NCBI GenBank assembly: GCA_016647705.1
Contig: CM028327.1
Span: 11,854,365 to 11,918,364, forward strand
From: Eucommia ulmoides
Taxonomy: Eukaryota; Streptophyta; Magnoliopsida; Garryales; Eucommiaceae
Reading direction: 5' to 3'
DNA length: 64,000 nucleotides
Part shown: positions 1 to 64,000 of the stretch, in pieces
Numbering within the stretch: position 1 is the first letter of the stretch
How the letters are laid out: each line of letters opens with the position of its first letter
The notes under the pieces: model-generated
Seen by the model: only the letters and a program-made list of their open reading frames with translations
Databases searched by the model: none
Told to the model about the DNA's origin: nothing
Position numbers and translations under genes: made by a program

Positions 1-480
1 TTTTCTAACCAAAATACCATTCATGTAAACGTTGAATGTAACATTCAACAACTGTGGGTGTTGAATGTACCATCAATTGTTATTTTTTATTTTTATTTTT
101 ATTTTTATTTATTTTTTTAATGATGTTATTTTTTTCTGACCAAAATATCTTTCATATGGATATTGAATATAACATTCAACATTTGTGGGTGTTGAATGTA
201 ATATTAATTGTTCTTTGTTTTTTTCATCAATTGTTTTTTTTTTAATGATGTTATCTTTTTCTGATAAAAAATACATTTCATGTGGATGTTAAATGTAATA
301 TTCAACACCTATAGATGTTGAATGCATCAATTGTTCTTTTTTTATTTTTTATTTTTTTATTTAAGATGTTACATTCAACATGTTGAATGTAACATCAATT
401 GTTCTCTTGTTTTATGCGTCCACCGTTAAAAATCATATGATGTTATATTTAACACATGTAGATGTTGAATGTAATATCAA
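1..480. repeat. Tandem repeat, unit about 125 bp
   Basis: Three full and one partial unit, each with a T-rich stretch, 'TTTTTCTGACCAAAATA' or a variant, then a palindromic TTGAATGTAACATTCAA core, then 'ATCAATTGTT'. Units start near 1, 129 and 255, with a shorter unit from about 362. Copies have diverged. No protein is supported; the ORFs here are low-complexity. Confidence 0.75.
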
Positions 481-1140
481 TTATCACACACAAGTTATTT
501 TTGTCACAAACAATGAAAACACCATTGATTTTGTTACAAAATAAACTGCAAATTGTAGCATACAAAGTGTAAATAGTCAAACACAATTGCAAGGTCCATC
601 AAATTCTCTCTCTAATCCACAGAAATCTAAAACAAAGTGCCATCCCGAAAACGAAGATCCCCCAACAAAATTCAAACATTTTGTCTGATGCGAATTGGAG
701 CGGAAAAAAACAAAATCGAAGCTTAAACAAAAATCGAACACAATTAGGAACAAACCACTAGATATTTATCAACAATCGCTAAGAGTTAGGGTTTCGCACC
801 TTAGAAATTGAAGATTCCAAATACAAATCACGACGAAACAACGGTTTTGCACCTCAAAAATTGAAGATTCTGAGTACAAATCACGACGAAACAGTCGGAT
901 CCCTGCAACTCCGCCAGATCTAGCCATCGCCATCGCCGATTCGACATCATGATCAATAGCAACGGTGGGAGGGGTATTTCGGTAAACTCGTCCCTCGCCA
1001 TTTTCGAAAATGGGAGTTTTCGGTGCAAGATTTACAGGCGATGAGAGTAATCGGTGCAAGAAACAGGGGTCGATGGGAGTCATCGATGCATTAAAAAGGC
1101 GGTAGGAGTAGGCGGAAAATAATTCTTTTTTTTTTTGGAG
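481..1140. other. Unassigned sequence with a 53-bp tandem duplication
   Basis: No gene recognised. A 53-bp segment containing 'AATTGAAGATTC' and 'ACAAATCACGACGAAACA' occurs twice in tandem (797-849 and 850-898). A 104-codon minus-strand ORF crosses it, but part of its peptide simply repeats because of the duplication and it has no recognisable domain. The GC content is a little higher than its surroundings, so this could be a fragment of a 5'UTR or of a mobile element. Confidence 0.4.
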
Positions 1141-1408
1141 TAATCGGTAATTTTCTCTTTTTGTTCCTCTAAGGCACTTTGGTACATAGTCTTCCTTTTT
1201 ATTAACAAATTAACCATATTTGACCTTCAATTTATGTATTATGCCATTATACAACATCTATAGTCGTTGAAATAAAAATGGAAACTCCATTAAATCATGA
1301 AGCGAACCATGTTTAAAGATATCAACATTATGAACGTTTTCAATTAAAAAAAAAAAAAAAAAATATCATTTTAATGTACAATTCATACTCTTCATTTTGA
1401 TATATATA

Positions 1409-1439
<31 letters not shown>

Positions 1440-3537
1440 ATATTTTATATTTTTTATTATTATTATTATTTTTTTTTTGAAAAAAATTACAAACTTATGA
1501 ATGTTCACAACACTATCAAATTAGAGCGATATTGGTAGAGATTATATTTTCTTAAAATATTTGAATCCTACGCTACTCACTCGTTATTCTCTTTCATATT
1601 TAGACTTATTTTCTTCCTTTGGTTTTAGATGTACTACCACTTTGGGTTATTATTCAGGTTCTGAATATGCAAATTAATGTCTCCTTTAACTGTGAACATT
1701 CACATTTTATTTTGTTATTTTGAACTTTTAATACAATGGTTACAATGATTGTTGTTAAAATACTATGAATGTTCACGACATCTAATGTGAATATCTACAT
1801 TTGTGACTTCCCTTCACAATAAATATCAAATTATTAATGTAAAATATTCAAATATTGTACTACATTTTACCGACCGTATTTATATTGTAAACATTTACAT
1901 TCTCTTTATTATAATTTGTTGTAACATTAAGTTTTAGATGCACTATCACATTACATATTGTCAGGTCTTGCATATGTAAATGAATGTTTAGTTTAATTGT
2001 GAACATTTATATTGTTGTGTATTGCTGTAAATGTTCACCAGATTTAATCGAAATATCAATAAGATCATTCACACTAGTGTTGTAAATGTTCATACTATTT
2101 TGGAACAAAAATTGTTTAGAGTGAACATTTTTATCAGTGTGTAGAATGGGGAAAAAAACAGTGGTAATACGATAATAAGACTTGGAAACAAGGAAAGAAC
2201 TAACATAGAATCTTAAATATGTAATAGGCACAAAAAATTTAAATTTGAAGCCCTCACCTGCAATTTTTCAGCAAATAACAGGCAATTCAAAAAGAAAATA
2301 ACGATCAATTAGAAGGGCATAGCCTGAAAAAATAGAAATTTGAAGGGGGAAAAAAAAAAGGATTTTTGAGGCCCTTCTTCGTTCATCTTCGACAAAAAAA
2401 AAAATTGATTTTTAAATGGAGGGAGCAAAGCAAAATCCGGAGATTTTGATTATCCATTCAAGTTTATTACTTCATAGATTTTTACAAAATCAATTTTGAT
2501 TAATAGATATTGATGATGCCGAAATATGGTTCATTGGATCCCACAATGTGGGTGAATTTCGCCTGGTTGACTTCGTTTACTTGTCCCTGCAAAATAAGGC
2601 TTAGACATCAGGGGTTGGATTCTCATTAAAGCTCTTTCGGTATAAGAATAAGTCATCATTATTTAGAGAAAAAATATGTTTAAGGGAATTTAAAGTTGAA
2701 TTTATGCTGAGGTAAAGTTTACCGCCCTCTAATAAGACATGCAAACTCAAGAATTCATCTTTGCCTATTTTGCTCTTAAGTCAGGATTTATTTTCAACTA
2801 GAGAGTAGAATGGAAGACTTGTGTTTTGTAAACAAGTCTTGTTGTGTCATTTGGTGAAGAATAAGACCTCTATTTATAAGGATTTTGTGAGCCAATTTTT
2901 TAGTTAAATACTCAATTGGTGGAAAAATTAGGGCACTATTAATTAGTGGTTAAGTCTTTTGAAATTAAATACTCCATTGGCGGAGAAATTAGGTCACCAC
3001 TAATTAGTGATTAATTTTAGTGGTCAAATTAGGTCATAATAGTAAATAGTTAGCAAAATTACCTATTTAAATTACCCATTATCACTAGCCCCCACTTTTT
3101 CTTTCGACAAGTCAAATGGAAGGGTAGATCTTTCTCTCTATTTTTGTTGCTCCATAGTAAGGTTCGTACTCTGTGTGGTGGAGATTGTACCCTGGACCTC
3201 TATGCTTACCAACGAGTGAGAGTTGGAGAACAACGAGTTGTCAAGGTCGATAGAAGACCAAGAAGTCCTGAAGCTCGAGCCGGAGGCGAAGGCGAAGGCC
3301 TTGAGACTCATATTTGTTCGTAGATACTCATATTTCCCTATAGAACATATTTCACACCGTTTAAAATAAAGAAGAATAATTTAAATTATGATATAAAATA
3401 TCAAATACTAAATAAGAAGTAACCTATTGAACATATTTAACACATTTGAAATTGATAAAGAAAATATAAAAAAATTGGAAGTTATGATACTAAACATCAA
3501 ATATCAAATGAAAAATAAATTACTAATATTTATTTTA
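1141..3537. other. AT-rich intergenic sequence with short repeats
   Basis: No gene seen. It holds an (AT)n/(GATATA)n microsatellite near 1401-1442 and recurring GAATGTTCAC or its complement (about 1499-2110) on both strands. A degenerate direct repeat of about 68 bp lies at about 2898-3030 ('AAATACTCAATTGG' and 'AAATACTCCATTGG'). A less AT-rich patch at 3090-3310 may be an LTR or UTR remnant; I could not assign it. Confidence 0.4.
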
Positions 3538-5796
3538 GGGCATGTTTGATAAAAAAAAATAAAAAATTAAGCACTTAATACTGATTAAATTAATTACTTA
3601 ATTAATTAAGTGTGTTTGACAAATGTAATAAAAATTACTTAATTAATTAAATTAGCTCAAAAATTAAGTGAAATATTAAGTAAAAAATTCATTAAAGCTC
3701 CCCTAACTTAATTTTTTTTGCAGAAAGCGCTCAGATTTTTTCAAATTAAAAAAAAAAAAAAAAAAAAATTGACTGTTTTACCCTTGGGGATGTAGGGTTT
3801 CTTCTGTTCTGTTCATCATTTTCCAGAGCGATGGAGGCAACGACGACGAGTTGAGAAGAGAGAGAGAAGGCTCGGGTCAGGTCATCCGAAGCGGCTCACC
3901 AAATATAGAGTTCAGTTTCGGAGCACGATCCGTTGATTCATCGATCCTCTTTGTCTGGGGTACTTTTGTTCACACATTGAATTTGATCATTTTTTTGCTA
4001 GATACATTGATTTTGCTCATTGATCCACTGAAATCGATTTTTATCGTAAGCGATTTGCTCTATTTTTTGTCTATCATCATATGTTCTGATTGATTGAGCT
4101 TCAGCCTGCATGATTGTGCAATTTGTTTGTGTGCGTTGTTTTAGCTGAATCTCTTGATTCGTAAGATCTTGTTGATATCTGGAGATTTTGTTACTTCGTA
4201 GAATCATAGTTCTTCCGTCTTTGATACTCGAAAATTTCACGCAGAGATAGTAATGATAATTGGTCTAGTGAAGTGTTTGATTGTAGAAAACTATGATAAT
4301 TCTGTGTTTCAACAGCTACTACTTTATTTATAATCCAAAGTTATTTATATTAGAGAATTAAAAGGAAGAAATGCAAATGTTTCTTAGCTATCATTTGTTC
4401 AAATCTTCACATATCTGATGTCGATCCATTGAAATAAAAGGTATTTATTTCCGATTACTGAATCCTCTTCTCAATTCAATTTATAGTTTCAATGGTCTTG
4501 ATGTTACTATTGGGTAGCATATATCCATTCAATTTGCTAGTGTGGGTTCTAGGTTTTAGGTGGTTAGGTCTGCTGTTATGATTTTGTGTACTGTGGGAAT
4601 TGACTTTTCTTTGATCTTGTCGTTCAAGATGTGATTTTGTTTTTGGGTATGTTCCTTCTCAATGTGTTCTCTTTGAATTCTTATTCTTCTTTCCATTTCT
4701 TCTTTGTAAATCCTGTTGTGTAATTTTTGTTCTTTGTTCTTTGTTTTTGGGTTGTCATAAACCGACATTTTGGATGGAAGTGTTCTTGATTTTCAGATTC
4801 GACTGTCTTGGTAGGTTTATGAGTTGAATGCTGGCTAATGCTTGCATTTCTTTAAAATGTAGATCGTTCTAAGACCCAATGAACTTAGATCTATTGGTAA
4901 AGTCTCAATTAGCTGATTGATTCTCGTTGGTTTTACTTCTAAATTTCAATTTTGCTCTTTTTGGTCGAAATCATGTGATTTTTCGACATGGGATGCTTTA
5001 TATGCTTCTATTTTGCTATCATGATCAACAATGTCCTATTGTGATCGTTCATTTTCTTCACTCTTGTTCATAGAATTAAGGGCGGGTTGGTTTTACATTT
5101 TGAAAACAATACTTTCTACTTGTTATTGAACAACATGTTTTGAAAGTGAATAGTTTTCGAGTCACTGAAATATAGAAGACTGTTTGCATGGCCAAAATAT
5201 TGGAAGTTGATGGCATCATATATATTTGGAGTGCAGAAAAATATTGTTATTGTTTATGTAGCTATTCATAACTATCTTCGAAAAACAATTATGACAGATA
5301 ATTTTTTCGAACAATTTACTGAAGGTTATGAAGCAAATGAATCATCTGATGATGAAATAATTACTTTAGAAATTGAAACTAAAAGGGGGACCACGTAAGC
5401 AGATCAAGTATATATAATTAACTTGAGAGAGAATTGGAATTGAATTGTTTAATTCCCGAATTTAATTATTATTTTTTTGTTGAATTCTATGTTATTGATG
5501 ACTTGTGATAATTTATATATTTGAACTTTTTAATATGTTATTGGTGTTTTTATTTTATTATTTTGTTCTCTATATTTTTTTTATAATCTTGATTCAAGGG
5601 CAATTATGTAAATTAAACAATTTTCAGCATTTAAATTTTATACTTATTAAACAAACAAACAAAATTCAGCACTTAAATTTTCAGCACAATTTTATCAAAT
5701 AACCTTCTTAAATTTTCAACACTTAAAATTTAAGTACTTAATTTTCAGCACTTAAATTTTCAGAACTTAAAATTTAATTGGTTATCAAATAAGCCA
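3538..5796 (+). mobile_element. Degenerate PIF/Harbinger-type DNA transposon
   Basis: The left end GGGCATGTTTGATAA and the reverse complement of the right end, TGGCTTATTTGATAA, form a 15-bp imperfect terminal inverted repeat (12 of 15 match). Both are flanked by TTA (3535-3537 and 5797-5799), the 3-bp target preference of PIF/Harbinger elements. Sub-terminal sequence on both sides is rich in 'AATTAAGTG' or 'TTCAGCACTTAAA' motifs. Near the right end is a peptide resembling the C-terminus of the family's DDE nuclease (5207-5398). Sequence from about 3780 to 5100 looks like a UTR and intron rather than transposase, so most coding sequence is lost or replaced. The ends are read directly; the superfamily follows from target site plus transposase remnant. 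Confidence 0.7.
5207..5398 (+). pseudogene. Harbinger transposase C-terminal remnant
   Basis: A 63-codon open stretch contains 'YVAIHNYLRK' followed by 'DNFFEQF' and an acidic tail (ESSDDE). This matches the end of plant Harbinger nucleases, where a conserved 'xALHNFIRx' helix precedes a D/E-x-F segment and an acidic tail. The catalytic DDE region that should lie upstream is not recognisable. The fragment sits about 400 bp inside the right terminal repeat, where a plus-strand transposase would end. I identified it from family memory; a profile search would settle it. Confidence 0.55.
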
Positions 5797-6804
5797 TTAG
5801 TTTATCTTAAATATTTATAACAATTTAAAATAAAATAATGAATTGTGCTCAATCTATATATCTATTAAAAAAATAGCCCAAACAAATGAAGAAAAAAGTC
5901 TCAAAAAATTAGTACATTTTGGATTGGAACTCTTCCCTCTATATATTACTTAGTTATTTTTAATTTTTAAGTATTTAAATAAATAGTTCGACCTTAAATG
6001 AAGATAAAAAAAAAAATTAAATAACGTGAAAAACATAATTATAGATTCATTCAAAATTAACGTTCCGAAAAAGTGTAAATTTTTCCAACATCTGCAAATT
6101 TAAGTTGATAGGTTTATATTTTGCATGCAATATAAATATCACACTTGAACACCATTTTTATCTTAGTTTGCCCCTTGCAAAAAGCTCTCTTTAAAAAGTG
6201 TAACATTTTGTTAGAGGGCATTTAATTTTATAGTCACTTTTGTCATTAGTTTTATTCTTGATTTAGTTCAAGTGCGAGATTACAAGGGAGAAAGGTAAAT
6301 CAAAAAAAAAAGTGGGGAGAGATTATTATAATTAATTTGATGACATTAAGCCTGAATGAGGGGATAACCCTTGATCGATCACTATGGCGTAAACGAATTC
6401 ATGTAGCCGACCATTCTTAACAGGAATAAATTTAATTGCTTAGTATTAAACCTCTTCTCTTGAATGTTTATATACCTTCTGCCTTTAAATCCTCTCTTTG
6501 TCACTGTTTTTTCACTTACCGATTCAAAATTTAATTAAATTATGTTTTAAATTTTATGAGGTAATGTTTAATAGACATAAAAATATATATATAATTTTGA
6601 AAAGAAAAAAAAAAGAATTGGAATTAAACTAGTAATATTCTTAATTAGAGAGGGATGACTTATTAATTTTGTAATTGTATTAGGAAGTATTGATATTTAA
6701 ATAAAGAATTTAAATTTATAAAATGAAATTCCTGTGATTCAATGAGATTTTCATACTTTGAATAATCATATTATTATTAATTTTCATATATTGTGCATAA
6801 CATG

Positions 6805-6900
<96 letters not shown>

Positions 6901-7300
6901 ATTATGGGATGATCATGGACTTAGATTGTTTGAGCTATGTGATTGGTTTATTTTAATGGTTTTAATTTTTGGCATTGGGTGGTTTATTCCAAGATGGTTT
7001 TAATTTAATTCTTGAGGAATTTTTTCAAGGGCTTGCACATGCTTTACCTAATTTTATTTTGTTGTATTTTTTCGCTCTCGATACCCCTTTATCCCTCGAA
7101 AATGTATCCCTGTCGGTTTTTTTTTTGTTGTTGTTATCATTTTTTTTTTTTTTGTAATTTAAGAAGACAAATGGGAGACCAATGAAGACAAGAAAAGAGA
7201 AGCGAAAAGGAGCATGAAGCGATGGAAGCCAAAAGATGACAAAAACACCGAGGAAAGAAAATCCATGAGATGAATCATCTTCAAAGTTTAGTGAATAACA
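5797..7300. other. AT-rich intergenic sequence
   Basis: No supported gene. Mostly AT-rich DNA with a long (AT)n tract in the middle. A short patch at about 6375-6415 could encode a 'WRKRIHVAD' peptide seen scattered in plant genomes, too short to call. Confidence 0.4.
6806..6898. repeat. (AT)n microsatellite, about 93 bp
   Basis: Uninterrupted AT dinucleotides across about 46 units, the longest simple repeat in the window. Shorter AT tracts lie near 1402, 9610, 11311, 11424, 17100, 26602, 29132, 42239 and 61049. Confidence 0.95.
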
Positions 7301-9189
7301 ACTTAGGTTAAGTAGATCTAGATTTGACTCACTGGAGAGTTGAATTGAACTAAAAGTCCATGATCATCTGAACCCATTCATATGCATGTTGGGATAATTT
7401 ATTTATTTGCTAAGTTGCATCTAAGCCCATTTAGCATGTGTTTATGGGGGGCATTATTTATTCTTCTTTATGTATGAGATTGATGTTAAAACAAATTAAA
7501 TAATTTAAAGATGAGATCTTAAAAACTGAAATCCCTCAAATCAAATATTAAGATGCAAACATGAGCATATAAGATATGTGTCATCGTGGTTTTCCACGGG
7601 AGAATAAGTTCGGGATATATTTTAATAAGCCCTAAAGATAACCAATACCTGGTAGAGTGAGATTGTGCTAGGGAAATCAAGCTATCAATGACTTTGTTTT
7701 TATTTTAGATAACATGCAAATAGTAGACTGGTGAGATTCAATACTAGATAGTGTCAAGGTCTCAGTGGAACTAGTTTGGACCATGCCTAGTAGTATAACT
7801 TAATTAGAGAGGTGGACTCCATGCAGAATTGATGGAAAGAAATAAAGAATAGAAAAGATTTACATATGGCTTTCGTGGACTTAATAAAACTTATAATCCG
7901 GGTACCCAAAGGATTATTGTGGTGGGTTTTAGAAAAGAAAGAAGTATCCAATGCTTTCAATTATATTGATTTATTTAACAACATGAATGTATAGTCATTG
8001 ATGTTAGAACAATAGGAGTTAATACCCATGTCTTCTCAAATAATATATGCTTACTTTAAGGATATTTTTAAGTTCAATCACAGATAATGTGAGCTTCATG
8101 CAAACTAGATACCAAATACAATTTGGATCTTACCAAGAAGTAAGTAGTAAGAGTTACTTGCCAAAAAGGCTCGATGGGCCAATACCTGATAGTGTGAAGG
8201 TTGCTAACAATGTTGGATATACAATTTTCCACAAGGAACATTTAGAATGTACTCAAGAGGGATTCTGCGAGATTCATAGGAGATCCTAAAATCTAAAATC
8301 AATGTATTTTACTTTTCTACTAAACTTATTTGTTGCATTTTTTTTTTTTTTATATATCATAATTTCGAAATCAGTGAAAAACATTTAAAAAAAAAAAAAT
8401 ACTTTCATCAGACGTAAACTATCAAATTTACTAAGTATATTAAAACTTTGTTTTAACATTCTACAAATTAGATTACGTTTGGGATGGTCTGGTCGTTGTG
8501 GCCTATGAGACCAACACTGATGAAGAGTGAGTAACTATCTAGAAATAGATAAAACAATGACAAGCTGACTCAGTTCTATCAGATATCATCAATGAGTAAT
8601 AAGATTAGGAAATTGTTTGAAGCGCTCTCGAGCTCATATGTGATTGTGCAATGCCTAGTATCTCTTTGGCTAGCATAGTTGTATTGCTAGGTACCATATA
8701 TTGAAGGATTTTTTCAGGTCCAAGATGTCAGCGGGATTATTGGTTAGGGACCATGTTCTTATAATGATTATCCAGGTTGAGGAATTGGAAGGTTGATGTT
8801 AGCTTTAAACCACAACCTGGTTGTAGATCTCGTTCTTTAATTGTTGCCAGATTTGTTCAACCAGTTTGTGGTGAATTTCAATATGAACAATTTATAAGTG
8901 ACTCTTTTATGGCTTCTTAAGCATGAGGTAACGCAATTGTTGTAAGCCAATTGGTGTTGTCGCCACCCACATGAATTTAGGCTACTCTTGTTGTACGTGT
9001 CCACCACCGATTAGGGGCCGTTTTAGCACAACACGATGACTCGGCATAGTGAATATTGCCAATGGGATCTTTAAAAACTCTAGATGATTGTTTCTCATAG
9101 TGGACAAGCTTTCTACTTGCAAGGGGAAGGAAGAAGAAGAATAGTAAGGCAAACTCTTCTTTGAACGGAAGATAAAGCTAAAGAAATGG
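7301..9189 (+). other. Unassigned, probably 5' part of copia A
   Basis: No clear gene. It lies directly upstream of a recognisable copia zinc-knuckle/protease fragment, so it probably holds that element's 5' LTR, leader and gag. I found no primer site or LTR boundary. An 80-codon ORF at 8047-8289 has no recognised domain. Many stops occur in every frame from 8480 to 9190. Confidence 0.4.
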
Positions 9190-9386
9190 AAGAATGGATA
9201 GTGATTTTACTACGGTCAATATGGCCATTGGAAGAGGAGTTGTCTATAGTTTCTACGTTACAAGGACAAATTTTCTGAAGGCATGTAAGATTTGTTTGTT
9301 GTTATTGGTTATTTGACAACCTATTTTATTTTGGATTGCATTTTAGACTCTGATGCTAATTCACATGTGTATAATGCTATGCAGGG
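9190..9386 (+). pseudogene. Copia A gag zinc-knuckle and protease fragment
   Basis: Translation gives a degraded zinc-knuckle end 'GHWKRSC', then 'DLFVV', then 'ILDSDANSHVYNAMQG'. In Tork/Tnt1-type copia elements the same order is GHWKRNCP, a spacer, and ILDSGATNHVCSSLQG, where DSGA is the aspartic protease site. Here the active-site glycine is changed (DSGA to DSDA) and stops interrupt the frame. The fragment ends at the insertion point of the minus-strand LARD. Confidence 0.7.
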
Positions 9387-11419
9387 TGTCACGACCCGGT
9401 TTTCCAGGGTCGCTACTATGGTTTCTCCTATAGAGAATTTCTACCCCAAACCGACTGGTCGAATGTCCAATCTATAAAATTCGGTAAATTTTATAATAAT
9501 GGCAATAACTCTAGTTGTCGATTTTACGACGGAAATTTTCAAATATAATAATCACCATTTTAAATACGACCAAATAATCAATCATTTATTTTAATTTAAT
9601 CCACGAATTATATATATATATATATATAATGGCAACAAGAAATTAGTAATTCTTTTAAGAAAAACATCTTTTAATTTACCATATGGCGGCAAAATTTAAA
9701 ATTACCAAGTTTATAATTAAAAACCGAATTTCCAACATTTGATCAAATCCGTTATCTTAAAACCATTTTTATTAAACCCGAAAATTCAATATATTAAAAT
9801 TAGAGACATTTTACAACGATTACGATAATTATAATTACCGTTTCCTCCAATTTATATCCATCCATTTATAATCCTAGTAATAATACAATTTTATACAATA
9901 CAACTATTTCAAAATATAGATAATGAAATTTAGCTAATTTATCCATCGTCGTCCTACTTTCTCTCTTTCTTTTCCTTTCCCATCAATTTGAAAGAATTAA
10001 ATAAATAATCTTCTGCAAATATTCTCTTTTTCCTTTTTCAGTTTAAAAAAATAAATAAATACAATTATTACAAATGGAAATTTAAATAAAAGTCTTTTCG
10101 TCGTTTTGTCCCCGCCAACCCTGCAACCAAAAACTATGGGGTTGTGAGCCAACGCTCAGTAGAACTCCAACCCCTCTAATATATGCATTTAATTAATATA
10201 ACATATAAACCACATTAGCATACTTGTCACATAAATTCCACATCGTCCAAATTATTTCATGTGATTAAACAGGTAAAATGTCACAACGATTTACCAAATA
10301 ATTTCATCATCACACCATGAGACAATTAAATACATATATTAAGAGAGTTCGGAATTCTACCTGCTTCGAATCGTCCATTTGCCGCAAGATGAATTTTATT
10401 GGGGTTGTTTGTGTAATTCTTGTTTTTCTTTTTCTTTCTCTTTCTTTTCCTGTTTTCTGTTTTTTGTTCTGCGACAGCCGGCACCGCTGCTACGTCGGGC
10501 TCACCGCCGCAGCGAATGCCACCCCATCTTTGCTCTGCTCACTGAAAACTCACCGCCGCGGCGAACGCCTCATTGCTGCGGCGATGGTCACTGTTTTTTC
10601 GCTTTGTTTTTTCGGTTTGGAACCAGCCACTAACTCTCTCTCTCCTCACCACCTCCAACGATCACCCTCGCCGCTCTTCCTCAATGATCTGAGCACACAT
10701 ACACACACAGAAAACTCATACACACATACCCCCGATCACATACCCATACTAAACACATACATACATACTTCTCTACCGACTTAACTCCACGGTCGACGAC
10801 TACCACCAACCGCCGTCGAACCAACTCACACCACCGTCACCCCTGTCGATCACCCACTACTCATACACACGCCAAACAAATGGAGGAACACACCCACACC
10901 CAAACGCCAAACACACACACCCACATAGTCACCGTCGACTGATCAACAACACACACATGGCACACACAACACACACACACGACAGCGCACACACTCACCG
11001 CCAGCGAACCATGACGACGAACCCACGTCGGACTGTCTTCTCTCTCTCTCTACTCTCTACTCCTGCGACGACGACGACGACGATCAAAACATGTACCACC
11101 GACGACCCCACACCCACAGCCGACGACCACCCTCAATGGAACACCCCCATGCGATGAACGAGCAAAAAATATACATACACGCACGCTGGACTGAATCACG
11201 CCAATCACACCGCCGACCGAACAATGGACAACCAAAACCCACACCGGCAATGACGACGCCACACATTTCTCTCCTTTGTTTTTTCCTTTTCCTTCTATTG
11301 TCATGTGTTTATATATATATATATATATATATGAGTTGAAAAAAAAAGGCCCAAGCCCTACCAGCGATAGTAAGGAGAGAAAGAGGTAAGGTCGGTAGGG
11401 CTTGGGCCTTTTTTTTCAA

Positions 11420-11459
<40 letters not shown>

Positions 11460-11659
11460 TATTATTTATTTTAGTTTTAATTAGATAAATCTCCCTCTAA
11501 TTAAAATTTTGAATCATTTAAGTTCAAAAGTTTACAATTTGTATTTTGAAAATTGCTAATTAATCCCTCAAATTTTAAATTAAAAACTATAACACTATCT
11601 ATCTCATAATTTCCTGAATGTGCGAAAACGCGTCTTAAATAAAAAAACAGGGTCTTACA
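9387..11659 (-). repeat. 3' LTR of gypsy-like LARD
   Basis: On the plus strand it starts TGTCACGACCCGG and ends GGTCTTACA, aligning along its length with 15050-17347. It includes a (CACACA)n and (GACGAC)n-rich stretch (10690-11260) that opens spurious ORFs on both strands. It differs from the other LTR by an inverted segment near 11363-11410. Confidence 0.85.
11331..11433. repeat. Long inverted repeat (hairpin) inside the LTR
   Basis: The left arm, ATGAGTTG, an A-run, then GGCCCAAGCCCTACC (11331-11362), is mirrored by GGTAGGGCTTGGGCC, a T-run, then CAACTCAT (11394-11433). The loop is 31 bp, and alternating AT on both sides extends the stem. The sister LTR (16983-17050) has only one arm followed by 'GACCTTACCTC', which appears here in inverted orientation. 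Confidence 0.9.
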
Positions 11660-13885
11660 ACCCTTCCATCCTAAAAGAAATTTCGTCCCAAAAATTTTCA
11701 TTCAAAACAATAGGAATTAAAATTTTGGTCAAAACAATAACATTTCAAATTCGCACCGTATGGTCATGTTAGTTACATTTGATTCTAAAACAATTGTCTT
11801 TTATGTAGGGTCCCATAACCAAAAGTCACTCATAATTCTTAACCGTCAACTCATTTCCACACATCGCAACACTTCCATTCGCAGTGGCCCATATTATATC
11901 CAATAACCAGCAAACATGGTGTACTTTGGTCTGTAACACCTAACACAGACAACCAACTGTCAAAGAATCTCATATTTCTAAATGCTTCCGCTGCTCTACT
12001 CTGATAAAATTAACAATCAATACAAGATATCCTGAAAATATCACGGTAGTCTTAGTGGATTGGGTCTATCTCATTTCTAGTAAGTCTACAACCTCAGTAA
12101 TTTTTATTTTTTTCATAACCAACATTTATTCATTTTATCCGACATTTCCAATCAACCAATTCGCAATAATATTTTCATCCTACATTTAAACCAACAATGC
12201 TCGCAACCAATATCGTAGCAACAGATAACCCAAACTCCACTTGAACTGGCCCGTGAGACTAAAAATCATAAATCTCAATATTCATATCAAAATTTTCAAC
12301 AATCTCGTAAACGTTTTATAAAAATTACCACAATCTAACTTTAAATAATAAATTTTCTGCAATACGTCAAAATCACATAATTGTTTCTCAAGACACATAA
12401 ATATCACCAAACCACATCAATACATATCAAATTACGTCAAACGAGTCATCTATAAGAATTCCCTTCATGCCTCCACATTTAATCAAGTCCCTGACAAGGT
12501 CAAACGCTTCAAATACGTCTCAATTCACATATAAATATGTATTGAAATACATAAATACGTTCCAACTTTGAAAATTCGATATGTCACAAAAAGTCAATAG
12601 TCACTGTATAGGAAAATATTATATCTATAAATTTCTGACATACTCATCAACTCAAGGATAATTCGAATTATCATTTCCCCATGAAATCCCAATGACCCCA
12701 CATTCCGACTCCGCCCAATGTTAGTAGTAGACCAATACATATAGTTGAGTTATTTTTATCGGTGTATTGTCTTCATAGTATAAAAGCGTTTTATGGATCA
12801 AGTATTATTTTTATCCAAATCCATTTTTCAATCAAATTTAACCACACCGGCTGTAACCATCTCAACAAAATCTAACCAACTCACTGTCAATACCAAAATC
12901 TCATCAAAATATTTCCAACATAGAACCGGTTTTAAATCGACTATCAACTTATGTGTATATAATAAAATAACATACTTCCTCGCTAGCCATAGGATCATTT
13001 TTACCTCACGATCGAGAGTTACGACGGTACTACAACTTATACGATTATGTTATCTATAGTGACTAGCGGTCGTAACTTGTACAACTATGCCATCTAAAGT
13101 GACTGTCAGTGCTAGAGCCATTATATATCCCCAATGGTAGGGGTAACTACCCGTAGGATTTGCATTCCTGACGGGTCCACAATCAACCACCTGCAGGACA
13201 TGCCCTTCTAACAGGTCATATAATCAACTACTTGCCAGACTAATCCTCCAGACAGGTCATAATAATCAACCACCTACCGGACATGTTAAAATCATCCTGC
13301 AGAACATGCCCTCCTGACGGGATCACAACTATAGCATAGTCGGACAAAAATCATTTTCCACATTTAAAACCTACGTGATCCACATAAGTCACAAAATCGT
13401 CAATTTTAACAAACACATTTTCCACAATTTATATGAAAATATAATTTATAAATTTACATAAAAGACAGTGCACATACTGCCTTCATAATATAAAAAAAAT
13501 TTATGAATCAAGTATTTTTTTTTTTTCATCAGCACCACTTTTCAAAATGTAATATAATTTATAACCGCATACCGTGTTGAAAATCTAGTTTCACTACCAC
13601 CAATGAAATGAAATAATATATTTAATACCCCATCGAAATATTTTTAAGTCAACCAATCCAAACATTTTAAATCCACCAATCTAACCATTTTAAATCCACT
13701 AGTCCAACCTTTTACGTCATCCCATTTAAAATAATATATTTAAACCAACCAATTCATTTAAAATAATATATTTAAATAAAACAATTCAAGCAGTTTATCG
13801 TATAATAAAATACCGCACACCACCTCCTACTAGCCATAGGATCGTTTTAACCTCACGATCTGGAGTTGCAACGATATCGTGCCAC

Positions 13886-14282
13886 TCGTAGGATTTGCCT
13901 TCCTAGCGGGTCACAACACTCTGCAGGATTTTGCCTAACAGATAATCAACGATCTACTGGACTTTGCCTAGCAGGTAATCAACGCTTTGGCAGACTTTGC
14001 CTAGCAGGTAATCAACGTTCTGTCATATTTTGCCTAGCTGATAATCAACGCTCTACCGAATTTTGCCTAGCAGGTAATCAACGCTTTGCCGGACTTTGCC
14101 TAGCAGTTAATCAACGCTCTGCTAGACTTTGCCTAGCAGGTAATCAACACTCTATCGGACTTTACCTAACAGATAATCAACACTCTGTCGAACTTTGCCT
14201 AGCAGAAAATCAACGCTCTGCCGGACTTTGCCTAGCAGATAATCAATGCTCTACCGGACTTTGCTTAGCAGGTAATCAACAT
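13886..14282. repeat. 33-bp minisatellite, about 12 copies
   Basis: The unit 'GACTTTGCCTAGCAGGTA' plus 'ATCAACGCTCTGCCG' repeats about 12 times with point differences. Because 33 is divisible by 3, one plus-strand frame stays open for 148 codons and encodes an 11-residue repeat (LAGNQRSAGLC). It lies inside the LARD interior, so I read it as a satellite rather than a gene. Confidence 0.9.
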
Positions 14283-15030
14283 CCCTTTTGGGAAGAGAAT
14301 ACTATGACATAGCAGGATAATAAAATCATTTTTCATCCTTTAAAATTTTACTTGATCCATAAATCATGGTAAAACCGTCCATTTTATCAACCTTTTTTTA
14401 TCCATAATTTAATACAAAAAATATAATTTCATGATTTATATAAAAGACAGTATACACCTTTAAATTAATAACTCAGATCTAGCGACAATTTTCAATGGTC
14501 CACGACTAACACGGTACTCACTCAGGCTTAACTCATCAACCGCCAACTCAGATGTTAATATGTTCAAACTAAAATGATAGGGCCCCAAGTAAAATAATGG
14601 TAATAACACATTGGTGCAAGTGTCCAAACCCCCAAAAACATAACGGAGACATCAATGCCTATATGTATATTATTGAGCCCATAATATTATTCACTTTTAT
14701 TTATACGTATATACGTGTGAACAAATAGGTGTGTATATATAAAAATATTAATACACATAAATCGTCCCTTGATAATACATAGTTATCACGTAATTCTAGA
14801 TGGAGACAAATACGACACATAGATCACATATCAGGAATCCATAAAGAGCACATAAATCACGTATTATATTAACTTTATACACACACACACATAAAACACA
14901 TTTCACTTTTATTTCGCAATTTCCACTAAAATTATTATTACATATTAATAGTTTATTATGAATTATGGGTATCATAACCCCGGCTCAAAATGCTCACAAA
15001 TCTAAACTCTGAGCCTGCAGAATTTATAAC

Positions 15031-15046
15031 CTAGGCTCTCATACCA
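15031..15046 (-). other. Primer binding site of gypsy-like LARD
   Basis: The minus strand reads TTGGTATGAGAGCC just inside the 5' LTR. It matches the plant tRNA-iMet-type primer site TGGTATCAGAGC except for one base. Confidence 0.65.
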
Positions 15047-15049
15047 ACC

Positions 15050-17096
15050 TATCATGACCCGATTTTTCAGGGCCGCTACTATGGTTTCTCCTATAGAGAA
15101 TTTCTACCCCAAACCGACTGGTCGAATTTTCAATCTATAAAATTCGATAAATTTTATAATAATGGCAATAGCTCTAGTTGCCGATTTTACAACGAAAATT
15201 TTCAAATATAATAATCACCATTTTAAATACGACCAAATAATCAATCATTTATTTTAATTTAATCCGCAAATTATATATATAACGGCAATAAGAAATTAGT
15301 AATTATTTTTAAAAAAAATATATCTTTTAATTTAAAATTTAAAATTACCAAGTTTATAATTAAAAACCGAATTTCCAACATTTGATCAAATCTGTTATCT
15401 TAAAACCATTTTTATTAAACCCGAAAATTCAATATTTTAAAATTAGAGACATTTTACAACAACTACAATAATTATAATTACCGTTTCCTCCAATTTATGT
15501 CCATCCATTTATAATTCTAGTAATAATACAAATTTATACAATACAACTATTTCAAAATATAGATAATGAAATTCAGCTAATTTATCCATCGTCGTCCTAC
15601 TTTTTGTCTTTCTTTTCCTTTCCCATCAATTTGAAAGAATTAAATAAATAATCTTCTGCAAATATTCTCCTTTTCTTTTTTCAATTTAAATAAATAAATA
15701 AATACAATTATTACAAATGAAAATTTAAATAAAAGTCTCTTCATTGTTTTGTCCCCGCCAACCCTGCAACTAAAAACTATGGGGTTGTGACCCAACGCTC
15801 AGTAGAACTTCAACCCCTCTAATACATGCATTTAATTAATATAACAAATAAATCATATTAGTATGCTTGTCACATAAATTTCACATCATCCAAATTATTT
15901 CATGTGATTAAACAGGTAAAATGTTGCAATGATTTACCAAATAATTTCATCATCATACCATGAGACAATTATATATATATATATGAAGAGAGTTCGGAAT
16001 TCTACCTACTCCGAATCATCCTTTTGCTGCAAGATGAATTTTCTTGGGGTTGTTTGTGTAATTCTTGTTTTTTTTTTCTTTTTCTTTCTTTTCCCGTTTT
16101 CTATTTTCTGTTCTGCGATAGCCGGTACCGCTGCTGCACTAGGCTCACCGTCGCGACGAATGCCACCTCATCTCTGCTCTTCTCTCTGAAATCTCATCGC
16201 CCCGGTGAACGCCTCACCGCTGCGACGATGGTCACCATTTTTCCGCTTTGTTTTTTCGATTTGGAACCAGCCGGCGACTCTCTCTCTCCTCACCACCTCC
16301 GATTATCACCTTCTCCGTTCTTCCTCAATGATCCGAGCACACATACACATACATACCCCCGATCACATATCCATACTAAACACATACATACCCACTTCTC
16401 CGCCGACTTAACTCCACGGCTGACGACCATCATCAATGGACCACCACCTACCACTGTCGGACCAACTCATACTACCGTCACCCCCGTCGATCACCCACTG
16501 ACCACACCCACTACTCATACACACGCCAAACAAACGGAGGAATACACCCACACCCAAACGCCAAACACCCACACCCACACCCACACAGTCATCGTTGACT
16601 GATCAGCAACACACACACGGCACACACACACAACAGTGCACACACTCACCACCGGCGAACCATGATGACGAACCCACGCTGGACTGCCTTCTCTCCACTC
16701 CGGCGACGACGACGACGACGATCAAAACACACACCACCGACGACCCCACATCCACAGCCGACGACCACCCTCAACGGAACACCCCCATGTGATGAATGAG
16801 CAGAAAATACACACACACGCACGCTGGACTGAATCACGTCGATCATACCACCGGCCGAACGACGGACAACCGAAACCCACACCGTCAACGACGACGCCAC
16901 AGCTCTCTCTCTCATCTGTTTTCTCTCTTTCCTTCTACTGTCATGCATGTGTATGAAGTTATATATATATATATACAAATATATGAGTTGAAAAAAAAAA
17001 GGCCCAAGCCCTACCGACCTTACCTCTCTCTCTCCTTACTGTCGCTGACCGACTTTCCTCTCTCTTCTCTCTATTTTTTTTCCTTTTGATCTTATC

Positions 17097-17154
<58 letters not shown>

Positions 17155-17347
17155 GTATTTTAGTTTTAATTACATAAATCTCCCCCTAAATAAAAATTTG
17201 AATCATTTAAGTCCAAAAGTTTATAATTTGCATTTTGAAAATTGCTAATTAACTTCTCAAATTTTAAATTAAAAACTATAACACCATCTACCCCATAATT
17301 TTCTGAATGTGCGAAAACGCGTCTTAAATAAAAAACAGGGTCTTACA
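15050..17347 (-). repeat. 5' LTR of gypsy-like LARD
   Basis: On the plus strand it starts TATCATGACCCG (the TG terminus mutated to TA) and ends GGTCTTACA. It aligns over its length with 9387-11659, with scattered substitutions and short indels. It contains an (AT)n tract at about 17100-17151 and a (CACACA)-rich section around 16340-16640. Confidence 0.85.
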
Positions 17348-18120
17348 CGGGTCTAAAAGGAACCAGAAGACTGAGTAGATGAAAGATCTCTCTTCATATG
17401 GGGAATACAACAAGAGTTGTTGCATTAGCCGTGAGATAATTCTATTCAGAGTTTCCATTATCACATGTTTTAAATTTAAGAGATTGGTTATTTATTCCTT
17501 CAAATTTTAAAAATATTATTTCAATTCGTTGTTTAATTCAGGATGGTTATTTAGTTGTTTTTTAAAGTAATACTAACAATATTTATTTGTATTATAAATT
17601 GATTAGTATTGGCATATGTTTTAACAAAATAATCATTTTTAAACCACTGGTGAACTTAACAATATAGAAAATAAAAGTATAACAAAGAAATAATAAAAAA
17701 ATGAAAATCCAACCTACTTATGACATCTTAGACAAGGTCATATTAGTGAGAAGAGGATTAATAATATGGTTAAAGACGGACTTTTAGGTCCATTAGGCCC
17801 AAAGCCCTTGACAACTTGTGAATGTTTTAACATGGGTGAGATAACTAACTCACCCTTTGTTGAACCTTGGGAAAGCGTTGCTGACATATTGGGCTTGGTA
17901 CACATTGATGTATGGAGGGCCATGAGACCTATGACTCGATGTGGATTTCCTTACTTTATGACATTTATCGAGGATCACTTCAGGTTTGTTCCGTATATCT
18001 TACGAGAAACAAGTCTGAATCTTTTTAAATTTTCAAAGAACCATAATTGAAGTAGAAAAAAAAAAAGACTGAAAAAAGTAGTAATGGACTTCAATCTAAT
18101 TGGGGTGAGGAATAAATGTC
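17348..18120 (+). pseudogene. Copia A protease end and integrase fragment
   Basis: The block opens with 'GTRRLS', the motif after the copia protease, followed by 'TTRVVALAV'. After a low-complexity gap, 17766-18050 encodes 'GEITNSPFVEP', 'ADILGLVHIDV' and 'GFPYFMTFIEDH'. These correspond to the copia pre-integrase zinc motif end (GKMTKxPF), 'DLLGLIHTDV' and 'GGFxYFITFxDDxSRY' of the integrase core, including the first two catalytic acidic positions in degraded form. Stops and frameshifts occur throughout. Confidence 0.75.
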
Positions 18121-18639
18121 CATAGAGTCTCTAGATCATCTCAAGAAAAATGACATAATTTATCAGTTGAATTCTCTAATACGCAAAAATTGAATCGGTA
18201 TTGGAAATGGAAAATCATACTCTATTAGATATGCCAGATCGATGATGAGTCACATTGATTTACCAATTTCCATCACCCAGAGGAACAAAATGTTTTTCTT
18301 CCAAAACATGCAGAGTTCTTAGAGGATTGGCTCCATTTAACATTTAGCAATGGGTAAAATATAGATCAGGTAGAGGCGTTGAACATCGAGCAATCCAAAG
18401 AAACTAACCATATGGAGCTTGAGTAGTATACGTGTCCAATATACAAACTCCCTGTAGATTGTGTAGAACCTTCTCATTCTGATAGATATTTGGGATATCT
18501 CAAATAAAAAGATAGAGATGACCTACTACTAGTGGGAGGTAATGATCTGCTAACTACGAATAGATAATGACAAATATCACTAAAAAGTAGTGGCTTGAAG
18601 CAATGAAATCTAAATTGGACTCCATGTACATTAACCGAG
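18121..18639 (+). other. Decayed copia A linker between integrase and RT
   Basis: No continuous frame. Short matches such as 'DEEIYM' follow only further downstream. By position this is the variable region between integrase core and reverse transcriptase. Confidence 0.4.
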
Positions 18640-19462
18640 TTTGGACACTTGTAAATCCACCTAAGTGAATAGTTTTTATTGGGTGTAACTAAATTTTCAG
18701 GAATTAACTAGATTTAGATGGTAAAGTGGAAGTCTTAAAGGCAAAACTGGTGGCGAAACGGTATACTCAATGTCAAGGAGTTGACTATGGGAAGACTCTT
18801 TTGTTGGTCACCTTATTAAAGTCCATTAGGATTTTATTGAATATTGCAACATACCAAGATTATAAAATTTGGCTGATAGATGTAAAGATGGATTTCCTCA
18901 ATTGAAACATAGATGAAGAGATTTACATGCGTTAATTAGAAAGTTTTGTGATTGACGGGAAAAGTCAAAAGGTATGCATTGCAAAGTCTATTTATGGACT
19001 TAAGCAATTTTCTTGAAGTTAGAACATCTATTTTAACAAGGCAGACAAATATTTTGGTTACTTCCATAATATGGATGATCCATGCGTGTGCAAAAAAAAA
19101 TAGATGATAAAGTGATAAGCTTCTTGATGGTGTACTTCGATGACATTCTACTACTTTGAAATGATGTCATGAACTAATGTATGGATTTATCAATTTTTCT
19201 CCATGAATTATTTGGGAGAAAGGTCCTATATACTGGATATAAAAGCCTATAGAGATAGATCTAGGAAGATGCTTGAATTATCCAAATAGGGGTATATAGA
19301 TAAGTTTCTGGAGCAACAATATGACTTATTCTAAGAGAGTACTTCTACAAGTATGACATGCAATTCGTCTCTCTTGGAACATGAGTCACAAAACTTCCTA
19401 AAAGCAGTATGGATGAGTAAGATTCTATATGCCTTAGCAATTGGTAGTCTCATGTATGCTAT
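18640..19462 (+). pseudogene. Copia A reverse transcriptase fragment
   Basis: Across frames one can read 'LVAKRYTQCQGVDY', 'IDVKMDFLN', 'IDEEIYM', 'KSIYGLKQ', a degraded 'YFDD' in 'MVYFDDILL' and 'AIGSLMYA'. These occur in the order found in copia RT (LVAKGYxQxxGxDY, DVKTAFLxGxL, KSLYGLKQ, YVDDIL, AVGSLMYA). Many stops and shifts. It breaks off at the GCTAT target site of the next LTR element. Confidence 0.8.
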
Positions 19463-20993
19463 TGATAGGTGTAAATTACCCCTATATTTTTAAACCAAAT
19501 TTGTTAGTTTTCGAGTACGTTTATAGTGATTTTTATATGTTTTAATATGTTTTTATTCTTTTTGTATTAAAACAGATGCGTGGGGTGAAAAGGTATGAAA
19601 TAGGAGCATAAACGATCAGTTCGAACCAAAAGCGGACGAAGTTACGGTGGATAAACAAGCTCGAAAGCTAAAATATGAAAGAAGCCCACCGCCTAGACAT
19701 CCAGACCTCCGCCTAGGTGGTGAAGATGCTGAGAAAAGAACAAATGTTACTGATGGACCACCGCCTAGGCAAAAATTCATTCGCTTAGGCGGAAATCCAG
19801 CAGAGGAAACAAAGATAGGCTACTGACAGCCCTCCGCCTAGGCGGAAATTCCTTCGCTTAGGCGGAAGTCCAAAAGAAATATTTTCAAATCCTCCGCCTA
19901 CTTCTTCGCCTAGGCGAACAGCCAAATCGACCTACCTCCACCTAGGCGGAATTTTTTTTGCCTAGGCAGAGACCTTTGCGCAGAATAGATATTTTTAAGA
20001 TATTTTTTGGCCTATTTAAACCATTCTCTCCTCCTCTCTTCTGGCCTATTCATCCCCTAAGTCTTTAGGCTATATTTTAGGGTTAGTTTGAAGGGATTTT
20101 TGAGGGAGAGCTCTCAACCCAAGGTGGAAGATGAAGAGGGAAGCGATCGTTCGATAGTTTTAGTGCCAATTCTTCGGATATAGGCTAAGTCACTCATTTC
20201 TTCTCTTTGTTTTCTTCATTTTGGTAGTTGTTGCACATGTTTAGCTCGTTTTACATTGTATAAACGATTAGAGCCATGAGTTAAACATGGATTGTAATAG
20301 GGATTAATGTATTATTTATGAAAATGTAGTTTTGGTTGAATTTGTGTTTCGTTTATGGTTGTTCCTTATAATTTTGATTGTGTTGCCGTATTTTCTATGA
20401 TTATATGCTAGTTTAAATATATTGAGAATACGGGGTTTGACACTCGGGAGAGATAACCCTGGATTTGGACTAGGGTTAACACAACACAACAATCTAACGA
20501 CCCGGGAGAGCATTAGAAAGTGTGCAATCGATGACGTTGGGGCGAGACTCACGTGACCTAGAGTCATTAAGCGTTGAGGGAGACTTCGGCATTGACACGA
20601 AGTCACGTATTCCCCCGTCTTACACTCGAAAAAGGTGGCGAGGGAGTTTACGAACCGAGATTGTCGGATACGCTGAACGCCGTTAATGTTAACTAAAATG
20701 AAATCAAACGTATTTAAGTAAATAAAGTTAATCCCTAGGCAATCTACTCCCCGAAACAATCTCAAATTAGTATTTATAGTATAGTTAACTTAATTAGTAT
20801 TTTAGTTTAGTATTAGTATTAAATTAAATTCCATTTTTAGCGTCTAGATAAAATTAGGTTACGACAATCGCGATACTCGATAGTAATCTCAACCAATCCC
20901 TGTGGATACGATACCTGACCGAAAGGTCCACTATACTAAAACTTGATCCGTACGCTTGCGATGAAAGTGACAGCGCTTAATTAGCGACCACCA
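19463..20993 (+). repeat. 5' LTR of tRNA-Asp LARD
   Basis: It is 1531 bp, the same length as its partner at 22818-24348, and differs by scattered substitutions. It contains a cluster of CCGCCTAGGCGG-type palindromes (about 19690-19975) and 'GGCCTATTTAAACC' near 20010, a plausible TATA region. Confidence 0.92.
19690..19975. repeat. Cluster of CCTAGG-centred palindromes (5' LTR)
   Basis: About nine full or partial copies of CCGCCTAGGCGG or TTCGCCTAGGCGAA, separated by 15-40 bp. The same cluster recurs in the 3' LTR at 23045-23335. Confidence 0.85.
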
Positions 20994-22817
20994 AGTTTTT
21001 GGTGCCGTTGTCGGGGATTGGATTTTTGGGTGTTATCGATATCGTGAGTAAATAACTTGATTTTAATTTAGGTATTTTTGTATATAATTTTCGTTTGTAG
21101 TTTTGTTTTTGTTTCCGGCAGGATGTTTGAAGATGTTAGATTGATAGGTGCTCTTGCGGTTCGATCATTGAACATCTCTCCTATCTTGAGGGCATGTGTC
21201 GGGTCGAGGAAATTAAACCAAGCGCTTCTTGGGAGGCAACCCAGAATCACAACTAAGTTAGATACATCTCCATCAATTTGAGTCAGAGGCGATATTCTCT
21301 CACCTCCCAGGTATGTGTTCTAAACCCCCATCTTCAATATCATGCTATATACTGTCATTGGGATCGCTGACGGATCGTTTTGGACATCACCTGTTTTAAG
21401 TTGGTGGTGATGTGTAGTATGTTTTAGTATGTGTTTATGTTATTAGTTAAGTTTTATTGTTTTTAACGTTTGCATACTTGTTTAGGATTAGTTTGTGTAG
21501 TTTAGTTGTTGTTTTGTGCTAAGTTTTGACGTCATGTGGGCCTTTACCCGATGATGACTCTATCCCCTGATTGTTTTGAGGTCAAGCGTCATTCATGTGT
21601 GATTCTGTGTGCTTAACGTCTCGTCTTAGAAAAAGTTATTGTAGATCCTAAATGCACGAGCACGTAAACTCAATATAGTACTCTAATTGATTTGAAACCG
21701 ATTATCTGTCAATCAATTTCATGACGATAGGGATTCTAGAACTTGATTTGGGGGAAATTCGAGGCGAAATTCTAGGCGAGGTTGTTTAGGAGATATGATT
21801 TAGGCATTCATTTGATGGCTTAGGCCTTTTTAAGCTTACCCTAATAAATCATTACCCTTCGTTACCCTGTCGAAGCCTAAAAGCCGTTTCAATTCTGAAC
21901 ACTTAACAAATACCCTAGCCGATTGAACTTTTTTCAAACCTTTATCGCTGAATTGATGGCACAATTTAAGTGAATCAAGTTAGCATTTTGCTACTTGATG
22001 TGAGCGGTTGGGTTTAAGGTGAACTTTTAAATTGATTCGGTATTCGAGTACTCGCTTGTCGTATGTCTTTCATATTTTTGCACACTCCTAAAATTGTAGA
22101 AATTCAAATGAGTTTGGGGGTGTATTACTTAATCCTTTTTGCATACACCTTAAATTGTAACAATCGAATAAGTTTGGGGGTGTGTTCGAAAAAAAAAATT
22201 ACGTTTCTTGTTAACAAGTGAGTACTACGTTTTTAATTGTATTGTTCAGGGTTGTTTCTAATTAAACTATGGGGTTTTGAGAGTGAGAAAGGGCCAAGCA
22301 TGTGCCTCGAGTATCGTCACGTTAACGACGATTAACCTATTTTGTATTTTCAATATACCCGTGGCCATTATTCCAAAACCGAACTAAGGCCTACTGATCT
22401 TTATGAACCTCCGAGCCTACATTAGTGGAGAATAGATCCCTGGTCAAGAATATAGATTCCCTATACCTTAAAGGTTTTAGTCATGATCTTTATTTAGGGA
22501 TAATCCCATATAATCAATGGATAGTAGTATATTTGAGTTTAATCACACACACTTAAACATGATCTAGAATGGCACTTACTATTTTTGAACGTTGAAATTC
22601 TAGAACACCACATGGTGTGATTTATGCTTGAACTTGATAGGATTGGGCGCCGATGAGGGAAAATCTTTCGGCCGATAGATGATAATCAAAACTTACACAT
22701 TTTTATTTTTAGTGTTTTTAGTTTTTAGTTTTTAATTTCGTAATTAGTTTTTATATTTTCTCATATTGTGTAGGTGTTTTGCTCGAGAACTAGCAAAATT
22801 CTGAGTTTGGGGGTATT
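20994..22817 (+). other. Interior of tRNA-Asp LARD, noncoding
   Basis: 1824 bp without a retroviral-type ORF. It begins with the primer site at 21000-21016. At about 21219-21243 it has 'AAGCGCTTCTTGGGAGG' followed by CAACCCA, a leader motif I recall from Athila-type elements. A 67-codon ORF (21078-21281) spans this motif but has no recognised domain. The interior ends with a purine tract at 22803-22815. Confidence 0.7.
21000..21016 (+). other. Primer binding site (tRNA-Asp type)
   Basis: TGGTGCCGTTGTCGGGG differs by two transitions from TGGCGCCGTTGCCGGGG, the complement of the 3' end of plant tRNA-Asp(GUC). It starts 6 bp after the 5' LTR. Confidence 0.85.
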
Positions 22818-24348
22818 TGATAGGTGTAAATTACTCCTATATTTTCAAACCAAATTTGTTAGTTTTCGAGTACGTTTATAGTTATTTTTATATGTTTTAA
22901 TATGTTTTTATTCTTTTTGTATTAAAATAGATGCGTGAGGTAAAAATGTATGAAATCGGAGCATAAACGATCAGTTCAAACCAAAAGCGGACGAAGTTAC
23001 GGTAGATAAACAAGCTCGGAAGCTAAAATATGAAGGAAGCCCACTGCCTAAGCGTCCAGACCTCCGCCTAGGCGGCGAAGATGTTGAGAAAAGAACAAAT
23101 TTTACTGATGGACCACCGCCTAGGCGGAAATTCCTTCGCCTAGGCAGAAATCCAGCAGTGGAAACAAAGATAGGATACTGACAACCCTCCGCCTAGGTGG
23201 AAATTCCTTCGCTTAGGCGAAAATCCAACAGAAAGATTTCCAAGTCCTCCGCCTACTTCTTTGCCTAGGCGAACAGCCAAACCGACCTACCTCCGCCTAG
23301 GTGGAAATTTCTTCACCTAGGCGGAGGCCTCTACGTAGAATAGATAGTTTTTAGATATTTTTTGGCCTATTTAAACCATTCTCTCCTCCTCTCTTCTGGC
23401 ATCTTCAGCCCCTAAGGCTTTAGGCTATATTTTAGGGTTAGTTTGAAGGGATTTTTGAGGGAGAACTCTCAACCCGAGGTGGAAGATAAAGAGGGAAGCG
23501 ATCGTTCAACGGTTCTAGCGCTAATTCTTCGGATATAGGCTAAGTCACTCATTTTCTCTCTTTGTTTTCTTTATTTTGGTAGTTGTTGAGCATGTTTAGC
23601 TCGTTTTACATTGTATAAACAGTTAGGTCCATGAGTTAAATATGGATTGTAACAGGGATTAACGTATTATTTATGAAAATGTAGTTTTGGTTAAATTTGT
23701 ATTTCGTTTATGGTTATTCCTTATAATTTCAATTGTGTTGCCATGTTTTCTATGATTATATGCTAGTTTAGATATATTGAGAATACGGGGTTTGACACTC
23801 GGGAGAGGTAACCCCGGATTCGGACAAGGGTTAACACAACACGACAATCTAACGACCCGGGATGGCGTTAAAAAGTGGGCAATCGATGACGTTGGGGCAA
23901 GACTCACGTGACCTAGAGTCGTTATGACATTGAGGGGGACTTCGGCATTGACACGAAGTCATGTATTCCCCCGTATTACACTAGGAAGAGGTGGCGAGGG
24001 AGTTTACGAATCGAGATTGTTGGATACGCCGAACCCCGTTAATGTTAACTAAAACGAAATCAAGAGCATTTAAGTAAATAAAGTTAATCCCTAGGCAATC
24101 TACTCCCCGAAACAATCTCAAATTAGTATTTATAGTATAGCTAACTTAATTAGTATTTTAGTTTAGTATTAGTATTAAATTAAATTACATTTTTAGCGCC
24201 TAGATAAAATTAGGTTATGACAATTGCGATACTCGATAAAATCTCAACCAATCCCTGTGGATACGATACCCGACCGAAAGGTCCACTATACTAAAACTTG
24301 ATTCGTACGCTTGCGGTGAAAGTAGTAGCTCTTAATTAGTGGCCACCA
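22818..24348 (+). repeat. 3' LTR of tRNA-Asp LARD
   Basis: It begins TGATAGGTGTAAATTA after the purine tract and ends CCACCA before GCTAT. It has the same length as the 5' LTR and carries the palindrome cluster at about 23045-23335. Confidence 0.92.
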
Positions 24349-24353
24349 GCTAT

Positions 24354-24940
24354 ATTATGTATAACGCATAGTATCAGTCAGCTACAGGATTGGCTAGCAT
24401 ATTAGGCATATCTAGGTTTGAAACCTTGGAAGGCTGTAAAGTCTATTCTGATAGACTTCTGATGGACAAAGGATAAATTTCTAGTTTTTAGAGGAGGAGA
24501 ACTAAGAATTGACGATTACAGTAATTTGGATTTTCAATTCAATGTAGATGACCGAAAGTTAACTTTAGGATATGTATTTATCCAGAATTATGGGGTCGTC
24601 AGTTGTAGGATATGTAAGCAAACTACAATTTTAGATTCAACTACCGAGGTGGAGTACATTTTCACATTAGATGTAGTTAAGGAGAGTGTCTGAAATAATA
24701 AGCTCATCACTGAACTTGGCGTGGTTCCTAGAATTAAGTCACCGATAGTTTTGTATTATGACAATAATGGGAATATAGCTCAATCCAAGGAACCCAAATA
24801 TATTCAAAAATCCAAACACATAAAGTAGCTTCCATTCGATCCGAGAGATCGTGCGAAAAAATTATATAACATCAAAAATGTAGACACAACGGATAATATA
24901 ATAGATCCACCCACTAAGGTGCTAACCTCATAAATCGGCA
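24354..24940 (+). pseudogene. Copia A RNase H fragment
   Basis: Readable stretches include 'LGYVFIQNYGVVS', 'STTEVEYIF', 'YYDNNGNIAQSKEPKY' and 'KSKHIK', in the order of the copia RNase H domain (GYVFxxxGGAVSW, STTEAEYxA, CDNxGAIAQAKEPRxHxxxKHI). It ends with 'NVDTTDNIIDPPTKVL', matching the copia tail 'VxTxxNxADPLTK'. The first acidic residue of CDN is kept, but stops interrupt the frame. It starts directly after the GCTAT duplication of the LARD. Confidence 0.8.
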
Positions 24941-25430
24941 TCTAGATAAGATAGGTGTTAGATACCGTACTGACAGGTTATAGTCATAGTAGGATATAGT
25001 TGGAGATCATACTTATAGTCAATCAAGTTTATTCATTTTAGTGGTTTTTTTTTTTTTTTTTTTTTCCTTCCCTGTAAATTTTCAATCTCAGTTATTTAGT
25101 AATAAACACATTTTTTGGTATTATAGCTCATTATATTTTATTGAATTATATAACTTGGAAATTTAGTTGAAAATGTCTTATCTTTTAACCGTTATTAAAA
25201 GACTGATATCATTGACATTTTTGTAGTTAATATCCTAAATGTTCCTAATCGTACAAAATTATCAAATTGGTACTTAACGGTTTAGTTAGACAAACTTGTG
25301 GGACATTTTTACTTTGAGAATGTTGAACCTATAAACTATTAGTGTGAGATAATAGGACAACATAAGTGGATTTACTAAGTTGTCGTTAAGGCCTAAATAT
25401 GATCATCCTTTATGTTGGCCCGAAGATCTA
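24941..25430 (+). other. Probable 3' LTR region of copia A
   Basis: Noncoding AT-rich sequence with a T-run at 25047-25066, directly after the copia A RNase H tail. By position it should hold the element's 3' LTR, but no partner LTR was recognised upstream, so its limits are unknown. Confidence 0.35.
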
Positions 25431-27240
25431 CCTACGACGGGGGTGAATTAGGTAGTCAAAATTTAACAAATAACTTCAATTTCCCTAACCAAATATTATC
25501 TTGTTACGAAGTGGAAACTTTTATTACTAGATGCCCAACCAAATAGATAGAGGATTGAGAAATTAACACGCAAATTTATAGTGGTTTGACAACTATTCTT
25601 GCTTATATCCACTCCCCTAAGATCCCGTAAGGAATTCACAATCCACTACACTTGATCTCTTTCCCAAGTAGGAATTAAAACCTTTAGAACAATTCTTTTC
25701 CCAAGCTGAAGGTAAACCTAATTCTTTTCTCAAGCTCAGAATCAAACCTTAACAATTATCTTTTTTCCAGGCTCAGGATTAACCTTTATCCCTGATTAGG
25801 CAACGTTCCTTTATCCTAATCAAACACTCTCACTAAGCTAGCTACATTTAGGTCTAAGCTACAATCTTACAGAGATACAAAATATTATTTGTTTATTTTC
25901 ACAAGAGCTTCTACCACCTCAATTCAAAATACATGATCTATTAATGGCCCAAATACTAGTGAATGAAATTTGTGAGAAACTAAATCTGAATATTAGCATA
26001 TTAAGCACAAATATTTTTTTATTTAAAAAAAAAAATCGTTTTAAAAGATTTTTAATATGTTCAATAAAAAAAAAATGATTTTTGAATAAAAAATACGAGA
26101 AGCTCAAAAATTTAGACCTGAATCATGTAAAGCACAATAATTTTGAGCAAGTAAGGAAGAACGATCTCACTAGGATTTTCTCAAGAAAAATATAAGCAAA
26201 ATCAAACCCAAATTTCGCAATAATAACCCTTTCTTTAATCAAGGATCTTTCAAAAACTTTTCTCTCAAAAATATTTTTGAAAAAAAAAAAAGCTCTCTCT
26301 TTTTGAAATCTAAAATCGTTTGTATTCTCGATGATTTCAAACTAGAAATCCGTAGGTCCGTATAAAAGAATTCCAAACAATGACTATAACCGCTATATTT
26401 CAAAAGTTATATCCCATAAAATCCATATATAAGATAGACTTAAAACATCTAGTTTTAGCCGAGAATAACACTATTAAAACTCTCAATTTAGTTCTAAAAA
26501 TATTTTGATTTAAAACCAATAAGGATAAAAAGAAGTTTTCCCGGTATAAATCACAAAATCAAAGAATGTGTGGATTAAGTAATAAGATCTTCAAAAATAT
26601 GATATATATATATATATATATATATTTGAAAAACAATTCAAACCCATTAAAATAAGATTTTCCAACAATCAAAATCTTAACAAATGGACAGAAGATCTTT
26701 GAAAAGAGTTATGGTCAAAACTGAAAAAAGAACGAGTTGGTCGACCAACTTATAGATCAATTGACCAGTTGGACTCCAACATCTATATTTCTAGCCGTTG
26801 CAACATATATCAGTCGACCAGCCAGTCGACCAAATTAGACTCTAATTCAACGATTCAACCATTTAATCGATCGAATAGCCTAAAACTTAGATTGTGAATC
26901 AACTATTCACCCATTCAGTCAATCGAATTACCTAAAACCCCATTTTAGGATATCTTTATTCAATCGGTCGATTGTTTGATAGGCCAATCGACCGTTTAGG
27001 CTATTTTTCACATTTTTCACAATTTTCAAACAATGATCGAATATTTAGGAAAACATTTTTCTTCATATAAATTTATTAATGATGGCCATTTAAAAAAAAA
27101 TATTTCATGGGTCATGCGTGACCCTAATCGGGTTTCATTAAGACTTTAAGAAGAATTGAATTGTTTTACCCAACAATACAAAAAATTATTCTTATCCAAA
27201 ACGTATTTAATTTCTTTATTGCAACCATCTCGATCTGTTA
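25431..27240. repeat. Dispersed repeat X, copy 1
   Basis: No gene. It shares ordered motifs with 27241-27761 and 30796-32700: 'GGGGGTGAATTAGG' or similar near the start, 'AATCCACTA', several 'CTTTTCTCAGGCTCAG' variants, 'GATTAGGCAACG' or 'GATTAGACACCGTCC', then a section dense in GTCGACCA motifs (26735-27000). It is probably an LTR or noncoding part of an old retroelement. Confidence 0.55.
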
Positions 27241-27761
27241 GACCAAACTTCTACACAAGAGGGGATGGTGAATTCGGTAGTTATAAAAATTTAAACAATT
27301 AAATCTTTAAATACACAAGTTATCGATTTTCCTATTTTATTATTATCTTGTAATACAGGAGAAACATATTTAATTAAATGCATACCCAAACAACAAAACT
27401 ATAAAAATCAGCACACAACGATTTATCCTAGTTCGATAAGCTACTTTTACCTACGTCTAGTCCCCCGAGCTCCAAAGGATTTTTGTAATCCACTAATTTC
27501 CTGATTCTTTTCTCAGGTAAAAACCAAACCCTTACAATTTTTTTCATAAATTCAAAATTAACCTAATTCTTTTCATAGGCTCAGAATCAAACCTTTACAC
27601 TTACACTTTTCCTTTTTTACAGGCTTAAAAAGAATCTTATCTTTTTTTCAGACTAAAGACTAACCTAATTTTATCACATGAAGAATTAAAACCTAATCCA
27701 TTTAAAAGACTAAAGATTAACCCTAATGTCCCTAGCTACGATGATTAGACACCGTCCCAAA
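27241..27761. repeat. Dispersed repeat X, copy 2 (left part)
   Basis: It repeats the beginning of 25431-27240 ('CACAAGAGGGGATGGTGAAT', then repeated 'CACAGGCTCAGAATCAAACC'-like blocks) and stops after GATTAGACACCGTCCC, where the gypsy-like element begins. The last 170 bp reappear at about 30800-30995 beyond that element, so the flanks overlap. Confidence 0.55.
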
Positions 27762-28922
27762 TATAATATCTCAAAAATTTATATTTTAAAAATATTATTT
27801 TATATAAGTTCAATATTTTGGGGTTGTTTTGTATATTATGAAAATTTGAGATATAGATGAATATTTGATATTTTTTGGATTATTTTGTATATTATGAAAA
27901 ATTATGATATAAATATATATTTGATAATTTTTGGGATATAAGTGTAACTTTAGGATTTGACAATAATATTATATAAATTGTAGAGGTGTCAATGTAATTT
28001 TTTTAAAAGTTATATTAAGATAACTTTTGTGTTGGAATGATTTGAGGCATGCATTATCTCATTTCACTAAAAGAGGACATGCAATATATATACACACATG
28101 TAATATGCAGAAGAAAGATAAGTGTTAATAAATGGGTCCCACTTGTTTGGATATATGTACACTTGTTTTTATATATGTGTGTGTTGTCTTGGTATGGTGA
28201 AAGGTGAAAGGATCAAATGAAACAAAGAGGATAAGAAAAAGAAAAAAAAAACAGAGAAAAAGAAAAAGAAAGAAAAAAAAATATAATGATAAATTAGTGG
28301 TGGGTCCCATTAATTATTTATGTAAATATGTGTTTCTGTTGAGAATTGAACCAAAAAAAAAGAAATGCAAAGGGAGTTCGGCAGTGGAAAAAAATACAGA
28401 AAATTAATAGGAATGAGAAGATGAGTAGAAGAAAATAGTTTTCTTTTATCAAATTCATATAGAATTTCTAACTCTTTTTATATATTTAATTAATCTCTCT
28501 ATTGTGTGATTTATGTTATTATTGTTGTTGAATTATAACTGTTAATTTCCACGAAATAATTATAAATATGTGAAAACTATATGTTATACATGTCTATGTG
28601 TTTATTTGTTGCGTTGATTGGATACATGTATTGAAGGGGTTGAAATTCTACTGAACTTTAACTCACAACCCCACAATAATTGTTGCAAGGTCAATGAAAA
28701 TAGAGCTGCGCCTGAAATTTTAATTAGATTTGGATTACATTTTGTAATATTTTTATTTATTGTTATTGTTGTAAAATTGACTCGAGTAATTGATAAATAT
28801 AATTGTCGACATAGTTTGTAAAATTTCTCAGATTTTTATAAAATAGAATATTAGTTATTTAGTTTTAGTATTAATTCTCTTTAAGGAGAAACTGAGTGAT
28901 GGCCTAGGAAACCAGGTCGTCA
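27762..28922 (+). repeat. 5' LTR of gypsy-like element
   Basis: Its first 200 bases match 30247-30458 with scattered changes. It ends GGTCGTCA four to five bases before the primer site. The middle has an A/G-rich tract (28200-28285) that opens a lysine-rich spurious ORF. Confidence 0.75.
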
Positions 28923-28926
28923 TAAA

Positions 28927-28943
28927 TGGTATCAGAGCGTAGG
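28927..28943 (+). other. Primer binding site (tRNA-iMet type)
   Basis: TGGTATCAGAGCGTAGG is the classic plant LTR-element primer site, a few bases after the 5' LTR. Confidence 0.85.
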
Positions 28944-29125
28944 TTACAACTACCCTAAACTTGGGTTATGGTACCCCGTTACTCATAATAAATTAAAAAA
29001 TATTTAAAAATAATAATTTTAGTATAATTTATTAATTTTGCTTATTATTTATTAAAAGTTATATATTTACGTTAATCCTTACTTTGAGCCTAAATGACAT
29101 TTTAGAAATTCAAGTGGGGATTTTA

Positions 29126-29174
<49 letters not shown>

Positions 29175-29216
29175 ACGTAAGTATTCAACTCATTATGTTA
29201 CACGAATATTGAACTT

Positions 29217-29471
29217 TTGAGACATATTTATGTGTTTCGAGACGTATTTATGTGGTTGAAACGTATTTATTTGTTCGAGATATATTTATGTGTTTTGGGA
29301 CGTATTTATGCGGTTGAGACGTATTTATGTGTTTCGAGACTTATTTATGTGGTTGAGATGTATTTACGTGTTTTGGGACGTATTTATGTGATTGAAACGT
29401 ATTTATGTGTTTTGGAGTGTATTTATGTGGTTGAGACGTATATATGTGTTTTGAGACGTATTTATGTGATG
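29217..29471. repeat. Dimeric minisatellite, about 38-bp period
   Basis: Alternating subunits, GACGTATTTATGTGGTTGA and GACGTATTTATGTGTTTTG, repeat about seven times with substitutions. The array keeps a 93-codon ORF open, but only as repeats of 'RIYVVETYLCVL'. It lies in the interior of the gypsy-like element. Confidence 0.9.
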
Positions 29472-30246
29472 AAAATTAGATCTATTACTTTGGATTAACA
29501 ATAACTATATTTTTGCTTATTTTAAAAAAATCATTATTTAAAATTTGGGTTGTGTTGTGATTTTATGGAAAAGTTTACAATATTATAAAATTAAATTGTG
29601 ATTTAAGAAGAAATAATATTGTGCATATTGGATTTGATGATTTTGGTCTCATAGAACAGTCCATAAGAAATATGAGTTATCTATTGATTATGATATTGGT
29701 TGTGAGTATGTTGGTTGTGAGTATATTGGTTATGAATGTTGGATGGAATTAATCAATGTTGGTTATAAGATATGGCAGTGGACTTGAAATGTCATGCCAA
29801 GTAAGAAAAATTATTAAGGTCGTGAACCTGTTGGCATTGAGATAGAACTAATCTAAGGGAGATTACCCTGATATTTTAAAAATATATTTGTTGGATATAT
29901 ATATATATATACATATATATTTATTGTTATTTTTATCAGAATGCACAACAGAAATATTTAGAAATATAAGATTCTCTGACAATTTGTAATTTGTGTTAGG
30001 AGTTATCGACTAAAGTGCACTATATTGTTGGTGTTGTTGGATACAGTATGGGTCACTGCAAATGCAGGAATGACAAAGTATAATATGGATTTTGTGAGAT
30101 GTGGATTATCGATGATTCTCGGTTATGGGACCCTACATGGAGAACAATTGTTCTAGAATCGAGTGTGACTAACATGACTATGCGATTCTGAATTATTCGT
30201 TTTCAAACGAAATTTCGAAGACAAAATTTATTTAAGGGTGCTAGAT

Positions 30247-30458
30247 TGTAATACCTCGAAAATTTATGTTTTGAAAATATTATTTTATACAAGTTTAATA
30301 TTTTTGGGGTTGTTTTGTATATTATGAAACTTTGAGGGATAGATGAATATTTGATAGTTTTTGGATTATTTTGTATATTATGAAAATTTATAGTATAAAT
30401 ATATATTTGATAACTTTGGGGTATAAGTGTAACTTTAGGGTTTAACAATAATATTATA
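30247..30458 (+). repeat. Truncated 3' LTR of gypsy-like element
   Basis: It aligns to the first 210 bp of 27762-28922 and stops at 'AACAATAATATTATA', where the next bases no longer match. Confidence 0.75.
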
Positions 30459-30795
30459 GGGAAAAGTAAATTTTAAACCCTCTAACTATTAACACGTTTC
30501 AAAGTAGTCTTTCTAAGTTTGCGCATTTCATTTTAAACCTTCTATGCATCAACACTTTTTTAAATGGTCTTTCTGTAAAAAAATTCGTCCAAAATAAAAG
30601 AATGAAGGGACAAAATAGTAATTTTATATTTTTTGAATTTTTTAATAATTTTTTTCATTTTTCTCTCTCTCTCTTCTTCCTTCCCTTCATCTCTCCCTCC
30701 CCACTGGATAGCACCCCCTGTTATAGGGGTGCTTCACCCCCGTAACAGGGGGGCCTGTTGCAGGGGGTGTTTCACCCCCTGTTATGGGGGGTAAA
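30459..30795. other. Unassigned insert with GC-rich palindromes
   Basis: It starts 'GGGAAAAGTAAATTTTAAAC' and continues with a CT-rich tract (30660-30700). It then has several inverted CACCCCCTGTTATAGGGGTG-like blocks (30712-30795). No gene. It separates the truncated LTR from repeat X and may be a DNA element or filler at a deletion junction. Confidence 0.45.
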
Positions 30796-32713
30796 ACAAC
30801 CTTTGTAACAAGCTTAGGAATAATCTTATATTTTTCTCAGGCTTAAGACAGACTTAATTCTACTACAGGAAGAATCAAAACCTAATCCTTTCAAAAGACT
30901 AAAAATTAAACCTAATTTTTTTCACAGGTTAAAGATCAAACCCTAATTTTTTTCACAAGTTAAAGACAAATCCTAACTGCCCTGATTAGACACCGTCCCT
31001 AATCTTGCAAATAAAAAAAATTCACTAGTTTCTTCCCACAAAAGCTTTTATCACCTCAAAATAAATATGCTCAATTAATGTCCCGAAAACTATGTAAGAA
31101 AACAAATATAAGTTTACTAATTAAAACACAAATAATATTTAATCTAATTTCACAAATGAAAAATCATTTTATAAGATTTTCAAGATATTAAATTTGAAAA
31201 AATGACTTTTCTAAAACAAATATTCCAAGTAATCAATTAGATAATCTCAGAAAAGTACTTAAATTAACTTGGAAATATCTCACTGAGATTTCTCAAAAAT
31301 AGATAAGATAACTGAGTGTAGAACAAAACCAGTGATGAAAGTGTTTGCACGCTCCGATCAAAAACTCTTTCAAAATAATTCTCTTAGAAAATCTCAGCAA
31401 AATCTCACTCTCTTTTTAAGCGAAAGTTGATTGTTCTTGATTCATTAAAGTTGAAAACGCGAATCTCTATAAGTAGAATTTAAACTAGGCCTATAATGAC
31501 TAGTTTTCAGAAGATAAGACTTAAAATGTCATGAAGACCCCATATATCATATACTGACAAAGTAATTATATTTTATTTAAAAATACTCTTAGAAAAACGC
31601 TATTTGGTCCCAAAAACTTTTTAGATTTAAAACACTTAAAGATAAGAAGTAGTTTTACAAATTCAATTCAAATAATCAATTAATATATGGACTAAATTGA
31701 TAGGATTTTAATGATATATGATATATAATTGTAATGTACTCAAATCCCTAAAATATTTCACTTTCAATGTTCAAAACCATAGGTAAAAGATCTCGCGAAA
31801 TGAAACAACCAATATTGCCTATTCACCTTCTGTTGGTCGACCAGTAATTTGTCAGTTACCCTTGCAATGGTTAGCTTTTTTACCGTTGCTCCAATATCTA
31901 TCGATCAATCAACCCTTATGGTCGGTTGACGTATTCAGTCAATGAACTACTCCTATTCTAACTCTTTTCAAGCCACTATTTTCGATAAGCATCTGACCCA
32001 TTTCGTCGTTTGACTAAATTGGTCAGTAGGCTTCTTTTTTAACTCTTTTAAGTTATTTTTTCGTTAGTTGATCGACCCGTTTTGTCGGTTGACTGAATTG
32101 ACCAGAAACTTTATCATTTTATGTGTGAAAAATATTTTCTCAATTCAACATTTTATCAAAAACATTTTTATGATTTTAACACTTCATAAATTATATTAGA
32201 ATCTTGAATTTATCACTTCTGACGACAACACACATAAGATTACTCATTTAAAGTATTGTGCATCATCCTAATTCGGTTTACATTAAGAGCATAAAAGTGA
32301 TGAGTTATTTTTACCTAAGAATTTTCAATATCTTCAATGCTCTAAAAATCTTCAATGTCTTCACTTTGCACATGTCTTGAATCTCTTCATAACATCTTCG
32401 TCTTGTAAATCTTCAATGATTAATTATTTTTTTTGTTAATTCTTTTTCTCATTTAAACATATGGAACTTCTATTCTAAAATCACTTAATAAATTCATTAG
32501 TTTCATAAAATATCAACGTTTAATTATTCATCAAAACATTAGGTTCAACACGATCTTTGTCATTCATTCTCATAAAATCAATCTTTTTATCATTCAAGTA
32601 TCGGAACTAAAATCTAAAATGCTCAATAAACTCATTAGTTCCTTAAAACACCTGAGTTAATTCATTGGTTCATCAAAGTATCCAGGGTCAACAAAAACTT
32701 TTATGCCCAAATC
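30796..32713. repeat. Dispersed repeat X, copy 2 (right part)
   Basis: It resumes repeat X from within its 'CTCAGGCTTAAGAC' section, passes the same GATTAGACACCGTCC point again and carries the GTCGACCA-motif section at 31840-32105. No gene seen. Confidence 0.5.
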
Positions 32714-33240
32714 ATCATGAGCTCCGAATCTCAATGGCACGACAGTATTAATGGTATGGGTACGATGGCTATGTCCACTTTTCCACTTCAAGCGCATCAG
32801 ACAATGGAGTAGACCACCATGATTATGGGTCATGGTATCACGCGAAGAGAGGTCTATCTTCTCTTAGAAACCACCATCACCTGGAACCCTAATTTATTTT
32901 CTAGACTAACCTCTGAGAATACTTTGCACCTCACTACTCATCATCCTTTTTCTCATGAGAAATTAGCCTTTAATCCTATCAATCTGAGGCCAACTATGGG
33001 TGATTCAAAAAACTTCCTCCTTGCAACGAACCCATTTTCCTTGTTCTTATAATAGACGGAGGAGGTGGTTCACAAGGTTTAAGTACTCCTGATTTTGGAG
33101 ACCGTAAAAGTTGGTGTTTGGTTAATAGAAATGGGTTATTCCCAACCATTGTTCCTAGAAATTTTTGTGGAGCCAACCAAGGGATGGGTGGAAAACAAAA
33201 AGAGGCGGAAGTTACTCCTAGTACTTAAGGAATTTGAATC
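32714..33240 (+). pseudogene. LINE ORF1 remnant
   Basis: Broken frames read 'MSSESQWHD' at the start and 'FRNFCGANQGMGGKQKE' before the endonuclease. They lie directly upstream of it, where plant LINE ORF1 (nucleic-acid binding) would be. No zinc knuckle is visible. The assignment rests on position. Confidence 0.4.
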
Positions 33241-33269
33241 GTTCCCCAACTTCTCCAGTAAACGTTCAA

Positions 33270-33440
33270 TGAAGATCATCACTTGGAATTTTAAGGGAGC
33301 TTGAAATGATAATTTTAGAAATTTGTTCAAAGATATTAACAAAATGCATAGATTGGATTTGTTTATCCTACTAGAAATGAAGGTTGAGTTAAATGTCATG
33401 GATAATTTCTTTAATGACTTGGGGCGTCCTCATATTTTGA
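33270..33440 (+). pseudogene. LINE endonuclease N-terminal fragment
   Basis: 'MKIITWNFKGA' followed by a stop and 'NLFKDINKMHRLDLFILLEMKV' matches the start of the APE-type endonuclease of plant LINEs (MKxxxWNxRGL, then the region ending in LxETK). The catalytic glutamate of LxETK is kept as 'LLEMK'. Everything after 'MDNFFNDLG' is missing. Confidence 0.75.
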
Positions 33441-33559
33441 CCCGTATTGTATGGCTGGTGAATTTCTAATGCCTTGGATACCTAAACGAATCTCGGTTTA
33501 TCAACTAGATATTAGAAACCAATCGCTAGTAGGAATTGATCCATGCCTAATTCCAATAA

Positions 33560-34570
33560 CAAAGATCTTATTTCCCTAATCCCCGAAGTTGATAATCCTA
33601 AAACATTTATCAATTTAGACCTATAAGCCTATGTAACACCACTTACAAATTGGTCAATAAAATTCTAGTAGCTTGTCCCAAACCCCTTCTGAATGACTTA
33701 ATTTGCCCTAAATAGAGTAGTTTCATCCCTGGGAGAATGACAACAGATAATATAATTACAACTCCCATAAGATATACATTTGCTTAGAAGGAAACATATT
33801 AAAAAATTAGGGATGATTGTCAAAATTGACTGGGACTTTCTTGAAGATACCCTTTTTTCTTTCAACTTTCCTAGCCCCTAGGTGAATCTGATTATGGGTT
33901 GCGTTAGATTCTCTACTATGTCTATATTGTGGAATAGAGAGGCCATACAGGAATTCAAACCCTCTAGAGGCCTACGGCAAGGGGACCCCTTGTCCCCTTA
34001 CCTTTTTGTCATTTGTATAGAAAAGTTGTCTCATTTGATAATAGAGATGGAGAAAAATGGTTAATGAAAAAGGTATAAAAATAGGAGGAAGAAGCCCCAA
34101 CATTACTCAATTTTGTTTTGTGGACGATCTCATGCTCTTTGCTAAGACTAATGATAATAATATAAACACAATTCTTGAAGTCTTAGGAAAGTTTTCGCAA
34201 ACCTCGGGACATAAAATTAACCTAAAAAATTGTAACTTTTTGTGTCCCCTAATATAAGTAAAATTCAGGCTAGAACTATGAGTAGAAGGTTGGGTATAAA
34301 AGTGACGAAAGACTTGGGTATGCATATGGGGGTTCCGCTTACTCATAGAATAAACTCAAAAAATCACTATAATTGTAACTTGGAAAAAACTCAAAAAAGG
34401 CTTTCGAATTGGAAAGCGAAAATGTTATCCATTGCTGGAATAACTATTCTCATTAAGGCTGTCACTTCAACTATTACCTTTTACATGATGCAAGTCTTTC
34501 CCATCCCCAAAAAATTATGTGATGAACAAGATAAAAATAACAACAGATTTTTATGGGGTGATTCCTAGGA
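33560..34570 (+). pseudogene. LINE reverse transcriptase
   Basis: In order: 'ISLIPEVDNPKTFIN', 'TTYKLVNKIL', 'SSFIPGRMTTDNI', 'SRGLRQGDPLSPYLFVI' (about 33952-34010), the catalytic 'FVDDLMLFA' (about 34117-34146, FVDD for FADD) and 'LSNWKAKMLSIAGITILIK'. Catalytic aspartates are present, but several frameshifts split the domain across two frames. About 330 residues of RT are covered. Confidence 0.85.
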
Positions 34571-35644
34571 AAATAAAAGGTATCATCTTATTAACTCGGA
34601 TAATGTCTATAAAACCAAGGAGGATGGAGGTTTAGGAATTAGAGAAGCTTGGAAAAGTAATAAGGCCTTCCTTACAAAACTTGCATTAAATATCTCATCC
34701 AAAAAAAATTATATGTGGAATAGAATGCTTAGTGTTAAATATAACATTGAAAGAAGCCTTAATACTTGGCGTGCCAAACCTTATAATTCCTACATGTGGA
34801 AAGGATTCCTTAAAATAAAATATATCCTTGACAAAGGGATTAAACGAAGAGCTGGGGATGGGGCGAGTATAAATTTTTGGAATGATTAGTGGTGTGTTAA
34901 CGGTCCTCTTGGAAATAATAATATTCAAAATACCTACGACTCAAAAGTTTCTAACATCATAGATGAAAATGGATAATGGTCTCTAATACCAATTTTCCAT
35001 CTCATGAATGATACACAAAAAAGACTATTTTGGAGAGCGAGCCTCCAAATCCTAATGAAGATGACAAAGCTATTGGGAACCCGGAGAATTCTAGGAAATT
35101 TTCAATAAAATCTACTTATAACTTGATAGACCATAAGGAAGGAAATGGTGTTGCCCATAAATGGTACTGAATTTGGAAGATAAAGCTCCCCCAGAAACTC
35201 ATATATTTTTTATGGCTTACTTTACATTAGGTACTCATTACTATCTAGTTTAGAACCATTACAAATATTAATGCTTCTAATATATGTCAGAGATTCTTTA
35301 GTGGTATCGAAACAGTTGACTGCGCCATGAGAAAATGTTTGAAAGCAGAAAGAATTTAGCATTAGTTTGCGGAGTTTCTCGGCGGCCTTTAGGATTTTAA
35401 CTTGGATTTAGCTCGGTGGATCAAAGAACATCTCCAAGGGAGTACTCTTAACACTTCTAGCTCCTTCTATTTTTCTGCAATCATTTGTGAGATATGGAAG
35501 GATAAAAATAGAGAGGTAATTGAGGGGACTGAATTTGACACTCTCATTATGCTCTTGCAAATAACTCGCTTGAGTAGAGAGTTATTGGAAGCTTTCTATG
35601 CTAAATATCCCCTAAATGGTAATTATGTATCCAAGTTATCTCAC
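34571..35644 (+). pseudogene. LINE region between RT and RNase H
   Basis: It continues in-frame fragments such as 'HLINSDNVYKTKEDGGLGIREAW', the usual 'GGLGxR' segment after plant LINE RT. Then 'INFWNDWWC'-like text and a 'HKWYWIWKIKLPQKLIYFLWL'-like zf-RVT segment (about 35155-35220) with stops. I read these across shifted frames. Confidence 0.65.
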
Positions 35645-36045
35645 TTAGATTTTTCCTGCACAGGATTTTACAAGCTTAACACTGACGTTAATGCTATGGC
35701 CAACCCCGAAAAAAGAGGAATCGGAGGATTGGTTTGTGAGAATTAAGAGTTTGGATTGTGGGATATTAAGGACAACTATCGGTGTGCACAATGCTTGAAG
35801 CAGAACTACAAAGCATCCACACCGAAATTTGCATAGTCTCAGGTAGAGATCTCCCAAGAATTGTGATAGAAACTGACTCCGTGGAGGCAATGTCCTTAAT
35901 CCTATGAGATTGCCCGGAGACACACATCTATGGGTTGAGGATTGCAAGAGGTTTTTGAAGAACTGCAATTATCTTCTTCAGTTTGCAGCAATAGAGAAAA
36001 CAAATGTGTCGACTTCTTGGCTAAGAAAGACGTGAGCGAATGAAT
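35645..36045 (+). pseudogene. LINE C-terminal RNase H
   Basis: 'GFYKLNTDVNAMANPEKRGIGGLV' corresponds to the plant LINE RNase H start 'xxKLNTDGAxxxxxxxAGxGGxxR', with the first catalytic Asp kept. Further on, 'ETDSVEAM' (second acidic position) and 'NRENKCVDFLAKK' (matching 'REANxxADxLAKxG') complete the domain across a frameshift. Confidence 0.75.
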
Positions 36046-36185
36046 TGTTTTAAAAATCATGGAGTTACTAATGGAGGATATGATAGAGCTTGTTTTGGCT
36101 AAAATAGATGAGAGACTTTTTTATCACTGCTTGTAGTTTCATGTTTTTCCACTTTTTGTACCAAAAATAAATATTCACTCTTTTG

Positions 36186-36950
36186 ATCGTTAGTTTCTTA
36201 AGTATACTATATTTTTTTTTGTCCTATTTAGTGAACAACTTATTTTTTAATTAGTCTATTACCTGTGCTTGAAAGCACGGTTGTACAAAAAAAAATTGAG
36301 TTAATTTAATATTATTTTTTTTTAATTTAATTTCTATAAATTTAGTGTTTCAATATTATTATTAAATTTAATCTCTATATATTAATTCTATAATTTCCAT
36401 AAATGTTCATAATTTTCATATATTATATTTTTGCTTTTATATTATTTCTTTAATATATTTTTTTTTAATAAATTTAATATTTAAGTATTATGACTAAATT
36501 TAATAGTCATATATTATTTTTATAATTTTTGTAAATTTGATGTCCATAATTTTTATACATCATATTTTTTTTCTTTTATATACTTTCTTTATTTTATTTT
36601 TTTGTAAGTTTAATATTTTAGTATTATTGCTAAATTTAGTATAATTGCTAAATATTTAAGACACGGGTTATACGCTAACTATATATCATTTATGAAAATT
36701 TTATAAATTTAATGTCTATAGATTATGTATATTATATATTTTTTTTAATTTAATTTTTATAAATTTAATGTTTGAATATTATCTATTATATATTTTTTTT
36801 TAATTTAATTTTTATAAATTTAATGTTTGAATATTATCGCTAAATTGAAATACTAAAAATAAAAAAAATAATAAATTGATGATAAAAAAGATGAGTGATA
36901 AGTTTCCCGTAAAAATTATATTTTCAATGCATTACAGGACTTGTAACGAA
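36186..36950. other. AT-rich spacer
   Basis: No gene. Highly AT-rich with degenerate repeats; 'AATTTAATTTTTATAAAT' plus 'TTAATGTTTGAATATTA' occurs twice about 54 bp apart (36745 and 36799). It sits between the LINE and the presumed start of the host gene. Confidence 0.5.
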
Positions 36951-37142
36951 GTGTGCATTTAAAAAGAACTTGAGTTTAATCCCTCTTTTTAGTGCCTGAA
37001 AAGTCTGCCCTGCTCCCCCCCTACCCCCTCTTCAAAATTTCTTGGTCACAGTTCCATGCACCCCATAGGAGGCTGGCTATCCGTCTAGCTCTATCTGCTC
37101 ATCCCATCGGAGCTACTCAACCGCAACCTACGACTATTCGGT
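36951..37142 (+). promoter_or_regulatory. Possible promoter and 5'UTR exon of exonuclease gene
   Basis: The AT-rich spacer gives way to pyrimidine-rich then balanced sequence, ending at 'CTATTCG|GTGAGTCG', a strong splice donor. A matching acceptor, 'TTTTAAATTTTCAG', lies at about 41175-41188, 86 bp before the ATG. A 5'UTR intron of about 4 kb is therefore plausible. This is inferred from splice signals only; no transcript evidence was available. Confidence 0.4.
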
Positions 37143-37380
37143 GAGTCGTCTTGCACGACACATTTCTCTAATTCTCTATCCATCTGTTTATTTCTCTGCT
37201 CGGCAGGATTTTGGGGCTGGGAAGGTGTGGGGTTGCTGGAAGGAGTGGTGAGATAGGATGGGACCGACTTCGTAAATGGGGTTGCGGGAATAGGAAGGGG
37301 GAGGGATTTGCGACAAGAGTGGTGGGCGAAAGGAGAGAAGGTGGTGGGACAGGGCAGGGAGGTGGGGTGATGAACTGAGA

Positions 37381-37400
37381 GGGGGGGGGGGGGGGGGGGG
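37381..37400. repeat. Poly(G) run of 20
   Basis: Twenty consecutive G, preceded by purine-rich GGGA/GGTG sequence (37200-37380). A second run of 13 G lies at 40635-40647. Confidence 0.9.
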
Positions 37401-38022
37401 AGATCAGTGTGGGCTGGGTATGTCTTTCAATTGAGTTTTTGCATGATCCAGAAATAGTAATTCATTACTTAGTCTGCTTTCTCGCAGATTTTAAGCTAGT
37501 CTTTGCCATCGTTGGGATTGTTCCAGGAGTATCATTGAACAATTTCGAGGTAGTAGTCTATTGGATTGGTTATTTGTTATTGTGTTTGAAATAAAGGGGA
37601 TTGGAATGAGGTAGATGGTTTATTCCAATTAATAATGAAAGCAGGGATTCAGGGCTGGAACATGCCGTAGGTTACTTCATGTATTTGATATTAGCAAATT
37701 ATTACCAGTAACTCTGGTACATACACTTTGAACTTTGATAAGAGTGGAAAATAAAGAAGAAAACTCTAGGAATAACACCTAGATACTTTAGGCATAAAGC
37801 CATAACACCTAGGTTTGTGTTGCGTCATCCAATCCTTTGCGTGATGTTTTATTCCATCCCATTGAGAGAAAGATTGCATGAACTCAAATAGACTAAACAT
37901 CCTTAACACTAGGAAACTAGATTATTTTGACTCTCAAAACCGATTTTACTTCTACTATAGAAGCATAAGCCAGCGATACATGGAAACAATAAATAAGATC
38001 CATCGGCTAAAAGTACAGTCAT

Positions 38023-38093
38023 AAAGGGCAGCCTGGTGCTAGAAAGCTCTCGCTATGCGCTGGGTTCGGGGAAGGGTTGGACCACTTAGGTCT
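38023..38093 (-). mobile_element. Au-type SINE, 5'-truncated
   Basis: The plus strand reads AAAGGGCAGCCTGGTGCT, CTCTCGCTATGCGCTGGG, TTCGGGGAAGGG and TTGGACCACTTAGGTCT. This is the reverse complement of the 3' half of the Au SINE widespread in flowering plants. The tRNA-derived 5' half with its Pol III boxes is absent. About 10 differences from the consensus I remember. Confidence 0.8.
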
Positions 38094-38917
38094 TTTTTTA
38101 GCTTTTTTGTACAGCCATATGTTCAGAAAATATTTGAATGACCAAACTACCTCAACTGTAAAAATACAGTAAAACCTACTCAACATTGCTTTTTTTTTTT
38201 TTTAAAGAAAAAAAAACCTTAAAGATTTATTTTTTGCCAATTGTTAATATACTGATAAATGGACTTCAATATGACTAAGAATAATTGCTGAACGTCTCCT
38301 GTGAGCCATATCTTGAAATTGAACCAATTCTCCACATTTCCATATCTGAAATTCTATTTTTTCTTGTCTTTTTAATAAAAAGTACAACCTATGTTCAGAA
38401 AAGATCAGCATGACCCAAATACCTTAATTCTTATAATAAATCAAAACCTACGTGGCATTGATGAAATTTCAACACAATAAAAGATGCCTAACATGCCAAC
38501 AATTTTGATGGTCCAGAAATATAAAATCCAACTCAAGGACATGTAAAAAAATCAAATGAGCACAATTAATAATTTAACCAGAGATCTTATAAAGGATATC
38601 ATAAAAAAAAACATTTAAAAAGGGAGGTGTGTTCTTAAAACATGCAACTATTTGTGGCAAAAACAATAAGAGTATGAAAAGGAAAGTAATGACGTAGAGA
38701 AGAGAGCATTGGGGTCAATCGTGTTTCCAGGAAGAAGAAAAATAAATAGAAGGCAAGAATTAAAAAAGGCATTGCTCGTGCATGCAATAAAGAAGAAGAA
38801 GAGTAAGGTATATCTACTTCTCCATCACGTTTTTGACAATAGAGTTTTTGTTTCACTTTAGCTCTATTAGTTTCTCTTTCAGATTATTAGTCGTCCGCCA
38901 ACTTAATTTTAGGGTTT

Positions 38918-39424
38918 TGTTGAATCCCACATTGATGTTGAGCCCACGATATCTGTTTGCAGTGGTTTGTTAAAGTCCACCCTGCGCGTGAAGGGGCATG
39001 TTGAATCCCACATCGCTTGTGTTTACTTGATCCTGAGCTATATATAAGTCTAGAGGCAATCTTCCTCTTACAAGACGTCTTTTGGGAGTGAGTTAGGCTC
39101 ATTAGGTTCCTACATGGTATCGGTGTCAGGCCTTCTGTCTGATGCTGGGTGTGTTGAATCCCACATCGATGTTGGACCCTTTGATATCCGTTCGCAGGAT
39201 TTATCAAAGTCTACTCTACGCATGAAGGGGCATGTAGAATCTCACATTGATGTTGGACCCACGATATCTGTTTGCAGTGGTTTGTCAAAGTCCACACTGC
39301 GTGTGACAAGGAGTGTTGAATCCCACATCTCGTGTTACCTGATCCTGAGCTATATATGCGTCTAGCGGCAATGGTCCTCTTAAAAGACATCCTTTGAGAG
39401 TGAGTTAGCCCCTTCGGATTCTAC
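38918..39424 (+). mobile_element. TRIM-like miniature LTR element, multimeric
   Basis: Two LTR-like copies of about 115 bp (about 38999-39114 and 39313-39424) start TGTTGAATCCCACATC and share 'TGATCCTGAGCTATATAT'. The first ends CCTACA and is followed at once by TGGTATCGGTGTCAGG, a degenerate tRNA-iMet primer site. The interior consists of roughly 80-bp units ('CCACGATATCTG', 'GTTTGCAGTGGTTTG') at 39151 and 39231. A third such unit lies upstream of the first LTR at 38918, suggesting a partial tandem array. There is no coding capacity, as expected for a TRIM. Confidence 0.65.
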
Positions 39425-41273
39425 TGGTTTCAACTTTCAAATTTATGATTCTATGCTTCTCTTCACATAACATGCAACTAATGTAATCTGAACTAAAATA
39501 AACATTATAATCTAAGTAGGAAAAAAAAAAAGAGAAACGAAATTTAATGAGGCACGCATCAAGTATGATTGTCAAGGTGCTCTCTTCATTCAAAGCGCCT
39601 CACCTCACCTATGATGATGAGGAGGATTTGGTGCCCCTCGCTTTGCTTATGCTGTTAAAATAGTGGTATGACTTGGCGATGGAAGTTGTATTTTTATTTG
39701 CTTGGTGGTTTGGGGCTATATTCTTATGGTTGACAGTCTAAGGGGCGAGTTTATTATGCCCAATAAAATGTCGTGTTTCTGCAGAAGGAGCCAATAAATG
39801 TGATATGTGCGTACCGAGCTGATGTAGATGTTTAGCGAAGTGCTGGAATGGGGGTTGCTTGAGGAGATCCTTCCATTCGGAATATTTATTTATTTAGCAG
39901 TTTTTGGTGTTTATGGAAAAATAAGAATAAGATATTTTTAAATGTGCAGAGATACTTATAGCAATTAGTGGAGAATTAGTTGTATATGACTTCTTTGATT
40001 GATGAACTGTTGCTGCTCTGCTTTGTCTTTTCAAAAATTTTGGGTGATCCCTGTTCTTGTTGGCTTTGTTTGTTTTGTTTGTGCTTCACCCTTTGGTGGC
40101 CTTTCATACATTTCCACCCAGATCGCACATTATCTCCTTGTACTTTAGTGCGTGAGCGATTTCTCCATTTCAGCTTCTGATATAAATCATCTCCTAAGGA
40201 ACTAATGTGCACAGTTATTTTCCATTTGCCCATTTTTTTTCTCATGATTTTCTTCTTTATTCTTTCTTTTTTTCTACTGTAGTTTTTTTGAAAGTAAGCA
40301 CTATCCCTGCATCACTCCGCCCTTCTCGCCCACCCACCACCTCTTTCTTTCTCTATCTCTGTTTTTGTCTGTCTCCTTTGTTCTTCCTCTCTTAGTTCAC
40401 GTGGTCATGTATGCATGTAGATGTACAGAAGATTAATGATGTTCTAACGATTCTGGCAATGTCAATGCATTCATGTCAAATGAGAGGAAATTTGACGCCC
40501 TAGAAGCACCCTTGGTTGTATCACCCTTGGAAAATAAATGGCTAATGTGTTTGATCATGTGCTTTTTAGCACGTTTAATAAAATGAGTCAAAATTAACGT
40601 TCTTTTTGAAAACCGTGCCCATCACTATGTGGTTGGGGGGGGGGGGGATTTATATACTTATTTCATAAGTTGAGGGGTAAATGGCTTGCGTGTCAAAGTG
40701 CAAGGGGCTAAGCTGTAATCTTCCCTTTAGATTTTTTGTTTCAATGATGGAATGGAAATTATTTGAGACAAATAAAAACAAAGGTCAGAATATTTATTAG
40801 TAAGAACGTTTCCTCTTCCCTATTAAGCAAAAGGAAAACCTTTACTCTTTCTCAGAACATAATATCTAATTTGATTATCTAAATCTTAGATCCTATTTTT
40901 ATATCTGAATTACAAAATAAACAATTCCGTGACAACCCCAACTTTCTCAACAGTTAATATTATCAATAATCCTAATTCTTCCTGGACAGTTGGGAAAAAT
41001 TCATAGAATTTTGATCCTTTTATATCTGACTTATTATGTGTTTTTGTTTTATATTTTGTATATTGGCATTTTGTTGTGCAGTTGTTTTTGTTTGTTTGAT
41101 CCTTAATGTTTGGTATAAGTTTTTTTTCTTCTTCTTGGGGGTCTAATGTGTTGCATCCGTATAACAAGAAGAGATTTTAAATTTTCAGCCAGTGCATCTT
41201 TTGATGCGTATTAACCAGTGTACAATGATCAAGAGACTAAGATCATAATATCAGAAAAAGTTGGCATGCATTC

Positions 41274-41432
41274 ATGGCATGCTATCGGTTTTCACATCAT
41301 CAAATTCATACACTTTGGAGGAGTATTTATCGCCACCGAAGGAATTTTTCGGCGGGACAAAGAGTTGGAAACAATTTAAGCTGTCTCAGGAAATCACATC
41401 CAGGTTGTTCTTCATCCAGTCTATTTAACAAG
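41274..41432 (+). CDS. 5'-3' exonuclease family protein, exon 1 (presequence)
   Basis: The first coding exon has 53 complete codons, from an ATG to 'AAC AAG|GTAAAT', a consensus donor. The peptide starts MACYRFSHHQ and is rich in Arg, His and Ser with almost no acidic residues ('SIYRHRRNFSAGQR'), as in mitochondrial or plastid presequences. It should direct the nuclease to an organelle. It ends in phase 0, fitting the phase-0 start of the next exon. The start was chosen because it precedes the presequence; upstream is a plausible 5'UTR acceptor at 41188. Similar proteins in Arabidopsis (At3g52050 type, organellar exonucleases) have a comparable N-terminus, from memory. Confidence 0.8.
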
Positions 41433-42236
41433 GTAAATCTTGAGAACAAATTGTTTTTTTACAGAATAAACCTTAAGTTATCTTTATTCCTTCACCATGC
41501 CACCAATTATAAAAGAGATATTTGTTTTGATATTTTTTTTCTTTGTTGTGGTTGGCATTCTTCATGAATATGACAGGGCACATCAGCCTTTCAAAATTGT
41601 CATCTTGACCTTTGTATGTAAGCTTTGAGATTGCTTTGCTATGTAAGAAAGAATTTTGTCTTGGTTCAAGCTTCATGATTTGACACTGAAACGTCTTGAG
41701 ATATCTATGTATTTATTCACCTCATGAGATGCTGCCAGTATTATCAGAAACCTAGTGGCATTTGCTGGTTCTCTCCCTCTCAACATTTCCTCCGTTGCAA
41801 ACAAGCAGTTCCGTACTTTAATAGAATGACACACTCTCTCTCAACATTTCTTTCATTGCAAATTAGCAGATCAGTACTTAATTATAATGACTGTCACATT
41901 TCTTGTTTTTCTTTTTCTTAATGTTGAGTAAGAGATAGCAAATTTCTGCACTCTATATATATATTTGTCTATTCATATGTAGAGCAATGTATTTTTTGTA
42001 CATAAAGGTGTGCAGGCGCTCCCGGAGGATGGGGCATATACTTGCTGAAGTGTAGCTGATGAGTCTCTCTTTAAATGGTTTGAAAGAGAGTACATATTGG
42101 GTATCATGTAAACAGGCATTATCCATGCAAAATGCTTAATGAACCGAGAGACTTGTACCAACAAGCAATTGTAAAAAGTTATGTTGTTGCGTTTGGGAAG
42201 TTGATGTCCCCAAAAGTTTTCCGTTGCCATGTATGA

Positions 42237-42287
<51 letters not shown>

Positions 42288-43924
42288 TTTATTTATTTAT
42301 TTAAACTAACTTTTACTGGTCACATTATGTCGTTGAAACAATCACCCCGTATGTGTCTCCTGATTATTTTATGTTGGAGTCTTGTTGGAATCTCATCATG
42401 ATATTCTTGTCTGAAGTATGGACTTGCCTATAGACAACAAATCTCCAATGTTAGTCATCCATAGTTGCACGAAGCAGGGGTGGGATCAGGAGCGGGAAGC
42501 AGGGAATAGTTGAAGTCTAGGAGGTTCAAAGGTTTGGAGCGGTTAAGAAACATGTAACGTTTTTAAGACAATACAATGCATTTACTAGTGTACAAATATT
42601 TTATTTGGAATAACATATTTTCACAAAATACTATGTTTTTTTTTGAAGTCCTATTCATGTTTTTCTATATTAAAATAATTGTTAGGCTAAAGTATTTGAA
42701 AAAAAAAAAAGTTATTTTGAGATTTAGTTGTGATAGGAGCATGGTGAGAGTGAGGCTTTAACATGATAGGAATGAGTTTGATGTGAGATTCTCAAGAAGA
42801 AGTGCAGAATTGCGAGCCTGACAAGGGAACATGGCTATTTTTAGAAGGATCCTGCAACTAAGAATTCTCATCTACGTTTCTGGGCCCTTAACCCGTTTCT
42901 CTCTATTATGATAGAGAATAAGGAATCCTTCCAAAAGAGTATTTAGTGATGCAAACAACTTCTAAAACTTAACCTACCACTTTATCAATCAGTGATGAAT
43001 TTTTCGAATGCGCCATGCCACAGGTTTAGTTGTGATAGGAGTGTGGTGGGAGTGAGGTTCTAACACGGTATGAATGGGCTTGGTGATGTGAGATTCTCAG
43101 TAAGATGTGCGGAATCACGTGCCTGACAAGGGAACATGTCCATTTTCGAAGGATCTTGCAACTAAAAATTCTCATCCACGTTTGCTTCAATTTGGGCCTT
43201 AACTCATGTCTCTCTCTTTAGGATAAAGATTTAAGGAATCCTTCCGAAAGTGTAACCTTGTGATGCCAGCAGCTTCCAAAACTTAATCTGCCACTTTTCC
43301 CAATCAGTGATAACCTTTTCAGATGTGCCATGCCATAGTTTGGCTTATGCATAATTATTTTTGCAGATAAATATGGTTGAAATTATATTTTGATTTATTG
43401 TTTATCTGCAATAAAGTTTTGTTCTGAATTTGTTGGATTTGGCATATATAGCAAGGGATCCTAGAAAATTAGCCGGTGATAGTGTTCATGCTTATGAATC
43501 GGGAGAGGAATTATGGGCCTACTTGTATCTTAAGCATTTAATGGAATGTGGGAACCTTAACACTCAAAAGTACAACATGTGTTGTTCCGAATGAGTTCAA
43601 ATCTATCAATAGGCACCCAAGGAAGTGCAGCGATTAGAAATCCTGTAGGTAGGGTGTATATCTTATGTGACAAAATATAAATCTAGGCAAGCATTACTCT
43701 TTGAATAAAAGAACCTGGAAGAGGGATCGTCGACAGTAATTAATAATTTTACAAAAGTGGCTCTGTCTCACTTTTTAACTGATTTCCTTGGCTAGGTACT
43801 TCCATATATCTGCATATTGCTTGCTGTAAAATGTTCTATAGATCTTTAAGAAGTTCTTGCAATAACTTTTTGGGATATGCTTTGTCAGCTTCTCTAACTC
43901 TATTACCTTGTGTGTGATGAGCAG
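41433..43924 (+). other. Intron 1 of exonuclease gene
   Basis: 2.49 kb, GT at 41433 and AG at 43923-43924. It contains an (AT)n tract (42239-42280) and a 305-bp tandem duplication. No further exon is required, since phases on both sides are 0, but a small extra exon cannot be excluded. Confidence 0.7.
42719..43336. repeat. Tandem duplication, about 305-310 bp
   Basis: Copy 1 (about 42719-43022) and copy 2 (about 43023-43336) both run from 'TTTAGTTGTGATAGGAG' through 'CTGACAAGGGAACATG' and 'AAGGAATCCTTCC' to 'GCCATGCCA'. They differ at many sites and small indels. No ORF is conserved between them. Confidence 0.85.
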
Positions 43925-44153
43925 GGTTACTGCAAATTGTGTCATAGTTTGAATTTGGATGTGCCTCAAGTTGCTCATGCTGCTCTGTTGAGTAATATGC
44001 GTGTTACTGGAAGAGAACAAGTACCATACCAAGAAGCATTTCCTGATTCTGATCAGTCTAAAGATAGATCAGGAAACCTTGATTCTTCGCATGGCAGAGT
44101 GATGCTTATTGATGGCACATCCATTATTTATAGAGCTTACTACAAGCTTCTTG
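43925..44153 (+). CDS. 5'-3' exonuclease family protein, exon 2 (start of nuclease domain)
   Basis: 76 codons plus one base, between acceptor GAGCAG and donor TTG|GTATATG. After a linker ('GYCKLCHSLNLDVPQ', 'YQEAFPDSDQSKDR') comes 'RVMLIDGTSIIYRAYYKL'. This is the N-terminus of the Pol I-type 5'-3' exonuclease (PIN/FEN-like) domain, where the Asp of 'LIDG' binds the catalytic metal and 'YRAYYKL' begins the first helix. Such proteins remove RNA primers and flaps or process DNA ends in plant organelles. The reading frame is open throughout, with no sign of decay. It ends in phase 1, completed by the next exon. Confidence 0.9.
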
Positions 44154-44671
44154 GTATATGATTCTCCCCATTGTAATGTAATATTTAGTTCCTTTTTTGA
44201 GGAAGTGTGAGATTTGGTTTTTATTATATCTCCATGGCATTATTTTGGTATATTTGTTAAGTTGGTGGCTGTTGCTTGTTCTTCTTCCCTCTCTTCCTTG
44301 TTAATTTCTCGCATGCTTAATTATCTTTGCAAAACATGGACTTGAGGAGTATTTGGTCGATATTCCTGGTTCCGGATGGTTCTCTACCTGACAATTATAT
44401 ACCACACCGGCCATTATATGAGAAGTTTAGTTGGTTCAGTCTCCACTGTTTTATCAGACATGGATTTCGATAAAAATTCTACTTTCTTTCACTTCTTTGC
44501 ATAAATTTATTGCAGCTAGGTGTTTATACTTGTAGATTTAGCTCTGATAAACCTAAAATTAGCTCACTTGTAACCAAATTGCATATGTTTCTTCCCTTTT
44601 GACTGCGAGTATATTTATTTTATGCTACTAACTTGTTTCGGTTTTTTTTTTTCTCTTGGGGTATTGAGCAG
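44154..44671 (+). other. Intron 2 of exonuclease gene
   Basis: 518 bp, GT at 44154 to AG at 44670-44671, T-rich before the acceptor. No repeats recognised. Confidence 0.85.
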
Positions 44672-44751
44672 CTAAATTGCACCACGGCCATCTATCGAAT
44701 GCTGATGGAAATGGAGATTGGGTTTTAACTATATTTTCAGCGCTGTCTCTA
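44672..44751 (+). CDS. 5'-3' exonuclease family protein, exon 3
   Basis: An 80-bp exon between TTGAGCAG and CTA|GTAAGTCA. Joined to exon 2 it reads 'KLLAKLHHGHLSNADGNGDW' and then 'VLTIFSALSL'. This is the continuation of the plant organellar 5'-3' exonuclease domain, where the GNGDWV segment precedes a helix. Phase 1 in and phase 0 out, matching its neighbours. The donor is a perfect GTAAGT. Confidence 0.9.
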
Positions 44752-45287
44752 GTAAGTCAATACTAATTTTCCTGTTTTGGAGATCAATTTGGATCTCTTA
44801 GTATCATGTAAGGGAGATGATATTCTTATTTATTGTAAGGTGTTTTTGGTTTCAAAATGTACCAACTGTTAATGATTCTGTTTCTTGGAATATGAGAATT
44901 TCTTAACAATTTTATATTTAATTTAGACTTGTAAAAGAAAATTATATAGCATCTCATTGAGTAGCGACACCTATATGCCACTTCATTTGCTTAAAGTTGT
45001 GATTCACATTTTTCAGATGGAACCTTGGGTCCAAAACATACACCTGTTTCTTTTTGAGGATCAGTTGGCTGTTAATTATTTTTGTCTAGATCCTATATGC
45101 ACCTTTCTTGCTCAGATAGATTATGTGTATATTCTTATTATTGTTATTTTAGCTTAGTACTGATAAATAGGTGTTTTTGGATTGGTGGAGCTCTATTTTG
45201 TGTCACTCATATATGGTGATTCTTAAAAGATGATTCAAATTTGAGGTTTGGGCCTATTGTTTTTCTTTTGGGACGGATAGGTACATA

Positions 45288-45505
45288 ATGTTGGCGAGGG
45301 GTGTGAATTGTGGCTTTGTTAGGTTGGATGAGGATATAAGGAGAATTCATTTCAAACGGGCTAGAATTAAAGTTAAGGCGTCAAAGATGGTGATTCAAGT
45401 GGAGGTCGTAGGGGGGATGGGGATGTGGAGGATTAAGGTTTCTCTTTCGGTATACCGTCTGGCTACTCCGGTATTGAATCCAACCAAATTGTCTTCACTA
45501 GTAAC
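45288..45505 (+). pseudogene. Remnant resembling LINE ORF1/DUF4283 protein, left part
   Basis: An open stretch reads 'VNCGFVRLDEDIRRIHFKRA' followed by 'RIKVKASKMV'. It resembles the 'ARIKVK' segment of DUF4283/ORF1-type proteins that are abundant repeats in plant genomes. Copia B interrupts it; across the ATGCT site the sequence continues at 51080 as 'FRRRLSRDEAHGG'. The family is uncertain. Confidence 0.35.
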
Positions 45506-45510
45506 ATGCT
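45506..45510. other. Target-site duplication of copia B (left)
   Basis: ATGCT, identical to 51080-51084 after the 3' LTR. Confidence 0.9.
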
Positions 45511-45516
45511 TGTTAA

Positions 45517-46787
45517 GGTTGTGTTTGGATAGAGGATTTCTAGAAGAGATTTCATTTGGTTAGAGGATTTTGAAATCCTCTTTTGACAAATTCCTTGTTT
45601 TGGTTTGTTTGGGTTTTAGGAAAGAGGGATTTGTCAAATCCTTTTAGGGGTGAAATGAGGGATTTGGAAATACCTTTGAGAGGGGTGTCATTTGCCAATT
45701 CCTTCCAAGAGAGGATTTCACAATCTCCTCACTGATTAACCTGAGCGCTCATCTCTTTCTTCTCTTCGCGACCACTGACGATGAGTTCTCTTTCCCTTTG
45801 CGACCACCGACGATGACGAGCTTCTTCGTGACCACCAATGATGACGAGTTCGGTTTGAGTGTTCATCGATCGGGTGGATCTATATGCTCCGGGGTGGTGA
45901 GACGAGACGAGACGAGACGAGACGAGGTGTAGCGCAGTCTGGTTAGCGCATCTGTTTTGGGTACAGAGGGCCATAGGTTCGAATCCTGTCACCTTGATGT
46001 GACGCTGGAGTCAGCAAATACTTCTCGTCGTCCATCATCGTCTTCTTCTTCGTCGCTGTTCTGTTGTTGCGTCGTCATCTTCTTCGCTTCTGACTCCCAA
46101 CCGCCGTGCTCATCTCCATCTTCGCCGTCATCTTCATCAAGTGGTCGGTGACGCCTCCGGCGATGTCGTGGCATCGCTCGCTCTGTCGTCTTCCAAAGTG
46201 GTCGGCGATGGTAGGTAGACAACAAATTTAGGTTGTGTTTGGGTAAGGGATTTCTTCCTTCATTTGCTGGATTTGTGTTCGAATTGGGTGACGGTGTTGC
46301 AGATTTGTTCAATAGAAACCCTTCGCTACTTTGTCTTCGTTCGATTTGGGTTCGATTTAGGATTCCGACTTGGGTTCGATTGATTTCGCTTCTTTGTCTT
46401 CGTTCGTGGCTATAGATTTGAGTTCGTTGGGGGCAGATTTGGGTTCGATTGATTTCGCCGACAACCGCCGACGCCGCCTTCACGACGATTGCCGACGTTT
46501 AGCTCTGTGTTTTTTTTTTTTTTTTTTTAAGTGGGATCAGAAAAAGAAAAAAAAAAATTGTTCCCATAAATTTGTTGTTGAAATTTGGGATTAGAAGAAT
46601 ATTGTTTACAAATACTTTACCTATCCAAATAAGGGAATTGTAAATTATACCTTCAAATACTTCAATTCAAATAATTATCCAAATAATTATCCAAATAAGG
46701 GGGAATTGTAAATTACACGTTCAAATACTTCAATTCAAATAATTATTCAAATAAGGGATTTGTCAAATCCCTTACCCAAACACAACC
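45517..46787 (+). mobile_element. Harbinger-type TIR element carrying a tRNA gene
   Basis: Ends GGTTGTGTTTGG and CCAAACACAACC are flanked by TAA on both sides (45514-45516 and 46788-46790), a PIF/Harbinger-type 3-bp target. Removing 1271 bp plus one TAA restores a 148-bp copia B 5' LTR (TGTTAAAA...), confirming the boundaries. A third copy of the terminal repeat starts inside at 46231 (GGTTGTGTTTGGGTAAGGG) and matches the right end better than the left terminus does, so the element is composite. The interior has no transposase but carries a tRNA-Pro sequence and GC-rich gene-like DNA with CGTC/CTTCGTT repeats. Confidence 0.85.
45923..45997 (+). tRNA. tRNA-Pro(UGG), plant-mitochondrial type, captured
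   Basis: It folds as a complete cloverleaf: acceptor CGAGGTG/CACCTTG with discriminator A, D stem GCGC/GCGC, anticodon stem TCTGT/ACAGA with loop TTTGGGT (anticodon UGG), and T arm ATAGG-TTCGAAT-CCTGT. The sequence closely matches plant mitochondrial trnP as I remember it and is unlike nuclear tRNA-Pro. It therefore probably came from mitochondrial DNA. It lies inside a TIR transposon, directly after a (GACGA)n microsatellite (45900-45925). It has good A- and B-box-like positions, but expression is unknown. Confidence 0.85.
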
Positions 46788-46932
46788 TAAAAAGGTATTT
46801 ATGTCTTTCCTGTATTACTTAGGGTTTCTTGTACAGTTTAGAGTTTGCTGTATGGTTTCCTAATTTCTATTATAAATAGAAGGAGAGGTTAACACAATTG
46901 TTAACCTTTTTTATTCATTTTTCTCTTTAACA
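46788..46932 (+). repeat. 5' LTR of copia B (right part)
   Basis: The remaining 142 bp of the 148-bp LTR plus the duplicated TAA; the first six bases are at 45511-45516. It contains TATAAATA at 46871-46878, the likely LTR promoter, and ends TTTAACA. Confidence 0.9.
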
Positions 46933-46950
46933 TGGTATCAAGAGCAGGTT
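46933..46950 (+). other. Primer binding site of copia B
   Basis: TGGTATCAAGAGCAGGTT, the tRNA-iMet-type primer site, immediately after the 5' LTR. Confidence 0.9.
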
Positions 46951-47609
46951 ATGGGACATTAATCCCGTGATCCTGTTCATCCATCATTTTTTTTTCTTTC
47001 TTCCCTCCATAGAAACAAAGAAAAGAAAAGAAATCGTTTACAACCCTAATATTCCCGCCGCCGCCGTACCTACCACTCAAATCTGACCTTCGCCGCCTAA
47101 TTCAACCTTTGCCATTGTTAATCGACCTTCGCCATCGCTAATCGGACCAATCGGTGACCTTCGCCATTGTTGTTCAACCCTAATCGCTACTGTTTAGGCC
47201 AAATCCACCTTCGCCGGTGTTCTCTCGACACATCAACGCTTGCCGCTGCCATTTCGAGCTTCGCCGCCATCGACTAGTGGTTCGCAGTACTGTTCCGCTG
47301 TCGACCGGTGCTTCGTCTCACTTCGCAACTTCGATTAGCCACTAATTTGAAGTTTGTTGCCATATATGCGATTCCAAGGTTCGTCGTTACTGGCTCTGTT
47401 TCGAAACAATTGCTAGGGTTTCAAAACGCTAGATTTCTCTTGCCGCTGCTGCCTCTGTCCAGATCTGACAGTGCTCCTTCTTTGGCCAGACGTTAGTTAA
47501 GTCTATGGTTGAGATGCTTATAATGATTTAAGCTTTGGACTTGTTTGTGTTGTACTGCTGTTGGTTTGTTTCCCTTGTCAAGTTTTTTTTTTATTGTATT
47601 GGCGGGCTA

Positions 47610-48480
47610 ATGTCAATGACTACACCCCAACCATTAACAACCCGCAAGTTAAACGGGACCAATAATTTATATTGGTTTAAGGTTGTGAAAATAACCCTTA
47701 TTGGATAAGGGAAACACCGTCATCTCACGGAATCTGCCCCGGCAGAAGATGATAAGAAGTATGAGGAATGAATTCAAGCTGATGAGCAGATTGTAGCGTT
47801 GTTATGGAATTCGACGGAACCTCAAGTTGTTGATCTCTGTACTCATCTAGATATGTGTAAAGAAATATGAGAATATCTTTGTGTGTTATATTCCAGTAAT
47901 CTTATCAGGATGTATGATGTATCGGTCGAGTACTTCCAACTTCAGCAAGGCACGCAATCCGTTAAAGATTATTTTGCTACATTCAATAGCCTTTATGAGG
48001 AGTTAAATATTGTTCTACCAATGACTATCGATCTGAAAGAAATGCAAAAGCAACGTGAGCAGATGGCTGTCAAGAAATTCTTAGCTGGATTACGCCCAAA
48101 ATTTGAACCGGTCCGTTCTCATATCCTTCCCAATACTACTCTCCTCACTATCACTGAAACTTATTCCTGAGGCTCGCGTAGTACTACCAAGGACAATGTT
48201 TCTGGCTCGAGTTCGTCTGCGCCATCTGAGCATTCGGCGCTTGTTACTTAGCTTCCTACACGAGATCGCGGTGATCAATCTCGTGGTGGCCGTGGTGGTG
48301 GCCCTCGGGGTGGACGTAGTGGTCGTGGTCGTATCTCACATTGTCAGTGCTCCTTTTGTAGAAAGGAGAATCATACTAGAGAAACATGTTGAGATTTATT
48401 TGGTCGTCCACCCAAATTCGCCAATGCAGTGATCCAAATAATCCTACTATTCCAAAATCTTAGGCGGCCAAGGACATCTC
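47610..48480 (+). pseudogene. Copia B gag
   Basis: Across stops it reads 'MSMTTPQPLTTRKLNGTNN', 'VDLCTHLDMCKEIWEYL'-like text with a stop at W, 'YFQLQQGTQSVKDYFATF', 'KKFLAGLRPKFEPVRSHIL' and a zinc knuckle CSFCRKENHTRETC (48348-48389, intact CX2CX4HX4C). This is the UBN2-type gag of plant copia elements, which packages the element's RNA. Glycine/arginine-rich sequence (GRGGGPRGGRSGRGR) precedes the knuckle. At least four stops or frameshifts. Confidence 0.8.
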
Positions 48481-49066
48481 TGATGAGGAATATGCTTAAT
48501 TCCTTCAGTATAAGACATCACAGCATGTATCTCTTCCCATTGCTTTTTTAGCTCAATGAGGTACTTCTACTGCTTGTCTTTCAATTCGCCTTTCCCCTCC
48601 TACACCCTGGGTCATAGATTTTGCTGTCACTGATCACATGTCAGGTACCTCTTCCTTATTTACACATATTTAGTCATCTTCTTCGTTGTCTCCTGTTACA
48701 ATTGCTGATAATTCCACTGTCCCTATCCGTGCCATTGGCACAGTGAAACCCTCACCCTCTTTATCTTTATCCTCTGTCTTGTATATTCTGTTGTTTTTTT
48801 TTTTTTTTTAATTTGGTGTCAGTCAGTAAGTTTACTAAACATCTTAATTGTTGTTTCTCTGTCCTCTGTTTCTATTCCTAAGTCTGTTCAGAGGCCCTCA
48901 CTCACCCTGGTTGGGCAATAACAATGGAAGAAGAAATGTTTGCCTTACATTAAAATGACACTTGGGATCTCGTCTCGCTTCTGCTGACAAAACAATAGTT
49001 GGATGTAAATGGGTGTACACTGTCAAAGTTCATTCGGATGGCACCGTTGATCGACTCAAGGCTCGC
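48481..49066 (+). pseudogene. Copia B protease to RT start, integrase deleted
   Basis: 'WVIDFAVTDHMSG' at 48608-48646 corresponds to the copia protease WxxDSGAxxHM, with the active-site DSG changed to DFA. It runs to 'SVSKFTKHLNC' (pre-integrase region, about 48825), then within about 100 bp to 'MEEEMFALH' and 'DTWDL' at the RT N-terminus. The integrase catalytic core is absent. A T-run at 48792-48809 interrupts the protease-side sequence. Confidence 0.7.
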
Positions 49067-49069
49067 TTA
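49067..49069. other. Target-site duplication of TIR element (left)
   Basis: TTA here, TCA at 49582-49584. The uninterrupted copia codons would be CGC TTA GTT GCC (R L V A), so TTA is the original. Confidence 0.8.
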
Positions 49070-49581
49070 GGTGGTGTTTGGTAACCGTTTTTGTTTCCAT
49101 TCCAGCAGTGGGATGGGAATGGGATGGGAATTTCGTTTTTTTCTTGGAAGTAGAATCGCGTTTGGTAACGATAATTTTTTTTTTTGTTTTGGGAAGAGAA
49201 TTGTGTTTGGTAACGATTTTATCCTAAAATCTTCTTTTTTTTTTTTTTTTTCTATTTTGGCCTGAAGGCGGTGGCGGGTGGGTGACAATGGCTGGCGGCC
49301 GGAAGTGGCCGGAAAATTTCTGACCGGACGGTGATCGGCGACGGTCGTCGGAGTGGCCGACGGGTGAATAGTGACAATGTGTTTTGGGAATGGAATGGAA
49401 ATAATGAGAAACAATTTTTTTTTGTTTCTCATTTCTTAAGAAAAAAGTGGGCACAAGTCTCAAATGGGAATAAAATGGAAACGGAAACAAAAATTACCAA
49501 ACGCTATTCCCAAACAGAATTCTCAAAAATCTGGGAATGGGATGGGAATTTCTGGAATGGAAACGGTTACCAAACGGGGCC
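49070..49581. mobile_element. Harbinger-type MITE, 512 bp, inside copia B RT
   Basis: Terminal inverted repeats read GGTGGTGTTTGGTAACCG at the left and GGCCCCGTTTGGTAACCG at the right (reverse complement), then both continue with TTTCCATTCCAG. Internal copies of GTTTGGTAACGAT occur at about 49153 and 49207. TTA/TCA flank it, and excision restores the RT motif 'ARLVAKGYT'. There is no transposase. A 25-base-scale T-run and a GC-rich core (49260-49370) fill the middle. Confidence 0.9.
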
Positions 49582-49584
49582 TCA

Positions 49585-50060
49585 GTTGCCAAAGGCTATA
49601 CTCGGGTATACAATCTTGATTACTATGAGACTTTTTCTACCGTTGCCAAGCCTGCTTCTGTTCGCTTGTTCATTTCTCTGGCTGCCACTTTTCGTTGGCC
49701 ATTGCATCAACTCAATATTAAGAATGTTTTCCTAAATGACGATCTGACTAAGGAAGTATATATGGAGCAACCTCTTGGGTTTGTTGCTCAGGGGTAGTCT
49801 GATTTGGTATGTCGCTTGAAGAAATCTATTTATGACCGCAAGCAGTCTCCTAGAGTATAGTTTGGAAGATTTAGTGAAATGGTCATTGCATTTGGTCTTC
49901 AACATTGTGGAGTCTATAATTCAGTCTTTTACCGGCATAGTAAAATCGGGAGAATATTGTTGATTATGTATGTAGATGACATCGTGATTACCGGGGGATG
50001 ACAATGGTGGTAATCAAGAACCCAAAAGGTTTTTTCATAGTAAGTTTTAAGCTAAAGATT
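49585..50060 (+). pseudogene. Copia B reverse transcriptase
   Basis: It reads 'VAKGYTRVYNLDYYETFSTV', 'WPLHQLNIKNVFLNDDL', 'KEVYMEQPLGF', 'CRLKKSIYDRKQSPRV' and 'MYVDDIVITGG', the copia RT motifs in order. The YVDD site (about 49969-49980) is intact, but stops follow within a few residues, including at a conserved tryptophan after QSPR. Confidence 0.85.
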
Positions 50061-50920
50061 TGGGTCACCTAAAGTATTTCTTGGGGATTGAAGTTGCTCG
50101 ATCAAGTCAAGGCATTTACCTGTCTCAGAGAAAATATATCCTTGACATATTGAGTGAACCAGGAATGCTAGAAGCTAAACCGATTGACTCGCGTATGGAT
50201 CCAAATACCAAATTGTTGCTAGATCAAGGTGTACCATTGACAGATTCAGCGCAATATAGACGGTTAGTTGGGAAGTTGAACTACCTGACAGTTATCAGGC
50301 CAAATATCTCATTTGTTGTTAGTGTTATAAGTCTGTTCTTGGATCGTCCAATGACTTGTAATTGGGATGCAGTGATTCGTATTTTTCGATATTTGAAAGG
50401 TGCTTCTGGTTGCGGTTTGATATATCAAAATTTTGGTCATACTCAAATAAAGGGCTACATAGATGCAGATTGGGCCGGATCATCCTAGGATAGGAATTCT
50501 TCTACTGGGTATTATATGTTTGTTGGTGGTAACCTTATCTCTTGGAAGATTAAAAAACATGGTGGTGGTGCGATCAAGTGCAAAATCGGAATATAGGGCA
50601 ATGACCTATACCACTTTTGAGTTGACTCTGTTGAAACATTTGTCGGAAGAACTTGGATTTAAATACTCTTCACCGATAGGCCTGGTATGTGATAATCAAA
50701 CATCACTTCACATTACATCTAACCCAGTCTTCCATGAGAGAACAAAACACATTGGAATTGACTGTCACTTTATTAGAGAAAAATTGTTGTAGAAACAGAT
50801 TGAGACTAAATATGTAAATTCAGTTGATCAGTTAGCTGATATATTTACCAAACCGTTAGGGAGTTCAAGAATAAAGTACATTTGTAATAAATTAGGATCA
50901 TACAATATATATGTTCTAGT
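50061..50920 (+). pseudogene. Copia B RT thumb and RNase H
   Basis: A 142-codon open frame begins 'GHLKYFLGIEVARSSQGI' and reaches 'YIDADWAGS', the start of RNase H with its first catalytic Asp. A frameshift near 50488 then moves 'YYMFVGGNLISWK', 'SSAKSEYRAM', 'VCDNQTSLHIT' and 'HERTKHIGIDCHFIREK' between frames. The last motif is the usual copia RNase H end. The tail 'QLADIFTKPLG' precedes the purine tract. Confidence 0.85.
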
Positions 50921-50931
50921 TTGAGGGGGAG
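50921..50931 (+). other. Polypurine tract of copia B
   Basis: TTGAGGGGGAG directly before the TGTTAAAA start of the 3' LTR. Confidence 0.9.
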
Positions 50932-51079
50932 TGTTAAAAGGGTATTTATGTCTTTCCTGTATTACTTAAGGTTTTTTGTACGGTTTAGGGTTTACTGTAT
51001 GGTTTCGTAATTTCTATTATAAATAGAAGGAGAGGCTAACACAATTGTTAAACTTTCTCATTCATTTTTCTTTTTAATA
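50932..51079 (+). repeat. 3' LTR of copia B
   Basis: 148 bp, TGTTAAAAGGG to TTTTTAATA. TATAAATA at 51018-51025. The last bases are TA instead of the CA kept in the 5' LTR. Confidence 0.92.
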
Positions 51080-51084
51080 ATGCT
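51080..51084. other. Target-site duplication of copia B (right)
   Basis: ATGCT, as at 45506-45510. Confidence 0.9.
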
Positions 51085-52004
51085 TTAGGCGAAGGTTGAG
51101 TAGGGATGAGGCACATGGTGGTCAGAGAAGGTTCAATCGAGGGGAGAGGAGAGTTGCCATTGGTAGAGGATTAGTATTAGTCTGTAACAATGTTAGCATG
51201 GGGAATGACACAGAGCTACCAAGAGAGGCACCAAGGCAGAGGCATCAAAAGGCATAGACGACGTTGCCTCAACTCGGTACAAGTATTGGACGAAGGCATC
51301 AACTAGTTAATGGAACGTGGAACGATGGTACCAAGTTTCGGTACTTGGCACGGGCATTGGTTCTTGGCAAAGGCAATAGTGTTGGCATTGGCTGCCAACA
51401 CTATTATGGCTCCTACAAAAAGGTGGTCTATTACTGCTACTTAGAATATTTTGCATAAGGTACGATACGAGGACCTTGACCCTTGAAGGAGGGTTTTGGT
51501 CCTTGGCGTGCTAGGGTCCCGACACGGCAAGGGCAATGTGTAGGTAGAAGACCATACTCGGTTTGGCATGCAATATTGTTGGGAATACGGAGCCGTTGGA
51601 GACAAAGCTCAAGGTGATGAGATCCTAGGCGCGTCGCTAGGATCGGTGTTCATGGGCGTGGTATGAAATCGAGGAAGATCTTGGCACGAGGTCAAGTTAA
51701 GGAGCATAAAAAGGTGGGCAAAATGACACGGTTTGATCACAGTCATATAGGTGGCATGAGAAGCCGTTGGCACGCAACGGTGGAATGAAGATGGACAGAA
51801 TGCTAGCAAAAGCATCATTGACTAAGCTAGGGAAGGAGATGGTTTGGAGACACATGCAAGATATCACGGTTTGCCAATGTAACAGTGACTTCTCATGTTA
51901 ATGGTTGGAAACCGTTCAGCATCACCAAGGCTGCGATAGTACTTGCGGAGACAATGTTTATTCCTCGACATTTTCATAAATATGTTGTTTTGGACTCAGA
52001 AGGG
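51085..52004. other. Intron sequence, no recognised gene
   Basis: It continues the remnant interrupted by copia B for about 100 bp, then GC-balanced sequence with many 'GGCA' and 'TTGGCA' words (51230-51560). No domain recognised. Confidence 0.4.
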
Positions 52005-52110
52005 TTTGAGATTTATACTAGAACTACATGTTCTTAGAAGATTGCAAGTTCATACGGTTTGAGATTTATATTAGAACTACATGTTCTTAGAAGATTGCAA
52101 GTTCATTCGG
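52005..52110. repeat. 53-bp tandem duplication
   Basis: Copies at 52005-52057 and 52058-52110 start TTTGAGATTTATA and end TTCATACGG and TTCATTCGG. They abut the inverted repeat that follows. Confidence 0.9.
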
Positions 52111-52279
52111 CAAGCTACTTGTATATCGAGATTTTCTAATGCACTTCAAGATAGCCACGAGGTTGCTCTCCTTGACGAACCGTATGAACTTGCAAACTAC
52201 AGGGTCTCGATATAAGGTGATCAACCTCTTGGCTATCTTGAAGTGCATTAGAGAGTCTCGATATACAAGTAGCTTGCCG
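52108..52279. repeat. Inverted repeat with 58-bp arms and 56-bp loop
   Basis: The left arm 52108-52165 (CGGCAAGCTACTTG ...) and right arm 52222-52279 (CAACCTCTTGGC ... ) pair with three mismatches. The loop contains 'ACCGTATGAACTTGCAA', the reverse complement of part of the adjacent 53-bp repeat, so two inverted relationships are nested. Confidence 0.9.
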
Positions 52280-55199
52280 ACAGGGTTGTGTAGTGATTGA
52301 ATGTCGTGGCAAGCACAAGAGAGCGGAGCACTCATTCTACGAAGCTCGTAATGAGGAATGCGATGAAATTGAGTTCGCAGAAAATTCAGATGGTATGTAG
52401 GCTTACCTTCGTCTGGTGGGACGTAAGGTGCCGCACGGTCTTTCATTCCGCCGTGCCAAAAAGGTCGGACCGTGATAGTTGGTGTCAGAGCTAGAATGTC
52501 TCTCGCGAGGTGTATTCAAATTGGAAAAGTACTCAGGCTAGTACAAAAAGACTTCTGGAACCCTGATACTTATTGGAATAAGGGGCGATACAGGTACCTT
52601 GAAATGGGGATTGTGTTGTATCCGAGACCACAACAAGACTTGGTACTACTTGACTTGTCCCTGCACGCATATGAGAAGTAGTAAAAAGAGATTGGGTAAA
52701 AAAAATTGGTGGTGTTGGTGGAAAGAAGTGGGGCTGTGAAGTAAGATTGAAGTGAGTTGGCTGGTTAGGCGGGATGAAGGTGGTGGTGGAGACAAGGTGG
52801 TTAGTTTTGATGCCTAGGTGTGTACACACCCAGAGGGAGGGAGGGAGATTTTTCCTTAATGCGTATAAAATGTGAACTTTCTGGCTTTCCAGCTTTACTG
52901 GATATCTCTCCCAGCCAAAATTATGTAATCCAAGTTTTTTGTAAGTGATTGGTTCAAATCTTTTGCAATCCCATTCAACTTTGCTAACTATAGGGAGATA
53001 TGGTTCTTTACTATTACACCTCTAAATAGTAGGTGCCCAATGTACAATTCATCAATGCATGATGGGTAATGTCACATGGTTGAATTTTACCGCAAAAATT
53101 ATAACCGAGTGATGGCCTAGTTGCACCGACAACTATTAGCCCCGTGAATGTCCTGCCACGCAACGGAAACACACCGACTGTATGTAAAACACACGTTCCT
53201 GCAACGTTATACAACAGATTATACACCGAAACACAGTACCAGAAAAGCACCAACGCAACGACACAATAACGTTTACGGGAAAACCTAACCTTGTATTATA
53301 TAACTCAAGTTACAAGGAACCAATTACAACAATAGTCTGTAAATCCGCAGTAATACATTCACTAACTAAAAACAGACAAAAAACATGACTATTTATAGGA
53401 GAAAATAACAGTTGACAGCTCCAATTGTCTAGGTAGACAACCGACACCTGTAGGACACGTGTCCAGCCTACAGGAGTTAGTTTCCTGTCTGAAAACTAAC
53501 CAAAACTGCCCAGAAAACTGTCCAGAATTCCCAGTCTATCAGCTCACCTTGAGCTTAGCTTCATTCCAGCGTTTTTGCATCGTGCCCACATCTTGTCTCG
53601 TTGTCATCTCGTTCCATAGTCATGTTGACGTTCGCCAACGTCTTGTCACACCGCTTGCATGGCCAGAACGCGTCGTTGCGCCCACGTTCTGACTCGTTGC
53701 GTCGTTGCGCCCAATGACTTTCTAACGAACGCCAAATGCATTTTCCGCACCAAAATGCACCGCCGTTCCCAACAGTCTATCATAACCTGCACATGATTCT
53801 GCCTACAACGTAGCGTTGCGCCGTTTTGTGGTCCCGTGACTCCCCACGAAAACCCAATTCCGGCATCTTCTGCCAAGCTACCAATGTGCGTCAAGGTCGC
53901 CCAACGGCACACCATTTTGCCAACGCGTGCCCAGTAGCTTGGTCCAACGCCTCCCCATTCCTTCAACGCATACTGCCGCGTCTTGGCCCTCGTTGCCTTG
54001 GTCGTGTGCCAAGGTCTTACTCATTGCCATGCGGGTCCCACATAGCACTGATCCTAGCATTGCGCCTAGGATCGCCCAACACAACGCCCAACCCCCTCTG
54101 GTGTTATGTCGCAACGCTGTCCACCAAGTTGCACTAGGTTGATGCCTTTGTTTCCAACGCCTTCGTTTGTGCCGCCCACATCACGTCCGATAGCAAACTG
54201 CACCATGTTCGTGCCAACTAGTCCTCCAGCTTTGTTAGGGGCTAACAGGTAACCACATAAGTTGAAATTAAACAAGATGATGCTTATATTGCTTGCATTG
54301 TATGCAACAGAATTTACTTCAGGGTTCAAACTTTTGGTTTTTGACGATCCAACAACTTAATATTGTAAGTAATTTATCATTCTAAGACATGGAATGAAAC
54401 GAAGCAGATAAAAACATCTCTTTAGGTTGGGCCGAATTTGGCCAAAAAGAAAAACGAACTGGTGAAAGAAGAGAAATATTGGTGGGCGTGAGCTATGATT
54501 AGGGAAGGAAGAATGGACTTTGTTATAATGAGGTATTTTTGGACAATCATTGTGAGTATTTGGGAGGTCATCCAAAAAAATGAAGAAATGGCAGAAAGGT
54601 GAAATTGAGATTTGCGTAGATGGATGGTGTTGGTAATTTTATGCTCTATTAAACTAAGAAACTTACAGGAAATGAAAAATAAGAGGTTCTCTGTCAAACT
54701 CTTTTCTCTCGCTAGAATCTTGTGGTTTTGCTTGTGGAGACTATGGATCTTCGGCAATCTAGTCATTCACAAGACCTCCCAAGAATGTCTTTGGTCGATC
54801 AATTTATTGGTTGATGGCCCACACTAAGCAAGGGTGGAAACAATGAAACACCTGCTAGAAAAATGGCTCCTAATGATTCTAATATCACTACGGGATCTGG
54901 GCATTGAAGAATCTACTTGAAGATGGAAATTAAAAGCACTTCTGCTGCAAAGCATGAAGAACTGGAACCGAAACATGCCATAAGACAAGGGAAGCAATAC
55001 CACAACAGCTGTATAGGATAAACAAGAGACAGAATTAGTAATTGTTATGCTAGATGAGATCTTGTTCGTTTTTCCGGAGATTATGTTTTTCTTTGGTGAT
55101 AAACTGTACAATTTCTTGGAACCTTTGAACCATGTTTGTGGCTAGAAGAAGTGTCAATTTCCAATTGAGATCTGCCCTTAAATTGGGGAAGCATCTTAT
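52280..55199. other. Intron sequence, possible old LTR-element fragments
   Basis: No confirmed gene. TGGTGTCAGAGCT at 52480-52492 looks like an LTR-element primer site. 53640-54200 is GC-rich with many CAACG/CGTTG words and overlapping ORFs on both strands, as in LTRs. 54420-54830 has AT-rich ORFs without recognised domains. I could not define element borders. Confidence 0.35.
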
Positions 55200-55410
55200 A
55201 GAAAGAAAGGAGGAAATAATTCTATTATTCATTGATACAATTACAAGGGAGCACATAACTTTAAATAGGAAAAGAATGACACACGTCTGCTAACCCTATA
55301 ATCTCATACAATCAATGAATATCCTTATTTATTCAAATCACTACTTTCTTAATTTATTCAAATCTCTAATCTATCAAACCCTAACCAAAATTAACCCTAA
55401 TTTACCGACA
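55200..55410 (-). repeat. 3' LTR of copia C
   Basis: On the minus strand it runs TGTCGGTAAATTAGGG to CCTTTCTTTCT. It is paired with 59981-60188. Confidence 0.9.
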
Positions 55411-55421
55411 CTCCCCCTCAA
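55411..55421 (-). other. Polypurine tract of copia C
   Basis: Minus-strand TTGAGGGGGAG immediately before the 3' LTR, identical to that of copia B. Confidence 0.9.
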
Positions 55422-55546
55422 GTTAGTGCAAAGATATCCATCATGCCCAACTTGCTCACTTGAAGCTCAAAAGACTGTCTCAACAATCCCTTAGTCAAAA
55501 CATCTGTAACTTGTTGTGTGGTGGGTACAAATGGAGTAGAAATTAT

Positions 55547-56884
55547 TCATTCTTCAAGTTTTTCTTTTATAAAGTGTCTATCAATCTCAACATGTTTCGT
55601 TCTGTCATGTAGAATCGGATTATGAGCAATGCTGATAGCTATCTTTTTGTAATAATACAACTTCATAAAAAGACTTACTGGTCTTTTAAGCTCTTTCAGA
55701 ACCTGTTTTAGCCAAAGAATCTCGCACACTCCTTGCGCCATTGATCTGAATTCTACCTCAGCACTACTTCTAGCAACAACAGTTTGCTTGTTGGTCCTCC
55801 AAGTGACCAAATTGCCCCATAGAAACATACAGTATCCCAATGTTGACATTCTATCGGTGACCGAACCTGCCCAATCAGCATTTGTATACACCTCAATCCC
55901 TCTCTTCTCATTTTTCTTGAAGAAGAGTCATTTTCTTGGTATGCTTTTCAGATAACGAAGAATTCGATGCACAGCTTCCAGATGTTCTTCGTACGGGGAA
56001 TGCATAAATTAACATATCATGCTCAAAGCAAAAGCAATGTCAGGACGTGTATGTAACAAGTAGATCAATCTTCCAATCAATTTTTGATATCTTCCCGTGT
56101 CTACTGGAACGCCATCTTTTACACTTCCAAATTTAGCATTATCTTCTATTGGAGTGTCAGAAGGTGTGCAACCATTCATTCCAGTTCCTTTCAAGAGATC
56201 TAGAATATACTTCCGTTGCGAAACTACAATGCCCTTTTCGACCTTGACACTTCCATTCCAAGAAAATACTTTAGTTAACCCAAATCTTTAATCTTAAATT
56301 CCTTGGTTAGGCTCTGCTTCAATCTGCTCATCTCTTCGAAATCATCTCCAATCAGAATTATATCATCTACATAGACAATCAAGACAGAGAACTGGTTTTT
56401 GGTAGATTTCTTTGTGAAGAGAGTATGATTAGATTGTCCTTGTGTATATCCTTGGCTCTTAAACTTTGTAAATCTCTCAAACCAAGCTATGGGAGATTGT
56501 TTAAGACCATATAGAGACTTCTTTAGTTTACATACCTTGGTTCCAAACTTCTCAGTAAAGCTAGGTGGAGGCTTTATATAAACTTCCTCCTCTAAGTCTC
56601 CATTCAAAAAAGCATTCTTCACATCCAGCTGATTCAGATGCCAATGAAGATTAGCTGCAACAGATAAGAGTACCCGAATTGTATTTAGTTTCGCCACTAG
56701 AGAAAAAGTCTCAGAGTAGTCTACTCCATACTGAAGCCTTTTTAGTTACAAGATGAGCTTTTTTTCTTTCCAAAGATCCATTTGAGTTGTACTTCACAGT
56801 AAATATTCATTTGCAGCCAACAACTGTCTTCCCATCTGGCAGATCCACTTTCTCCCAAGTAGCATTCTTCTTCAGAGCTCTCAT
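55547..56884 (-). pseudogene. Copia C reverse transcriptase and RNase H
   Basis: Reading on the minus strand: 'VVGCK' stop 'IFTVKYNSNG' (the conserved W replaced by a stop), 'IRVLLSVAANLHWHLNQLDV' then 'KNAFLNGDLEEEVY', 'KKSLYGLKQSPIAWFERF', 'VYVDDIILIGDD' (YVDD at about 56362-56373), 'RYQKLIGRLIYLLHTRPDIA', then RNase H 'TNADWAGSVTDRMST', 'SSAEVEFRSMAQGVCEI' and 'HDRTKHVEIDRHFIKEK'. The first RNase H position reads YTNADW for YTDADW, and 'YYYKKIAISIAHNP' lacks the Asp of CDNKAAI. Frameshifts occur near 56740, 56250 and 55920. Confidence 0.85.
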
Positions 56885-58339
56885 CTACTCAAAAATCGCT
56901 TCTTTCCACTCAAGAACATTTAGAGCCTCCTGGACACCATTAGGAATGACCACGCTAGGCACTTGTGAAATAAAGGCACAATATGAAGATGAAATATTTT
57001 TGTAAGATGCAAAATTTGACAAAGGATGTTTAGTACAAGAATTAACACCTTTCCTAAGGGCAATGGGAAGATCAAACTGACTAGAAAAATTTGACTCAGA
57101 ATTACCAGGAGGAATCTTTGACGAGTCATTATGAATTTCATGATCCAACCTCTGATTAGATTCTTGGTAGTGCTGTGAGATAGTGCCTTTTTTTTTTTGT
57201 GCTAGATACTCTTTTGAATATACAAGACCTTTATATCGTTTCGCATACATCTTTGTTGTTTCAGTATTTTGATTATGAGATGGCATTACCAAAGGTCGTT
57301 CATTGGTAGGTTCAATATTTTCTACATTTAATTCATTTGTTTCCCTAGATTTTGTATTTTCCATATCATTCTCTTTCGATAATTGTTTGTGAGAAACATC
57401 ATCGTGAACAAACTCAAAAATTGAACCATCTAAAAAATCATCTTCACTAGTGCTCTCCCCCTGAAGATGGGATTGTCCTTCAAAAAGTGTGACCTCCATA
57501 GACACAAACATTTTTTTGGAAACAAGATCAAAACATTTATAACCTCTCTGATTTGTAGGATAGCCTACAAAATTACCTTTATGTGCCTTTGGATTAGGTT
57601 TAGAACGTCTAGGATCATGATTATGAACAAAGACTACACTTCCAAAAAATTTTAAGGGAATATCTGTTGTTAGCCAAGTGGTGGGAAAACATTCGGTGAA
57701 AAGCTTTATTGATGTTTTAAAGTTCAAAATTCCTGTAGGCAGCCTATTAATCAAATATGTGGCTGTTAAAATAGGTTCTCCCCAAAGATACTTAGGAACT
57801 TTAGTTTGAAAACTTATAGTTCTAGCAACTTCAAGGAGATGTCTGCTTTTTCTTTTAGCCACCCTGTTTTGATGAGGTGTATTATTACAAGAATTTTGGT
57901 GAACAATCCTTTTTTCGGCAAAAATATTCCCTAACATAGTGTTAAAAAATTCTTTTTCATTATCACTTCGAAATTTTTTAATCTGAGTCTGAAATTGTGT
58001 TTGAACCATATTATAAATTTTTTCAAACACAATCTCAACATCAAATTTTTCTTTGAAAATGAACACTCAAGTGACTCTAGTATGATCATCAATGAAAGTA
58101 ACAAACTAACGTTTTCCAGAAAAAGTTGGCACTCTAGAAGGACCCCAAATATCACTATGAATCATGGTAAATGATTTTGATTTTTTATATGGTTGAGATG
58201 GAAAACCAGCCCGATGATATTTTGCCAATTCACAAGATTCACACCGAAAAATGAAAGAATTTTTATTCATGAATAACTTGGGAAAGAAATGTTTTAAATA
58301 TTGAAAATTTGGATGTCCTAATCGATAATGCCATAACAT
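56885..58339 (-). pseudogene. Copia C integrase
   Basis: It starts 'WHYRLGHPNFQYLKHFFPKL' and 'CESCELAKYHR' (HHCC zinc-binding region), then 'MIHSDIWGPSRVP' (first catalytic Asp), 'FVTFIDDHTRVT' and 'FRSDNEKEFFN' (second Asp). The final Glu region is degraded in 'PHQNRVAKRKSRHLLEVAR' for PQQNGVAERKNRHLLEVAR, so the catalytic Glu is Lys. Two stops replace tryptophans (RWF and TWV). A 393-codon open frame (56885-58066) continues through 'PKYLWGEPILTATYLINRLP' to the RT start. Confidence 0.88.
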
Positions 58340-58496
58340 AATCTTACTGTCACTAGAAACAAAAATAGAATTGAAACAAGTCTGCTGATCTTGCTTTCCA
58401 AAGGTTGATCCATTATTAAAGAGATAGAGGCCACCATCTTGTTTAGCACCCCCAATTATTTCTTGAGGTTAAATCTTGAAATTCACAACCAGAAGA

Positions 58497-58853
58497 TCAA
58501 AAATTAACTTGATAATTATGATCAAGAGTTAATTTGCTGACAGACATGAAATTATATGACAAATGAGGAATGTGCAAAACATTTTTAAGAATTAGAGAAG
58601 GGGAAATGGTAACTATTCCTTTCCCGGCAACAGTAGCAAAAGAGCCATCAACAATTTTAACTTTTTGATTCCCTGCACAAGGTGTATATGAAGAAAAAAA
58701 TTGCGAAGTGTTGGTCATATGATTGGTAGCACCTGAATCTAATATCCATGAGCCATTAGATTTGGTACAAGCGATGGCAGCGGTGAAAGAGTTACCTGAT
58801 TGTGCTAGAGAACAAGATGGGTTAGAATTTCCTAAGGATTGGGATTGAAACAT
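58497..58853 (-). pseudogene. Copia C protease
   Basis: A 118-codon open frame has 'GSWILDSGATNHMTN', an intact aspartic-protease site, and 'VLHIPHLSYNFMSVSKLT', the usual end before the integrase zinc region. This domain has no internal stop. The gap to the integrase (58340-58496) contains stops in the pre-integrase segment. Confidence 0.88.
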
Positions 58854-59951
58854 TTTATATAGGTGCTCTATCTATTCCTTTGTAAACGGAAGTGACTTTA
58901 AGTAAGATTGCTGCCCTGGATCTGTGCTGCTAGCTTGAAATGCACCGACATTTACCCCTGATTTAGTGTTACTGCTTGGTTTTTTCTTCCAATTTGCCAG
59001 TTTCACATGCAGCTTCTAGCAACTTTCCCAAGTATGCCACGGCTTTCTACAATGGTCACACCAAGGCCTTTGCTTCCCTCCTTGCCTATATCCTTTTGAA
59101 TCTGTACCTCTGGCCACAAGAGCAGATCCCTCACCATTTATTTTTGGTTCATCGATGTTCTTCAACATCACTTGCCACTGTGCTTCTTTTCTACACACTT
59201 TAGGAAAGACCTCCCTTATTGTCGGCAAGGGTTTCTTTCCTAAAATACGTCATCGAACCTCATTGAGTTCTTTGTTCAAACCAGCCAAGAACACAAATAC
59301 CCGGTCTCTCTCAATCTTCTTTTTGTATCGAGCACTATTATTTGAATTTTCCCATTGTTCATCTTCAAATATATCCAATTTCTGCCAAACCGCCATCATA
59401 TCATTATAGTAGGCTATTACCTCACGATTGCCTTGTTGCATCTTCCACATTCGAGATTTTAATTCGAACAATTGTGAATGATTGTGCAAATCTAAATAGT
59501 TTTCCCGAATTGCTTTCCAGACATCGCCAACCGTTGGCAGGAACAAGAAGGGCTTTCCAACAATTGGTTCCATGGAATTGATTAGCCAGGCAGTTACCAT
59601 TGAGTTTTCCGAACGCCACTGCCTGTATCTCGGATCGTCGATGGCTGGCGGTTTCACTTTGCCATTCAAGTGCTCGAGTTTCCCTTTGCCGTCGATCACT
59701 AACCGCACGGACTGAGACTACTCAAGGTAATTTTTTCCATTCAATTTGTGAATGGTAATTTGAAGAGAATTTTCAGTATGGGAGGCAGCTGAAAGCTGCA
59801 GCTGCGAGAAGATAGCCGAAAGCGGCGGCTGTGAAGCTCTCCTCGACGACATCACCGAAAGCGGCGGCTGTGAACCCCCCAACGACATCGCACCGCTGCT
59901 GGCATCCGACGAGGCTGAGCCGGAGCCAACCATGGCGGCCTTGAAATTCAT
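58854..59951 (-). pseudogene. Copia C gag
   Basis: It starts at ATG 59949-59951 ('MNFKAAMVGSGSASSDASSG'). It reads 'ITIHKLNGKNYLE' stop 'SQSVRLVIDGKGKLEHLNG', 'NSMVTAWLINSMEPIVGKPF', 'ELKSRMWKMQQGNREVIAYY' and a zinc knuckle CDHCRKPWHTWESC (CX2CX4HX4C, 59016-59060 area). Apart from three stops the frame is continuous. Two replace tryptophan (YLEW and ESCWK) and one is CGA to TGA (EVRR). Gag forms the particle and binds RNA. Confidence 0.88.
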
Positions 59952-59960
59952 GATCAAACC

Positions 59961-59977
59961 CTAGGGCTCTGATGCCA
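59961..59977 (-). other. Primer binding site of copia C
   Basis: Minus-strand TGGCATCAGAGCCCTAG, one transition from the standard TGGTATCAGAGC. Confidence 0.9.
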
Positions 59978-59980
59978 TAT

Positions 59981-60188
59981 AGAAAGAAAGGATGGAATAA
60001 TTCTATTATTCATTGATGTAATTTGGGAGCAAACAACTTTAATTAGGAAAAGAATGACACACGGTTGCTAACCCTATAATCTCATACAATCAATGAATTT
60101 CCAAATTTATTCAAATCACTACTTTCCTAATTTATTCAAATCTCTAATCAATCAAACCCTAACCAAAATTAACCCTAATTTACCGACA
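59981..60188 (-). repeat. 5' LTR of copia C
   Basis: On the minus strand it runs TGTCGGTAAATTAGGG to CCTTTCTTTCT, about 93% identical to 55200-55410 by eye. Confidence 0.9.
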
Positions 60189-60860
60189 CATATCAATCCC
60201 TTGCTCCTATTGGGAGATTTTCCATCATGGATAGGATTGCACGCAATTAACTCTACTTATTATTCAGACCATTTTAATCTATCTATTGAGTTGATTGAAG
60301 TGGATTTTGAGATAAACAATGTGGAAGTCTTGTCCTTTGATGCTCAAGAGCCAAAAAGAAAGAAGGGCATTTTGGAAATTCGTAAAACACGTGGTCCACA
60401 TGCTTTTGGCATTTATTTTGACATTTCTATAAAAATTAATGGGTTTTGTTATATTTCATAGTAGTAACATGTACAACAAGAACGAGTTATAGTTTATGAA
60501 GTTGAAGGCGGTTAAGTTTTATGGATTCAAAGTATTCGCAGTTAGTTATACTGCCTCATAATATGGGAGGTGAAAAGTGGTTAAGCTTTCTTTTCTATCC
60601 ATTTTGCATGAATCTCGACATCGATCCTTGCACATTATTTTTATTAGAAAAGAGAGTTGTTGAAATTAAACGATTTTACTTTAAAATTCTGGGAGGTCTA
60701 CTGATTTGTGACTTTTGCCCAATTTTTCATGCAAGGAATGTTGATTCCATCTGCTTTATAAGCTTAATTGAACTTTTGTTGTGTATGACTTTCCTGTACT
60801 TTCTTTACTTTTTTCTTTTAGGCATGTGATCTTAAGCATTTCTCTGTATTTTTATTGCAG
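60189..60860 (+). other. End of intron 3
   Basis: No recognised gene. Two open stretches (about 60215-60462 with 'RKTRGPHAFGIYFDI', and 60521-60829) have no domain I know. The T-rich tract and TTTTATTGCAG before 60861 form the acceptor of exon 4. Confidence 0.5.
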
Positions 60861-60899
60861 ATTATTGATGTTCTGGAATTCATCCCCTCACATGTTGCG
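60861..60899 (+). CDS. 5'-3' exonuclease family protein, exon 4
   Basis: A 39-bp exon between TTTTATTGCAG and GCG|GTACTG encodes 'IIDVLEFIPSHVA' in phase 0. It follows the 'SALSL' end of exon 3 as in plant organellar 5'-3' exonucleases, where the next residues should be the VxFDHDG strand with further metal-binding acids. That next exon is not found before 61750 and presumably lies beyond the window. The exon is short but fits in frame, phase, splice sites and family sequence. Confidence 0.8.
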
Positions 60900-61750
60900 G
60901 TACTGATCTTTTGCCTTTATATACATTTACAACAAAATAGTTTTTCTCAATTAATGTCCCACACTCTTTGAGGCAGACGAACACATTTTATTTTTGGCTT
61001 TGAAACCTTATTTCTCTTGTTGGCCACTATTACCTCAAGATAGTGATATATATATATATATATAAGGTATCTCATTAAAACTGCCTTCATGGGGGTGATG
61101 CCCGTGTATTTCTAAGAAACAACTAAGGACCCAAGCCCTCCAAAACCACAACAAATGATACATTTTAGGGATTGAACACCACCTCCCCCAACAAACAATG
61201 ATCCTTTGAGCATGGGTATGGAAAATTGTAATCCTTCATTTGCATTATAAAATGACTAGGAGTCTAGTGGTGAAGTTTGGGAGATGAAACGTTGCGAGCG
61301 CTTCCTTATGTACTTTAAATGCTGATTGTTCCAAAAGAATGGCAATACGAGCTTGGGGACCTGTTTAAATATGATGGCAGACGCGAAGGCTATCTGTTAT
61401 GCTTGATTAAGTGTTTCTACAATATAGTAGCTTGAAACTTGCCACTAGAACACGATATGTTACGGTCTATTTGATTTCATGGTAGAGATCAAGAATAATC
61501 ATCCTCAGTGTCGGCGAGGTTTTTGGCTGGGGTGGTTAATAGGCTGGATTTTTCAGCTTTTGCTCTTTCTGGGGAAGGTTCACTTGGTGTAAAAACTCCT
61601 TTGAGCATGTCTAGGTTGGATAGGGTCTTTATATTGGTTGAGGTGGTTAGTGCGCTGGATCGTTTAGATCTTTCTCTCTGAGGGAGGTTCCCTTGGTGTA
61701 ACAATTCCGTTGAGCATGTTTAGGTTGGACAGGTTCTTGATATTGAGTAT
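60900..61750 (+). other. Intron 4 (start) of exonuclease gene
   Basis: Noncoding. (AT)n at 61049-61066. It ends in a degenerate tandem repeat just before copia D. Confidence 0.6.
61530..61745. repeat. Tandem duplication, about 105-110 bp
   Basis: Two copies run from GGTGGTTA through CACTTGGTGTAA or CCCTTGGTGTAA and TTGAGCATGT to TATATTG or GATATTG, about 80% alike. They lie next to the end of copia D. Confidence 0.8.
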
Positions 61751-61960
61751 TGACAGACTACGAGGTGCACTATCCTGATGTGGTGCACTTGAAATGAATT
61801 AATCAAATTGTATATTTCATTAATCACACAATATGAGACTACATATAGGAAAACTTAAGAACTAAAAAAGGTAAATAACTAATTACAATAAACTATTTTC
61901 CTAATCTGTATATTTGATTTTCCATATGTACAAATACTACCAATATTGAATATTCCAACA
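61751..61960 (-). repeat. 3' LTR of copia D (left border uncertain)
   Basis: On the minus strand it starts TGTTGGAATATTCAATATTG right after the purine tract. The other end should be CA on the minus strand (TG on plus); candidates are near 61744, 61751 and 61775. The sister LTR is outside the window. Confidence 0.6.
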
Positions 61961-61971
61961 CTCCCCCTCAA
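61961..61971 (-). other. Polypurine tract of copia D
   Basis: Minus-strand TTGAGGGGGAG, overlapping the stop codon of pol. Confidence 0.9.
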
Positions 61972-63959
61972 GCTGGTATGAAGATATCTTCCATTGTCAG
62001 CTTGCATATTAGATAGTCGAATCTCTTCTTTGGTAATCCTTTTGTTAGAATGTCTGCGATCTGTTCAGTAGTCGGTACATATGGCATACATATTTGTCCA
62101 CTATCGATTTTTTCCTTGATGAAATGCTTGTCCACTTTCACATGTCTTGTCCGATCGTGCAACACCGGATTGTGAGCAATCGCAATGGCTGATTTGTTAT
62201 CACAGTAGACCTTCATAGGTACTGAATTAGATATCTTCAACTCTCCGAGTAATCTGTTAATCCATAACACTTCACAGATGCCGTGAGCCAATGATCTGTA
62301 CTCCGCTTCTGCGCTGCTTCTAGCTACGACATTCTGTTTCTTGCTCCGCCATGTGACGAGGTTTCCACCAACAAAAGTACAGTAACCAGAGGTCGATCTC
62401 CTGTCCGTGATGCTCCCAGCCCAGTCTGCATCGGTGTAAACCTCTACAAGGTGGTGGTCACGTTTCTTGTACAAAATTCCCTTTCCAGGACTACCCTTTA
62501 AGTACCTTAGTATTCTATAGGCAGCATCGAAGTGTTCTTGTCCTGGTGAGTGCATGAATTGGCTGACCATGCTTACGGCAAAGGCTATATCAGGACGGGT
62601 ATGTGATAAGTAGATTAACCGCCCCACTAGTCTTTGATATTGTTCTTGGTTTATCACAGCTTCAGGTTTGGCCGGTTGTAGTTTCTCATTCGGTTCACTT
62701 GGAGTTTCTACAGCTTTGCACCCGAGTAACCCTGTTTCATTCAGTAGGTCGAGTACATACTTTCTTTGACTCACAAATATGCCTCCCTTTGATCTAGCAA
62801 ATTCCATTCCAAGAAAATATTTTAATGGACCTAAGTCTTTTATTTCAAAATTATCAGCAAGTTTTCCTTTAAGTCTTCTCAACTCGTCACTATCACTTCC
62901 TGTTAAGATAATATCATCTATATAGACAATTAAAATGGCAATCTTACCATCAATTGAGTGTCTATAAAACATAGTATGATCTGCTTGGCTTTGTTGATAA
63001 CCCTGACCTTTTACAGTGGTTCCAAAGCGTTCAAACCACGTTCTTGGAGACTGTTTTAGACCGTATAGTGACTTCTTTAACTTGCACACCTTTCCTTGTC
63101 CTATCTTTCTTTCAAAGCCCGGTGGTAAACTCATGAACACTTCTTCCTCCAAGTCTCCATTTAGAAAGGCATTTTTCACGTCTAATTGGTGTAGTGGCCA
63201 ATCAAGATTCACAGCTAAAGACAATAGAACCCGAATCGAGTTTATCTTAGCAACTGGAGCAAATGTTTCTTGGTAGTCTATTCCATATGTCTGCGTGAAC
63301 CCTTTAGCCACGAGCCTTGCTTTATACCGTTCTATGCTTCCATCTGCCTTATACTTAACTGTGAATACCCACTTGCACCCGACTATCTTTGTATCCTTTG
63401 GCGAATCAACTATTTCCCACGTACCACTCCTTTTAAGAGCATTCATCTCTTCCAGAATTGCTAGCTTCCAACCTGTATCACTTAGTGCTTCCTCAATGTT
63501 CCTTGGAATAAACAGATTAGTAACTTTAGAAGTAAAGACTCTATAAGGTTCGGAAAGTTTTGTGTAGGATACATATCTAGATATGGGATGATTGGTGCAG
63601 GTTCTAACTCCTTTCCTGATGGCTATAGGGATATTAAGATCTGGAGGAATACTGGAATGAGAAGATTCATCAGGAGGTGGTGAAGATATAGGATTACCTG
63701 GATCATTGCTTGGGGAGTCGGATTGACCTTGTGCTAGAACAGTAGGCTGATCTGTATTCTTTTTTGTACCTCTCCGAGTATAAACCTGCAACTCAGTACA
63801 TGATTGTGGTATTTCTTCATCTGTTTGTGAAGGAATTATGCTCGGCATTTGTGTACTAGTAGGAATCCCTTTTTGTTTTTCAATATTGTCATTACTTGTT
63901 TTTGACTGATTTGGAGGAAAAATTTCTAAGACTGTGGTAGGGAGAGGATCATCAGTGAC
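61968..63959 (-). CDS. Copia D pol: RT and RNase H (partial, open frame)
   Basis: The frame is open for 664 codons from after a TAG (63960-63962) to the stop at 61968. Order: an acidic, serine-rich linker, 'ALKRSGTWEIVDSPK', 'CKWVFTVKYKADGSIERYKA' then 'RLVAKGFTQ', 'LDVKNAFLNGDLEEEVF', 'KKSLYGLKQSPRTWFERF', 'VYIDDIILTGSD' (YIDD), 'KDLGPLKYFLGMEFA', 'SHTRPDIAFAVSMVSQFM', RNase H 'YTDADWAGSITDRRSTSGYC', 'SSAEAEYRSLAHGI', 'YCDNKSAIAIAHNP' and 'ADILTKGLPKKRF'. All catalytic acids of RT and RNase H are present. The TAG upstream breaks the polyprotein within the variable linker, so the copy is probably not autonomous as it stands. Confidence 0.92.
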   Translation of the reverse strand, partial: VTDDPLPTTVLEIFPPNQSKTSNDNIEKQKGIPTSTQMPSIIPSQTDEEIPQSCTELQVYTRRGTKKNTDQPTVLAQGQSDSPSNDPGNPISSPPPDESSHSSIPPDLNIPIAIRKGVRTCTNHPISRYVSYTKLSEPYRVFTSKVTNLFIPRNIEEALSDTGWKLAILEEMNALKRSGTWEIVDSPKDTKIVGCKWVFTVKYKADGSIERYKARLVAKGFTQTYGIDYQETFAPVAKINSIRVLLSLAVNLDWPLHQLDVKNAFLNGDLEEEVFMSLPPGFERKIGQGKVCKLKKSLYGLKQSPRTWFERFGTTVKGQGYQQSQADHTMFYRHSIDGKIAILIVYIDDIILTGSDSDELRRLKGKLADNFEIKDLGPLKYFLGMEFARSKGGIFVSQRKYVLDLLNETGLLGCKAVETPSEPNEKLQPAKPEAVINQEQYQRLVGRLIYLSHTRPDIAFAVSMVSQFMHSPGQEHFDAAYRILRYLKGSPGKGILYKKRDHHLVEVYTDADWAGSITDRRSTSGYCTFVGGNLVTWRSKKQNVVARSSAEAEYRSLAHGICEVLWINRLLGELKISNSVPMKVYCDNKSAIAIAHNPVLHDRTRHVKVDKHFIKEKIDSGQICMPYVPTTEQIADILTKGLPKKRFDYLICKLTMEDIFIPA

Positions 63960-63962
63960 CTA
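63960..63962 (-). other. In-frame TAG in copia D polyprotein
   Basis: Minus-strand TAG between '...VMEGNF' and 'VTDDPLPTT...'. Both sides share one frame, and the sequence continues open upstream to the window edge. Confidence 0.85.
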
Positions 63963-64000
63963 AAAATTCCCTTCCATTACATTCTCCCGCTGAAAGGGGA

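Follow-up and report, generated by a model that had tools for sequence, protein, structure and literature searches.

The window, the whole stretch of 64,000 nucleotides of Eucommia ulmoides DNA that was analysed, contains a Copia retrotransposon whose 5' long terminal repeat (LTR) is interrupted by a terminal inverted repeat (TIR) element. This element in turn contains a mitochondrial-type insert with an intact tRNA-Pro gene. The features are as follows.

45506-45510, no strand: ATGCT, left target duplication of the Copia retrotransposon
45511-46932, plus strand: 5' LTR of the Copia retrotransposon, interrupted by the TIR element (aligned to the 3' LTR)
45514-45516, no strand: TAA, left target duplication of the TIR element
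45517-46787, no strand: non-autonomous Tourist/PIF-Harbinger-like TIR element, 1271 bp (TIRs, genomic copies, 3-bp target duplications)
45845-46022, plus strand: mitochondrial-type insert (NUMT), 178 bp (alignments to contig L010 and to an insert on contig C11)
45899-45926, plus strand: GAGAC array, 5.6 units (Tandem Repeats Finder, alignments)
45923-45997, plus strand: tRNA-Pro(UGG), plant mitochondrial type, intact (ARAGORN, RF00005)
46138-46232, no strand: second segment private to the window copy, absent in seven aligned copies
46788-46790, no strand: TAA, right target duplication of the TIR element
50932-51079, plus strand: 3' LTR, uninterrupted, with the empty site
51080-51084, no strand: ATGCT, right target duplication of the Copia retrotransposon

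Between the LTRs, which differ from each other at 13 of 148 positions, lie partial gag sequence and parts of a Copia-type reverse transcriptase (RVT_2). The 3' LTR is without the TIR element and has a single TAA at the corresponding point, representing the empty site. The location is nuclear: contig C3 is chromosome-sized (46.5 Mb), and the fragment is flanked by element and Copia sequence. Elsewhere in the window, a minus-strand open frame of 626 aa (61968-63848) encodes a Copia polyprotein with up to 72-78% identity to plant Copia proteins. Direct repeats of about 2.3 kb lie at 9389-11659 and 15052-17347 (84% identical), and others of 1.5 kb at 19462-20993 and 22817-24348 (92% identical, 1.8 kb apart). 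The window also holds 11 tandem copies of a 33-bp unit within a 148-aa open frame (13914-14280) and a 174-bp imperfect palindrome, 83% self-complementary (52107-52280). An open frame at 43898-44158 had no Pfam match; it resembles an exon from a plant gene of the 5'-3' exonuclease family.

The TIRs of the 1271-bp element begin GGTTGTGTTTGG, and a TAA adjoins each member of the outer pair (45517 and 46787). The TIR pattern occurred three times in the window with up to 3 mismatches, whereas 100 shuffles gave 0.02 on average. The TIR pair, its flanks and the empty site bear out the preliminary description, which had proposed a TIR element with a TAA duplication. The family is large, with 2619 first-look candidates, 40 of which were scored and gave 90 matches. 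Both ends were present in 8 of 15 family sequences scanned, and all eight had equal 3-bp flanks (TAA or TTA in seven, TAT in one). The assignment to PIF/Harbinger is based on these 3-bp duplications and on the motif GGTTGTGTTTGG, which is of the PIF/Harbinger (Tourist-like) kind. The element core is CpG-rich (observed/expected 1.26-1.52, insert included) and the arms are CpG-poor (0 and 0.22). At least 152 matches to PF13359 (DDE_Tnp_4) were found in the genome, with 150 of 691 candidates scored. At 20 transposase loci, no TIR pair was seen in stretches of 3.4-3.6 kb, which were perhaps too short, and four of these loci had one-sided TIR matches. None of 325 protein database candidates for the right-core open reading frame reached E ≤ 1, and pattern searches of the viral_contigs set gave 0 matches.

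The sole tRNA found in the window by ARAGORN was tRNA-Pro(TGG) at 45923-45997, and it matched RF00005 with a score of 62.1 bits (E 4.6e-11). The complete tRNA-Pro(UGG) cloverleaf named in the preliminary description was thus recovered at exactly the same coordinates. Motifs TAGCGCAGTCTGG and GGTTCGAATCC, the internal promoter boxes of tRNA genes, were both found. A T-run terminator was absent close behind the tRNA, the first TTTT being 513 bp downstream. From these features of the sequence, no tRNA product would be expected. We infer that the tRNA gene is a passenger without function, its cloverleaf intact through youth and not through use. The tRNA sequence strings did not occur in the literature text searched.

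The preliminary description had given the coordinates of the tRNA only; the mitochondrial-type segment is larger, with flanks of 78 bp upstream and 25 bp downstream of the tRNA. Since the mitochondrial genome of the plant is absent from the assembly (no long near-identical match to the mitochondrial region; 33/33 candidates scored, 35 matches, all partial), comparisons were made with another nuclear insert and with two contigs labelled Frankia, NZ_CAKJTL010000141.1 (L010) and NZ_CADDZT010000057.1 (L014). A pattern scan of genome contigs gave 17 loci, among which L010 and L014 also matched the flanks. A bacterial tRNA-Pro was rejected as the source, as the other 15 loci matched the tRNA alone (85-95% over 42-66 columns). 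The segment 45845-46001 was identical to L010 in 132 of 157 columns (4 mismatches, 21 gap columns) and had 4 mismatches and 24 gap columns of 157 against L014. L010 and L014 carry trnF-trnP and trnS-trnF-trnP, and on the basis of this gene order we take them to be plant mitochondrial sequence in root-nodule assemblies. The Frankia label of these contigs probably reflects host contamination of those assemblies.

The tRNA itself is identical to L010 and L014 at 74 of 75 bases, with one private change, C to T, in the D-loop. An antisense open frame over the tRNA (45732-46010, 93 aa) had 21 protein matches (21/21 candidates at E ≤ 1), including one of Psophocarpus tetragonolobus and Orf123b of Eruca vesicaria, which we take to be mitochondrial. 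The first seven matches covered 54-83% of the query, reaching past the tRNA into the upstream flank. These proteins appear to be fortuitous open frames in plant organelle DNA. The C form of the D-loop was present in 21/21 of them, as well as in L010, L014 and the C11 insert. Nuclear and plastid tRNA-Pro genes generally look different from the mitochondrial type, and all seven matches in the plant's own genome were of the mitochondrial type. These results support an origin of the fragment from mitochondrial DNA that included non-tRNA flanks. The mitochondrial origin suggested in the preliminary description is upheld in this respect, with a near-identical match to the presumed plant mitochondrial contigs that extends into flanking sequence.

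The last 21 bp (46002-46022) are unlike L010 and L014 and were matched in nuclear inserts only. We regard them as mitochondrial because two older inserts (L050 and L051) end at the same point, and a third (L048) nearly so. An explanation of 46002-46020 as 19 nt of repair filler was rejected, as the same bases are present in the C11 insert. The alignment of 45845-46022 to C11:34147409-34147571 sets the length of the insert at 178 bp; 162 of 178 columns were identical, with 15 gap columns and 1 mismatch, which is the C to T change in the D-loop. The GAGAC array of the window has three units (15 bp) more than that of C11. The presence of a complete tRNA within the insert might recall a mature mitochondrial tRNA that was reverse-transcribed and inserted, and we give this reading virtually no weight. 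It is refuted by the flanks: the 78 bp preceding the tRNA match mitochondrial contigs, the 25 bp after it are shared with other inserts, and the tRNA is followed by TGTG and not by CCA. Mitochondrial-type flanks on both sides indicate DNA transfer.

The C11 insert (L041, G000:C11:34147289-34147571) is a young mitochondrial insert of greater length, in which trnP is intact, and its sequence is close to that of the window fragment. The fragment could have been copied from this nuclear insert or a relative of it, and not directly from mitochondrial DNA. We consider this improbable, since recent copying of the same mitochondrial sequence explains both inserts equally well; the identity of 162/163 ungapped columns, the greater length of the C11 insert at both ends and its leftward match of at least 120 bp to the mitochondrial reference sequence would agree with it. 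This reading is about the source of the fragment and would fit both of the event orders discussed below.

The preliminary description had further suggested that other copies of the element would have spread an organelle tRNA through the genome. The bulk of the insert (query positions 341-506) was matched by the window alone among the 40 candidates scored of 2619. Of 14 family places fetched, the alignment across the site used the seven in which core sequence was present to its left and right; in the other seven, the core to the right was not matched. The fragment was absent in 7/7 of the aligned copies. A search of the 946.7-Mb genome of the plant itself (391 contigs) gave seven matches to 45845-46001, with 7/7 candidates scored. 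Besides the window, these comprise six trnP-region inserts, five with tRNA sequence and one, on C9, with the upstream flank only. None of the six (0/6) lies inside an element copy in the stretches of 5.0-5.5 kb viewed; near L048, there is a separate element copy about 1.85 kb away. Among these six, the C11 and C16 inserts still yielded tRNA-Pro in ARAGORN, which indicates that intact-looking trnP inserts also occur without the TIR element. Thus, nothing in the copies examined points to dispersal of the mitochondrial tRNA by the element, and spread is not supported. Other full-length copies with the tRNA, which the preliminary description had looked to as support, were not among them. Instead, the examined family copies all lacked the tRNA, the result that it had named as refuting its proposal in favor of a later, independent insertion. 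In the titles and opening parts of abstracts searched, which mostly excluded subscription journals, no mitochondrial tRNA within a TIR element was reported.

The window copy has a second private segment at 46138-46232. Genome search and alignment showed that 46144-46232 is about 80% like C14:21913427-21913524 and C6:14581578-14581675, and no element sequence was found at either place. This segment explains the 27-bp perfect "inner TIR": the TTTAGG preceding the inner motif TTGTGTTTGGGTAAGGG arrives with it. Nested or tandem TIR elements, with an inner TIR at 46231 paired with 46787, were rejected, as TTGTGTTTGGGTAAGGG belongs to the family core. The second segment hints that the window copy gathered more than one foreign piece, and capture during excision repair would also explain it.

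We compared the divergence of the fragment with that of its surroundings. The terminal branch of the window copy was 0.046 by the left arm (13 other copies, L034 dropped) and 0.088 by the core (7 copies). At 454 sites with the same base in all the other copies, the window copy differed 26 times; the corresponding private differences of the seven other copies numbered 9-22 at 420-466 sites. The mitochondrial fragment had 1 private substitution in 163. The fragment is therefore much younger than the separate branch of the window copy. Equal age of the fragment and the LTR pair had a p value of 0.019 (0.027 with 12 LTR differences) in an age arithmetic that assumes equal rates, rests on one substitution and serves as a guide, not a test. 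These comparisons suggest that the fragment is probably younger than the Copia insertion; that it was aboard the element at its last move seems unlikely, though well within reason.

An alternative order of events is that a mobile element took up the mitochondrial fragment, by gap repair after excision or by a NUMT landing in the donor copy, and later brought it to the Copia LTR without amplification. The clean TAA duplication bounding the whole 1271 bp and the two private segments of the window copy are consistent with this order. It also agrees with a fragment age anywhere from 0 to roughly that of the LTR pair; in the same arithmetic, with element arrival uniformly distributed over the lifetime of the LTR pair, the simulated chance that the fragment was already aboard was 0.30 (12 LTR differences) or 0.28, and it was 0.21 with another prior. 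However, a second copy with the fragment was not found (40 scored candidates; 7 fragment matches), and private changes are much rarer in the fragment than in the element copy holding it. We regard this order as unlikely. Slightly less probable still is the specific form in which a Harbinger-type element captured two unrelated fragments in its own excision repair and moved both into the Copia LTR. If this were true, an organelle tRNA gene would have traveled with a transposon on one or more occasions.

The junctions of the fragment were also compared with the element. CGAG at the left junction occurs both in the element, where most aligned copies read GACGAG, and in the C11 insert, which reads GTCGAG. 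The right junction has one or two shared bases at most, and a few core bases seem to have been lost. These features fit filler DNA in double-strand-break repair, a process reviewed for organelle DNA in PMC7037861. We favor, as the probable explanation, that the mitochondrial fragment is break-repair filler in a single old MITE copy, joined probably after the insertion into the LTR, with the tRNA as a passenger. A copy of an abundant, old, non-autonomous Tourist/PIF-Harbinger-like element would first have inserted into the Copia LTR. The 178 bp of mitochondrial DNA with the whole trnP would then have been joined into the CpG-rich core of this copy, most likely as double-strand-break repair filler using the CGAG microhomology on the left side. 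This joining was probably later than the insertion of the element copy into the LTR. Alongside the observed mitochondrial-type flanks, the element with its empty site, and the absence of the fragment from the examined copies, an absence limited by the scoring of only 40 of 2619 family candidates, we infer the repair mechanism and the order of the last two events.

The locus resembles Tourist-like MITEs in its TIR of the GGTTGTGTTTGG kind and in the TAA or TTA duplications of 7/8 copies. It differs in that 1271 bp exceeds the usual length of a MITE. A transposase partner was not found at 20 loci of 3.4-3.6 kb, stretches that may be too short to show one. It is similar to Pack-TYPE transposons, for which the Harbinger-PIF superfamily was among those surveyed (PMC8903248), as a TIR element with foreign internal sequence. 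In contrast to these, its main foreign piece is organellar and non-protein-coding. Among the 40 family candidates scored and the seven fragment matches, a single copy bearing the fragment was found. Earlier work has described NUMTs and NUPTs that co-localize with transposable elements, as well as organelle-derived tRNA genes in the nuclei of plants (PMC7037861 and PMC11110229); in Arabidopsis and sorghum, many NUMTs and NUPTs lie with transposable elements (PMC7037861). The present fragment is like plant NUMTs in being a short nuclear mitochondrial fragment with microhomology at a junction, but in this case the whole trnP gene is enclosed by the core of a TIR element, which in turn occupies an LTR, and this nesting allows relative dating of the layers.

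The locus therefore presents a clean three-layer nest, with a Copia LTR, then a MITE and then mitochondrial DNA. Such elements may gather filler DNA while they are mobile. The nest illustrates that organelle DNA recently inserted into a transposon can be mistaken for cargo of that transposon, and it tempers the reading that transposons spread organelle tRNA genes.
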